A stretch of DNA of 64,000 bases from Dillenia suffruticosa (Eukaryota; Streptophyta; Magnoliopsida; Dilleniales; Dilleniaceae): NCBI GenBank assembly GCA_033439265.1, contig JAVTVX010000019.1:19246039-19310038 (forward strand), given 5' to 3'. The notes under the pieces are model-generated. The model was not told where the DNA came from. It saw only the letters and a list, made by a program, of their open reading frames with translations, and did not search any database. Both the position numbers and the translations under genes were made by a program. This document shows positions 1 to 64,000 of the stretch, piece by piece. How positions within the stretch are numbered: position 1 is the first letter of the stretch; every line of letters begins with the position of its first letter.

Positions 1-540
1 ATCTGTGTAGAATGGTATCACACTGGTTTCCCTTGCACCTGAACCAGTTCAGAAGCAATTCAAAATGCTTGATCTGATCATTTGATATCTTATATTGCTA
101 TTATAGATCAATGTTAATCAAACACCAGTTGGTAGGGGTCAGAGGTGCTAGCCTAGACAAAGTAGTCTTGCTTGATGTCCAAAGCATTTTGCTTTTCCTT
201 GATTTCCCAAGGTTCCGGGCATCTAGAATATGTTTTGACAGTGCTAGGCCATAGTTTCAGTTTATAGTTTTTACTTTTTCCCCCCTTCAATGTGGGTGAC
301 TATTGCATCACTAAATATTCATCTCATCTTTAATATGATCTTCCCTTTTCTACCCTTGAGCAATTCACTTTCAGTTGAAGGTTCATTGATGGATCTGTAA
401 CCAGCTTTAAATAAGTATTTCAGGCCTCTTTGGCCCCTGCTGTAGGAGAGGAATAATCTTTTACTTTCTCTTTATGCTATTTATGTAGATTCAGGTACTT
501 CTCGGTTATGTTTGTATATTATACCATGGTTGGTATTGCC

Positions 541-1004
541 CATGGTGCTTCTTTTTATTTTGGAATAACACTAAGGTCCTGTATTTTGCTGTTTTACATT
601 TGAGTACCTATAGTAATCTTTCTGTAATGTAGGACCACAGCCTTTTTTTTTTTTAATAATCAATGGACTTTGTCAATGGGACTAATGGAAAGTGTGACTA
701 TGTGTTCCCTTTTTCCCCACAACATGGAGTTGAGCTATTGCTGATGTAGCAGTTTTAACCTCATATAACCCATGGTGCTTCTTTTTATTTTGGGATAACA
801 CTGAGGACCTGTATTTTGCTGTTTTACATTTGAGTACCTATAGTAATCTTTCTGTAATGTAGGACCACAGCCTCTGTTTTTTTTCTTTTAATAAATCAGT
901 GGACTCTGTCAATGGGACTAATGGAAAGTTTGCCTGTGTTCCCTTTTTCCCCACAACATGGAGTTGAGCTATTTCTGATGTAGCAGTTTTAACCTCATAT
1001 AACC
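541..1004. repeat. Direct tandem duplication, about 230 bp x 2
   Basis: The block starting CATGGTGCTTCTTTTTATTT at 541 restarts at 771. Both copies run through the same landmarks (a run of Ts, TCAATGGGACTAATGGAAAG, AACATGGAGTTGAGCTATT) to CTCATATAACC. They differ at only a few positions and by a short length difference in the T-run, so the duplication is fairly recent. It lies in the presumed golgin intron. Confidence 0.85.
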
Positions 1005-1087
1005 CAATGAAGATTCTCTGTCAATGTGACATTATTTTATCGAGCCGAGACTATTCCTACAGAGTCTAAGCACTTTGTAGAGCCCAT

Positions 1088-1484
1088 GCATCATCTTCAA
1101 CCTCTAGCAGGAACCTCAACCATAGTCCATTGTCAGCAAAAGTCGAGCTTTCAAAAGGAAATTTGCAAAAGATTACTCTCAGAGCTTCAGGGACTATGCT
1201 TCGATGGATTAATGGAAAAGGTGGCAATGGCAGATGATGGCAGCAGTGGGTGCTAAAATAATGCTGTCTGGATGAGGTTCAAGATATCTGAAGAGGATGC
1301 ATGAGGTTTACAGTGTGCTTCTTTGTCGTCTTCAACCTCTTGCAGGAATCTCAGCCATCATTGCCACCCCAAGTTTAACTTTCAAAAGGAAACTTTTGAA
1401 AGGTAACTCAGAGTGTCTGGAATTATGCTCCAATGGATCAAAGGAAAGGGCAGCAGGATGATGGCGGCAGTGGGTTGAGATGAA
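1088..1484. repeat. Diverged direct duplication, about 165 bp x 2
   Basis: Sequence at about 1088-1256 (TCTTCAACCTCTAGCAGGAA ... GGCAGCAGTGGG) is repeated in diverged form at about 1326-1484 (TCTTCAACCTCTTGCAGGAA ... GGCGGCAGTGGG), offset about 240 bp. The two copies differ much more than the 541-1004 pair, so this event is older. No coding function is apparent. Confidence 0.6.
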
Positions 1485-2214
1485 ATTCGTGGCGAGTGTT
1501 GAAATGTTCCAGAATATGCCACTCTCATTTTCACCCTTTTTTCGTTCTCCCCTATTTCTCTTCTTTTATTGAAGTGAATGATGGTGGTTGAGATGGATGG
1601 AAATGCTGTTGTTGGCTGCAAGGGTGAGGACTTTGTTGCAAGTGACAATCTCTGCAATGGCTTTGATGGTGGTTGGTAAGGTTGCTTGCTGGAGATTACG
1701 ATGAAAGAAGTCTTAGTTCTGAGGTTGAAAACAATGCAGTTGTGCTAGAGACTGATGATGCTGGATGAGATTTGTGATGACATGAGGATGATAAATGTCC
1801 AATGGGTATTCAAATAGCTGAAGTCTCTTTCCATCTAGCTTCTTCCTCTTTGCTGCTCTCAACAACTTCAAGCTCCAAAAACTTTGAAATTGATGGCTTG
1901 TTTGGCTTTGGATTTGGACCGATTTGAAGGGAATTAGGGTTTCTTGATTAAATAATCTTGTTCTTTTATATGTAGGTCATTTGTTTGCATGATGTTCGAG
2001 ACTAGTGCTAAACACTGTAGAAATATTCTTGGTCAAGTAGAATAATTCCATGTGGACAAAAAGAGGGACTTAAGAATCAAAGTTGCTTGGTCAGCAACAG
2101 CTAAGCTCCATGCTGGCAAAACAATAGTTCAGATAGACAATCTCCATGTAGTTCCATTGACGCAGCTTGATTGAAAAACAAAATGCTAGTTCTGGTTCTA
2201 CATTACAATGGTAG

Positions 2215-2248
<34 letters not shown>

Positions 2249-2522
2249 TTACAGGTACTCAAACGTTAAAAAAGAGCAGCAAAGTACCAGTCCTTTTGTG
2301 ATTAGCTCTTCTTCTTCAAGGTCTCATGTCATTAGTGTCACTACTAGACATTTTAATGCCCTAAGTGAGAACTACTTCCATAGCTGATATTGTAGTAAAA
2401 AGTTTAGAATTCTGGATTTTATCCCCTTGATGTGAGAATATAAACAGGTTTCTGTGCTGTTATTTATTTATTTATTTATTTTTAAATATTCTTTGGTAAT
2501 AATCACATCAACTTTCTCATAG

Positions 2523-5363
2523 GATGCAAAGCAGCAAATCGAGATGGTTCAACATGAAAAGGAAGAAATACTAGGAAAGCTTTTGCAAGCTGAAAGGATG
2601 GTTGTAGAAGGGAAAAACAGAGTAAACAAGCTTGAGGAAGACAATGAAAAACTACGTCGTGCTATTGACCAAAGCATGACTCGACTCAATAGGATGTCTA
2701 TGGATTCGGACTATCTTGTGGACAGGTTCTATGCTTTTTAGTTGTGAATTGAAATTCTTTTGTTTCTTAAGTTTAGATGTTATTTATGTGTTAATGAAGG
2801 TACCTATACCATTTTGTTATAGTGTTCTTGTTGCTGGAATCTGAAATTCTTTGGGACCATATACCTGTTGTCTGAAAATCTTGTAACTGGTGTAGAGTGA
2901 ATTGATTTTGTTTTTCAATTGACTTGTTCCAGTTTTCTGTTAGAAATTAGTACATGGCAAATTATGCATATCCCATTAAGCATCCCTAACCTAGACAAGT
3001 ATATGCATGTCTATGCCCTCTTTGTAAGAGTGCAGATTCCTGTATGGTTGCATATTAGTTTTGATACATCATTTTCATTCAATTTTACTAGAGTTATTTA
3101 GACTTTTGGGTGGTTATTGAAGAAAAGGAAAATGGTAAAACTTTGAGTTGCTACTTCTACCTTCCATCATTACATTATATTGGCCATGGATGACCATTAA
3201 TGACCACTGCACCAATGTCACTCATGCACATCTCAGCATGCCATCTACTCTCGTATGTGCATTCATGCATGTGTTTGTATAAAAGCAAGCATGAGACTTT
3301 CCAAGCACACATATAAGCAATTCAAGATATCAAAAACGTTTTCTTGGACAAGATCTAGGCATTTTATGGTGGTTTTGAATGGACATGAGGTTTAGGACTC
3401 AAAATGCGACAAAGAAAAGTAAAACTACATTACTGCCATTACGTTGGTTTTGCTTATCATGCCCCTTTTGCTCTCTCATTTCAATATAGCTAATGTGGAG
3501 ACTGCATGACAAGTCCTGTTTCAGAGGATTAGTGCTGTAAATCCCACCATTTATACTTAAATACCACTACAGCTATAAATCTTATCAATGTACATGGATC
3601 ACCTCCTTTATAGCCTTATAATCCAGCTTGTTGACCGTCCTGATGTTTCTATTATTATTGGATTAGCACTGTTTAGTTGTTTGACATATGAGTAGTTTAA
3701 AATATGCTTCAAAGCTCTTTATTATCTTGCTTGATCACTAATCATTGATTTATTAAAATATGGAATGGAAGTTGAAATGAAATTACTGGCAATGTTGGCA
3801 GACGCATTGTAATCAAACTACTGGTGACCTACTTTCAGAGACATCACAGCAAAGAGGTAAGCTATTCTGATGAGTATTTTTGGTTTACTATTTCCACGAG
3901 TGTCTTATGGGCCTGTGAGTGACATGGAAAAGGATTAAGGTAGTAGTGTTTTGTTGATGGTAGTTCTGTCATTTGCTTTTGTTACTTCTATCCGAAACAA
4001 CTGTTTCAGGCCTCACTCTGATCAAGGATTTGCTTGTGGGACTGAACTAAGAGCCCCGGCAATACAGACTCCTGATGTCTCTCTGACCAAAATAATCTAG
4101 GGATATTAGCTCCTTGGAGCAAAGAGTCCCACCTATGGATGTGACAGTGATCTCACATTTGAGGTCCGAGTCATTTTAGTTCTAGACTTGAGACATTTAA
4201 CTTTCCTTAATCCTGGATTCTGTGCCCCTTATGAGTTGGTAATTTAACAACTATGGCTTACAAATTATTCCCTTATCTTTTTCTTTCTCTGTTGATGCTT
4301 GGTGGGGTGCTGCTTCTAGTTGTTGATAATTGTCAAGTTCCTATTGACGATAATTCCAACTTTTCTTTGGCAACTTTTTCAGGTCCTGGAACTTATGGTT
4401 CGCATGCTTGGATTCTCTGATGAAGATAAACAGAGGATTGGTGTTGCCCAGCAAGGTTCAGGTAAAGGTGTTGTTCGTGGTGTTTTAGGCCTGCCTGGGC
4501 GGTTAGTTGGCGGGATTCTGGGAGGTACTTCAGCTGAAGCACAAGCAAATGCAGCATCAGATAACCAGGTAAGTTATCACATATTTATTTATTTATTTAT
4601 TGATAGAACACCTTTGTTATGTTTATTCTGTCCCAAGAGACTTATGCCTATCTAGCTTCCATGTCTCTGTCTTACTCCAACACTGCATCATATGAAAGTA
4701 TTTCTTTCTTGAGATGTACAACGGTTGGGAGGACAGATTGAATAGAACTTTTAAGTCCTAAATGATGGTCAAATAGTTGCATGAGTTCTTGTACAAAGTT
4801 TAGGTACTCCTGCATGAATTCCATCAGGTTGGATTCAAGCAGACCTTGTATGATGAACTCGCAGCAAAGGAATCAGCTTGTATCACATGGAACCGTGATG
4901 CTTAATACACAATTTAAAAGCAGCATTAGAATCCAAGACACTTGGCATCTTCTTTGACTGATAATTGTTTCCGAGCAAAAATACTTAAAATAGATTGAGT
5001 GTGATGTTTTCATTACTTTTGCAGTCATTTGCGGATCTGTGGGTTGATTTCCTTCTGAAGGAGACCGAGGAAAGAGAGAGGAGAGAAGCCGGAGAGGCCA
5101 GTGGGGCTTCAAAAGATCTCCCAGCGAGAAGCCCTAGTTTCTCCGGGTCTACTGTTACACCAGTGCCAGATTATAGAACAAGCCCAATTGCATCCACTTC
5201 TGATATTTCTAGATTGAATGCATCTGCGTATCAGAGTCTGAGCCCTCAATCATCTCGTGGGAGCTTATATCAGTCTGAACATTCTGATTCTGAGTTCGCT
5301 GCCGTTCCTCTAAGATCTTCTGAAAGCAGTTCTCGAATCTCAAGATTGCTTCCGAAATATTGA
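2523..5363 (+). CDS. GC4: Golgin with GRIP-related ARF-binding (GRAB) domain, C-terminal exons
   Basis: Four exons are readable: 2523-2725, 3802-3856, 4383-4568 and 5025-5363 (TGA), all GT-AG with matching phase, giving the last 260 residues. The first encodes coiled coil (KEEILGKLLQAERMVVEG, then NRVNKLEEDNEKLRRAID). The second and third encode the conserved block RRIVIKLLVTYFQRHHSKE followed by VLELMVRMLGFSDEDKQRIG. That is the GRAB region of plant golgin candidates GC3/GC4 (GDAP1 type), which binds ARF GTPase and places the coiled-coil tether on Golgi membranes. A glycine-rich stretch (GLPGRLVGGILGG) and a Ser-rich tail follow, as in the family. The N-terminal coiled coil lies outside the window. 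GC3 and GC4 are duplicates in Arabidopsis, so the exact paralogue symbol is a guess. It converges on the reticulon gene. Confidence 0.88.
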
Positions 5364-5814
5364 TAACGTGTAATTATTTGAGGTATAGTATTTTTGGGTT
5401 TTTTTTTGTGAATGTCAGTCATATAATATTATTATTCAATCAATTCATTCATCCATTGATTCAAAATAGATTTATGTGGCTTGATTAGACCATATAACAA
5501 GCTTCCACTCTGGCTGGGGAAGAGCACTTTTTTGTTTTCGACATTGAACGTGGTTCACGTGAAATGTTGTAGAGAATTTGGGCCTTAAAAGGGGCAGTGT
5601 GCAATGACCCTTCATATTGCCATGGAAGTTTTGGTGACATGAAATTGATAACCGTAAGTTCATATTTTTTGTTTTTTGGGTGCCATGGAAATCATACCCA
5701 CCGATTAGAGTTATATGTCAATTATTCCGGTTTGAGTTGTTGGGCTTTTTTTGGGGGAAAGTTTTCACAATGTAGATATTCATTCTCTGAGTTTTGAATT
5801 GAGTCTCTTTTTTG

Positions 5815-5990
5815 TATTATACAAATTGTATTTAAAATTATGTTTTGATTAATTCGGTTCGGTACTTGTAGTGATCCATTTAAGTGGGTTATCCTCTTAG
5901 CATAGTTTTTTCATATTCAAACGGCGAATCGAACTCGAAAACTTAATTAAAGAAGTTAGCATTATATTTCGTTAGGTTAACTTGTATGTT
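5815..5990 (-). mobile_element. SINE-like dispersed repeat copy
   Basis: On the minus strand this has a GTTCGATTCG-like B-box motif followed by an ATTAATCAAAACATAATT tail block and an A-rich end. That layout is shared with the copies at 21960-22150 and 22204-22386. Ends were estimated by eye. Confidence 0.45.
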
Positions 5991-7690
5991 GGTGTTTTGA
6001 ACCGAGTGTTTGATTGGTTAAAAGACTCATCGCCTTTCTCACTAGACTTGACCAACCGTGGGTTGATGATACCTCAAGTACTTCGTGTGCACTATTGTCA
6101 GTTCATTTTTTTTTTTTTCCTTTTATTTTTACGAGCTTCTTCCCCGTGGATCTTGCATTACTTAGGTAGTTTTTTTACTGGGCTTGCGACTTGATTATGG
6201 GCCTCATTTGGCCAAAATTTTGTATCCTTGTGTTTCCCATGCAGATGATGGCCTAAGCAGGCGCCAAGACGGGCAGAGTATTATGTACAGCTGTGCCCTG
6301 GGATGGACTTGAGCAGTATTGGGGCCAGTACATCATTTAGGACCCAGCCCATTATGGATGATGTGCCAAACATGGGCTGGCCATGCCCAATCCCCATATT
6401 TTCCGACCTTCGAAGGGGCCTGACCTTGACTACCCTACTGTCCACAAAAGCCCGCCATTGTCCGTTTGGTAGGGTGCACATTATCCTTTCGGGTTAAAAC
6501 GGGCCTTGGATTTTTGAATGAGTCGTCGATTTTCAGAACACTTGAAACTCCCTTTTTTGGTTCCTTCGCTTCAAACCTAACTAATCCAGCTCGAGAGGAT
6601 TGCTCTTCTAACATCTTTTTTACATTTTTAAGGCTTAAATCCAAAATCTTGGTTAAAAAAATCTAATACCGTCACTAAACCCACTTGATGTTTATTTTTC
6701 ATGACATTTTATACCATCTCCATCTGTAACCATTATTTGTCCTAACCTAAGTATTTCATCCACCAATTAAGATGCGCTTCAGAAACCTCATTAAAATGTG
6801 AAAATTTTGCTTCAACTGATCCCTAATCTGTCTTAATTTACTTGACATTTTCAACAACACTGAAGTTTTTGGTAAGAAATATAAGATTGTGCAAGTAAAA
6901 TTCAAATTTCCATATAAAGATTCAAATTATTATTAATATATATTTTATTAAAAAATGTTAGGCCTTACCTAAATTAAGCTAATATCCACTTTTTCAAACT
7001 GGGGCCTAAAAGGACCCACATACCCATAATAATGTAAGCTTTACAGGTTGTACCAAACAAAAAATGTAAGCTTTACAGGGTGAGCGCCACAGAACACACA
7101 ACTGCCTCTCAGGATCACAACATTAGCAAATGAAATGCAAAGAAATAAATGGCAAACTCATTATGTCGCAAAAGTAGGAAACCAAAAGAAAGAAAACAAA
7201 CAAATAAAAAGGATTCGAGGCTGGTCTACGTTATCTGTAAATGGAGAATAAGACTTTTAATTTGACCCATAAATCTTGTACGCGCTCGTACTCACTAACA
7301 TGCATTCTAGATGAGGGTTTTGAGCATACTCAATTGATACAATCTCTCTTTCCTCAAAGATTTCGAGTTCGAATCTCTTCTATGTATCTAAAAAAAAGAT
7401 AAAAAAAAAACCACTAGATGATCAGGAGATAGATGGATTTTCAGCATCAATCAATGTGTAATGAACAATTGTACTCCAGTTGATGTCTTAATTCTTTTCC
7501 TACTGGTCACTCTACATTAAGAACAAATGAATGCTAATTCAAGGAACGAATAACCTTAAAAGTTGAAGACCAAGGGCCAGCAGTTCGTGAAATAGAGACT
7601 TCACAATTTGTGTCTACATGTGATTCACTTGTCAACTAATCTGCAGCTTACACCAAGTCCTTTTCTACGGTAGTTCATCTAATCAACCAG

Positions 7691-7806
7691 AAAGTATTTC
7701 ACGTCCCCAAGTGAACAACTAGTGGTATAAACCCCCCCTCCCCCAACCTGATAATTCCATATTCAAATCCTTGTATAACAAAAAAAAAAAAGAAAAAGAA
7801 TTTCAC
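7691..7806 (+). mobile_element. Short SINE with 12-bp target-site duplication
   Basis: A body of about 92 bp (7703-7794) carries an A-box-like TAGTGGTATAAA, a pyrimidine/C-rich middle, a B-box-like ATTCAAATCC and a poly-A tail. It is flanked by AAAGTATTTCAC (7691-7702) and AAAGAATTTCAC (7795-7806), a 12-bp duplication with one mismatch. The same body is found reversed at 20093-20179 and, more diverged, at 45199-45305. Confidence 0.6.
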
Positions 7807-8027
7807 AACAATATTGGTATCCTCCAACAAATATAGTCTAGGGAAAAGGAAAAAAATCAATCTCTCTCTCCCAAGGTACAAGCATCAACTTACAGGAGAC
7901 GAGTTTTGCTAGTCATATGAAGCAAATGGGTCAATCCAGATACATGAAAAATATTTTCATTATGCATCCCAAAAATTGACACAGTATAAGTAGATAGAAC
8001 CATCAGACAGTCAACCTAATGAATAAA

Positions 8028-8180
8028 GGTGTTAGATCCCTTAATTAAGCCCCGAATTCAAAACTTGAGAGTAGAAAAGATGACGTCTAGAGAATTGCCT
8101 TTAAAATGGGCCCAACAAGCGATCGAATCAAATTAATCGGAATATGACTCCTCAATTGATATAACAGTGTAAAAAAAAAA
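8028..8180 (+). mobile_element. SINE-like dispersed repeat copy
   Basis: It shows the family landmarks: GTTAGATCCCTTAATTAAG, a B-box-like CGAATTCAAAACTT, TCGAATCAAATTAATCGGAA and a poly-A end near 8170. The ends are uncertain. Confidence 0.45.
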
Positions 8181-8652
8181 AATCCCACAAGTGGATAGAA
8201 TTTTTTGTCACAAAAATTTTTGGGAGGTGGGGGTTAAAGGAATGGATGAGATTACAGAAGCATGAATATGCCCAATAAAGTAAAATCAAGTTCCAAGAAC
8301 CAAGTCGATCACAATTAGGTAAAACTAGTTGAGATTTAATCAAACAGGCCAAAGAAATCAAAGTCAAAGCATGTACAGAGCACCATGTGATATCCATTAA
8401 TATTATCACAAAAAATCACCTAGAGATAAGGTGGAATGGGAATGCTGCCCATTGAGCATAACCAAAAGCCTACAACTCAATAGTAAAACCCAGGAAACAC
8501 CAAGTTCACCCAAACCTCAAAAAATTCCAACACAAAACGCATTCTTCTGGTAATTTCCCCCAAATTGAACACCATATCTTCAGCAAAAACAACCAGCATA
8601 AAATCTATGTCGTGATTGCAAAACCTGCAACATAAGGAATACCAAATTTCCT

Positions 8653-10703
8653 CTAAGCCCTTTTCTTGTTCAAGGATGGAAGCTTACACAACACCTTTGC
8701 ATCGAGTACTGCATACTGCTTCTTGATCTCAATTGTTGCCTTCTCTCCAAAGGAGTCAACCTGGTCCTCATATTTCTCATAGAACAATGGAACAGTGTGC
8801 AGCAAGACAAATACTGTTTTATAAAAAAAGAAAAAAAAAGTGGTCAAATCAGTGGCAGATCTACAAGTGAGAAGATATAATAACACTAGGGTTTCTATGG
8901 GGGGCAATGGGGAAACAGAGAGAAATGCTTTACTTCACAGTCCACCGCAATAGTCATGGGTCAGAGCAGCTCCACAATTTCATTTGACCAACTAAAAAAT
9001 ACAATATATTATACACACCCTATACTAAGTTTCCACAAAGTCATAAAAAGCCCCGCCAGTCACGGAGGAGTTTCCCCTTCAAAAGCCTAAGCCCGTGATA
9101 TTTACTCTAGAAAGCCAAGGCAAATTTCAAGATGATGGCTTTCAAAAAATTTTCCAAAATTCATTTTCCTATCAACTAGAAATTGGAAAACATGACCTTT
9201 TCACATCTAATATAATCTACGAGAGAATAATAGTTGATATCTTGAAAAATGACATACAAAAAAAAAGATTTTCATATGAAGAAATTCTCCATGGAAGGGT
9301 TTTTTAGCAAAATAAAACGAAAAATCTATATGTGAAAACCTATGAAGACCTAGATTGTAGATCCAATCAGCCAAAGGATACTCATATATCTTTAACCAGC
9401 TAAAACAACTTATATCCACAAATCATCAGCTAAATACAAAAAGAAAGCCAAACTCATCTTCCACTTACATATATAAAATAGGGTCAAAAAATTGCAGCAC
9501 TTCCCAACAATTGATGCAACCCACAAACCTGCAATGACCTGAACCAAAAAACCAAGATTCTCAACAGACAATCAAGAATGTAAAATGTAAACGCAAAAGC
9601 CCACTAATGACCAGCAAAGTTAACTGCTCCAATTGCATGGAAAGTATGCTGCCCAGAGCATGCTTGGAACCAAACCAAATCAACAAAGGTCCAATTCACT
9701 TGAACTAAATATTTTAATTGGAAATTTTTACTAGTGAAATCTCCAAAAGTAGAAACACCAAGATTTGTAATTTACTAGTGATTACAAAGTAATTACATTG
9801 GAAACTACCATCACTTCTAGAGCTCATTTGCAAATCACTTCTTCTTAAGGATACAAATACAGACAACTTAAGCTCTTAGAATTAAGCTCCACACTTCCCT
9901 CTTTTTTTTGGGGGGGGGGGGGCTTCCAATCAACCAAGATTGGAATCACGATCAAACTCCACATTTTTTTTTTGATAAAAATCTTTTGGTTCCAAGCAAT
10001 GAACAAAAAGCCCATGTCTCCAATTGTAGGAAAATTCGTAAAGTAACAAACAAATCACATCAATTTATACGACCAAAGCAGGTAAAACATACCGCAAGAA
10101 ATTTTTTGAGATCTTTCCCAGAAGCAATGTCCCGCAAAGTAGCAATAGCATAATTGATTTCCAACCTCAGAGCAGCCGCAATCTGCAGAAATGGTTCCTC
10201 CGGGAGATAAACGTCCGGTATCTTTGGGGGTAACCTAAAAAAATAAAATAAAATAAAATAAATGCATAAAAACCCTCAGAATTGGATATCAAGACGCATA
10301 GAGTGAGAGGATATAAGGAATTACTTGTTGATGAATTTAGAGGCATTGGACCAAAGGAATAAGATAGCAAGAGATAAAATGAGAACGTGGCAGATCAACG
10401 TGAGAAGATGATACTCCATTAATTCAAAAAGAACCCAAATTGCGGTTGCAACACCCAGTACGCCACCAGTCACCTTCTTGTCCCTCCATAAGAACACGTC
10501 GGCAGCTGCACCATTGACAACATGCATCAAATGAACTTAGAGTGAGAGAGAAAGAGAGAGATCAAATGAATATCATAATTCTAGAGAGAGACAAAGAGAC
10601 TAAGAAGGAGCAAGGAAGAGGGAGAGAATGAATCTCATAACGTTTAAGACAGATCAATGAATCAGAACTCTAGTCAGAGACTGTGTGCTGTGTGTGCATG
10701 TGT

Positions 10704-10747
<44 letters not shown>

Positions 10748-11022
10748 AAACGAATCTGATAACTATATTATTAGGAACACAATGAATCAAAATCATCAGA
10801 TCCAAAGATGGCGGAAGGAGGGAATTTACCTTTGCTACCACCAAGCACCTTGTGAACAGGTTTCTCTCTGCCGAAAAGCCTGAAAACCTTGTTCTTCACC
10901 GACGACGATTCGTCTTCCGAATCTGAATCCGACGACGATGATAACGAATCATCACCATGAAACTTCTCACTGATTTTCTCCATTAGCGATTCTTCCGATT
11001 TCGGGTGATCTGATTCCGCCAT
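8653..11022 (-). CDS. RTNLB5: Reticulon-like protein of the plant RTNLB family
   Basis: Five exons on the minus strand: 10830-11022, 10325-10505, 10093-10234, 9469-9538 and 8653-8813, all GT-AG in phase, encode 248 residues, the usual RTNLB size. The N terminus is acidic and Ser-rich ([16 protein letters not shown]). Next come VHKVLGGSK and [11 protein letters not shown], the entry to the reticulon homology domain. Two long hydrophobic hairpins follow: one around [18 protein letters not shown], the other around [18 protein letters not shown], separated by a loop of about 60 residues. The conserved tail contains [14 protein letters not shown] and ends KKRA without a classic KKXX position. RTNLB proteins wedge into the ER membrane and shape tubules. 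The start is the first ATG, at 11022, preceded by a CT-rich leader. RTNLB5 rather than RTNLB6 or others is inferred from gene order. Confidence 0.92.
10707..10745. repeat. (GA)n microsatellite in reticulon intron 1
   Basis: An uninterrupted AG dinucleotide run of about 39 bp lies within the 324-bp first intron of the reticulon gene. Confidence 0.95.
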
Positions 11023-12360
11023 TTTCTAGGGTTTCAAACCAAATTTGAATCAAATCCTCTCTGGTCTTTCTTTCTCTCTCTCTTTCTTGAGCCGTTCCTG
11101 TGCAATTGATTTCGAATGAGTGATTTAATGGGGTGTCTGATGAGTGGGACAAGATCAGGACCGTCCACTTGGATGACTGACGACGTTAATTTAAAATTTA
11201 GTGGCTAAGATTTGATTAAAATCAAATTCCATTTTGATTGGAATTTAGGAATTTGTAAATTAACCGACCAGATTTAAAGTGAGACACGTGGCTTGAACCT
11301 AGTGGCGATGAGAGGGTTGGGGCCGGCTACTTCTTTCGGCTTTCTCGTCATTCTGGGCCTCCGAGCTAGTCTAGATGTGGGTCCAACCCAAAGAAATTTC
11401 AACGTTACACTACATTTTTTTTTCGACCTCCTTAAATTTTACCCGATTAATCCGATCAAATATTATAGTATCTATTTTAAAAATTAATTCTTTCAAATCT
11501 TTTAAACTGCATTAATCAAATCAAACATTTAAGGATGACATTTGTTTTCCTTTTTAATTATATAAAAGTCGATTTCATAAAACATCCATAAAAATATTTT
11601 TATCTTAATTTTATATTGATTTACTAATTGATGTAACGTTTTTCTTCTCTCCAAATTAAAAATCAGTGATCATGATATGATATGAAATAAAATACAATAA
11701 CGTATCAACAGATAGTTAGGATGAAATATTAAATCTCTAACTAAATCTAGAATTTAAAATTTAAGAACGAAAAAATTATGTTGAAAGAATCATTCTCTAA
11801 ATAGAACTCCCATAGACGCTCAAATCAGATTAATCAGAATATATCTCTGAATATCGATGATAATACAAAAAAAGAGAATATAATAATACAAAAGATCCAT
11901 ATAATCATCTCTATTTAGTGAGATAAAAACTTGATTATTGTTGTTTTACAAGTTTACAGATTTCTATCCACTTTTATTGATATACTTTCTCTTTACTATT
12001 TTTTTCATTAAAAAATAAAATCCTTATGAATAAATATTAATTTTATTCATAAAACTAAAATATTATTATTCAATACTTTTTTATTTTATTTATTCAGTCC
12101 TTAATTTCTCAAATATTCCATTTTATAATTTGAAATTCATGACACATTTATATTTTTAAATATTAAGGCAAACAAAGATGGATATAATGCAAGCACGATA
12201 TTTCTTAATTTTGAAAATGCTCACTTTTGCATTTGTATATACAAGCTATTGTCATGCTCCTAAGCACAAAGCATTAGATTTTTCTTAGTTGAGAAAGCTC
12301 ATCAACCCAAATGCACCCTCTCTATCGAGAGCTAACCTAGCCAAGTTGTCACATGATTAC

Positions 12361-12362
<2 letters not shown>
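11023..12362. other. Upstream region of the reticulon gene; AT-rich repeats
   Basis: The first 100 bases hold the CT-rich leader and likely promoter of the minus-strand reticulon gene. The rest is AT-rich and non-coding, with a SINE-like copy at about 11690-11885. Confidence 0.5.
11690..11885 (+). mobile_element. SINE-like dispersed repeat copy
   Basis: Landmarks in family order: GATGAAATATTAAATCTCTA, AATTTAAGAACGAAAAAATT, TCTCTAAATAGAACTCCCAT, CAAATCAGATTAATCAGAAT, ATATCGATGATAATAC and an A-rich tail. It matches the copy with target duplications at 22204-22386 over most of its length. Confidence 0.55.

Positions 12363-12412
<50 letters not shown>
12363..12412. repeat. (GA)n microsatellite
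   Basis: About 50 bp of perfect GA dinucleotide repeat. Confidence 0.95.
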
Positions 12413-12415
<3 letters not shown>

Positions 12416-12670
12416 TCAATGAATTTCAGCTGTCACACGATTATCTGTTTATTTCCCCCTAGGGGCTTTTGGTCGTCTTTCAACTCTTGTAAGATTTCCC
12501 CAATCTTTGTTTGTCCTTTACCACGGAGCCACCCCCCTGATCATTCATTCCTTTGTCTTTCAGAGCCCGAAACACACATCTCCTCGATCGAATGACTAAA
12601 ACCCCATGCCTCCTCACTGTTAAGACTATAATGAGTAGAAATTAATTGCCACTTAGTAGCAACTAGTGAG

Positions 12671-12754
12671 GTGACCAAAAGGGGAAAAAATAAAAATAGA
12701 GGCGCCTAATTGGTGACCAAAAGGGGAAAAAATAAAAATAGAGGCACCTAATTA
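12671..12754. repeat. 42-bp direct tandem duplication
   Basis: The unit starting GTGACCAAAAGGGGAAAAAA occurs at 12671-12712 and again at 12713-12754, with one clear difference in the middle (GGCGCC versus GGCACC). It lies just left of the Mutator-like element. Confidence 0.85.
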
Positions 12755-12770
12755 ACAGTTGAATGGTGAT

Positions 12771-13392
12771 CGGTTATACCGAGTCATGTTCCCAAATGAC
12801 CACAAAAAAAAAAAAGAGAGAGAGGGGAGGACCGCGGCGGGGTGCGGAGGGGGGAGGGAGAGAGAGAGGGAGGGCCGCGGGGGGCGGAGGGGGAGGAGAG
12901 AGACAGCGGAGGGGGGAGGGAGAGAGAGGAGGGCCGCGGGGGGGCGGAGGGGGGAGAGAGAGAGAGAGGGAGGGCCGCGGGGGGGCGCCCCCCTCCCCCC
13001 TCCGCCCCGGCAGCCCTCCCCCCGCGGCCCTCCCTCTCTCTCTCCCTCCCCCCTCCGCGGCCCTCTCCCCTCTCTCTCTCCCTCCCTCCCTCCCTCCCCT
13101 CCGCACCCCGCCGCAATCCTCCCCTCTCTCTCATTCCCCCGCCGCCCCCCGCCGCTCTCCTCCCTCCCCCGCCACTCTCCTCCCCTCTCTCCCTCCCCTC
13201 CGCGGACTCCTCTCCCTCCCTCTCTCTCTCTCTCTGGACTTTGGGTTGTCGCGTTTTGGAGACGCGACACAGTGTGTCGCGTCTCCAAAACACGATGAAT
13301 TCGGGTTATTTGGGGAAATTTTTTTGGGTTGGGATTGTTTTAAAATTTTTTTTTTTTTTGCGGTCATTTGGGAACATGTCTCCGGTTATACC
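12771..13392. mobile_element. Mutator-like (MULE) foldback MITE with 10-bp target duplication
   Basis: The element spans 12781-13382 (602 bp). Its ends are inverted repeats: the left begins GAGTCATGTTCCCAAATGAC and the right, reverse-complemented, begins GAGACATGTTCCCAAATGAC. Both continue into an A-run, about 34 bp in all. It is flanked by the exact direct repeat CGGTTATACC at 12771-12780 and 13383-13392. Long terminal inverted repeats beginning with G plus a 9-11 bp duplication are typical of the Mutator superfamily. The interior is a very GC- and purine-rich half (GGGGGAGG/GAGAGA blocks) followed by its pyrimidine complement, so the whole element can fold back. There is no credible transposase. 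The many overlapping frames here are low-complexity artefacts. Confidence 0.85.
13250..13294. repeat. Palindrome with 21-bp arms inside the MITE
   Basis: CGCGTTTTGGAGACGCGACAC (21 bases; first 20 CGCGTTTTGGAGACGCGACA) at 13250-13270 is mirrored at 13274-13294 with one mismatch and a 3-base loop, giving a compact hairpin near the right end of the Mutator-like element. Confidence 0.85.
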
Positions 13393-16071
13393 TCCATTGG
13401 TGTACGGTCGAGTCCTCAAGGCATTTGCACTGATGTTTCAATAACGGCACAATAACAAGAAAAGCAAAAAGGAAAAAACCTAATCCAAAACAAGGATCAT
13501 CTGAAGGGCCTTGGAGGCTTTTCTAGAACAGCAGAAGAGAAAAGAAGTCCTCTTTATCATCTTCGACTAGCTTTGGAAAAATGGAAATTTATATTTCTTA
13601 TACCTAAGCGTTTTAAACACTTTGAAATAATCATCCAAATCATCTTCCAGACAAAAGAAGCTATCAATGCACAAGAACCCTCCAGACAAAACCCTTGATT
13701 TATTGTTAAGTAGAAGGAATCACTTGGTCGAATGGAGCTCCAAGGTTTATAGTTGCAGAGACCATTGTGACATTTGAAGTCTCGCATTCTGGCTGCAAGT
13801 GTACCTGTTCCAACGCTGAAATTTGGATCAAGGGTTTTAAGCTGAATCCATCAAAGCCATTTCGTGGCGAGTAAGATTAAAGCAGGCTGCACACTACAAG
13901 AAGCCTTTTCGAAAAGAATTGCTACGAAATTCTTTAGTCTGTACTAACTCCAACCAACACTTTTATCATTCGGAAGCTTCCACTACCACGCTTTTTCTAA
14001 TCAGCACAAATGCGAACCATTACTTGTTGAACAGGGTTCTAATCATCGTTGCAGATCTCACCAATGTTGTAGTCCATGTAGTTGCTTTTTCTTCACGCCA
14101 AAACATGCATGACCAATGCTTGTAAATGTCCAATGTGCTCCCATGAAGTTCTGCCTTTTCAATTTGTTTAGTTTCACCTTGACATCTAAGAATTCTGCAG
14201 GATCATCCCATTGCTGACCAGATCCTGAAAAAAGACGAATGACACTGGATTCGGTTTGCGGTAAAGATGCCCGCACAGACTCAACGAGTCCAGAAAAGAA
14301 TGTAAAAAAATAACAGCAGAGTATCTGAATACAGATAATGGTGCAGACAAGACTTTTTGTAGACAAGCTTCTCATCTCTTTGATTTCTTTGTCTTAAATT
14401 CTCTATAACAGAGTGAACCGCAATTTTCATCTCAAATACACTTTGGCTTTGGTTCTCAGCCTTCACATTCCCTCGTCAACATGTGATCGACACAATCAGA
14501 GATCAGAGTAGGTAGAATGTTGAGAAAGCAGCAAGGATAATAAGAAAAACAAGGGTACCGATCATAAAAAGACACATTTTGACCTCCTCCACATGATCCT
14601 AACTTTCACTATGAAGGAAGTTGAGACCTTTGGCAAGGAGAAGGAGAAAAGGAAGGTTCTATCTTTATAAAAGGCAATGAAATCTTTTATTGGATAAAGA
14701 CCGAAGCTGGACGTAGTTTAAAAAACAGAAATTTGGTAAGTTTTAAGATTAGATTAGAGCCCTTGAGGGATTATTTTAGAATTGTTGGGGGTGCATTTGC
14801 TAGACATTAATGCTGCTTAAGCTACTAATTTAATTTGTTTGAACTCTATTTTGTTCTGCAACATATCTAGTCAACGCCCTAATGATCCGATTATCTACCA
14901 TAGGATCTCGATTTAGAAAAATCAAGTAGGATCAAGTTCCATAGAGGCCTAAAATGGGTTTCCCCAACCTAGTCTTTCGGATGATTCAAGGGAATTATTC
15001 TTCTCGTAGCATCCTACCAGGCAACATCAACTAGATTACCACCAGTATAATCAAGTACATGCATCACAATGGTATATAAACCCCAACTTGAGATTTTGTG
15101 TTGATCAAGAAAACCCTGCCTAGGGATGGAAATCCCCACCTAGTCAAAATCCATCCACAATTTCTGGCAAGCTGTTGAGCATAGGATTAACTAAGAAACT
15201 ACTAAAGAAATGCACTGGGAGACAACTACCACAATTTTAACTTTATTTTTTCTAGTTAAGTAACAAAAGCTTCAAAGATTGCCAGAACTCCTAGTGTAGA
15301 GAGCCTCCAATGGCACTTGACACCAACAAAACCATACTATTTTAACATGGCTCGAAAAGGGTATCAGATTTAACAAATGTTTTCCAGAAAGAACAAGCTT
15401 AATTTATGGATTTCTATAGTAATTAAAAATAGGGTTGTTCATGCTGTCATCCACATAGAGATCAAATCCCAAAAGACCATATCGAGCGTCGAACATTTGA
15501 CTTCGATATATATATGTCGCAATCTCAAAAGTAATACCCCAGATTTAAGTTACTGTAGATCTGGAAGCTATCATAAACAATTCATTTACATGCCCAACAA
15601 TGTGTGCTCTCTCTCTCTCTCTCTCTCTCTCTCTAGGCCATAGCAACTTCCTCTAACCATAGCCATAAGGGTTTCCCACATGTTTGGCCTAGCAACTGGG
15701 ACAACCCAATATATAGATTTGCTCAGTGCTCATGTTCAAATGCATTCCTTTCATCTTGTTCTGGGCGAAAGGAGGAGGCGAGCACAAGGGCACCCTAATT
15801 TTATTTATATAATTTGGAAATTTTGAATGAGAAACAACAAACTCAAAAATTCGAACCAAACCAATTTCATTAGTTGCAAAAGACTTGCCAATCACATTAT
15901 TTCAATCCCTAAATCACAACTCAAATCCACTCTAAATCATTATCATCACTGAACTAAAGCCTCCAAAAAGGGGAAAAAAAAATTACATCATCAAAGCAAA
16001 CTAAATCAAAACAGAACGACTTCCACCAAATCAAACCCTAATAGAGTAGAAATTCAATCGATTTCAATCTA
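13393..16071. other. Intergenic region with unassigned coding-like fragments
   Basis: No gene can be assigned. Minus-strand frames at about 14058-14466 and 13557-13787 are less low-complexity than their surroundings: one carries a possible branch and acceptor before GGATCTGGTCAGCAATGGGA, another a hydrophobic stretch near 14540-14600. I could not build a consistent exon set or recognise a family. They may be decayed gene or transposon pieces. A CT microsatellite lies at 15607-15634, and the 3' UTR of the RING gene is at the right. Confidence 0.35.
15607..15634. repeat. (CT)n microsatellite
   Basis: About 28 bp of perfect CT repeat in intergenic DNA. Confidence 0.95.
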
Positions 16072-16665
16072 TCACCTTCTCCGATCACCACCGGGATACA
16101 TCGAGAGTGGAACGAGCTCCGACAACGGCGTCGATAACGGCGTCGGAAGCGGCGAGTTCCGGCAAACCGGACACGAAGCATTCAACTTCAACCACGCATC
16201 AACACAAGTCACGTGGAAGTAATGCCTGCAATCAGGCATCATACGCAGCATTTCATTCTCCCTATACTCGCACAAGCAAATCGAGCACAGCGAATCGCCA
16301 TTTCTGCTCAGATTCGCTTTCGTGTACGGAAACTTAGGGTACGAATTGATCACCGCCTGATTAAGTCCGACGACGACGTTCTCATTTCCGTTACTCTCAC
16401 GGTCGTCGTCTTCGGCGACGAAGATTATCCGCGGCAGAATGATGCCGTTATCTGACGGAGAACTTATGGAATTAGAGTTAGGGTTAGGATTAGGGTTTCG
16501 ACGGTTACGGGGGGTTTTACAGCAGATATACGAAGCGAGAAGAACAGTTGAGAGAAGAACGAGGAAGCCAAGTGCGATGGCTATGGCGTAGCCGAGGCCG
16601 AGATTGGAGAGGTCAGTAGGGGAGGACGAAGAAGGACCGGAGGAGTAAGCAGTGACCGAGGACAT
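16072..16665 (-). CDS. ATL67: ATL-family RING-H2 E3 ubiquitin ligase (ATL67/68-like)
   Basis: A single exon of 197 residues starts at the ATG at 16665. The open frame runs further upstream to 16947, but that part is low-complexity CT-rich leader and ATL proteins of this clade are about this short. A Ser-rich N terminus is followed by one transmembrane segment (about residues 22-48). Then come a basic Asn/Pro stretch, the GLD motif beginning VGLNQAVINSYPKFPY (about 99-114), and a complete RING-H2: C127, C130, C146, H148, H151, C154, C165 and C168, with Trp158 at the E2-contact position. ATL proteins are membrane-anchored ubiquitin ligases working with E2 enzymes of the UBC8 group. Absence of introns is normal for ATLs. 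The specific substrate is unknown. The symbol rests on gene order and clade resemblance. Confidence 0.9.
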   Translation of the reverse strand: MSSVTAYSSGPSSSSPTDLSNLGLGYAIAIALGFLVLLSTVLLASYICCKTPRNRRNPNPNPNSNSISSPSDNGIILPRIIFVAEDDDRESNGNENVVVGLNQAVINSYPKFPYTKANLSRNGDSLCSICLCEYRENEMLRMMPDCRHYFHVTCVDAWLKLNASCPVCRNSPLPTPLSTPLSELVPLSMYPGGDRRR

Positions 16666-17241
16666 GAGAGATAAAGAGAGAGAGGAGGGAGAGAAGGGAG
16701 GAGGGAGGAGAGAGAGAGAGGGTTCATTGTTTTGGGAGGAAAGAGAGGAGAGAGAGGGAGGCTTGGGGGCGGGGGAGGGGATTTGTTTAGGGAAAGGTTT
16801 ACCGCTCCCGCATTTAATACGAAAGGGGGGGGGGGGGTTTGGGATACGGAAACAGAGAGAGGACACCAAAGTACTTTGTGTGAGTTGATGATGATTTTCT
16901 TTTCTTTTTTTTTTCATTTTGTTACATTGAAAAATCCTAATAGACATTAAGGACGTTGATATTTTTTTTTTATACCTTTGGGCTCCTGATTAATTCAGAT
17001 TAATTTGATAAAAAATTTTATTTTAATTAATTCAAATCGATTTGATCAAAAATTTTTTAAATGTAGTCAATTCTATGTCTACATCGTGAGACGACGTTGA
17101 TAGTGACGTGTGTCTTTTAGTTGGATAGAGGCGATTCTTAATTGGGCCATCTGATTCAGCCCATTAAGATAACCTTGTTGCGCCTACATGGGTCCACGGG
17201 TGGTTTATTTAAGTTGCATGGTCATTATGCTGGCACAATCA

Positions 17242-17260
17242 TACCATTTGGCGCAGCACC

Positions 17261-17297
<37 letters not shown>

Positions 17298-17303
17298 TTG
17301 GCG
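17242..17303 (+). mobile_element. Poly-A insertion with perfect 12-bp target duplication
   Basis: TACCATTTGGCG occurs at 17242-17253 and again at 17292-17303. Between them is only CAGCACC, a run of about 28 As and TCT. This is the structure of a retroposon so 5'-truncated that little but its tail was inserted. Confidence 0.65.
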
Positions 17304-18247
17304 AGACGGTAGTGCTCTAGAGCCAGGAACCTGACCATTGAAGTAAAAACTTTATCACGTTGAATCATTTAGGTGACGATGGAATTGAGATAATACCGGT
17401 GCATTTGAGTTCCATGGAAGTTAACATGATGTCCGGTTGTGTCACGTAAGTGAGCAAAATCAACCACAAGTAGTAGAATTTTAAATTCTTCTGATTAAAA
17501 TTTTAAAGCACAAGAAAAAACAATTCTTTAATTGAATCCCATAATTATTCGAATATCAGATTTTTAAATATCGATAATCAAATAAAAAAAATAATAAATA
17601 AGTGATTATAGCTAAACGATGAGATTAGAAGAGACAACAATAGAAAAACGAGATGAACATAGAATAACCGTCTCTAATTTTTCCTTTTTAAAAATTATAC
17701 GTATAATTTCAAAAATAATAATTCTAAATTTTATTTACTTTACTAGAAATTATATCCAAATTATTACCGTGAATACATACTGTATTTCATATAAAATTTT
17801 ATTTCGCTATGATTAACCCTTTTCATATATGGAAATGCTCGGTTTGAGGACTAAATTGAGAAGTGATTGCGGTGAATAAGTGTTCTTTTGCTATGTAGTC
17901 TCAAAAAGACATCTTCACAAATTTAACAAATCTCAGCATCTTCCAGCACACACTCACAAAATGTTGGTAGTTCTAAACCTTTATCGGCCTTTGAGCTAAG
18001 ATCAAATGCAGTATAGGATAAAAAAAAAAAAAAGGTTAGTTCTATTGGCGTGGATAACTTTGTTGGGTCAGGTCCACTTTTTAAAGGGTTCTTGGAAATT
18101 TTTTGACTCGATGTCAAAGGTCATTGCCATGCAATTATTAAAAGGTGTTGTTTTTATATTTCTTTTTGTTCTTTTTAGGGGACAATGTTTCACTTTGCAA
18201 CCTCTCGCCAGACGCTTTGTTGAAAGGTAGATTTTTTTTTTTTTTTT

Positions 18248-18537
18248 GAATTTTGCTCTCTGGTTTTATATTTTTATTGTATACAAGACTCGAATTTAAG
18301 ACTGAACCAACTAAACGTTATGGTCCGATTTCATGAATTAACAAAATGGAGTTTCCCAGCCGGTTCTTTTTTCTTTTTTGGAAACCCATTAAATTTTTGA
18401 ATTTTGCTATCTGATTTTATATTTTTATTGTATACAAAACTCGAATTTAAGAGTGAACCAACTAAACGTTAGGGCCCGATTTCATGAATTAACAAAATGG
18501 AGTTTCCCAGCCGATTTCATGAATTAAAAAAAAAAAA
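18248..18537. repeat. Direct tandem duplication, 151-bp period
   Basis: Sequence from GAATTTTGCTCTCTGG (18248) to TTTCCCAGCCG (about 18362) recurs at 18399-18513 with few differences. A third partial start (GATTTCATGAATTAA) follows at about 18513, and GGAAACCCA occurs in each spacer, so this is a short array of slightly more than two units. The A-rich and CGAATTTAAG motifs suggest a SINE-like origin. Confidence 0.75.
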
Positions 18538-18724
18538 CCCATAAATTCATAAAACTTTTGGAAACCCACTTTTGTAAAAAAATTTAATAATATTTTTAAA
18601 TTTTTTAGTAATATTTTTAAAAATTTTTAATTCGTTGGAGCAGCATTGGCATAACAATTGCTCTTCCAGCAAAACACTGATTGATGCAAAATCTCTCCCC
18701 CGAAGTTAGTGGGTTGATGTTTGA

Positions 18725-18870
18725 AAAAAAACATAAAATCTTTTAATTAAAATCTAAACTTAAATTTTAAAAATAAAAGAATTAAGTTAAAAGAACTCTT
18801 TTTATAGAGATTCGATAATAATTTGAGTTGAATTAATCGAAATATAATTTAAAATATTAATTAATCCGGA
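18725..18870 (+). mobile_element. SINE-like dispersed repeat copy
   Basis: It has the landmarks TTTTAATTAAAATCTAAACT, AATTTTAAAAATAAAAGAAT, AGAGATTCGATAATAATTTG and GTTGAATTAATCGAAATATA in the same order as other copies. Confidence 0.5.
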
Positions 18871-19539
18871 GAGAGAGGTCGGTGGACCCCCAAGTTTGGT
18901 ATGATTAACCTAATAGAGTTCACAGGAAACGCAACTAATGAGTTCTCATCAAAAGGCAGCATGTGATTTTGGTGGCCCATTTAGTTTATTTTGCCTAGCT
19001 ACATACGGCACAGTGCCCTAGATTCTATGGTTGTCCTACTTGTAACTTCTCTACCATGAAATACCCAATCACGTTGAGATGACACAAAGGAAGATTTCTC
19101 CATTTTTGTTTTTATTACAATTTTCTGCCCTTGATTTTGTCTTTAACTTCTCCATGGTCACCTTTTGATGAAAATACATTTGTTCCTAATGCAAAGAGAT
19201 CACTGCCTCCACCATTGAGTTGAGTTCCTCATTGCACCCTAAGATATTTGTTGATGCCATGCTGAGGTAGTGATTCGGTCATATCTCACAAATGGGGTGG
19301 GTTAATAATTAATGGAGAATTTTAAATCTAATTGAATTCCACAGGCTTCATTTGGAGATGGCAAGTGGTACAAATTGCTAATAGAAAATTATATTTGCTC
19401 GTTATACTTAATGTATAAACAATTCGTAACACCTAATAGATTTGTGGAATAACACGGATTAAATCTATCTATAAAATTAATTTTGTAGATTTTTAAATTT
19501 ATGTCTCACACGTAGAAAGATACAGCGTTATCAATATTC

Positions 19540-19712
19540 TGTGGATTTAGTGATAGAATACTAAACTCGTCTAATCAAAATTTCGAATTCGAATTTTAGA
19601 AATGAAAAAATAGATATAAGGAAAACAATTTCTAAATTAGATTTACAACTGTTCGAATCGAATTAATTAAAATTTTAGAAACTGAAGATCAAGTACAAAA
19701 AAAAAGTGGCAT
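19540..19712 (+). mobile_element. SINE-like dispersed repeat copy
   Basis: Landmarks are TTTAGTGATAGAATACTAAA, the B-box-like TTTCGAATTCGAATTTT, CTGTTCGAATCGAATTAATT and a poly-A tail at about 19697-19705. Confidence 0.55.
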
Positions 19713-20079
19713 GGGACTTAACATCCATACTCATAATCTCAACTCGGTTGAAGATGAAATTCGATACTGAATGTCTTACATAATAACAAATTTAATCAAT
19801 TAATTAGCTTACACCTTCTAATTTGACATCAATAACATGAACATATGCCTAAGTTTCAAAACGAGAGATTGTCGATTTTTAACGGTTAAGCCATAGTTTT
19901 CGAGGGGAGTCCCCACCATGTTCCCAAAGACCACATTTTTCAACAGAAGAACAATGTCTCTTTGCTTTTATTTCAACTTACACTTTTGTCTGCGTGTGTC
20001 TGCGTGAACAGCAAAATTGAAAGGCATAAATGGTCGGGCGGATGTGCCTCAACTCAATACGTCCTTTTTAATCATCAAA

Positions 20080-20192
20080 ATAGGTAAACAAATCATTTTT
20101 TTTATCGTACAAAAATTTAAATTCGAAATTATCAGATTGGAGGAGAGAAATTTATACCACTAAACTGTCCCATTAAGATATAGGTAAACAAA
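20080..20192 (-). mobile_element. Short SINE with perfect 13-bp target duplication
   Basis: ATAGGTAAACAAA occurs at 20080-20092 and 20180-20192. The 87-bp body between them reads on the minus strand as an A-box-like TTTAGTGGTATAAATT, a CTCCTCC middle, a B-box-like TTCGAATTTAA and an A-rich tail. It is the same family as 7703-7794. Confidence 0.7.
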
Positions 20193-20359
20193 CTATGATA
20201 ATTTTAGAAATTATTAAATTTTTTCTTTATGGCATCCCATTTCTTTTTTCTTATTTCCCTTGCATTTGCCATGTTGTCAACCCTAAACCTTCAACCAACC
20301 CCCACCCTCTTTTTTTTTAGGTTTATTAGGACTAGACTCAAGTTTTGATATTCCTAGTA

Positions 20360-20530
20360 ATACATCGACAAACAATCGATTTAATGAGTAAAATTTTAAG
20401 ATTTTTTAATTAAATTTAAAATTTAAAATTTAAAATTTAAAAATAAAAAAATTACGTTAAAAAAATTCTTTTAAATTAAATTTAATAATATTTAAATTAA
20501 ATTAATTAAAATATAATTTTGATGTTTTCT
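20360..20530 (+). mobile_element. SINE-like dispersed repeat copy
   Basis: Landmarks are ATCGATTTAATGAGTAAAAT, a short (AATTTAAA)n expansion, AAAAAAATTACGTTAAAAAA and TTAAATTAATTAAAATATAA. It contains an internal run of four AAAATTT-type units not seen in other copies. Confidence 0.5.
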
Positions 20531-21805
20531 CGAACTCTCTCGAACGATAAGAGAAAAAAACAGGTGTTGCCGGTGACAATGTACCCCAAGGGTTTACATC
20601 GAGGGATGTCATCTATTAATGAGTTTGGAGAATTTTGGGCAGATGGGCCCACCCTGGGAATTTCTAATTGGTGGTTGTTTTTTGGGTCAACGACCAATCC
20701 AATCGGAGAGTACCCTCCAAACCAAGGTTTCACGGTGTGCACCCGAAGACTAATTCTGTCTCATTGAATTTCATAATTCAACACTTTCAAAACTTTCTAA
20801 AATAGAAATCCAAGATTTGGGTATATTATATTCAAATATAATTGATCACCAATGAATAGAGATATTAAGTTTCAGATAGACTAATTTCACAATTATAATA
20901 TATAAATTCCAGAATTCTATATCTCAACGACTAACAATTAAGTTATTAATCAATTTTTTTAATATTTCAAAATTTCGACAACTTTTCCTATTAATTTTAC
21001 TAATTTTTATTTTCTTCATTTATTTTTTTTTTATTTTTTCTCATAAATATTTAAAATAGATTTAGTTGAGTTTGAACATGTTAAGTGGCGCTAAAAATTA
21101 AACAAATTTGCTCAACCTATTGTGTACGATAACTAAAATATTCCAAAAAAAAATAAATAAAAGAACTAAATGAGTCAACTTAACTAAGTACATGCTTGAT
21201 AGGGTTTTTTTTTTTTTCAATTTTTTTCTCCTAATAAGAAGAAACAAAAACTAATAATTTTTAAAATAAAATTAAAAATTGTTTGATAATTTACTTTTAA
21301 AAATAAACTGATTTCATAATTTTTGAAATAAAGTTAAAAATTAATAATTAAAAGTTAAAAATTAAAAGTTAAAGAGAAAAAAAGACATATGGGTAAACAA
21401 ATTTATAATATTAACATATTTGAAATTTCATATTTTTTAAGTGAAATTATAAATGGAATAAAAAGAAATATACTTTTTTTAAAAGGTGGTGTATAAAAAA
21501 TAAGGTGAAGAAAAACTTAGAAGTTTTTTCTTGAAAACTATTTTTAAAATTTTTATTTATAAAAAAATTACTTTTAAGAAAAAAAGAATTTGTTTGATAA
21601 GATTTTTCTTTACAGAGAAAAAAGAAATTAAAAAAAAATAATCAAACGGATACCAAGCCCATGGGCTTAAAAATCTCTCAAAACCCATCTAAATAGTGGG
21701 CTACTTCCATCGTTTGAATTCTCTAACTCAAAATATAAATTAATTAATTAATTTCCAATACTTTTATTAATTATTAATTATTACAAATTTGAATGTTCTT
21801 TTACC

Positions 21806-21897
21806 GAAACTAAACGGGCACTAAGGTTCTCTCAAAACCCATCTAAACGGGTACTAAGGTTCTCTCAAAGCGCATCTAAACGGGCACCAAGGTTCTT
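21806..21897. repeat. Minisatellite, about 33-bp unit x 3
   Basis: Three consecutive units share CTAAACGGG(C/T)A(C/C)(T/C)AAGGTTCT, joined by CTCAAAACCCAT or CTCAAAGCGCAT. An isolated related block lies at about 21675-21695. Confidence 0.8.
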
Positions 21898-21959
21898 TTG
21901 TCTAATCCATGACAACCGTTTTGGTACGGTAGCCTTCACGATTTTTTTTTTTTTTATTA

Positions 21960-22150
21960 TATCGATCGATATTTTCTTATATTATACAAATTGATACCCG
22001 GAATTATATTTTAACTAATTCAGTTCACGACTTACAGTGATCTATTTAAGGGGGTTACATTTCTAACATGATTTTTTTATGTCCAATCTATGATTCGAAT
22101 ACGGAAACTTGATTAAGAGATCTAACTTTATATCTCACTAGCCCAACTGT
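21960..22150 (-). mobile_element. SINE-like dispersed repeat copy
   Basis: On the minus strand: GGGCTAGTGAGATATAAAGT (A-box-like), CTTAATCAAGTTTCCGTATT, the B-box-like CGTATTCGAATC, then GAATTAGTTAAAATATAATT. It sits tail-out directly beside the opposite-strand copy at 22204. Confidence 0.6.
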
Positions 22151-22187
22151 CACAAAAGGTGAGAAAAAAATTTATTGTTCAAATTTC

Positions 22188-22402
22188 AAAGATATTATGA
22201 TTCATCAATATACAATCAATTTAATGGAATGAGATGTTAAATCTCTTAATTAAGTTTCGGGTTCGAAATTTAAAAATAAAAAAACTACGTTAGAAAAACC
22301 GTCCCTAGATAACGCATGCTCAAACATTTGAATCGGATTAATTGGAATATAATTTTGGATATCGATGACGGTAAAAATAAGAAAAAAAAGATATTATGAT
22401 TC
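22188..22402 (+). mobile_element. SINE with perfect 16-bp target-site duplication (type copy of the family)
   Basis: AAAGATATTATGATTC occurs at 22188-22203 and 22387-22402. The body between them is about 183 bp, with an A-box-like TTTAATGGAATGAG, the B-box GGGTTCGAAATT, an inner block ACTACGTTAGAAAAACCGTC, the 3' block GAATCGGATTAATTGGAATA and an A-rich end. The long exact duplication and A-tail mark LINE-type retroposition, and the two boxes suggest a tRNA-derived head. Confidence 0.75.
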
Positions 22403-23151
22403 TAAATATGCAATAATCATCTGGATTGCCAAACAATTGCCAGAGGCTAAAATTGCAAACTAAAACATACAACGGAGTTCTGCATGGGACCTATTCCTTT
22501 CTCTCTTTCTTTCCTTGTAAACTTGATGAAATTCAATCCCCTAGTACGAGAGGGAGATTAACTCATCAGCATCATGGTATGTCACGTAAAACGTTATTGG
22601 CTTATTGCCTTTTAAGAAACATAAACAAAAAGATGATCATGACATAATGTGAAGTGGTGCATTCATTCAAGGCCCTTTGGTCCTATGGTGCAAAAGATTT
22701 TTGTTTCGATCTCAAATATCAAGTTCAAGTCGTGCTCCTCTATCCAAGGCAATACCATCTTTTGTAGGAAAAAAAAATGAAAAACATAATTAGTTAAATT
22801 TTTCTTTTTAGCTTTACTGGGTGTCGTATTATTATTATTATTATTTTATTTCAAATAATATTAGAGTCATAAGAAGAATAACTTCAATAAATTATTTACA
22901 TTGAAGGGACAGAGGTGAAATTTTGAAAAAAAAAAAATAATATGTTAATAAGATGTATAACATGAATATCGAGATACAAATATAAGATCTATGAAAAATA
23001 GAAAAGAAAAAGGAGAAGTCAATTTTTACATATAAGAACCTAAATCCCACCCCCAAAAAAAGAAAAAGAAAGAGATCCATGTGTATCATAAAGTATCCTC
23101 CATAAAACATAATCAAAATCTATAAGAGAAAAAGTAACCCTTACTGCTCCT

Positions 23152-23808
23152 CTAAAGATCAACGTTTTTCTTGCACTTCAATTCCTCAATTGCCTGCGAT
23201 GTAACATTGGCAGTGACGGTGCAATTCATCTTCACGAGAATATGTTTCTTGATGAACAAAATTTTGACCTTGCCTCCAATTCTGGTGTAGCTAGTCATCG
23301 ACACTGTCCCGGACTCATAGTCTGATTTAATATTAGGGTTCGACAAAACTTGGTTTAGAATGATGTCCACCGTTACGTTCATTTGGCTAGTTCTTCTGGC
23401 CTTGGACTCACCTGGTCCATTCCTTGCCTCTCCCACAAATGTGCCTCTGTAGTACACGGACGTTGTGGTATTACCATATTTGAATGATACGTAGTTTGGA
23501 TTTTTTACCGATACATCGGCCATTAACGTCATGTTGGTACCGGGTTTGGGGGTCGTACCATTTATAAGGTCAAGATGAAGAACTTTAACATTATTCATTT
23601 TTATAACAGGATCTTTAACACGAAAAACCGTAAAAATCAAGATTATGATAACTATAACCTGGATCAAGTATACTGCTCCAATGCATCCACAACACCTTAT
23701 GCACCGTCTACGGCGGAGCTTCTTTAGGTGTAAGGCAGTTGCGCCTCCATCGCTACCCAGGCGGTCAAAAGTCGGAGCTAAAGGCCTCACTTGCTCTCCT
23801 TCCACCAT
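23152..23808 (-). CDS. LEA_2 / NDR1-HIN1-like membrane protein
   Basis: A single exon of 218 residues, ATG at 23808 and stop at 23152. After a short cytosolic head comes the basic, Cys-rich patch beginning HLKKLRRRRCIRCCGC (about 27-42). One hydrophobic signal-anchor follows (VYLIQVIVIIILIFTVF, about 46-62), then FRVKDPVIKMNNVKV, the start of the LEA_2 (WHy-like) beta-sandwich. The core shows NMTLMADVSVKNPNYVSFKY, YYRGTFVGEA and a Thr/Asn-rich stretch with several N-glycosylation sequons. The C terminus contains KMNCTVTANVTSQAIEELKC, with two cysteines. NHL proteins are type II plasma-membrane or cell-surface proteins linked to defence and stress; this clade's exact role is unclear. Position fits the At2g46150 lineage as I recall it. 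Being intronless is normal for the family. Confidence 0.9.
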   Translation of the reverse strand: MVEGEQVRPLAPTFDRLGSDGGATALHLKKLRRRRCIRCCGCIGAVYLIQVIVIIILIFTVFRVKDPVIKMNNVKVLHLDLINGTTPKPGTNMTLMADVSVKNPNYVSFKYGNTTTSVYYRGTFVGEARNGPGESKARRTSQMNVTVDIILNQVLSNPNIKSDYESGTVSMTSYTRIGGKVKILFIKKHILVKMNCTVTANVTSQAIEELKCKKNVDL

Positions 23809-24599
23809 GGTTGTATGTAGGGAAGGAGTTTCAGGCTTTTTGGTGGGAACTGAGGGGTTAGAGGTGTTTGTGTACTTTAGCTCTTCTATATATGTTGCAA
23901 GTCCATTGTGACACTAATTATGCTGGCCTAATATTGTTGACTGTTGATGTCAGATGTTGATATTTAAATGTTTCATTGACTTTTGACTTATATAAGCTAT
24001 TGTTTTCCTACAGCGTTCAACGTATGCATCGTCTCTGTACCCACCCACTAACCATCTATCATGAATTCAATAACAAAACACTGAAATTATTTAATTAAAA
24101 TTTTAAAATTAAGTTTTGAAAATAAAAAAATAAGTATCAGAAGAGACAATCTCTAAATGAGATCATCACAATTACTTAAACTAAATTAGTTGAGTTTTTA
24201 GATACCGATAGTCTATTTTAAAAAATTATAATATATTTTTAAAATATTTAAGATCATCACAATATGTTTATATCAAATTTTTGGTCATAAAATTTCAAGA
24301 AGGCGCAGCCTGGTCATAATTGACGGATCTTTTTGGTGCCCAAAAACGACCTTTATCAGCAAGTGGCACCATATCTGTAGCTTCAATGTCTTGATCCAAG
24401 CAGCGTAATGAGACGGAAAGCAAAGGGTGAACGAGATCAAAGTTAGATATTTTCTTCACACCCTTTCACCCTTTTCTGTTTCATTTGATTTGACCCAAAA
24501 CATTTGAGATATGTGGCTAAAGTTTATTGGAAAAGGGAAAATTAGTCAAGTCAATTGTAGAAATGTGTCGATGTCTTCTAGTTAATATTCATTCAATTG
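23809..24599. other. Upstream region of the NHL gene
   Basis: This is the likely promoter and leader of the minus-strand NHL gene. A SINE-like copy lies at about 24060-24215. No other gene is seen. Confidence 0.5.
24060..24215 (+). mobile_element. SINE-like dispersed repeat copy
   Basis: Landmarks are TTAATTAAAATTTTAAAATT, GAAAATAAAAAAATAAGTAT, CAATCTCTAAATGAGATCAT and AAATTAGTTGAGTTTTTAGA followed by an A-rich end, in family order. Confidence 0.5.
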
Positions 24600-25053
24600 G
24601 GTTATGTTTGCCTATGGGAGCTTCATTTGCTTGTCATGGTTGCAATAGTCCTCCAAATCGCCAATAACTATGGACTAATAGTAATATAACTATGACAATG
24701 ACATATGACTATTACTAATCTAACCCTTTTTTATGATATTTGAAAAAAAATATCTCATGAATACCGTAAAAGTTAAATATATATACCAGTGAATGCCTAG
24801 TTTTAATAGTATTTTTTGAAAAATATCCCATAAAAATCATTAAAAATCACATAAAATATCAAAAAGTATTTAAAATTTTATTATTCTTAAAAATTATAAT
24901 AATTTGCTCTTCTGTCCCTACTCCCTATTTTTTATATTCTTCTTAAAATAAATTTTTGATTATTTTCAAAAACCCAAGTCCAACGTTATCGCGGTCCAAG
25001 GATGTATCTGGATGAACACGAGTGGCGTGTGAATCTTTTTTGTTGATTGCAGG

Positions 25054-25914
25054 TGTTGGAGCCAATTTTGACTCCACAATAAACTATTCTTGCAGCTCGA
25101 AAGGGGAATCGAAGATATCGTATCTATTGGATCGTCTTTGAGGAGAAGACATGTAAAAACCCGTCGAAGGTGGCTCTAACAAAGTAAGATCCGACATTCA
25201 AATCAGAAAGAGTGATAAAAAGGAGTGAAAAGACTGAAAAAACCCGAACCTCGTGTAGTCTCTGTGTGTTGTATATAGAGTATAGAGAGTAACATGTATG
25301 CACCTGACGAGTTATCTCAGCATAATATCTCATATGCATTTAGGAATGTAGAAACCCTACTAACATTGTGAAGAGGTCATTGAAAATCTTTCAAAATTGT
25401 AGAAATCATAACCGTAGATTTCCTGAAAATTTGGAATTCTTTGAAATAAAAAAGTTTTAGTTACTGTTGTGAAGATCTAAGAAAGTTCAAATTGTCGAGA
25501 GATTTATTTCCTTATCGAATAATGTCACAATAAATTCGTATCGGATTAAAAAATATTTAAATTTATCAAAGTTTTCTTTGCTTATCACATAATCACGACT
25601 TAGACCCATCACATAATAGGAATTACTTTTATAGTGACCGAAGGGATCACTTTTATAGTGACCGAAGGGATCGAGAGGTCGAACGGTCGAGTGAGCAAAA
25701 TTTACCAGAGAGAATAACTAGCTAGTGTGCGGAGAAAAGTAAGATAGTGACCGAGAGATGAATAAGCAAATTGTTTGTGAGGGCTTAGCCGAGGCCACCG
25801 TGAGATATAAGTGAGAATGTCTGACCGAAAGGACATTCGACCAAGAGCGTACTCGATTGTTTATGAACTTTATGACTATGGTCTAATAGGCTTAGTACTG
25901 TGGATCATGTACCA
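25054..25914. mobile_element. Possible solo-LTR-like fossil, about 860 bp
   Basis: This block starts TGTTGGAGCC and ends TGTACCA (TG...CA). It interrupts copy 1 of the segmental duplication, while copy 2 keeps an empty site near 27810-27835. The flanking short duplication is poor, and no internal retroelement domain is present, so family assignment (an LTR remnant) is tentative. It contains a small perfect tandem repeat at 25625-25672. Confidence 0.4.
25625..25672. repeat. 24-bp perfect tandem duplication
   Basis: The 24-base unit beginning ACTTTTATAGTGACCGAAGG occurs twice in a row, inside the insertion specific to copy 1 of the segmental duplication. Confidence 0.95.
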
Positions 25915-25938
25915 TCGGTGGATAATTAACCTAATCAA

Positions 25939-25984
25939 ACACCTAAGGTAATTCTTTTTTTTTTTTTGCGTCACACCTAAGGTA
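25939..25984 (-). mobile_element. Minimal poly-A insertion with 12-bp target duplication
   Basis: ACACCTAAGGTA occurs at 25939-25950 and 25973-25984, flanking a 22-bp insert that is mostly a T-run followed by GCGTC. It looks like a tail-only retroposon on the minus strand and is absent from the matching place in copy 2 of the segmental duplication. Confidence 0.55.
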
Positions 25985-27334
25985 GTTTTTGAATTTATGT
26001 ATTTTTGACAAATTCATCCCATGAATCTAAAGACTTTACGCGTAACAATCACCTTAAATATCCAAAAAAGTCGCATGATGTTCTAGAAATTCATAATCAA
26101 ACAAATTTATATTAGTACATGTGAGTGCAAAGGACTTGTATGGGCTAATGTCATTATCTTTGAAAATTTTCTGTATCTTTTTTTTGTTTTTCATTAGAGA
26201 CCACCATTTGTGGTTTTTATTATTTTTTCTGACTCGACTGGGTCACTAACCTCACTCCAATTGGGTGGAGTTTAATTTAAATAAAAAAGGAAAAATAAAA
26301 AGAAAAGGGTGAAATAGTTTTGAAAAAAAAATTCTTTATTTCTTTTTCATGAATTCAAAGTATAATACCGTAAAATTATTTATATTATTGATCACACTTA
26401 ATGAGATAAAAATATGATTATTATTGTCGTATAAAAAAATAATTATATATATATACGAGTACAATGATATAAAAATATTAATATAATCAACCTTACTTAA
26501 TAAGATAAAGATTATTCTTCTTTTTCTAGAGATGAAACCTGAAAGATTGGAGTCCTTTCACCGGATGCCAACGAGCATGTAATGCAAATTTAAATATTAT
26601 TTTATATTTTAATTTTTGTGAAAGAATAATATTTTCTAATTATTTATCCTCCATACCTTGGTTGAGGCCTGCATTGATTTGTAAATAAGGAGGAAAAAAG
26701 TGAAAATCACTTTTGTCAACAAGTATTGCCACAAACATTTTAAAAATAAAATTGAAATTCTAAATTGTTTAACAGAGTAATATTATATTTAGGGAAAAAT
26801 TAAATATAATTCACTTAATCTACTTGACTATGAAACTTAATCAAACATGAGTCTGGTCGAATTTGCTTTTAGAATGAAAAAATAAGAGTATGATATGACT
26901 AGTTTTCTAAGTAGAAGAAAGGCCGCCGCCTTGCGGGGCTGAAATTCGAATATGGGTATAAGGTATAATTTTGAAAAATAATAATTTTAAATATTACTTA
27001 CCCCATTAAAAATTAAAAAAAAATTAATGGAAATTATTTATTTATTTAATTGTCAATGTGGTTAAACTTAGAAATATGAAATATTTTTGGGTTTTTTTAG
27101 AAATATTAAAAATTGGGTTTTGTGATTCCTGTTTCGTGGGTTCTTCTACCTAATCATAGTAACAAAAATAGATTTTGTTAATTTCGATGAATGTGTTCTG
27201 TATTAGACAATTCAGTTCAACACAGGGAAAGAGAAAGGCATCAATTGCCTGCAAATTACCAATGACTTTGGACCACTAGTAATCTAACTCTGACAATCAA
27301 CAATAAATTTTTTTTCTCTATTTTAATTAATTTA

Positions 27335-27455
27335 ATTCAAATATTTATCATAATTTTTTTAGTATAAATTTTTTTATTTTCAAATTTTAAATCTGAAATT
27401 TCATTAAGTGACTTAATATCTCGTCTTATTAGATCAATTGTCTATTAATATATAA
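27335..27455 (-). mobile_element. SINE-like dispersed repeat copy
   Basis: On the minus strand: AATAGACAATTGATCTAATA, a head with CTTAATGAAATTTCAGATTT, AAAATTTGAAAATAAAAAAA and TTGAATTAATTAAAATAG, in the same order as the type copy at 22204. Confidence 0.45.
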
Positions 27456-28199
27456 CTATTACTAATCTAACCCAATTCTTCACGACCTATATTTCATATA
27501 TATATTTTTAATGATATTCCGTCCCCACTTTCTATATTGGTCCCTTGGACTTGGCCAACCGTCAAATATCCAGAGTTTTATTCCGACTAATCTCGATCTA
27601 GTTGTTATCGAGTTCCAATCGAGAGAAAATTCTCCCAACATCATTTTCACTGCTCCCTATGTTTTATACTCTTCTTTGACAAGAAATTTCTAACAAGTTA
27701 TAAAATCAATTGAATAATAAGATTTATATTATTATTTTTTTTTATTTTTAATATGATATCATTATCAAATTTAAAAATATATGTTATCAAGAGAGAAATG
27801 GGATGTGAAGTTTTTCTATTGATGGTGGGTGATCAACCTGATCGAACGGCTGACGATACTTCTTGTATTTATGTATTTTTTGTCAATGCCATGACAAATT
27901 CATCCCCCGACTCGGAAGACTTTACGAGTAAAAGACACACGATGTAGTCGACCGTACGTTGTTCGTATCATTTTTGCTGACTTGACTGGGTCTTCAAGCT
28001 CCCTTCGTTTAATTTAAATAAAAAAAAAAAAAAAAGAAAATAAAAGGGCGAAATAGTTTTAGAGAAAATTTCCTTTGCGTCTTTTTCTAGAGTTGAAATT
28101 TGAAAGGTTAGAGTCCTTTCACTGACGAGCATATGATGCAAATTTAAATATTATTTTATTACTTCAATTATTTTAATATTTTATGAAAGAATAACAAAT

Positions 28200-28745
28200 A
28201 TTAATATTTCTTTTGTTTTTCGAAACGACTAGACGTGTTAAATAAATTAATATTTATATAAAAATATTTATATTTTTATATTTAAATAATTTTCATATTT
28301 AATGAATTATTTATTTATTTAATTATAACTCTAATTTTATGTTATTTACTTAGGATTAATAATTAAATATTTTATTATTTTATATTTTTATTATGAAAAT
28401 AATTACTAAGGGTGAATCTTGGTATAACAGTGAAATTGCTATTTTAATAATCTTGAAATCACGGATTCGAAGCGTGAACAGCCTTTTTACAAAAGATGCA
28501 AGAGGAATGGTGCGTACAAATATGTCTACCCTCCTCTACACCCACACCAAATCCGGAAGCATTTTGTATATCTGATGAGCCATTTATATAAAAATAGTTA
28601 CTTTATTATTTTTAAAAAATAATTAATATTTACATAAAATTTTTTATATTTTTTATATTTACACCTTTCACTTATTTCTGTTTTCTATATTTTTATAAAA
28701 TATATTTTTTTGTATTGTTTCGTATTCATTTTTATTTTTCGTTTC
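28200..28745. mobile_element. AT-rich MITE-like repeat, interrupted by a SINE
   Basis: The AT-rich blocks AATTAATATTTATATAAAAA, TTATTATGAAAATAATTACT and ATTTTTATAAAATATATTTT recur in the same order at 53770-54070 and 60800-61085. It is absent from the matching position in copy 1 of the local segmental duplication, which supports insertion. Ends and superfamily were not determined. Confidence 0.5.
28396..28603 (+). mobile_element. Au-SINE-like retroposon
   Basis: A body of about 180 bp begins GGGTGAATCTTGGTATAACA, has the B-box ACGGATTCGAAGCGTG and a CAGCCTTTTTACAAAAGATG block, and continues with GTGCGTACAAATATGTCTAC and CCTCCTCTACACCCACACC. This matches the layout and usual length of the Au SINE family widespread in flowering plants. 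It is flanked by AAAATAATTACT and AAAATAGTTACT, a 12-bp duplication with one mismatch, and lies inside the AT-rich element at 28200-28745. Confidence 0.7.
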
Positions 28746-29253
28746 CATTTTTACGCAACCTAGGAGACGTGCATTGATTTGTAAATGAAAGGGGGAAAAA
28801 AGAAAATCACTTTTGTCAACAAATATTGCCACAAACATTTTTAAAATAAAATTGAAATTCTAAATTATTTAACATAGTAATATTATATTTATGGAAAAAG
28901 TAAATATAGTTCACTTAATCTACTTGAGTCGTGTCGAATTTGCCTTTAGAATGGAAAATAAGAGTAAGACATGACTAGTTTTCTGGGTAGAAGAAAGGCC
29001 GCCGCCTCGCGGGGCTGAAATTCGAATATGGGTATGAGGTATAATTTTGAAAAATAATAATTTTGAATATTATATACCCGGTTAAAATTTTTAAAAAATT
29101 AATGGAAATTTCAACATATTTATTTATTTATTTATTTTTAATTGTCAAGGTGGTTTCACTTACAAATATGAAATATTTTTGAGTTTTTCAGAAATATTAA
29201 AAATTGGGTTTTGTGATTTGTGTCTTGTGGGTTCTTCCACCTTATCATAGTAA

Positions 29254-29269
<16 letters not shown>

Positions 29270-29327
<58 letters not shown>
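29270..29327. repeat. (TA)n microsatellite
   Basis: About 58 bp of AT dinucleotide repeat, preceded by a run of As. Confidence 0.95.
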
Positions 29328-29330
<3 letters not shown>

Positions 29331-29400
29331 CAATTTTGATGAATGGGTGTTTTCTAATGATACAATTCAGTCAATATTGTGTGAGAGAAAGGTCATCAAT

Positions 29401-30948
29401 CACCTGTTTAAGTTCGTATTGTATTGGCAATCTTCTTGATAAAAAGCATACTTAACTTTTAAATAATTTAATTTAATTTTAAAATAATTTTGAACTTTTA
29501 ATTAAAGATATTTAAAATTTTTGTTTTTTAAAATAACCAAAATATATATAATTGGATTTTTTTTTTTTTTTTAAGAAAAAGTGAAGAATACCAACAAAGA
29601 TGACCTTATAGTGGTGGGTGGTAGGTTAACAATGGTATGCGAAAGGGGAAGAATGAAAAGAAAAAATGACAAATTATGATATAAATTGGAATGAGGTGTT
29701 TTTTATATTTAAAAATAATATAATTTTTTATTTAATAATTAAAAATAAGAGGTTAATAATTGAAAATAAGAGGAAGTTTATTTGTAAATTTCAATTTATT
29801 AGTTACTTATAATTTTAAATCAAATATCTTCCTGTTTTATTTTTTATTTAAAAATAGTTTTAATCAACTTATAATCCAAATCAAACATATTTTAAGTATT
29901 CTATGCTATTTCATTTCTCTCCTATTTATCTATAGAAAACAAATACTATTTGGGTTGATTTCTAAGCCGAAAATATAAGCGGGAGAGAAAATGAAAGAGA
30001 GAGAAAGATGAATGAAACAGAGAGAAAATCTCTATATTTCTGTGTAATATTAAAATCAAACTAATCAAATATTCTCTCAAATATATGATATGTCAATCTA
30101 TTGTGATATCTATACTGACGGAATGATAATATCTATTTTGATATATATGGTAATATAACTTAACATATGTACAGATATACCGATAATAGTAACAAATGGT
30201 GATATTATGGTATTGTATGGACGTATATATTAACGCGGAGCAATTTAAAAATATATCTAATTGTTTATTCAAATTCGATAAAACTACAAGAAACAATTTC
30301 TATAATTCAAAACTTTTTTAAATATTAAATCATAAAAAATTATCAAATAATATTTTGTCACCTGACTAGAATTACACCAAAATTTTAGGTTTGTGTTACT
30401 TATAAAGTATACTGATTACCATAATATCCTCTTTTGAGATTCACAAAACCTAGCCGGGGGAATTGAGAGGATACTAAAATTTCTTTTTTTTTTTTTAATT
30501 GAATTTTAGGCTGGGGACAGCATAATAAAACGAAAGGTGCAATTAAAAGGATTAAAACATGTCACATTTTCCATCCTCATGCTTGGGGTACAATTTCTAT
30601 TTTTTTTTTTTTAAATTGCCTCGATTGGAGTTTAGCAATTTAATTTTAAATTAATCATTTGTAGAAATTAACAAAGAAAAAGTTGTGATGACCATCAAAG
30701 TGATAATTATTAATGATTTAATGATAATGACACCAATATTTTCAAGAATTATATAGCACAAATTTAAACCCATAAGACAGATATTAAACTACTGATGCTT
30801 TAGTACGTCCGTCTTTTTAATTTCAAATTAAAGTCTTTCATATTAAATGATTCCTCCTTTGTAACATCCAAACCCAATTAGTCGATAATAATAATAAAAA
30901 CAACGACAACACTGCTTCTATTAGATTCCCTTCTTCATCGTAAACTTA
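29401..30948. other. AT-rich intergenic DNA, nothing recognised
   Basis: Strongly AT-rich sequence with long T-runs (29555-29573, 30484-30496, 30601-30613). No credible coding frame, RNA gene or bounded element was found. Confidence 0.5.
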
Positions 30949-32513
30949 GGCTACTAGAAAATATTGTATCAACAATGAATTAGTGATGAAATTTTAACGA
31001 TAAATTTTTTTGTCACTAATCTATCGCTGATAGTGGATCAAGATAAAAAATAAAAAATAAAAAAATAAAAACTATCAACGACAGATTTTTTAGCGACGGA
31101 AAAAATCCGTTGCTGCAGTGGACCAACATAAAAAATAAAATTTTTTTAAAAAAAAGAAAAACTATTAGCGACAGATATGTTTCGTCGCTAAAAAATATAT
31201 TCCTAATCCATCATTGATAATGGATCAAGATAAAAAATAAAAAATAAAAAATAAAAAAAAAAACTATCAGCGCGGATTATTTAGCGACGGAAAATTTTCA
31301 TTGTTAATCCGTCACTAATAGTGGACTAAGATAAAAAATAAAAATTAAAAAAAAAAACTATCAGCAATGGATTATTTAGCGATGAAAAATTTCCATCACT
31401 GATAGTGGACCAAAGTAATAAAAAATAAAAAAAAAACTATCAATGACGGATTAGTGACGGATTTTTAAATGACGAAAAATTTCCGTCGCTAATAGTATTT
31501 AAAGGTAAAAAAATTAAAAAAAAAAGAACTATCAGGGACAGAAAATATCCGTTGCTGATAGTTCCTTTTTTATTTTTTATTTTTTCTTTTCTTTTATTAT
31601 TTTATGATTATTTTATTATTTTATTATTTTATTATTTTATAATTATTTTATTATTTTTCTTCTCTTTTATTATTTAATAATTCTTTTTTATTTTTCTTTT
31701 ATTTATTTATTTTTCTATTTTATTCTATTATTTTATTATTTGATTTAATGGACAAATAAAAAAATAATTTGCTAGTCTATCTTAATTTATCAAAGAAATA
31801 TTTTATTTCTTTATTTAGCGCAAATTTAATCAATATCAAATTTAAATAGTTAGAAAAATTCAGTGAGAATATTCAATGAAAAAAATTATCCAAGGTAAAG
31901 GAAAACAAATGTGAGTGAGATAAAAAAATTGTGAGAGTAAGATAAATTTTTTTTTTTAAAAAAGTGACAATGAAATTAATATTAAAAATAAAGTGAGAGT
32001 TAGATAATAAATTAAAAAAAAAATATATCAGAGAACGAACTGAGGCATGGTGGTTGAATGACTCATATTTCATCTCGGAAGCGCGGGTTCGATTTCGCGT
32101 GAAGACACATTTTTCACAACAAAATATGATCGGGTGGCGTGGTGAGGTGCGTGTGTGTGTGAGGTCGCAAGTGGACACATGAGGGCGTGCGGCGCGTGAA
32201 AGAGCTGGTGGGGCGGGCATTTGGGCACGTGCTCGTGCTTGACGGTTCTAGAATTAATAACAAAAAATATCCGTCCCTGATATTTTTACATATTTTCTTC
32301 TATCAATGACGAATTAGCAACGAATTTTTTAGCGATAGATTTTTTCCGTAACTAATCCGTCACTGATATTTAGCGACAGATAGTATTCTGTCAGTAATAT
32401 TTAGCGGTATAGTTTTTAGCAACGGAAAAAATTTATCGCTAATATCCTTAGCGATGGATTTTTAGATTTCAGCGATAGATATTTCCGTCACTGATATTAA
32501 ATTTCTAGTAGTG
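30949..32513. mobile_element. Non-autonomous CACTA-like element, left of the tRNA array
   Basis: The right end reads TTTCTAGTAGTG (32502-32513), the reverse complement of CACTACTAGAAA. The left end shows CTACTAGAAA at 30951, with the first bases altered. The interior is dense in short inverted repeats built on GCGACGGA and CCGTCGCT, the subterminal motif shared with the element at 39343-40466. There is no transposase frame. A tRNA-like module lies at about 32041-32115, followed by a GC-rich stretch to 32250. Confidence 0.65.
32041..32115 (+). other. tRNA-like module inside the CACTA element
   Basis: GGCATGGTGGTTGAATGACT followed by GCGCGGGTTCGATTTCGCG looks like RNA polymerase III A- and B-boxes with a T-arm that can pair, then ACACATTTTTCACA with a T-run. 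The same arrangement, reversed, occurs at 39790-39885 inside the other CACTA element. It could be a captured SINE head; it is not a complete tRNA. Confidence 0.4.
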
Positions 32514-32707
32514 TGAACTGATAAATTTGATTGAAATGTGTTACAAATAGTGCGTGTCTTCTCATTCTTTAGTAGGATCTATGCATTTGAGAGAAAGAGA
32601 GAGAGAGAGGAACAAGATTTGAACCAACTTGAGTGAATGTGTCTATACGCTATATATGGAGTTGATATTGGGAAAAAGAAGCAAAAATGAGAGAAAACAC
32701 GTCTCAT

Positions 32708-32770
32708 GGTGAGGGTATTGATCCCCGTACCTCTCACGTGCTAAGCGAGCGCTCATATGAGCTACATCTC
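32708..32770 (-). pseudogene. tRNA-Ala-derived copy, shortened
   Basis: First copy of the array. It keeps the AGC anticodon, but bases are lost in the acceptor/T region and around the D-arm (63 bp against 73), so it cannot form a full cloverleaf. Confidence 0.7.
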
Positions 32771-32836
32771 TTTCGATTAAAATATGGTTACAAGTAGTAC
32801 CTCTTTTCAGGTTAATGGGAGAAAAGTATATCATGG

Positions 32837-32909
32837 TGGAGACGTAGGATATTGATCCTTGTACCTTTTGCATGTTAAGCGAGCGTTCTATCATATAAGC
32901 TACATCCCC
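32837..32909 (-). pseudogene. tRNA-Ala-derived copy with AAC anticodon
   Basis: Full length (73 bp), about 12 differences from the intact copy, mostly C/T and G/A. The anticodon position reads AAC (a Val anticodon) through a single transition. The T-stem is weakened. Confidence 0.7.
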
Positions 32910-33076
32910 TTAAACTAAAGTATGGTTACTATTAGTCCCTATTTTCCCGTTCTTCATCATATGGAAGGCGTGCATTTGAAAGAGAGAGAGAGGAACAAGA
33001 TTTGAACCTACCTAAGTCAATTTGTCTATATGTTATTGGGAAAGAGAAGCAAAAATGAGATAAAAACATCCCCTAG

Positions 33077-33149
33077 TGGAGATGTAGGGTATCGATCTCC
33101 ATATCTCTAGCATGCTAAGCTAGTGCTTTACCATCTGAGTTATATCCCC
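33077..33149 (-). pseudogene. tRNA-Ala(AGC)-derived copy
   Basis: Full length with AGC anticodon, about 10 differences. The anticodon stem and T-stem carry mismatches. Confidence 0.7.
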
Positions 33150-33363
33150 TTAGACTAACATATAGTTACAAATAGTACATATTTTCTCATTCTTTATCAT
33201 ATAGAAGATATGTGCATTTGAGAAAGAGAGAGAGAGGAACAAGTTTTGAATCGACCTAAGTGAATGTATCTATAGTTTATTTATGGATTTTCAATCAAAT
33301 AGCTCCATGCTAGTCCAATGTTATTGAGAAAAAGAAGCAAAAAAGAGAGAAAACAACTAATGG

Positions 33364-33436
33364 TGGAGATGCGGCGTATTGATCCTCATACCTTGCGTAT
33401 ACTAAACGAGCGCTCTATCATCTGAGTTACATCCAC
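33364..33436 (-). pseudogene. tRNA-Ala-derived copy with AGT anticodon
   Basis: Full length but the anticodon position reads AGT (a Thr anticodon). The acceptor end is altered (ATCCAC on the plus strand) and the T-stem is mismatched. Confidence 0.7.
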
Positions 33437-33614
33437 TTAAATTGAAGTATCATTACAAATAGTCCGTGTTTTCTGCTTCTTCATCATATGTAAGATATGT
33501 TTATTCAAGAGAGATATAGAAGAGCAAGTTTTGAACCGACATGAGTGAAGTGTCTGCAAATTATTTATGGACATCAATCAAATATCACAAAAATGAGCAA
33601 AAAACATCTCATGG

Positions 33615-33686
33615 TGGAGACAAGGGTATTGATCCCTATACCTCTCGCATGCTAAGCCAATGCTTTATCATTTGAGCTACAAACCC
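33615..33686 (-). pseudogene. tRNA-Ala(AGC)-derived copy
   Basis: About 72 bp with AGC anticodon. The acceptor stem (ACAAACCC) and anticodon stem are disrupted. Confidence 0.7.
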
Positions 33687-33894
33687 TTGGACTAAGATAT
33701 GGTTACAAATAGTGCTTATTGTCTCGTTCTTCATCATCTAGTACATTTGAGAGAGACAGAGAGAGGAACAAGGTTTGAATCAACCTTAGTGAATGTGTCT
33801 ATAGTTTATTTATGGATTTTCAACCAAATAGCACCATGTCAGTCTAATGTTATTGGAAAAAAGAAGCAAAAAATGAGAGAAAAACATCTGATAG

Positions 33895-33967
33895 TGGAGC
33901 TATGGGGTATTGATCTTTGTACCTCTCGCATGCTATGTGAGTACTCTATCATCTGAGTTACATCCTC
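33895..33967 (-). pseudogene. tRNA-Ala(AGC)-derived copy
   Basis: Full length with AGC anticodon; several transitions in the T-stem and 5' side (ACATCCTC). Confidence 0.7.
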
Positions 33968-34248
33968 TTGTAATAAAGTATTATTACAAATAGTACCTAT
34001 AGTACCTATTTTCTCGTTCTTATTCATATATAAGATATGTGCCTTTGAGAGATATAAAAAGAGAGGAATAATACTTGAATTGACCTGAGCGAATATGTTT
34101 ACAAGTTACCAAATGCAGATGTCATACAAATATTATCAATAGCGTAGAAATGAGAGAAAAGTTTTTAATGATGGAGACTTGATTGAATGATGTTATTTGT
34201 GGACTTTTCAATCAAATAGTACAAAAATGAGGGAAAAGTATCTCACAA

Positions 34249-34294
34249 TGGAGATGCAGGATACGATCCCCGTATCTCGGGCATGCTAAGTGAG
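34249..34294 (-). pseudogene. Truncated tRNA-Ala-derived copy
   Basis: Only the 3' two-thirds remains (T-arm, variable loop, anticodon AGC). The sequence then jumps into the spacer GAGAAAGAGGAA, so the 5' half is deleted. Confidence 0.75.
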
Positions 34295-34352
34295 AAAGAG
34301 GAATAAGGTTTGAAGCAATGATATTGGGAGGAAAAAACAAAAATAAGGAATG

Positions 34353-34357
34353 AAAAA
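34353..34357 (-). terminator. RNA polymerase III T-run terminator
   Basis: TTTTT on the minus strand, about nine bases after the 3' end of the intact tRNA-Ala gene. Similar T-runs follow many other copies in the array. Confidence 0.7.
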
Positions 34358-34365
34358 TTTAATGG

Positions 34366-34438
34366 TGGAGATGCGGGGTATCGATCCCCGTACCTCTCGC
34401 ATGCTAAGCGAGCGCTCTACCATCTGAGCTACATCCCC
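34366..34438 (-). tRNA. tRNA-Ala (anticodon AGC), intact
   Basis: A 73-nt gene on the minus strand. All four stems pair: acceptor GGGGATG with CATCTCC, D-stem GCTC/GAGC, anticodon stem CTCGC/GCGAG around TTAGCAT, T-stem CGGGG/CCCCG. It keeps A73 and the G3-T70 wobble pair that alanyl-tRNA synthetase reads. To my knowledge it equals the standard plant cytosolic tRNA-Ala(AGC). A-box (TAGCTCAGATGG) and B-box (GGGATCGATACC) are intact. A TTTAAA-like motif lies about 20 nt upstream, CAAG abuts the start, and a TTTTT terminator begins about 9 nt past the end. It is the only copy in the array with no departures. Confidence 0.93.
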
Positions 34439-34611
34439 TTGGAGTAAAGTTTGATTTTAAAGAGTCGCTGTTTTCTTGTTCTTCATGTGTAATATATGTG
34501 CATGAGAGAGAGAGAGAGGAACAAGTTGTGAACCGACACAAGTCAATGTATCCCCAAGTTATTTATGAACTTTCAATATATCACAAAAATGAGGAAAAAA
34601 ACATCTAACGG

Positions 34612-34683
34612 TGGAGATATAGGTATCTATCCCCATACCTCTTGCATGCTAAGGGAGTACTCTACTATCTCAGCTACATCCCC
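34612..34683 (-). pseudogene. tRNA-Ala(AGC)-derived copy
   Basis: 72 bp with AGC anticodon. One base is missing near the T-loop, with mismatches in the anticodon and D stems. Confidence 0.7.
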
Positions 34684-34962
34684 TTAAACTGAAGTATGGT
34701 TATCAATAATGTCTATTTTCTCATTCTTAATCATATAGAAGATATGTGCATTTGAGTTTTTGAGAGAGATGGAAAGAGTTGAACAAGGTTTGAATCGATC
34801 TAAGTGAATGTGTCTATAGGTTATCAAATGTGAATATCATACAAATATTATCTATAGCACAAAAATGAGAGAAAAGCATGTGATTGTGGAGACAGGATGG
34901 AATGATGTTGTTTATGGACTTTCAATCAAATAGCGCAAAAATAAGGAAAGAGCATATCATGG

Positions 34963-35034
34963 GGGAGATGTGGGGTATCAAAACTGTACATCTCACATAC
35001 TAAGCAAGTGCCCTACCATTTAAACTACATCCCC
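34963..35034 (-). pseudogene. tRNA-Ala-derived copy with AGT anticodon
   Basis: About 72 bp. The B-box region is destroyed (ATCAAAACTG on the plus strand) and the anticodon position reads AGT. Confidence 0.7.
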
Positions 35035-35460
35035 TTTGACTGAAATATGGTTGCAAATAGTGCCTCTTTTCTTATTCTTCATCATCTGGAAGATATGTGC
35101 ATTTGAGAGAGAGAAAGAGAGAGAGAGAAAAACAACATTTGAACCAACCTAAGTAAATATATCTATAGTTTATTTATGGACTTTCAATCAAATAGCTCTA
35201 TGCTAGTCCACTATTATTGGGAAAAACAAGCGAAAATGAGAAAAAAAAATTTAATGGTTGCAAATAGTGCCTCTTTTCTTATTCTTCATCATATGGAAGA
35301 TATGTGCATTTGAGAGAGAGAGAGACAGACAGAAACAAGGTTTGAACCAACCAATGTGAATATATTTGTAGTTTATTTATGGACTTTCAATCAAATTGCT
35401 TCATGATAGTCCAATATTATTAGGAAAAACAAGGGAAAATGAGATAAAAACATTTAGTGG

Positions 35461-35531
35461 TGGAGATGCAGGATATCGATCCTGGTACCTTTTGCATGCT
35501 AAGCGAAAGCTACCATCTACGTTACATCCCC
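35461..35531 (-). pseudogene. tRNA-Ala(AGC)-derived copy
   Basis: 71 bp with AGC anticodon; two bases lost near the anticodon/D-stem junction. Confidence 0.7.
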
Positions 35532-35747
35532 ATGCATGAAAGTATGGTTCCAAGCAGTGCCTATTTTCTCGTTCTTTATCATATAGAAGATATATGCATT
35601 TGAGAGAGATAGAGAGGAACAAGATTTGAATCGATCTAAGTGAATGTGTCTATAGTTTATTTATGGATTTTCAATCAAAGCTCCATACAAGTTCGATGTT
35701 ATTTGGAAAAAAAAAAAAAGCAAAAACGAGAGAAAAACAACTAATGG

Positions 35748-35815
35748 TTGAGATGCAGGGTATCAATCTCCATACCTCATGCATGCTAAGCGAATACCAT
35801 TTGAGCTATATCCCC
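35748..35815 (-). pseudogene. tRNA-Ala(AGC)-derived copy, shortened
   Basis: 68 bp. The D-stem/anticodon-stem side is deleted; AGC anticodon kept. Confidence 0.7.
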
Positions 35816-35982
35816 TTGGATTGAAGTATGATTACAAATAGCACCAATTTTCTCATTCTTCATCATATAGAAGATATGAGCATTTGAGAGAGACAAGAGA
35901 GGAAAATGGTTTGAATCGATATGAAAATGAGAGAAAAACATTTGATGGTGGAGATGCGGGGTATTGATCCCCGTACCTCTCG

Positions 35983-36531
35983 TGTGACGACCCGCTATCC
36001 AGGCGTCGCACCCCTTAGCAGGGAAGAATAAATCAGCATAATGCGGAAGCCAGAAATACATTTAAAATACGACGTCCGGACTCGCGACAGTCGCACTCCC
36101 CGTGTGTGATAACACGGAAGGAGATTTAAATAAAAAGGAAATCATTTCCTTAATCTTTCTAATGAAAATTTGGCAGAGTTTCCCCTGTTTAGTGACTGTT
36201 GGCCACCTGGGGTAAATACAAAAATCTGACCATAGCAAAATAGCACTCTTAGATATCAATTTAATAAGTGCATGCAAAGTACTTGCCTTTGAAAACTTAA
36301 AATCTACTTTACTCTCCTATATGCTTGTTCATCCAAACCCCTAACTTCCCAAGTGATTTCAGCTTGTCCTAGGGTTGTTCCACTTCTTTTCTACACTTCC
36401 TTATGTTGGGGACACCCAATACTTGGATGGAGGTTGCTGAATCCAAGCTTAGATAGGTGTTTTAATGGAGTTTTGGGGTGGTTTTGGGAGAGGAAATGAG
36501 AAATCCGAAAATGTGTTTTTAGGAAGAAGGT

Positions 36532-36606
<75 letters not shown>

Positions 36607-36750
36607 TCTCTCTTTACACCTCTAAGTGGCCCAACATGCATGTTATGTGTCAAGTGCATAACAACAAGTGTGGTGTGTGCATGTGCCCAGTGGTGAGCCA
36701 TAATCATATTCCCTTTTTTTTTTTTTTGTAAAGGTAATTGGGGTCTTACA
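35983..36750. mobile_element. Solo-LTR-like fossil inserted in a tRNA-Ala copy
   Basis: A 768-bp block starts TGTGACGACCC and ends GGGTCTTACA (TG...CA, ends roughly inverted). It is flanked by TCTCG (35978-35982) and TTTCG (36751-36755), a 5-bp duplication with one mismatch. It contains a CT microsatellite (36537-36604) and a T-run but no coding domain, consistent with a single LTR left from an LTR retrotransposon, probably Ty3/gypsy-like. The age is moderate, judging from the near-intact flanks. Confidence 0.65.
36537..36604. repeat. (CT)n microsatellite
   Basis: About 68 bp of CT repeat inside the solo-LTR-like element. Confidence 0.95.
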
Positions 36751-36983
36751 TTTCGCATGCTAAGCGAGCGCTTTACCATCTGAGCTACATCCCCTTTAAT
36801 TAAAATATGATTGCAAATAGTTCTTATTTCTCATTCTTCATCATACATAAGATATGTGCATTTCAGAGAGAGAGAGAGAGAGATAGAAGAACAAGGATTG
36901 AACCGACATGAGTAAATGTGTTTACAAGTTATTTATGGAATTTTAATCAAATAGCACAAAAATAAGGAAAAAGCATCTAATGG

Positions 36984-37056
36984 TGGAGATGCGGAGTATT
37001 AATCATCATACCTCTCGCATGCTAAGCGAGCGCTCTAACATCTGAGCTACATCCCT
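36984..37056 (-). pseudogene. tRNA-Ala(AGC)-derived copy
   Basis: Full length; anticodon arm intact with AGC. The T-stem and loop are altered (TTAATCATCA on the plus strand) and the first base is changed. Confidence 0.7.
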
Positions 37057-37260
37057 TGGGACTAAAGTATAGTTACAAATAGTGCCTATCTTCATCATAT
37101 AAAAGATATGCATTCTATCATATGTGCATTTGAAAGAGATAGAGAGAGGAACAAGGTTTGAATTGACCTAAGTGAATGTGTCTATAGTTTATTTATGGAT
37201 TTTCAATCAAATAGCTTCATGCTAGTCCAATAAGCAAAAATGAGAGAAAACATCTAATGG

Positions 37261-37333
37261 TGGAGATACGAAGTATCGATCCTTGTACCTCTCGCATGCT
37301 AAATGAACACTCTACTATCTGAGCTACATCCCT
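37261..37333 (-). pseudogene. tRNA-Ala(AGC)-derived copy
   Basis: Full length with AGC anticodon. The anticodon stem (AAATGAACAC) and T-stem are mismatched. Confidence 0.7.
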
Positions 37334-37637
37334 TTGGACTAAAGTATGGTTACAAATGGTACATATTTTCTCATTGTTCATCATATAGAAGATATGTGCA
37401 TTCGAGAAATAGAGCGAGAGGAACAAGGTTTGAGTCAATGTAAGTCAATGTGTTTGCAAGTTACCAAATGCACATATCTTACAAATATTATCTAAAACGC
37501 AAAAATACAAAAAAAAAAAAAAAAGCATTTCATGGTAAAGATGCGAGTGAATGATGTTATTTATGGACTTTCAATCAAATTGCGTAAAAATAAGGTTTGA
37601 GTCAACGTAAGTTAATGTGTCTACAGATTTCCAAACA

Positions 37638-37700
37638 GTGTATCGATCCTTATACCTCTCGAATACTAAGCAAGCGTTCTACCATTTGAGCTACATCCCC
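37638..37700 (-). pseudogene. 3'-truncated tRNA-Ala-derived copy
   Basis: The acceptor 3' strand is missing (the spacer TTTCCAAACA joins at about 37637), and the anticodon position is changed (GAATACTAAG). Confidence 0.65.
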
Positions 37701-37929
37701 TTTGATTGAAGTATGGTCACAAATGGTACTTGGTTTCTCATTCTTCATTATATAAAAGATATGAGCATTTGTGAAAGAGAGAAAGAGAGAGAAAGGAACA
37801 AGATTTAAACCAACCTGAGTAAATGTGTCTGTAATTTATTTATGGACTTTCAATCAAATATCTCCATGTTAGTGGGAAACACATGCTTATTGGGAAACAC
37901 ATGCAAAAAGGAGAGAAAAAAACTAATGA

Positions 37930-38002
37930 TGGAGATGTAGGGTATCGATCCCCATACCTCTCACATGCTAAGCAAGCGCTCTACCATCTGAGCTACATCC
38001 CC
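37930..38002 (-). tRNA. tRNA-Ala(AGC), second copy able to fold
   Basis: Full length with five differences from the intact gene, all transitions. The T-stem changes fall at paired positions and still pair (T-A and G-T), and the anticodon stem has two wobble pairs in place of Watson-Crick ones. Acceptor and D stems are unchanged, A73 and the G3-T70 pair are present, and the A- and B-boxes are intact. It is possibly functional, but less certain than the copy at 34366. Confidence 0.65.
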
Positions 38003-38269
38003 TTGGATTGAAATATGGTTACAAATAGTATTTTCTAGTTCTTCATCATACAGAAGATATGTGCGTTCAAGAGAAATAGAGCGAGAGGAACAAGGTTTAA
38101 GTCAACATGGGTCAATGTGTCTACAAGTTACCAAATGCACATATCTTACAAATATTATCTATAGCGCAAAAATGCGAAAAAAAACATCTCATGGTAAAAC
38201 GTTAGTGAATGATGTTATTTATGAACTTTCAATCAAATAGCATAAAAATGAGGAAAAAGTATCTCACGG

Positions 38270-38342
38270 TGGAGATGCAGAGTATTAATCCACATTCCTC
38301 TCATATGCTAAGCTAGTACTCTACCATCTAAGCTACATCCCC
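38270..38342 (-). pseudogene. tRNA-Ala(AGC)-derived copy
   Basis: Full length with AGC anticodon, about 11 differences; T-arm and anticodon stem disrupted. Confidence 0.7.
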
Positions 38343-38549
38343 TTTAAATTAAGTATGGTCGCAAATGGTGCCTTTTTTCTCATTCTTTATCATATAGAAG
38401 ATATGTGCATTTGTGAAAGAGGGAAAGAGATAGAGAGGAACAAGATTTAAACCAACCCAAGTAAATGTGTCCGTAGTTATGGAATTTCAATCAAATAGCT
38501 CCAAGTTAGTGGGAAACACATGCAAAAATGAGAGAAAAACATATAATGG

Positions 38550-38622
38550 TGGAGATACGGGGTATCAATCCCCGTATCTCTCGCATGCTAAACGAGCGCT
38601 CTATCATTTGAGTTACATCCCT
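38550..38622 (-). pseudogene. tRNA-Ala(AGC)-derived copy, mildly decayed
   Basis: Full length with AGC anticodon and about eight transitions. The T-stem pairs fully (CGGGG/CCCCG) and the acceptor stem has lost its first pair. It is a borderline pseudogene. Confidence 0.6.
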
Positions 38623-38885
38623 TCAAATGAAGTATGGCTACAAATAGTCCCTATTTTCTCAATCTTCATCATGCAGAACAAAAGTACATTTGAGAGAGAT
38701 AGAGAACTAAGGTTGAATCAACATGAGTGAATGTGTTTACAGGTTACCAAATGCACATATCTTTCAAATATTATCTATAACACAAAAAAGTAAGAAAAGC
38801 ATCTCATGGTGGAGACTTGAGTGAATAATGTAATTTTTGGCCTTTCAATCAAATAGCTTAAAAATGAGGGAAAAGGATCTCATGG

Positions 38886-38956
38886 TGGAGATGTAGGGTA
38901 TTGATTCTCGTCTCTCACATACTATGTGAGCACTCTACTATCTGAGCTATATCCCC
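38886..38956 (-). pseudogene. tRNA-Ala-derived copy with AGT anticodon
   Basis: 71 bp; bases lost near the variable loop, anticodon position reads AGT. Confidence 0.7.
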
Positions 38957-39007
38957 TTGGACTCAAGTGTGGTTACAAATAGTGCCTATCTTCCTGATCT
39001 TTATCGT

Positions 39008-39342
39008 ATAGAAGACATGTGCATTTGAGAAAGATAGAGAGATACGAATAAGATTTGAATTAACCTGACTGAAATATGGTTGCAAATAGTGACTGTTTTC
39101 TCTTTCTTCATCATATGGAAGATATGTGCATTTGAGAGAGAGAGAGAGAGAGAGAGGAACAATGTTTGGACCAATCTGAGTATATGTGTCTATATTTTAT
39201 TTATGGACTTTCAATCAAATAGCTTTATGCTACTCCAATGTTATTGAGTGGAAGATATGTGTATTTGTGAGAGTGAGAGAGAGAGAGAGAGAGAGGAACA
39301 AGGTTTGAACCAATCTAAGTGATGGAAAATATGTGTATTTGA
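39008..39342. repeat. Array spacers without tRNA
   Basis: Spacer landmarks (GAAGACATGTGCATTTGAGA, GGAACAATGTTTGGACC) recur at close spacing, but at about 39065 the sequence jumps from ATTAACCTGA straight to CTGAAATATGGTTGCAAATA. The tRNA and half a spacer have therefore been deleted. Confidence 0.65.
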
Positions 39343-40466
39343 CACTATTAGAAAATGAACTTTCAGCGACGAAAAAATCAATTGCTGAAAGTCCATTTTC
39401 CGTCCCTAAAGGGTATCAGCGACGGATTTTTTCCGTCGCTGATAGTGACCTCGCTAAATATCAGCGACGGATTTTTTTCCGTCGCTAATATTAGCAAAGG
39501 AAAAAATCGGTCACTGATATTAGTGATGAAAAAAATCCGTTACTAAAAAAAATAAAATAAAAAAATCAGTGACGGACTCAATCCATCGTTGATTTTAGAC
39601 TTCTCAAAATAAATTGTGCTCAATCCATCGCTAATATTACTGACGGAAAACAATCCATCGCTAAAAGAAATAAAATAAAATAAAATAAAATAAAATCAAT
39701 GACGGACTGAGTCCGTCGCTGATTTTAGACTTCTCAAAAAAAAAAAATTGTGGTCCAGGCAACCCCTCCCGACCCGCCAACCCAACTCCTTTAATTTGTG
39801 AAAAAATGCCTCTAGTCACATTCGAATCCGCGCAGTAGAGGATTTCATGAGCAACATAACCACCGTGCCAAGCTTCATATCCATTCATATTACTTTTTTG
39901 TTTTTACTTATTATTTTTATTTCATATTTTTTAATAATAATAAAATTATATAAAATTATAATTTATTATAAAATAATAAAATAATTTTATTTTAGCTTAA
40001 AATAAAAAAAAAATAATATTATCTTTCTACAAAATAAAATAAAAAAATATATATTAAAAAAATTAAAAAATTAAAAAAATTAAAAAAATTAAAAAATTAA
40101 AAAAATTAAAAAAATTAAAAAAATTAAAAAATTAAAAAAATTAATAAAAATCCGTCGCTAATCCATTGGTAATCCTTGCTAATTTTTTCATCACTAATCC
40201 GTAGGTAATAGATTTACAAAAAATTTAAAAATTTAAAAATTTAAAAATTTAAAAAATCTATCGCTAATCCGTCGGTAAAATTTCCACCGGTAATCCGTCA
40301 CTAAAATTTCAGTCAGTAATTCGTTGCTGATAGTTTTACAAAAAATTAAAAAAAATAAAAAATTATAAAAAATCCGTTGGTAATCCATCGAAATTTCGTC
40401 ACTATTACCGATAGAAAAAAATTCGTAGATAATTTTCTGTCGCTGAAAGTTCATTTTCTAGTAGTG
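39343..40466. mobile_element. Non-autonomous CACTA (En/Spm-like) element in the tRNA array
   Basis: The 1,124-bp element starts CACTATTAGAAAATGAACTT and ends with the complement of CACTACTAGAAAATGAACTT, terminal inverted repeats of nearly 28 bp with one mismatch. Flanking triplets are TGA and AGA. Subterminal GCGACGGA/TCCGTCGCT repeats are abundant, and the middle is a low-complexity AAATTAAAAAA array (40045-40140). There is no transposase. It shares its end motif, its GACGGA repeats and a tRNA-like module with 30949-32513, so an autonomous relative must exist elsewhere. Confidence 0.85.
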
Positions 40467-40642
40467 AGAGAGAGAAAGAGAGAGAGAGGAACAATGTTTG
40501 AACCAATATGAGAGGAACAAGGTTTAAACCAATCCGAGTGAATATGTCTATATTTTATTTATGGACTTTCAATCAAATAGCTCTATACTACTCCAATGTT
40601 ATTAGGAAAAAGAAGCAAAAATGAGAGAAAAGTATCCAATGA

Positions 40643-40715
40643 TGGAGATGTGGAGTATAGATCCTTATACCTCGCCCATGCTAAGCGAGTGCACTATTAT
40701 CTAAGTTATATCCCC
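40643..40715 (-). pseudogene. tRNA-Ala(AGC)-derived copy
   Basis: Full length with AGC anticodon; D-arm (TTATCTAAGT) and T-stem mismatched. Confidence 0.7.
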
Positions 40716-41049
40716 GTAGATTAAAGTGTGGTTACAAATGGTGCATATTTTCTCGTTCTTCATCACATAGAAGATATGTGCATTTGAGAGAGAGAAATTT
40801 TGAATCAACCTGAGTAAATATGTCTACAGTTTATCAAAATGCACATATCATACAAATATTATATATGACACAAAAATGAGAGAAAAGCATCTCATGGTAG
40901 AGACCTGAGTAAATGCTGTTACTTATGGACTTTCATTCAAATAGCACAAAAATGGGAGGAAAGCTTCTCATGGTGGAGAAGTGAGTAAATGTTGTTATTT
41001 ATACACTTTCAATCATATTGCACAAAAATGAAGGAAAAGCATCTCATGG

Positions 41050-41122
41050 TGGAGATATGGGATATTGATTCCCATACCTCTCGCATGTTAGATGAGCGTT
41101 CTATCATCTAAGCTACTTCCCT
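41050..41122 (-). pseudogene. tRNA-Ala-derived copy with AAC anticodon
   Basis: Last copy of the array. Full length; anticodon position reads AAC. Acceptor and anticodon stems are mismatched. Confidence 0.7.
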
Positions 41123-41342
41123 TTTTTTCAAAAAGAAATATTATATATTTATCCAAGTTACATTATTTAGTAATCCACACAGCAATGAGAGATAGTGATA
41201 GAGAAAAGTGGGGGACCCAACAGTAATTCGGCCGAAATTAGTCGGAGCAAGCTTCTGGATACTCGGTGATAAACCAGGTCTAGAGAACCAAAAAAAAAAA
41301 AGTGGTCTAGTTGTAGTTTACAGAAAGATCGGCAGAACATAT

Positions 41343-41573
41343 TTAGATAGGGAAAGGGAGCTTGAATTCTCCTGTCTTGGAAAGAGGGACTATAGGGAAG
41401 TCAATAGTGAGTCCCAAATACAGCTCGTGATCAATGTCCCAATCAGCCCCAATGTCCCTAACCAAACTCGCCAACGCATTGCATGGCACATTTATTGGAA
41501 TCTCCAGAGTTGTGGTCTCATGCCCTGCTATGGATCCTGGATCCGGCATTGTCCCTTATGCAATCACCCTGTG
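41343..41573 (-). pseudogene. LEA14-type (LEA_2) desiccation-protectant gene remnant
   Basis: The minus strand encodes the C-terminal half of a LEA14-like protein. It reads MPDPGSIAGHETTTLEIPIN, then a VSLVKDIGADWDID-like segment (here ASLVRDIGADWDID), then LGLTIDFPI and PLSKTGEFKLP before the stop at 41343. Just upstream the frame reads RVIA, a TAA stop, then GTMPDPGS, where the family has a Ser in RVIASGTMPDPGS. About six residues expected between IDFPI and PLSK are missing. No N-terminal half is found upstream, where the sequence becomes homopolymeric (C and A runs). I read it as a dead host gene. It lies where recalled Arabidopsis gene order (At2g46140, between the NHL and WRKY43 genes) predicts a LEA14-type gene. 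Confidence 0.75.
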
Positions 41574-42531
41574 ATTATAACCCTAACCCCCCCCCCCCAA
41601 AAAAAAAACAGAGGGGTAAGAGCATCCCAACAAAAAGTATGAATCTTAGATCAAACTTTAATTAACATAAAATCCAAATGAAATCCGATTAAAAAGCTTA
41701 TAAAAAAAAATGGGGTAAAACATTATAAAATATTATTTCTTTCTTAAGCCTACTTTACCTCACTATCACACGTATACCTTAAATTGATATCAGATGGATA
41801 TGGGAGTTAGACATGGCATCTAGTTCGTACGGAAATGAAAAAATGGAAAAACAAAAACAGATACAAAATAATACTTGAAAATGACACTTTGTAAAACGAG
41901 AGTAAACAGAAATATGGAAAATGCTTAAATATAAAACATAAAATTATGTAAATATTAATTATTTTATAAAATTAATAGAATAGTCTTTTATAATAGTGTT
42001 ATTGTGGTAAGCATGGGTATATTCAAATCGAATTAATCCCGAATATCCATATATTTCAACTCAAACTCAAATTTTTTAATGATATTCGAATTCAAATTCG
42101 AGCTCAATGAATGGTATTAATATTATTCAAACTCAATTCGTTTATAATTTAAAAAGATCGAAATCGATTCAAAAACTCGATTTTATTAATATATTTTACT
42201 TAATTTAATTTTTTATATTATAATAATATATAGATATATATAATATATATATTATCGAAATATTCGACGAATTTTCGAGTCTAAAATTCTATCACTCGAA
42301 CTCGACTCAATTGTATAATGAAACCGTTCGAACTCGACTTGATTTCGATCAAAATCAAATCGAGTTGAGCATTTGACTGAGCGACTCGGAGTGACTCAAA
42401 TTCAACTTGATTTGCATAACAGCTCTAAGTAAGTATAACATAAATACTTTTGTTAGTTTTACATAATTTTCTTTAACATTTTTCTTCCTTTACCGTAGCC
42501 CTCATCTGGGGTACCTTTCCTTTAATTATAG

Positions 42532-42764
42532 AAAAAGAAATCAACCAACGTAGGTTAGATCAACTGGATATGGGGTTGAATACCTTTAAGCATGACCGAG
42601 ATTTGAATCTCGTTAGGAGCATCGGGCCCACATGTGTATGGAGCGTTTCCCGTTGGGAGACCCGCCTTCCGAAAGGAGTCACAACAGCGGTCAATCCAGA
42701 TTAATCGAGACGAAACCCGAACATCAGGCGGTATCTAAAATATGATACCAAAAAAAAGAAATCA
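42532..42764 (+). mobile_element. SINE with perfect 12-bp target duplication
   Basis: AAAAAGAAATCA occurs at 42532-42543 and 42753-42764. The 209-bp body between them has an A-box-like TTAGATCAACTGG and the B-box-like GATTTGAATCTC, a GC-rich middle, then CCAGATTAATCGAGACGAAA and an A-tail. The 3' block is shared with the more diverged family at 22204-22386. Confidence 0.75.
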
Positions 42765-43204
42765 CTTACCACACATATTTGAAAGAGAGTAAAAATTTAA
42801 AAGAACTATACTAACTTATTCCCTCTATGCCACTCATGTTCTAATACCTAATTTTATTAGTTTTAAAAGTTACTAAGTTTCAAAATCCTTCTAGGTGAAT
42901 TTAGAGTTACACAATTTTTTGTGATAATTTCTCCTATTTCTTCTTTTCTTTTTAGAGAATGAGAGAAAGAGCGATGAGAAAAAAATTGGTCAAAAATAGA
43001 GAGAACTTATAAACCTTTTCTTATTGTATATAATTTTTTGTTTTTAACTTTTTTCTTTCTTTTGAGGTAACTTACCTTAATTTAAAATATATATATATAT
43101 TTACCAAACAAACACACTAAAATAACAATAATTTTTTTTCAAAAAATAGTAATTTTACTTTGTATCTTCTCTACCACACATGCTTTTAATAATTACGACT
43201 ATGA

Positions 43205-43340
43205 ATATTAATATTTGTTAGTCCTTAAAGAAAGATCCAAATTCGAATATGATCTTTTAAAGATTTAACCTAATTTAAACTAAATTTAATAAAATTTAAC
43301 GTGATTATCAGATGTCGATAATTTATAAAAAAAAAAATTA
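43205..43340 (+). mobile_element. SINE-like dispersed repeat copy
   Basis: Landmarks are a B-box-like AAATTCGAATATG, ATTATCAGATGTCGATAATT and a poly-A end. It is partial or of another subfamily. Confidence 0.4.
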
Positions 43341-43345
43341 GAGCT

Positions 43346-43972
43346 GTGAATATGAGCCGATCCCGTCCCGACCCCAATTATGCTGGGCTTAGGACATAGG
43401 GACCGGCTGGGCCCGACTTTTTGCTGTACGAAACGCCCATTTAAGGGCCCGATCCCTTTTTCAAGAACGAGATTTCTTTGTCTTTTCCTTTAAAAAAAAT
43501 AATAAAAAAAAATCAGTGAAAAATTCGTAGGAAAACAAACATAATTTAATGGCAAAAAGGTTTTCAGGACGCAAAAGGTGTATATAGCCGTTTGAAAGCA
43601 CAAATCAGTAGCAAATTCAAAGCACAAGAAATATGAGCAAATAAGAAGGTAGCCCAAGAGAAATGTGCAAGAAATCGAAAAGTAAACACCCAAGAAATTG
43701 ATGCTTTTGGACCTAACAATGCCCAAGAAATCAAAGCATAGAATTGGTTGTCTTTTGAGCTTCTGCATTTTATCTATTGCTTCATGCTTAGCATGCCATG
43801 TGTTTGATGAAATGCATTTTTTTTTTTTGAGGACCTTGCGGGCCGGCTTTGCCTGTTCGTTCTCAGCACATAAAGCTGGTTTTAAATATAAGTTCAAAAA
43901 TAAGCCCCAGTCCTCTAATTTTAGGGGCTGAGTTAGGCCGGACCGCCTGCATGGCCTCACCTATAATCACAG
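43346..43972. mobile_element. Possible hAT-like non-autonomous element
   Basis: The left end GCTGTGAATATGAGCC and the reverse complement of the right end, CTGTGATTATAGGTGAGGCC, are imperfectly inverted. Both are followed by the GC-rich GGGC/CCCG or GGCCGG blocks common near plant hAT MITE ends. No clear 8-bp target duplication was found. Confidence 0.3.
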
Positions 43973-43984
43973 ACGTATTTGTTG

Positions 43985-44155
43985 ATTTTTAGTTTTATTA
44001 GATTTAAAACTCACTTATCAAAGTTTCTGAGTTCAAATACTTGGAAATGAAAAAAACTACACTAAGAGAGTCACCCCCTAAATAGAATCCTAATAAACAT
44101 TCGAAATGAATTAGTCGAAATATAAATATACCGATAGTAAGAAAAAACAAGATTT
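43985..44155 (+). mobile_element. SINE-like dispersed repeat copy
   Basis: Landmarks are TTTATTAGATTTAAAACTCA, GTTTCTGAGTTCAAATACTT, AAAAAAACTACACTAAGAGA, TAAATAGAATCCTAATAAAC and GAAATGAATTAGTCGAAATA, in family order. Confidence 0.5.
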
Positions 44156-44650
44156 AAAAATCGCTAAGATTCAAATCTCTTCGAGATGAACTCAAGATGA
44201 GGTCTTTTGGACGTGACTTGCATAATTTGCATATAATAGAATATGTCTGAAGTTTTGAATTAACGACTAATCAATAAGCCGTTTCGAAGAAATATATACA
44301 TACCTTCTTGAAATTCTAAAATTTATAAGTGATAAAGAAAAGTTGCATTCAGCAGCACTCAACAATAAACCAAGCAAACGAAGCAAAAGTGGTAAAAAGT
44401 CAGTAAAATTGTAGTAAAAATATAAACATCTGGCCAATAATAATAAAAATAAAGAAAGGAAAATCTAAACAAATCACAGAGTCATTTACTCGATCACTTC
44501 AAAACACACTAAGTCTTCATCGAGACAGTGATCGGACACAAGATATGATCCAGGAAGGTTTGCTTTAGTACAGTTGACATAGAAAGACATCACACTTGCT
44601 TTCCTTTGTTTATGGGGGCCATATACATACATATAAAACGTACAACCTTT

Positions 44651-46488
44651 TTAGAACCTAGAGAGGAACTGCATTTGCTTGAGAAGTGGAGTGAGTGTTT
44701 CCATAAGCTTTTCACAAGGATGGTTGTGAATCCCTTCATATGTTGTCACTACGATGCTTGTATCCTTCGATAGCCTTTGTACTTGCTTCTTCACGTTGCA
44801 TGTATGGTGGGTGCAACGATAGTAGCTCCTTCAAACACAATGTTGACAAGTTATTGTTGAGGAAAAGAACAACTCCAAGAAAAACAATGGAAAGCCCTTT
44901 TCCCATTTCTAGGATATACTATTATTCGGAACCATAATTGTCATGAGAAAAATGAAAATGATTAAGAAATAGCAACATGATAATGTGAATGTGTAAGGAC
45001 TGGACACCGACAGATGCCGATCGCGCCCACCACTCTGAAGCTTTGTTAAAAGAGAAGGAACAAGAAAAAGAACCAAACAAAGTGTCCTAAAACAAGTACA
45101 AAGTGAGAACTTTTGCCTCCCATTGTGAGGAATGACTATGTAATAATATGCATTTTGAAAATCCTAAGCATGCTAAACTTTTAAGTTGATCTCCTCCTTT
45201 TTTTTTATTATACAAGAATTCGAACCCTGAATTTGAACCCTGAATTTCAAGGTTGAGGGAGGAGAATTGTGACCACAAGGCTATCCCCTTGGTGACAAAA
45301 GGAATGTTGATCTCCTCCTGTCACAGCATTTACAACCTCTTCCCCTTTCCCTTTGCTTTTCCTACTTCAATTGAACATGCTAAGAAGGGTTGATTATTAA
45401 AAAGGATTTTTGAAATAGTTTTAAAGTTAAGGACTGAAGTTTAGGAAATTCTTGAATAGGGTATGGAAATATTTGCGGAAAAAAAGGTTTATTTTCTAGT
45501 ATTTCCCATTGAGGATATGATTAGATAAACAAGGAATGCATGCTTTTCTTATGTTAGTTAAACAAACTAAGTGTAGACAACATAAATAAAAAAAAAGGCC
45601 ATGCATTTGCCACGGGCCATTTGGCCTAGCGGTACCCGGAATTTTTCCCCTCATCCAAGCGCGGAAGAATCGAAACCACATGTTTCTACTAGTCTTATGT
45701 AGGGCAATCGTACCCTTCAAACCAAAAAAAAAAAAGTCATGCATCTGAACCTACAATTTTTTTTTTTTTTTTAGTATATTACCAAAGTATCTGGAGTCAT
45801 GATACAACTAATCCGATTTAAGTATTGTCGGGTCTATTTTAAGAGACAACTTTTTTAACGTAATCTTTTTAATTCCCAAATTTTAAACCCGAAATTTTAA
45901 TAAAAAATTTAATAGTTTTATTTATTAAATCGACTGTTCGTTTGTTTTGGACATACAATGTTGCCTCACCAGCCCCGCACGATAATAATAATAATAAAGA
46001 ACCTAAATTGCACAAATGATGATGCACCTGGGATAAGCACTATTTTTGACAGCTTTTTGGCCATATTTCCTCCAACGATAACCATCATCAAGAATATCAT
46101 CAACACTCCTTGTTTGAAATGCAAACCTAGGTCTCGTCACCTTTTTTGATCTCCCACCAACTTTTCTCAACTTGCTCTTATCCTTGCCATTGTCAGTCCC
46201 ACGGCTCTCTCCAGTAGCCAAACTGCTATCCGGGGAGGACAGAGGGATCCGATGATTAGGAATGGCAGTCCCACCTGTGAGAAGACTGACCCAATCGATG
46301 TCTGGAAGGAGTGATGTAGGAGGTTGTAAAGGGGGAAGACTGCTGTTTTGTTGAAGAAGTGAAGAAGATAGGCTTGTTGAAGAAGAAGAAGGAAGTGACA
46401 TAGGAGAGAAGATGTTGTAAGATGGTGGTAATGGTAATGGAGGTAGTAGAGGTGGTGGTGGCGGAGGGACTTGTTCATTACTATCCAT
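44651..46488 (-). CDS. WRKY43: WRKY transcription factor, group IIc (WRKY43-like)
   Basis: Two exons, 46028-46488 and 44651-44828, split by a 1,199-bp intron at the Arg codon of YPR|SYYRC, the usual WRKY intron position. They encode 212 residues. A Pro- and Ser-rich N terminus (1-60) is followed by a basic patch, [13 protein letters not shown] (about 104-116), likely a nuclear signal. The single WRKY domain has WRKYGQK at 139-145 and a C2H2 zinc site, C159-x4-C164-x23-H188-x-H190. The end [20 protein letters not shown] closely resembles WRKY43 and its WRKY24/56 relatives. Such proteins bind W-box DNA (TTGACY). The N terminus is longer than recalled for Arabidopsis WRKY43. The intron holds three retroposon insertions. 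The start is the first ATG, after a GA/CT-rich leader. Confidence 0.92.
45185..45319 (-). mobile_element. SINE with perfect 14-bp target duplication, in WRKY intron
   Basis: GTTGATCTCCTCCT occurs at 45185-45198 and 45306-45319. The 107-bp body reads on the minus strand as an A-box-like ATAGCCTTGTGG, a CTCCTCC middle, the B-box GGGTTCGAATTC and an A-tail. A 14-base internal repeat around GAACCCTGAATTT is unique to this copy. It is related to 7703-7794 and 20093-20179. Confidence 0.75.
45600..45747 (+). mobile_element. tRNA-like SINE in WRKY intron
   Basis: CATGCATTTG (45600-45609) and CATGCATCTG (45738-45747) flank a 128-bp body. The body has the A-box TGGCCTAGCGG, the B-box-like GAATCGAAACC about 45 bases on, and a terminal poly-A. 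The strong A-box points to a tRNA-derived head of a different family from its neighbours. Confidence 0.6.
45770..45945 (-). mobile_element. SINE-like dispersed repeat copy in WRKY intron
   Basis: On the minus strand: ATTTAATAAATAAAACTATT, GAAATTTCGGGTTTAAAATT, the inner block TTACGTTAAAAAAGTTGTCT and CTTAAATCGGATTAGTTGTA. The order matches the type copy at 22204. Confidence 0.5.
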
Positions 46489-46608
46489 GAAAGGGCTCCA
46501 CAGAGAGAGAGTTTTCTAAGGAGAGAGAAAGAGAAGAATTGAGAATGTCCGAGGATATTGCTGTTTAAAGCATTAAAAAGGAGTTACTAGGAAGGTGAGG
46601 ATAGGTTG

Positions 46609-46610
<2 letters not shown>

Positions 46611-46640
<30 letters not shown>
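46611..46640. repeat. (GA)n microsatellite upstream of WRKY gene
   Basis: A perfect GA run of 30 bp, about 120 bp upstream of the WRKY start codon. Confidence 0.95.
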
Positions 46641-46646
<6 letters not shown>

Positions 46647-46826
46647 GAGGTGCATGGGATGATCATGCTTTGGTGGTAACGATTATTGCATATTTGGGCA
46701 CGTCTTCTTTTAACTAGGGGGGAGTTGAACAGAAGTAGGTGAAATGGTTGTTGGTCTTTGAAGGTATTTGGGTGCAAGACTTGAAAAACTTCCCCTACAT
46801 TCATAGAACTGTTAAAAATGAATAAC

Positions 46827-46851
46827 CCTCTCTCTCTCTCTCTCTCTCTCT
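46827..46851. repeat. (CT)n microsatellite
   Basis: A perfect CT run of about 25 bp. Confidence 0.95.
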
Positions 46852-47399
46852 GTTTGTGGCTTTAGGACTCGTTCAAAGTGAACATTAGTCACTGTCGATG
46901 AGGCTAATACCAAAACATAGATACTCCAATTTGACTGTTGTAGATGACCTACAATGTTTCCGTGGCATATCCCTTTATTATTTTAAGAGAGTAATCTCAT
47001 AAAAAGAATGCGTATGGGATGTTTCGTGCTTTCCAAATATATTTTTTCTTTCCACAATCCACGTAACAATTCCTAGTGAGCAGCTGAGCTTAACTATGGA
47101 CAATCGAGACACAAAATAAATGGGTTTTCTGTGCCATTGATGTTGTGTAAAATCTTTCTTCTTCATTTTTTCTTTCATGTTTTTCCGAAATTTATATTAA
47201 AATAAAAGGCTATCATTTCATGGCAATGGCATGCCCCGAATACATATACAATAGAAACACACTTGAATGTACAAGTGAACCTAGTAAATGAGTTTCTATC
47301 GTAGTATTCAAACTTGTTTACGTGGGCAAGCAAACACATGAGAATCAGCTTTGAACCCTTTTTGAGTCGACTTGTTTGCAAGCAAATATCTGTTCAGTA

Positions 47400-47575
47400 C
47401 TTTTTTCCCGTTACTGGTATCCGAAATCATATTTTGACTAATATGATTTGAACGCATGTGGGATCCTTAATGGCGATGATGCTTGTGGCGTAATCTTTTT
47501 TATTTTCAAGTTTCAAATCAAGACTTAATTAAAGGACCTAACATCTCATTCCACTAAACTACCGATAAATACTTG
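47400..47575 (-). mobile_element. SINE-like dispersed repeat copy
   Basis: On the minus strand: GTTTAGTGGAATGAGATGTT (A-box-like), CTTTAATTAAGTCTTGATTT, AAAAAGATTACGCCACAAGC and CAAATCATATTAGTCAAAAT, close to the type copy at 22204. Confidence 0.55.
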
Positions 47576-48100
47576 TTATGATACTCTTGCAAGCCTTTTA
47601 TGCAATGAAAAACTCTAACAAGTGAGAACACCACGATCAAGCAGAGGGGGGAAAACATTCTTCCGATCCAAGAATTACTCTAAAATTATAGTTGCAGTTT
47701 CCGACATAATCTCAAAAATTAAAACCAACCTCAAAAATAAAAACTAGGTTTAAATTTTAACTCAACAAATCTACTCCAATCCTAGATTTTGCTGGGACCA
47801 TAAGTAACAGAAAACTCATGCCCAAAACATTTTGCTACATCGGCATCTGCCTAATCAGAGAAAAACAAGACACACTGTGCTTTGTACACTTGGTCTTGAA
47901 TCATCACCAACCCTACCTTACTCTCCTTTTCCTCTGCCAAACGAAACCGGGGTGCAAAATATTGTCCCAAATTGACAAATAACTAATTCTGTACCACATT
48001 TTAGAAATTTTCAATCCTAGGAAAAGGCATATCATCTCCAAATCCAAGCTAGATCATTAACTGTTGAGTCCTAGCAATAGAAAGCTTGGGCTATACTCCT

Positions 48101-48127
48101 CTGTGTGTGTGTGCGCGCGCGCGCGCG
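48101..48127. repeat. Alternating (GT)n(GC)n tract
   Basis: About 27 bp of strictly alternating purine-pyrimidine sequence (TGTGTGTG then GCGCGCGC), a typical Z-DNA-forming composition. Confidence 0.85.
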
Positions 48128-49209
48128 TAACAAGAGGGTCATAAGTAGGTCATCTATCAAACATATGCAGCCAACGGTAAGGCTGCATAATCTCCAACTA
48201 TTCAATCACTTTTATCTTTCCTGGGATGTTATACTTTAACTCTTCTCAACTGCACAATTTCATCCTAAGCTAAGCTAAAATAGTACTAAAGCTACACATA
48301 CCCGGAATCCATACAAAGAATTCCCAGATATGCATTTACACGCATGAAACCAATGGTAGCATCAAAGTGACTAATCACTAGTAGGCACAATAAACAGAGG
48401 GGTTGAGGTAAAAATTGAGCTATTTTTAATTAGAAAGATAACACCGTCTAATCATTCTCAATTTCACCCATAATTTAATTAAATTAGAGGTAACATCGAA
48501 ACACCCACTTAGCAATTGGAGACCTCCTCCGAGCAGTAGAATCTGGAAATTTGATAAGCATAAGAGAGTATTTCACTATCACCCGCAACAGAGGAAAAAA
48601 ATTTAATTACCCACACAGGAATTAGAATATGCTTCAGCAACTCTGATGTCTAATAAGCGAAAATGCATACATGAAATCCCAATCAATACTACAGAAAAAA
48701 TAAACATGGATAAGACAAAACATGCCTTCCATCCACAAAGGACACTAAAGGGCTCACCTAGTGCACAAAGTGTTTCCCGAGTTAGTGCAGGGGTAGGGGG
48801 AGGGTGGGCGTATATATATGCAGCCTTCCCCTTGCATTTTTTTTTTTTTTTTTTTTAGCAAAGATGCTATTTCCACACCATTGCACCAAGGTTCGGCTCT
48901 ATCCACAAAGGAGACTAAAAGAGAAAAAAGGATAAAGGACTTTATTTTTAGTCATTAGCTTTATCATTGCAAACTAAGGGGAAAGTAAAAAGGCCCCTCT
49001 CTACACAGTCCATACCTAGCAAAACTTCATGTTGGCCGCCTGCCATCCTGAAATCTATATACCGTCAAAGTGAACAACTTTGAAGAATCATCATCCGGGT
49101 GTCAACTGGAGGCAATAATACAATTCTCAGAGTGTAAACAGATACATGTAGGCCACAACAATTTTTTCATTAAAGAAAGTAAAATATTATAATTAAGTAA
49201 ATACTTGAA

Positions 49210-52068
49210 TCAACTGATGATCATCTTGTTTAGAAATTCAGCTTGCTCAGGAAAGTATTCAATCAACTCATCCTTGGTCACCCAGACAAAATCCTCGCAC
49301 TCCCCGATCTTAAACTTGTTGGTAGCAATAACTTGAGACTTGAAAAAGAAATGCTGATAAAAAAGGAAGAATTACCCAAGAAAAATTCAACAAAGGACAT
49401 GATGAGAAACAGAAATTGTGCTTTGAAACTTTCATGTTTAAAATGAGAATAGCAGTAGCTAAAACAATCATGACAATATGTTTAGAATAGGACATAGGCA
49501 AACGTCTTAATTGGCTATTCTAATGCACTTACCTTGAAAGATGGAAGATTTGGCGCATTCTCAGCTGGCTGTACAATCATATGGGCCATGGGAGCATTTC
49601 CAACAAAATATGTGTGTGAAAGGTCCCCCAAAACAGACTTCAGTGCCGATTCCGCACACTGCAAAAATTTAGTCCAGAATTTACGTCAAGAAAATAAAGC
49701 AAAGAAAAAGAAGTGGAATTTTATTTATTTCTTTTTTTTTGGGGGGGGGGCGTATAAGCAAGAACCAGACAACCTTGCGCAATGTTTCCTCAGATTCATA
49801 TATCTTCTCTGGAAAATGCCACACAGGCTTCCCACTTGGAGCTCCATATGTTTTCCCATAAAGGAGAAGATAAAGACGTCTGTCAAGTGCTCGCTGTAGC
49901 GACCTGAATGAGCAGAAGGAATGCTATTAGAGCCATTAAAACACCAATAGTCCTCAGCGACTTGTATCTCCTTAGTACAACACAAATATAGCAGCAAATT
50001 TTGGTTGGCATCAACAGATTTGCTGCTGAAGGCATTCCACGATTTTGATTAATAACCAAAAAATAAGAAAATGAAAAAGAAAAAAAAATATAAGAGCACA
50101 ACGTAAAATTTGACACCTCAAATGTAAGGGGAAATAAAAGTAGCTTTTGTTTGCATCACAGGAAAATGTATGCATGTATGCAAATACATCAAAGTATAAG
50201 TCTTTCTTTCAATTGGTATGCCATTAAGGCCATGCTTATCACTCAACTCACCATGGAGCCGGAGTAAGGTCATCTTTTAGAAAACTTTTGTTTTCCTTTG
50301 TTATCATCATTTATCAGTTCCCAAATGAGGATCTCCCCCCCCCCCCCAAAAAAAAAATCAACTCACTTCTTATGATAAAAACGGCTTCCTCTTTCATTTT
50401 TGTACACATAGAAGAACATAATTTATAGATGAATATACTTAGGTCATATGGAAAGTTATGAACTAATATAGCAAAATTATGTTCACAATTCCAATTCATA
50501 AGTATGATCGCCATGGCTCAAATAAATTCGGTCCATAATAAGTAAATACCAACTAGGTGGAAAATCAATAGTATGCTAAAAGGAAAGGGAAAAACCAAAA
50601 CTAACAATAATTTTGACCGGGTTGCAAATAAAGCTTCAATAGCAATTCAAACTCTTAGAACATATTACAACACAATTTCAAAGACCAAAGCATAGTCCCT
50701 TCAGAGTTTAGGCACTTAAATCATAAGGAAAACATAATCCTTACTTCCTGTCATTAGTTTTGTCAGCTTCAGTAATCCGTGGAGCTGGCACATAGTCAAT
50801 TTGGTAATCACCTTTTCCCCTGGTTATAAAAGATATCACATAACAGTGGTTCAGATAAAGTTTCATCCTCTGAGACAGAGAGAGATTTGCATGAATAATA
50901 ATGTAAACAGAAAAATTGACCCCATTCACCAATCTATTTTTAAGAAATCACACAAGCAGCTGGAAAACATCTTCCCAACTTGACCTAGATGTCCAATCTA
51001 CTTTTAAGAAATTAGAACAAATTAAAACATGTGCCAGGACAAAACTGAGTAAAAGAATGAATTTTAAGGCGAAAAAAGAGTTGAAGAACATTAAACGAAA
51101 AAATTTAAGACTCAAACTTGCAGGCAGTAATAAAGGCCAAATAGCCTCCGGTAAGCATTCTCCTAGGCATGCATACTCCCGTATTGCACATAGGATAACT
51201 CCTATATCTAGTCGCACTGCCAGCAAGTAGATCATGGTAGCATGCATCATAAGAAGAAAAAAGGACAAATCAGCAAAATTCAAAGATGGATAATGTAATA
51301 GGAAACTATAAATGAATTAGAACGCATCTACTGTGTAAACTTCAAGGCATTAAATATACAAAGAATATTAGAAAAAAGAACACAGTTGCAGTTTCACAGA
51401 GCTAAAAGTGCTGATACAAATACTTGTTAGGTAAATCATCACCGTATCTCCAAAAGCATAACCAACCAAAGAAAGTCACAGATTAAAGCTTACCTAGCTT
51501 CAGATTTTCCTAAGACAGTATCTGGATATCGTCGTCGAAATTGCTGCCTCCACCGGAACCTACACTCACCCAATCATCATATAAGGAAGAAAGATTAGTT
51601 ACAACAATCTTCATCTAATACATTGTAACCACTGTCTGTCATGTCTTTCAGCTGCTAGCAACAGAAATGAGGAAAACAATATAACAAAGTTTCAAAATGC
51701 AATGCTGTATATCAAATCTTAAATATTATCTAGAATTCAATCACTTCACCAAAGGACCACCTTGCAAGGCTAAATGCTCCTGAGTGACTAAAGCAAAATA
51801 GTACCATGAGGGAAGGGTGAAAAGAACCCCCATCATGGAGTGAAGAAGAACAGTTTTGCTTCCAAACAAAATCACTGCAGAAATGAGGAAATGAAAATAA
51901 AGAGGAAACTTACGAGAACTCTTCAAAAGCATAGACTACGGGATCAATTTTCGGAATAACCACTGGTAGTCTTTCGAAGAGTACAGATGCAACTATTTTG
52001 TCTGAAGTGGATGCACAAAACCCTCGTCTGACAAGAGAGCAAGCAATTGATGTGGAAATTTTCTGCAT
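49210..52068 (-). CDS. MRPL46: Mitochondrial large-subunit ribosomal protein mL46
   Basis: Six exons in phase: 51914-52068, 51494-51559, 50745-50819, 49774-49903, 49533-49658 and 49210-49353, for 231 residues. The N terminus (MQKISTSIACSLVRRGFCAS) is basic, Ser-rich and lacks acids, as a mitochondrial presequence should. The mature part contains VLFERLPVVIPKIDPVVYAF, WRQQFRRRYPDTVLGKSEA, DYQIDYVPAPRITEADK and LDRRLYLLLYG. The C-terminal domain with the Nudix-like fold of mL46 follows: PVWHFPEKIYESEETLRKCA, TYFVGNAPMAHMIV, FFFKSQVI and ECEDFVWVTKDELIEYFPEQ. There is no hydrolytic Nudix box (GX5EX7REUXEEXGU), as expected for mL46. A donor near 53020 and an acceptor just upstream of the ATG suggest a separate 5' UTR exon, with transcription starting near 53150-53200. 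Confidence 0.92.
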
Positions 52069-53182
52069 CTTGGGACCTAGAAATTGCCAAAAAAAGAGGG
52101 AAAAAAATTAGGCAAATCCATCCTTGGAAATGATAGGCAGTGCTTCATCCATATGGTGGAAAAGGCATCCTAACACTATGCCCAGTGTGCGGCTAAAGAA
52201 AACCTGAAATTGAATGAAATATCTGAACAGAATAACTACTTTACAATCCAAAAATTTCAAGTTCAGAAAACAATTATTATTCCTTCTTAATAACCTTGGG
52301 AAGTTGTAGCTCAAGTGTGCACCAGGTAAACCCATCAAGACATACAATAGCCCAAAAACATGCACACCATCAAGTACACTAGGTAAACCCTATATGTGAG
52401 GTCACCAATTAAATGGGCGAACACTGGCTCCCCCAAAAGCAATTCAAGGTTCAAATCATGGACCTTGGGGAGAGGTGCATCCCTTACTAGCTGTGCTGAC
52501 AATCAGTTCCAATACAGTAGTACCCTAGAAAGAGTTCTGAAACAGCTAAGCTAAATAACTTGTACAAGATTCTGCTTCAAAACCTTTTTCACTCAATTCA
52601 AGGAAATAGATTTTATCTAAATTGCGACACTAAATCTATTTCCAATTTTTATGGTTCCTCCCCCCCCCCCCATGAAATACCTCGAATTTTTATATGCCTT
52701 GTTAATGTTCCTGGAAAAATAAAAGGCAAACGCATTTCAACGAACAGTTGATATGCAATATTCAGTGACTTGTACTCTTCAGTTTGATGTTAATTCTAAT
52801 ACCAGAAAAGATACTAAAGCAATCCTAGATCAAGAAAATTTTTCAGCTGCCATTCATTTCTCTACTCAAATTAAATAAACCAAGAGGAGAAAAAACTAAA
52901 ATGCAGGGAAAAAAAAAAACAAACAAACATTTTGAACCTAAGCAACAACAACAATACACAGACTTTTGGGTATGAACAGGATAGAGAAAGAGAGAGAGAA
53001 GGGGAGAAGAGACCTTACGGAGATTCAAAGGATCCAGCTGGAAGAAATCAAACGACATTCAATCTACAGAGTAAGTTGGCATTCTGGAGATAAGCGTTTG
53101 ATTTGAAAAGCCTCCTTTACCTCAATGCGTGAGCTTATGAATTGCCGCCGGGCAAGCTTTCGTTCGCTTTCAATGCCCTCCC

Positions 53183-53222
<40 letters not shown>
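52069..53222 (-). promoter_or_regulatory. 5' UTR intron, leader exon and promoter edge of mL46
   Basis: Reading the minus strand, a leader ending TTTGAATCTCC is followed by GTAAGG at about 53020. An acceptor TTTCTAG sits a few bases before the start codon. A CT microsatellite at 53186-53221 lies in or next to the leader. Confidence 0.55.
53186..53221. repeat. (CT)n microsatellite
   Basis: About 36 bp of CT repeat at the presumed 5' end of the mL46 transcript. Confidence 0.9.
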
Positions 53223-53223
<1 letters not shown>

Positions 53224-54437
53224 CCCGCTGCCCATTTGACGTTTTTACCCTCACAATTGACACCTATTTTGGGAATGCAAATCATAATAATAAACAATGA
53301 TGAAATCACGCGTTTTTATTTTTTTTATTTTTCTGAAATACAATGAAATTCCTTTTTTTTTTATATAGAAAAAACTCAAATTAAAAATTAAAAAAAAAAT
53401 CGAAATGATATCATCTACCGCCAAATTAACTAGAAAAATATTCTAACGTACTTCTAAACCTTTGTCAAAAATCTTATTTTTCAAATTAAATTTTCTAAAT
53501 GTCTTGTCAATAAAAATCTAAATTTATTATCACTTAAAATATATTTAAAATTATAAATTTAAAAAATAAATATAACTTACAAAGAGATAGAAAAAATTAA
53601 AATTAAAATTTTTATAATTATATTTGTTTCCTTAAACTTTTCTCAACAACCCCTTCTCCCCCCTCCCCCCTCCCCCCTCCCCCTTCCAAAACGCGGGACC
53701 CACCCTTTCACTTTGGTCTCAACCCAACCAGATCTGAACCCCAAAATAATGATCCGAGCATTGGGTATACAAAATATTACGTAAAAATTATCATATTTTT
53801 TATATTTAATAAATTATTTACTTATTTAATTCTAATTTTTATTTTTATATTATTTATTTTATGATTGATAATTATATATTTAATTATTTTAAATTTTTAT
53901 TATAAAAATGACTATTCTATTATTTCTATAATATAATTAATATTTATATAAAAATTCTTATTTTTTTTTATTATATATTTCAACATTTTATATTTCTTAT
54001 ATTTTTATAAAATATCATTCGTTTTCACGTATTGTCTTGTATTTGTTTTTAAAACAATGAGACCATAACAGTGCTGGGTTCTGAACGATCACAAGGGAGC
54101 AAGTAAAGCTCTGTATCCCCATCTCTTTTTAGGTTGGCATTACAAAGAAAGAGAGTGCTAATAAACAACACATACCCTGGCAAACAAATATATTGCCGGC
54201 TGTGTATTCCATGCAGCAAACTTTACAAGTGACTCAGCACAAGGAACACAGCATAGGGGAAGAAAACCAGCATTTCCATCACTAGTCAAATGCCTATAAA
54301 AGGATATTATTTCCGAGAATACATCATGGTTGATGAACTTGAATGATAAAACTGTTTCCCTTGTGCACAGCATGATGCATAGCTTGAAGGGTAAGAAAAG
54401 GCGAAAATGAATGCGGAGCAAGAAACTGCAGGGCACA
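53223..54437. other. AT-rich spacer between mL46 and the peptidase gene
   Basis: Upstream DNA of mL46, a short CCCCCT minisatellite (about 53650-53690), an AT-rich MITE-like copy (53770-54070) and the 3' UTR of the peptidase. The open frame 54158-54460 extends past the real stop in another frame and is not a gene. Confidence 0.5.
53770..54070. mobile_element. AT-rich MITE-like repeat copy
   Basis: It shares ordered blocks (TATTTAATAAATTATTTACT, ATAATTATATATTTAATTAT, AATTAATATTTATATAAAAA, TTTTTATAAAATATCATTCG) with 28200-28745 and 60800-61085. Confidence 0.5.
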
Positions 54438-57400
54438 TTAGAATAAGGGCTTCTTCCCATTTAACAATCCCAGCAGATGCTCGAAAACCTTGCCTCCACT
54501 GTCACGTAAACCAGAATGCATATACTCATTGGTGACCCATAACCTAATGCCAGCTATTTGCGAAGCAGTCTCCATGGCTAGCTCAAAGTTGACATACAGG
54601 TCTTCATAATACACAGCAGCTGCTACGGGTACCTGTAAGCATTCAGTAAAAGAAGAAAATGGGTAATAAAAATTCTTAGCTACTCGTCTGAAGAAGCAAA
54701 AGGAGGTCAGTCTTTTTAAATTTAGATCAGATTTTTATTAGGATCTAACCATTGGTAAGCTCACTCAGTTCTGAACATGATTGTCGGTCATTTCAGCAAA
54801 TCACAAAGCAACATTCCAGGAAGATTAGTGCAACATTAAGGGCCCTCACCTTGTTATTTTTCAAGGTGGCAACATCATATAGAGGAGGCCAATCTGTCTT
54901 CTCAGCCAGTAAATGGGCAGCTTCTTTAAAATTCCTCAAGGCATGAATTTCATCAAACATCCAGGGGAATATCATCTGAAGAGAAGAAAAAGAAAAGGGG
55001 GAAAAAAGATTTGAGATGGTACGTATATTTAGCACATAATGCAAGAATATATTGGGATGCTTAAAGCCTTGGTCATCACCAAGGCTGAAATATTTACAAC
55101 AAAGAAATGAAAGCATGTAGTCTAAACGCAGGGTTTGTCCAGAGGCTTGCACTACAAGATTTGATACTTCATTCAGAAGATTCACAGAACAAGAATGTAA
55201 TGCATTGGACTCACAAGCGCAAAATAACATAAATATGAGCAACAATCAGTAGTTTGGCAAAACAATTAAGCTTCAAATTATATGCTAAAAAGTAAAGAAA
55301 CAGAAAAAGAGTATTAAGTGAAAAATAATATAAAGGATAATATTAATGAGAAGACAATGATTCAAGTTTCAGCCACAGAACTTCAGGGTAAAAATGAGAA
55401 CCACAACTAGGCTTTAGCTTATCAGAGGTAGGACAGACAGCCGAATGTTTTCAAAAAATGCACTAGCTTAGCTTCTGCGCAGATAAACTCACTTCCTCAT
55501 GATTGAGTTTCTAATTCAGTAGCTCTTTATAAAAGATATTACAAGGTCGCCATGAGATGGGGAACAGGAAGTAGAGCTTCAAAAGTTTGCTTCCTCAGTG
55601 TCAGTGGTATCATTGATATTTATAATTCCAACAGCAAGCTGATTCAAGTGCTGAAGTTACAAAGTATGTAATTAGTCTAGAATTCTCAAAGATCAGGACC
55701 TAATTACAAGGGAGGAAAAACTGAAGACCCAGAAAAGATTAGGAGGTGGACAGGTTTTTAATAAAATATTAAAGCCCCACTCTAGGCTCACACTCGTCAA
55801 CCAAAGCCCAGAAAAGATAGAAATTTCAGAAGAATGTAAGCATTAAGAATCCAGGTATATGGATGAATTACAAAGAAAGAACAACATTTTTGGACATTGA
55901 CCAAGCATTTTGACTATCAATTCCTTAAAGGACATAAATAAAATATTTGATAACTGACTAATATTGGTTCTTTTTACTCCTCAATCTCAACATAAAATTA
56001 CCTTTCTCAAACAAATCAAAATGTTGAATGAATATGTGGTTGGGCATTAATCAGGAGAACACGCCAAAAAAGTTGGCCTACCTCTCCTGTGAAGAAAATA
56101 GGACGACCTTCCTTTGCGCCTTTGATTGCATCAAATTGTCCATCATATTCAGCCCTTATTCGATGAGCAGACCACCGTGATGAAGCACCCTAAATATTGA
56201 AAGCCATTAGAATATTTTAGATGGCCAATAATATTTTCCACCTTCAGATATTCAATCATACAATGCATTTTGGACTCGAAATTTTCACAAGAGGGCAATC
56301 AAATTTTCTCCAACTGCAAAGCACTCCTGCACATGCATCCCACCCACTAATAAAAGAGGGAAGACAAATTTACCTGACAATATATGGACTCATGCAAAAG
56401 TGCATAGAGAGGATTGGTATCCAAATTCAACCAGTTGTCAAACTGCAAAAGAAATTAGACTTACAATTGAAATCCTGAGCCTTTAAATCTTCCAATCTCC
56501 CCATAGAAGTAAAGAATTAAAGGAAAAAAATGAACTTATAACATTAAAACAAGTGAGAAACTTGAACTTGAACCAAAATTAGGAGACCTCTGCCCAGCAA
56601 AGACATGTATGGTGTAGACACACATGGAGAGATCTCATGATCTGCATATTAACTCTCTGTCTCTTTTCCATGCATGCACGCTCACAAACACAATGGAAGA
56701 GGATTATAACTATAATGCAATTAGAAAGAGAACTCTGATGTTGGTGTCTAACAGAGAAAAGGAAAAAAATACTTTATATTGAAGTGTGGCCAAGATCAGG
56801 GTCAAAGAATTTTAAAATGTCTATTCCAAGGACCCAGTCTGGCTGTTGAAATACATATATGAGGCAATTAAAGGAGAAGAAAGAAACCCTCCATACAGAC
56901 CGCAAAGAATTCTTTTTTCCATATGCATAACCTCAGAGAACACAAATGGGGAGGAACTTGGGCTTCTCAAGCAGGTTTTGGTGCAAGAGAATGGTGGAAG
57001 CCTACATTTTGAGAAGCCTGCAGCATTTTTTAGTTGGGGCTAAGCAAGAAGGCCTGAAAGAGATGGTTGTGCTTAAAGTGAAACCAAGAAAATTATGAAG
57101 AGGAGAAAATTTTCTAGAAGAGATTTTGATCAAGGGCCTAGATGAAAACATAACTTGGGAGTAAACTTGAAGCACCAATCAGGTGATTGACTATATATCA
57201 CACCATAAGCGTCTCCACTTAGAAAGCTACCTATCATCTCCCTGAAAAGCATCTTATTAATTCTCACGCGGAACTATTGTCACGAACTGGAATAAAATTC
57301 CTCTTAGTATTTTGGCTGTGTAGTAAGAAATGAATGCTACATTATTTTTTCATACTAAAGCTATAGTTGATGCAGTCCAAGAATAGGATTGGTTTCCTAT

Positions 57401-60400
57401 TGTTGAGAAGTTTAGCAAAACTAGCAAGTTGGTTACCTGTTTAACGGTGGACAAAGTACTCAAGTAAAAGCACTCTTCAAACTTGGAGTCTGCTTTCTGT
57501 CAATCTTTTTCGTATGGAAAGAGTACTTTTTTATGTCACCATTAAATGTTTTTTCTCCAGCAAAATAAGATTCAAAAAAATATATTAAATTGCAGGAACT
57601 TCATCTGCCAATCTATTCTACTTTTCACCTTAAAAGGATACAAGAACAAAACTTAGGAGTCTCATATTAACCTTTGAAAGACAAATGTGTGTTATTTGAA
57701 AGTCGCACTTGGTAATGTATGATGGAAATCATATAACAAACTAGAAGGGGAGAATATAACATTAGGTATACAGTTTCATTATAATTGACTCAATTGAAAG
57801 TAACGGCCAAAATTTAGATTTGAGATCTCAAATTCAACACCGGTAAGTCATGAGAACGTATTAAGTCTCTTACAGCATTCAAGAAGTAGTAACTGATTTG
57901 CTTTTGTACTCCTGGAATTATAGCAGAATCCCAGACCCTCTCAAACCTACAATCATAGTAATAGATAGCAGATCAACCTCAACCACATCTTTCAAATTCT
58001 AAAGAGAATAATGTAAATTTGTGATGTCATTACATATAGTGCATGCGCTCAAAACCAGCACTCGATCCTAATGCTGAGAGACCAAGAATTTGCAGTGACC
58101 TTGGAGTTAGCATACCTCCAGATGGTAGATGCACCTGCATGTAGAACAAGATGACAAAAGTTCATTATAAATCTTCATCATTGCGAGAAACTACATACCA
58201 TAAGAATAAAGTAAAATAAAACTGCAGAATTACTCACCCCACCTCCTTCAGACTCTGCCAGATGCTGTACAACTTCACGAATAAGTTCAATATCTTGAGG
58301 AAACCTTTCATAATACTTTTTATTCTGACGAATCAACTGCTGAAAGCAAGCTTTATACACAGCATCTGCAGTGCATCCTTTTTCAATTGGAGGAATTCCT
58401 CCTGTTAAAAGGACTTGTTTGAGTCCTTCTGGTGCAAAACTCAGATAGGTAACTCCACAGAACCCACCAAAGCTCTATAGAATATATAAAAGGAAACAAA
58501 GAAGTCATTCTATTAACTGAAAAAACAGAACAGCCAAAAGAAGGGCCATCATAGCTCCATAAAAGAATGATTCAGCGGAGATCGTTGCAAGCTATGAAGC
58601 AGTAGTTGAGCTGAACAAACAAGAAAAAAGCTGATTTATGAAGCACAAAACTCTCTACTACATGTGACAGATCATTATGAAAGCAATCCTGATATCATTC
58701 CAGTGGTATACACTAGTGTCAACTGAATGGAGAGAAAGTAAGCGGAATGTTAGGAATTCTTGAGGAGGAGACAAAAATACCTGGCCCAAAATTGTCCAAG
58801 GTCCAGCATCAGGAACAAGTCGTACCCGAATAAATTCAGCATCATTCACTATATTGTCAGCTCGAAAATGCTTTAAATATTCGGCAAGATCCCTCGCAGA
58901 CTTCAGTTGCAACATAGATGATGCAGTCAAGGGTGTTGATAAGCCTGTACCTCGCTGCAACAAAATCACTTTACTACAGCCAAAAGACAACTAAGAGTCT
59001 ACCATAGGTATTGAGTGCAGGAACCCGTAAATAAGTATTGAGTGCAGGAACCCGTAAATAAGATTAAGTATAGTACACAAGTCATGCCTGATCCAGTAAG
59101 ACAACATGATAGTCTTCGCATGCCTTGTTTATCCATCCACTGGCTTCAGTTGGTCGTGGTGCCTCAAAGCCAGGGCCCCCTTGTAGGTATAATAGGTAAG
59201 GCATTTGCTTGTCTTCCTTCCCCGCTATGCCCATGTGATACTTATCAGTGACATAAAAACTTATACAAACTATTTGAAGAAAGGTAGAATATTATGCCAA
59301 CAGGATGCTTAGCCGGTTAGGAACAAACAAACTACTGATATTTATAACCCATCTTCTATATGACATGAAAGCACACAATTCCATCTACTAGTAATCGTGT
59401 CCTACAGATGTGTTCTTAAGGGATATACTACTTTAAACAACTTCACTTTGCGCAGCTACCCGTGTGCCAAAACAACCAGGAAAGAGGATAAATATGGACT
59501 TTTGATTCTTCATTTAATGGAATATCTCTTGGGATGGACATGTCCTGCTCATGATATACCAGAGTCCATGTTCCGTGCAAAAGTTAGTTAAGACATCAGG
59601 TTCCTCAGTCCTTAACATAATTTCCTTGTTTCAAGCTTCCTAGTCTTTCTATCAACCCTCCAGTCTAGCAGCGGTTATGGCTGTCTGTGTGTGAATTAAG
59701 ATCTGCAAGTTTTCAGTTTCACAGGACTAAAATTCAAGAATTTGGGAAGCAGATAGGGGCCAGCAGAGGCTCTCGCATACAATACAGAGATATGCCCCCG
59801 TATTTAAATGCATTCAATCCTTCGATCCACATATCAACCAAATAAACAAGCTTAGCAAAGTCAAATGTTAATTCTAATAAAGAGCAGTTTTTCACTTAGG
59901 TATCCAAGTTTTCCCACCCATTAGGCAAATGAGCTAATCTTCAAATCCAAATCAAGAAAAACCTATGCCAAACCCACTTATGCTACAAAAGCTTATCAAC
60001 CACTTTACCTCTTCCATAAATTCATCCTAGTACCCCAAATGTTACAGAATAACATAGCTTACCAGAATGAGTAATGCTAGGTCAATGATCGATTGATACC
60101 AAATTTAATACGGTACAGCCTCATTATACTGTATGAAATCACGCACTTTCGGGTGAAAAATGAGTCTGTCACGTCCAATTTAGTACAGATAACATTTTCC
60201 TTAACATTTCATCTCACACGCTTGAGAAAAGTCAAAGAATTAACGGAAAGCCCCCTGATTTATCAAACACTAACAAGCAAGTTCATTAAAGCATTTTGAA
60301 TAGGCAACAGAAGAAATTCAATTCCAATGACTTGCTTCCGAGTTCAGACGGTACAGACCTGCGACAACCTCGCGAGCAAAGACAGTGATCTTCGGAGAAG

Positions 60401-60512
60401 TATCGAGAGAGTAATCGAGAGGGACTGTAAAGCGGTGATCGCGAAGTCGGAGATCCGGCACCGAGTACCAGCCTCCGCTGACGTGTTCCGCCGGATACTT
60501 CGTTTCCGCCAT
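54438..60512 (-). CDS. Proline iminopeptidase-like alpha/beta hydrolase (peptidase S33)
   Basis: Ten exons in phase: 60359-60512, 59088-59224, 58781-58954, 58238-58474, 58034-58134, 57874-57946, 56374-56442, 56082-56189, 54850-54975 and 54438-54632. They encode 457 residues from the only in-frame ATG. Family signatures are all present: YLQGGPGFE (oxyanion region, compare HGGPG), DQRGTGLSTPL, the nucleophile elbow GQSFGG with Ser156 as the first codon of exon 4, and EYMHSG near residue 432, probably carrying the catalytic His. The C-terminal cap shows GEMIFPWMFDEIHAL. Such enzymes release N-terminal proline from peptides, though plant members are little tested. Intron 2 (58955-59087) uses a GC donor (CAG|GCATGA) and contains a 27-bp tandem duplication. 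No targeting signal is evident, suggesting the cytosol. It resembles At3g61540 as I recall it. Confidence 0.92.
59008..59061. repeat. 27-bp perfect tandem duplication in a GC-AG intron
   Basis: The 27-base unit beginning GTATTGAGTGCAGGAACCCG occupies 59008-59034 and 59035-59061 without differences, inside the 133-bp intron 2 of the peptidase gene. Confidence 0.95.
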
Positions 60513-60799
60513 GGAAGTATTTTTTCGGCGAAGGTCCGGCGAGAGAGAAGACTCGGAGATTCGAATTCGAGAAATGGAGAAAGAGAGAGACAATGAAGGA
60601 GGAGGAGGAGGAATTGCGGTGCGGAAGAGTGAGGGTGACACTGAAAACGACGTCGTTAAGCGAGTTCCAGTGGCACGGAATGGACTCGGGTTTTACAGAC
60701 TGGAGAGGTTTTCATTGATTTGAAAAATTAAATAAATAAATATCATAATTACCTTTTCACCTACAAAAATTTTTTCATACTCCATTTTCAAAACATTTC

Positions 60800-61085
60800 G
60801 ATATCTTAAATTAATTAATATTTATATAAAAACTTATTTTTTATATTTATTTTTTTATATTTAATAAATTATTTATTTATTATTTATATTATAATTAATA
60901 ATTATATATTTGATTATTTTATGTTTTTATTATAAAAATAGTTATTTTATTATTTTCATTAAAAATTTGATATTTATATAAAAATATTTATATTTTTTAA
61001 TTTACACGTTTTCTCATATTTTTATTTTTTATATTTTTATAAAATATCATTTTCATTATTTTTAGAAATCATAACAATGTTATCA
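60800..61085. mobile_element. AT-rich MITE-like repeat copy
   Basis: Same ordered blocks as 53770-54070: TATTTAATAAATTATTTATT, ATAATTATATATTTGATTAT, TATTATAAAAATAGTTATTT and TTTTTATAAAATATCATTTT. This and the copy at 53770 lie near the two ends of the peptidase gene, in the same orientation. Confidence 0.5.
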
Positions 61086-62312
61086 TCCTCTTCCCTTAAA
61101 ATATGAAAAAATATGTATAATTAGAAATACTAATTTAACTTATTTATTGATGGAGTGAAATGTGTATTTTGCTCGACTTGAACTTTCAAATATTTAATAT
61201 AAAATTAAACTTAATTCAACTATTTATTAAAATAAACTTAAATATATTCGTTTGAACTATTAAACTTCAAATTCAAAAACTACTTCTAACATTAGCATTT
61301 GCTACGATTCTTACTCGTTTTTGTTTTGTACGATAATGAGTTTATTCTTGAATTAACTGTATACGATTCACTAAATAATAAAATTTTTAAATTGTTTAAG
61401 TTTTTTCGAATGTTACAAAGATTTTCTCCTCTCTAAGATAAAAAATTGTTGCCATCATATCTCCTGGTAAAATTATCTAATCCAAATCGAGCGAAAAAAA
61501 GGATAATTCTAATGATTTAATATTTATATTCTTTCCATATTTTAAAATTATGTGCACAAATTACTACACGAATTCGATTTATATATTTAAGTAGTATCCA
61601 GACAGTCACGACTGTTATATAATCAATTTATCTTAAAAAATATACAAAAATAATTGATAAAATCCATTTTTAAACCTTTTGTAGGAAATAAATTCTCCTC
61701 AAATCTAGTTAAAATTTGAACTTAAAATAAAAATTGGGGTAATAAATAATTTTAGATTTATCTATGAAAATGATATACTGAATATTTATATTGTATTTCT
61801 CGTTATATTAAGAAAAATTAAAAAAAAATCACATAACAAAATATATCTCAATTTTTAACTTATCTAATAAGAGACATGTGATTAATATTTACGTTAAAAA
61901 TACTTTTGAACTCATCAAATAATAGTTAAAATACAATTATTAAGTAAGCGTTGATACACAAATTTGAAAGAACTCATAATTATATAAAATGTAGTTACTA
62001 AAATTTAAAATTTATTATATCAAAAAAAATTATTGAATATATAATTGTTTATTTATATCTGTTTGTATATTATCGACTGGTTAATCTTCCAAAAAAAAAA
62101 AACGGAGGAGAGAGAAAAAAGCAAACCAAAACAAAACACTCTAAGCGAGTCCGATGCTAGCATGGCAAGGCGCGCGTTGGATTTGCATCAGGCACACCCA
62201 AAAGCCAAATAATGGATATGGCTGAGCGCATGCTCAAGTCGCAACATCCCAATTCAATTCGTCTTTTAACTCTTGCGGGGGGCGCAGCCAAAATGGCTGC
62301 TTCTTAAAATCC

Positions 62313-62340
62313 CTCTCTCTCTCTCTCTCTCTCTCTCTCC
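62313..62340. repeat. (CT)n tract in the KPHMT leader
   Basis: About 28 bp of CT repeat followed by a C-run, ending about 20 bp before the start codon. Such pyrimidine patches are usual in plant leaders. Confidence 0.9.
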
Positions 62341-62368
62341 CCCCCCCCCTCGTTATACCTCTATTTTC

Positions 62369-64000
62369 ATGGCTTCCATTCTCCAAAAATCCAAAGTTGC
62401 CGCCATGATTAGAACTTCAACTCTTCTGTCACAAATCCGTTCAATGAGCAATATCCCCGAAAACACGGTGTACGGTGGACCAAAGCCCCAAAACCCTAAC
62501 CAGAGAGTAACCCTAGCAAATCTCCGTCAAAAGCACAAAAGGGGGGAGCCAATCACCGTCGTGACCGCCTACGATTACCCTTCTGCGGTTCACATTGACA
62601 TGGCGGGAATTGATGTGTGTCTTGTAGGTGACTCTGCTTCCATGGTGGTTCATGGACATGACACCACCTTGCCCATCACGGTTGATGAAATGCTTGTTCA
62701 TTGCAGGGCTGTTGCCCGAGGCGCCAAACGGCCTCTTCTCGTTGGGGATCTTCCATTTGGGAGCTATGAGTCTAGTTCCGATCAGGTAATCAAATCAGGA
62801 GAAAAATTAGGGTTTATTGAATGTTGATTGATTGATTGATTGTTGTTTGTTATTTTCTCTCGAGTGGTTTAGTCCATTGAACGTCTAGAAAAGACCTTAT
62901 TTTATTTTTAGTTCTAATAAGAAAATTAGCACATTGTGCTTGTCTGTTTCACTTAGTTCAAATGGAATATGATGTGACCACTCAAGTTTAGTTTCTGCAT
63001 CACTCTCAGTTGTCCACCAGTGATGCTTAGAGCCAGAAATCTATATGGGGTACTTGCATGTTGGATTATAATTTTGGAAGGGGGTTTTAATTTTAAGCGG
63101 GGTAAACAAACATTTGAGGCTTTTGTTACCTTTTTTTGGTTTAGCCAAAAAAAAGGAGTGATAGTTTAACCAAATATAACAAATATCCTTAACTCAACCC
63201 GTCTAAACCTTAATTTGAGTGTAGTTGGGTTCCATAGATATATTGTACGTTCCATGGAGAGAATTTCTTTTTTGTGAAAGAAGTATATTAACCAAATTGC
63301 AAGATAGAGCACATTGGTAGAAGCCACTTAGATTCGGTCAATTGATATTAAATTGTTTCGAAGAAAAATTTATACTACGAGGACCATTTATGATTAATGA
63401 AGGAAAAGTGTCATGGAGGGGATTCTATGAGAGAGCTTCCGAATAGAAACCATGGGAAATTTGTTCGAGTAGAAAACCCATTGCATGTCAGATTTTTGTT
63501 TTCATTTTGAGGAAAAAATAGTAAAATTTGAAATTACATGAGGAATATGTTTGTTTATTTATGTCCATTGTCACACATTGATCCCCTTCCCAAATAATTT
63601 AGTGGAATCTTCAATTGTTTGGATCCTTTTTAATGTTCCAACATCAAAATATAAATGAGTAGTGTGATCAATTTTCAGCACCTTAATTTGGAATCAGACC
63701 ACCTTCCCTTTTATAGGGAATGTTGTCCCACTAATAAGATTTCTTATTAAAATGAGAAAATTATCTTTGATTATAGACCAATATTTTTAAATTGTGGGAC
63801 TGTCAAGTTCTTCTTGGTTGTCATTTGTTGGTTGTCATATGGATTCTGAAGACAGAGCCAAACTCTGAAAGTAGATGGTGCTGAATTGAGTTTAAACATT
63901 TCTGGTGGGTGATTTGGCAGTTTAAATTATGAGCAGGCAGTTAATACAGCAGTTAGGATATTAAAAGAAGGTGGCATGGATGCAATCAAATTGGAAGGAG
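62369..64000 (+). CDS. KPHMT1: 3-methyl-2-oxobutanoate (ketopantoate) hydroxymethyltransferase, 5' part
   Basis: Exon 1 is 62369-62785. A long intron follows, and exon 2 starts at 63937 and runs off the window. The enzyme adds a hydroxymethyl group from 5,10-methylene-tetrahydrofolate to alpha-ketoisovalerate, the first committed step to pantothenate and CoA. The N terminus (about residues 1-30; [17 protein letters not shown]) is basic and Ser/Thr-rich, fitting mitochondrial import as known for plant KPHMT. Then come [47 protein letters not shown] and [12 protein letters not shown], holding the Asp and Ser that bind metal and ketopantoate in bacterial PanB. Exon 2 begins [20 protein letters not shown], as expected. 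Upstream TTG-initiated reading is leader, so the ATG at 62369 is the start. Confidence 0.95.
62786..63936 (+). other. Intron 1 of KPHMT
   Basis: The donor GTAATC follows TCCGATCAG, and the acceptor is TATGAGCAG before GCAGTTAATACAGC. It contains a short TTGA repeat (near 62823-62845) and no recognised element. Confidence 0.85.

Follow-up and report, generated by a model that had tools for sequence, protein, structure and literature searches.

A tandem array of tRNA-Ala(AGC)-derived copies far into decay in Dillenia suffruticosa

The locus described here is a plant tandem tRNA cluster of known kind that is far into decay. Within the window, i.e. the whole 64 kb stretch of DNA that was analysed, positions 32533-41122 carry 22 tRNA-Ala(AGC)-derived copies on the minus strand, in units that follow one another head to tail, and, besides these, seven acceptor-stem stubs. 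We consider it probable that one gene was amplified locally, that methylation silenced the resulting array, that its copies then decayed by C:G to T:A change and that a single copy, u08, was kept.

Layout of the array and its units

With the intact copy as query, nhmmer returned 23 minus-strand segments, each with E <= 1.5e-4, which correspond to 22 copies, one of them (u13) being divided by an insert. All remaining matches were weak, lay on the plus strand over tRNA copies and had E values of 1.8 in round one and of 0.13, 0.15 and 2.5 in round two. Of 100 first-order Markov sequences as long as the array, 54 produced a match, the best at 4.5 bits as against 18.3 bits for the weakest real copy; this control replaced one with a stricter cut-off, in which 50 shuffles had given 0 matches. 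The spacers are conserved, with 23 upstream and 20 N modules in the array, and the repeat unit includes shared flanking sequence, as in plant tandem tRNA clusters. The same-strand tandem array with conserved spacers proposed in an earlier note on this DNA is thus borne out. In the following list, tRNA copies were recognized by nhmmer and pair count unless stated otherwise, stubs and the terminal module by module search.

30949..32513, unstranded: second CACTA-like element, adjoining the array's left end (terminus match)
32533..32587, minus: terminal upstream module with no tRNA after it, left array edge
32705..32771, minus: u01, tRNA-Ala pseudogene
32837..32909, minus: u02, tRNA-Ala pseudogene, anticodon AAC
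33077..33149, minus: u03, tRNA-Ala pseudogene (Rfam 34.1 bits, 17/21 pairs)
33364..33436, minus: u04, tRNA-Ala pseudogene, anticodon AGT
33614..33686, minus: u05, tRNA-Ala pseudogene
33895..33967, minus: u06, tRNA-Ala pseudogene
34100..34198, minus: L module with acceptor-stem stub (first of seven)
34249..34306, minus: u07, truncated tRNA-Ala pseudogene, 5' part gone (nhmmer, alignment)
34366..34438, minus: u08, intact tRNA-Ala(AGC) (ARAGORN; Rfam 60.3 bits; 21/21 pairs)
34612..34683, minus: u09, tRNA-Ala pseudogene
34816..34912, minus: L module with acceptor-stem stub
34963..35034, minus: u10, tRNA-Ala pseudogene, anticodon AGT
35461..35531, minus: u11, tRNA-Ala pseudogene; the unit has an extra spacer copy with its tRNA deleted (nhmmer, alignment)
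35748..35815, minus: u12, tRNA-Ala pseudogene lacking 5 nt
35949..36794, minus: u13, tRNA copy split by the solo-LTR-like insert
35983..36750, unstranded: solo-LTR-like insertion of 768 bp within u13 (TG...CA ends, target duplication)
36984..37056, minus: u14, tRNA-Ala pseudogene (Rfam 33.5 bits, 18/21 pairs)
37261..37333, minus: u15, tRNA-Ala pseudogene
37455..37562, minus: L module with acceptor-stem stub
37626..37700, minus: u16, tRNA-Ala pseudogene without 3' end, anticodon AGT (nhmmer, alignment)
37930..38002, minus: u17, second ARAGORN-accepted copy (Rfam 50.3 bits; 5 differences from u08; 21/21 pairs)
38122..38220, minus: L module with acceptor-stem stub
38270..38342, minus: u18, tRNA-Ala pseudogene
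38550..38622, minus: u19, tRNA-Ala pseudogene (Rfam 34.7 bits, 19/21 pairs)
38738..38837, minus: L module with acceptor-stem stub, query copy of the search
38886..38956, minus: u20, tRNA-Ala pseudogene, anticodon AGT
39343..40466, unstranded: CACTA-like element of 1124 bp in the u21 spacer (terminal inverted repeats)
40643..40715, minus: u21, tRNA-Ala pseudogene
40826..40923, minus: L module with acceptor-stem stub
40936..41000, minus: partial L module with acceptor-stem stub
41050..41122, minus: u22, tRNA-Ala pseudogene, anticodon AAC

At the right array edge, unit homology ends at the 5' end of u22, and the sequence upstream is A/T-rich and unlike the unit. The two dozen units of 250-380 bp described in the earlier note agree with 16 of the 22, which measure 240-380 bp, but not with four off-size units (132, 138, 407 and 497 bp) and two insert-bearing ones (979 and 1759 bp raw). 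Spacings are 132-497 bp in 20 of 22 copies, the other two being lengthened by the inserts. Likewise, the interval 32514..41125 is a real tandem array, but some 1.9 kb of it is inserted DNA, and both inserts had been missed. The solo-LTR-like insertion is bordered by a 5-bp target duplication, TCTCG/TTTCG, with one mismatch, and the window holds no second copy of the element. The CACTA-like element in the u21 spacer has 34-nt terminal inverted repeats (91% complementary); a clean 3-bp target duplication was not found there. At the second CACTA-like element, the left terminus is eroded (2-mismatch match), and a clean target duplication was not seen.

Identity between units amounts to 68-88% (mean 79%). 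In the right-hand part of the array, the units follow a dimeric pattern: within u14-u22, units at even offsets are more alike than those at odd offsets (P 0.016, for a range picked after the pattern was seen), and a duplicated dimer is represented by its two halves, the sister pairs u16/u18 (96/84) and u17/u19 (98/95). The unit tree is weakly resolved: of its 19 inner branches, 12 are open, and the bootstrap is unsettled. The seven stub-bearing L modules show that multiplication also took in a unit already without most of its tRNA. Insertions, dimer order and the directional decay treated below all go beyond the earlier note.

Decay of the tRNA copies

We counted 208 substitutions in 19 copies, 168 of them C:G to T:A and 5 the reverse; per site, G/C to A/T transitions affect 168/802 and the opposite direction 5/562. 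C:G to T:A change is equal on both strands. Since C:G to T:A is the generally favoured direction of mutation in plants, the bias alone is no proof of methylation, and the cluster could simply have aged under the usual A/T-ward bias of plant mutation, free of methylation or silencing. The mild bias in the upstream spacer when polarised by majority-rule consensus (51/383 G/C to A/T versus 61/907 in reverse) would fit such ageing; with the same polarisation, the C:G to T:A excess in the tRNA also becomes smaller (141/791 versus 32/657). The tRNA part does not clearly exceed the spacers in G/C to A/T change (p 0.08). Sequence context points the other way. C:G to T:A change affects 76/223 CG, 20/76 CHG and 72/503 CHH sites (CG versus CHH p 4e-9, CHG versus CHH p 0.011, CG versus CHG p 0.26, all optimistic because the copies are not fully independent). 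This order, CG > CHG > CHH, agrees with that of methylation in the Arabidopsis SYY cluster (PMC12308677) and counts against plain ageing, as does a spacer CpG observed/expected ratio of 0.35, compared with 0.66 and 0.56 in two other stretches of the window that were measured. We therefore hold ageing by itself to be unlikely. The decay pattern is consistent with methylation-driven deamination of silenced repeats, and, judging from the sequence, the array was most likely silenced by DNA methylation before its copies decayed.

The earlier view that most copies have lost function is supported, as 19 of 22 fail ARAGORN and cloverleaf pairing is no better than shuffled (417/500 shuffles at least as high; 18 of 22 copies). 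C>T and G>A occur at similar rates in stems (61/304 and 63/323, gaps ignored in denominators; p 0.92), even though a wobble pair usually remains after C>T and usually not after G>A. By these two tests, selection on the cloverleaf of decayed copies was not detected. The true structure does pair better than versions shifted by 1-3 columns, as it should, being derived from the tRNA itself. A/T sites change less in tRNA (48/657) than in spacers (142/1281; p 0.008), transversions also look rarer there (35/1364 versus 90/1804 for the spacers taken together), and some past constraint on the decayed copies is possible. The AGC anticodon is retained in 16/22 copies and G3-U70 in 18/18 aligned. Decay tends to increase towards the array ends, a weak trend (rho 0.40, p 0.08). 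With 19 dead copies beside two apparently usable ones and one disabled by insertion, the array offers a within-genome test of whether silencing accompanies decay.

Copies that may still be usable

The statement that one copy is intact and one more can pair fully holds for u08 and u17, which sit 3.5 kb apart and pass ARAGORN with 21/21 pairs each. Copy u13 passes only once its insert is left out, then reading as tRNA-Ala(AGC) with 2 differences from u08 and 20/21 pairs, and the Rfam model passes five copies (u08, u17, u19, u03, u14). The cloverleaf, the AGC anticodon and the G3-U70 pair, which is the alanine identity mark, identify u08 as tRNA-Ala(AGC). Its A and B boxes are accompanied by CAA immediately upstream and T5 nine bases downstream, and all four Pol III signals (A box, B box, CAA within 10 nt upstream, downstream T run) are present in u17 as well. 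Across the array, CAA within 10 nt upstream occurs in 11/22 copies, a run of at least four T within 50 nt in 22/22, an exact A box in 3/22 and a B box in 5/22. At most two copies look usable today.

Compared with the consensus, u08 differs at 3/73 tRNA positions and at 21/92 positions of its own flanks (p 4e-4; the tRNA consensus was leave-one-out, that of the flanks was not). A p of 1.5e-6, taken with u08 as its own reference, was discarded as circular. The contrast between gene and flank is weak for u13 (p 0.069) and u17 (p 0.075). A clean u08 tRNA amid drifted flanks is consistent with selection on a single survivor. Recent gene conversion from a dispersed tRNA-Ala gene could likewise leave the tRNA part alone clean between two diverged flanks; it would need a conversion tract with both of its borders near those of the tRNA, and we regard it as improbable.

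Over positions 1-25 and 39-57, u08 is identical to two wheat tRNA-Ala-AGC fragments (PMC8722339). Its exact sequence had 0 matches in prokaryotic and 0 in viral contigs, which is little informative for a plant gene, and a 31-nt piece had no match in literature text. Earlier work cited in PMC13390833 reports damped antifungal defence in Arabidopsis for a 19-nt 5' tRNA-Ala(AGC) fragment; in that paper's own data, the link is described as not strong. The fragment is intact in three of 22 copies (u08, u13, u17), and sequence variants among copies could thus reveal which of them make 5' fragments.

Origin of the array and comparison with known tRNA clusters

Head-to-tail copies, common spacers, a duplicated dimer and the lack of tRNA-Ala-derived copies or unit modules anywhere else in the 64 kb window argue for a local origin by amplification of a single tRNA gene together with its flank, as the earlier note had supposed, with unequal crossing over as the presumed route. 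The same observations speak against separately inserted SINEs. More generally, the unit might be a mobile element (a SINE, a tRNA-bearing TRIM such as Helenus/Ajax or a tRNA-carrying Helitron) piled up in tandem: the array's right edge is the tRNA 5' end, as a SINE 5' end would be, an Arabidopsis tRNA-Cys cluster overlaps Helitron annotations (PMC10701932) and for one element, LTR-11_DR, tandem arrays are noted in the Helenus/Ajax paper (PMC10886601). However, the units abut head to tail in alignment, unit modules are confined to the array within the 64 kb and the array ends, read by eye, are not TG...CA; we consider this origin very unlikely. An assembly artefact is very improbable, readily as tandem repeats misassemble: units of the identity given above differ too much to be easily collapsed or falsely multiplied, and each of the two different insertions marks one unit.

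Local amplification would have started from one nuclear tRNA-Ala(AGC) gene with about 0.2-0.3 kb of downstream flank, tandemly duplicated and then expanded, presumably by unequal exchange, until at least 22 units were present; monomers would have been multiplied and, in the right half, dimers too. The array would then most likely have been silenced by DNA methylation, and silenced copies would have decayed, mostly from C:G to T:A, while no selection on the tRNA fold could be detected. Selection would have kept u08 as a working, presumably transcribed gene, unless gene conversion refreshed it; u13 was probably usable until the retroelement inserted, and u17 may still be. Tentatively, the cluster may even have turned satellite-like, methylation of repeated Pol III units having mutated copies away while selection held one gene, a reading that we consider possible rather than probable. 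If true, past methylation could be read from the mutation spectrum of dead tRNA copies, and such arrays may lie hidden in other plant genomes, as surveys discard tRNA pseudogenes.

Tandem tRNA clusters are not few in plants, as the earlier note had it, but common: 324 are reported from 40 of 44 eudicot genomes (PMC11700998), and in a survey of 50 plant and algal species, identical tandem tRNA genes represent 43 anticodons and every one of the 20 standard amino acids (PMC12652284). Given this range of anticodons and the silkworm tandem tRNA-Ala clusters from earlier work cited by PMC12308677, the note's further statement that it knew of no described tRNA-Ala(AGC) array of this form also calls for correction. 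Among the literature matches listed, judged by title and abstract opening and with supplementary tables outside this scope, none concerned a decayed tRNA-Ala array in plants. Clusters have been defined by at least 3 tRNA genes per kb (PMC11700998) or by neighbours within 1 kb (PMC12652284); here density is due mainly to pseudogenes, since two copies pass ARAGORN and five pass Rfam. The survey in PMC11700998 drops pseudogenes before counting, and by 3 genes per kb the array would probably not be a cluster. It illustrates what would escape a survey that admits high-confidence tRNA genes only.

Maize tRNA-Ile and angiosperm tRNA-Pro clusters resemble the array as homogeneous tandems, with up to 28 genes (PMC11700998). 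The Bombyx silk-gland cluster (cited in PMC12308677) also consists of tandem tRNA-Ala genes but is animal and gland-expressed, and no link is implied. The tRNA-Cys(GCA) cluster on Arabidopsis chromosome 5 is similar in its tandem units of ~0.42 kb, each holding a single tRNA gene, their identity of 84-94%, a pseudogene at one end and transposon annotations, whereas it comprises 4-6 units with almost all genes high-confidence (PMC10701932), and not 22 copies, of Ala instead of Cys, that mostly fail ARAGORN. The Arabidopsis SYY (Ser-Tyr-Tyr) and Pro clusters share tandem expansion, pseudogenes that are commoner in flanking regions and the order CG > CHG > CHH, which there is one of methylation and here one of the decay spectrum alone (PMC12308677). 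The SYY core has retained its major gene form and root-tip expression (PMC12308677), whereas the array reported here has decayed almost completely and exemplifies a plant tRNA cluster at a late stage.

Copies, units and inserted elements

Over the window, ARAGORN accepts two tRNA-Ala(AGC) genes, u08 and u17 (copies and their units are numbered u01 to u22 from left to right), while all five tRNAs detected with Rfam at its curated threshold lie inside the array. With the intact copy u08 as query, 23 minus-strand segments were matched, corresponding to 22 copies because one copy is split; this search found no tRNA copy outside the array in the 64-kb window. The weakest array copy scored 18.3 bits, compared with at best 4.5 bits for 100 random first-order Markov sequences. 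An exact A box is found only in u08, u13 and u17 of the 22 copies, as is an exact 19-nt 5' fragment, and ARAGORN acceptance is limited to the same three, in the case of u13 after leaving out its insert.

tRNA copies accepted in the intact window and inserted elements
34363-34438, minus strand: tRNA-Ala(AGC), u08 (ARAGORN)
37930-38002, minus strand: tRNA-Ala(AGC), u17 (ARAGORN)
35983-36750: solo-LTR-like element, 768 bp, splitting u13; 5-bp target duplication with one mismatch
39343-40466: CACTA-like element, 1124 bp, in the u21 spacer; 34-nt inverted ends
30949-32513: second CACTA-like element; its end at 32513 adjoins the left edge of the array, 30949 is the presumed other end

On the minus strand, each unit runs from the tRNA through a T-rich stretch, a middle part and a CT repeat to an upstream part, which terminates in CAA or a relative of CAA directly before the next tRNA; 16 of the 22 units measure 240-380 bp. 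On the right, the DNA preceding u22 resembles the upstream part of the unit no more than shuffled sequence does (score 10, shuffle mean 9.2, P 0.35), as opposed to scores of 32-48 for four inner copies; on the left, the array closes near 32533 with an upstream part that has no tRNA after it. The array thus comprises nearly a whole number of units, with the cut falling at the 5' end of a tRNA, and we infer that u22 may stand at the founder's place.

A clean 3-bp target duplication was seen at neither CACTA-like element. Short repeats of the pattern CCGTCGCTGATA / TATCAGCGACGG abound in both, and within the left one a stretch of about 94-101 bp is repeated in tandem (31119-31436). Elsewhere in the window, a hairpin-like element (12781-13382) has 35-nt inverted ends that are 94% complementary and an interior in which a purine-rich G/A stretch is followed by a partly complementary, pyrimidine-rich C/T stretch. 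Four of nine ORFs tested gave Pfam matches above cut-off (RING finger, LEA_2, WRKY, ketopantoate hydroxymethyltransferase), a set that would be in keeping with a flowering plant.

Decay and retention of copies

With u08 as reference, 208 substitutions were counted in 19 copies, a set without u08 and the truncated copies u07 and u16: 99 G>A, 69 C>T, 3 A>G, 2 T>C and 35 transversions. Per site, G/C changed to A/T at 168/802 and A/T to G/C at 5/562, and the picture is unchanged at 44 positions fixed independently by wheat tRNA-Ala-AGC fragments (109/505 versus 1/318; table in PMC8722339). By context, G/C to A/T changes number 76/223 in CG, 20/76 in CHG and 72/503 in CHH. As read from the mutations only, the array was most likely methylated. 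Rates of C>T (0.202) and G>A (0.208) are alike, also in stems (61/304 and 63/323, gaps ignored), a balance expected of change at the DNA level when pairing is not under selection. Over 18 of the 22 copies, 81.8% of cells retain the cloverleaf, compared with 82.5% in shuffles.

The tRNA part of u08 differs from a leave-one-out consensus at 3/73 sites, and its flanks differ from the flank consensus at 21/92 (p 4e-4); u13 (4/73 versus 13/96, p 0.069) and u17 (5/73 versus 14/92, p 0.075) point weakly in the same direction, all p-values in this analysis assuming an independence of copies and sites that is not full. Among the 20 upstream flanks compared with the array consensus, that of u08 (34440-34475) has diverged furthest (15/66); it contains TTTAAAA, a possible TATA-like element missing from the consensus.

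Growth of the array

Ten matches were obtained for the L module, a spacer module with an acceptor-stem stub; three fall on the 3' ends of actual tRNA copies (u05, u20, u22) and seven carry only the stub of the tRNA 3' end. Because the stub form recurs, a unit already without its tRNA was multiplied. In u14-u22, the likeness of units 2, 4 and 6 apart (0.820, 0.816, 0.808) exceeds that of units 1, 3 and 5 apart (0.785, 0.789, 0.784; permutation P 0.016, 20,000 permutations, for a range picked after the pattern was seen), and the whole array follows the same order more weakly (0.801, 0.797, 0.797 versus 0.784, 0.789, 0.789). Two of 19 inner branches in the 22-unit tree are well supported, uniting the pairs u16/u18 and u17/u19, the arrangement that duplication of a dimer would produce, although the bootstrap is not settled. 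The median end-branch length, 0.14 changes per site, suggests that the array grew long ago and has been homogenised little since.

Origin and known tRNA gene clusters

We consider it probable that a tRNA-Ala gene with its downstream flank was duplicated, that unequal exchange enlarged the array, that the units were methylated as repeats, that the copies would have lost function largely through deamination and that selection retained u08. Some results fit less well. The excess of G/C to A/T change is smaller against a majority-rule consensus of 20 units (tRNA 141/791 versus 32/657), probably owing to drift of the consensus at some sites. Spacers, polarised by their own consensus alone, show a mild bias (upstream part 51/383 versus 61/907, downstream part 23/140 versus 30/374), and the rate of G/C to A/T change in the tRNA does not clearly exceed that in spacers (p 0.08). 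Change at A/T sites is rarer in the tRNA (48/657 versus 142/1281, p 0.008), which counts against the preferred reading. The copies may thus have been under constraint for a time before they decayed.

In the literature searched, we found no match for a tRNA-Ala array decayed to such a degree. The Arabidopsis SYY cluster is reported to be methylated in the order CG > CHG > CHH (PMC12308677), and clustered Arabidopsis tRNA genes are described as silenced (PMC12308677, PMC10701932). A survey of 50 species (PMC12652284) lists 410 clusters of identical tandem genes, which between them cover 43 anticodons and 20 amino acids, and the nearest single case is the tRNA-Cys cluster on Arabidopsis chromosome 5 (PMC10701932). 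In view of these published clusters, the array is of an already known kind.
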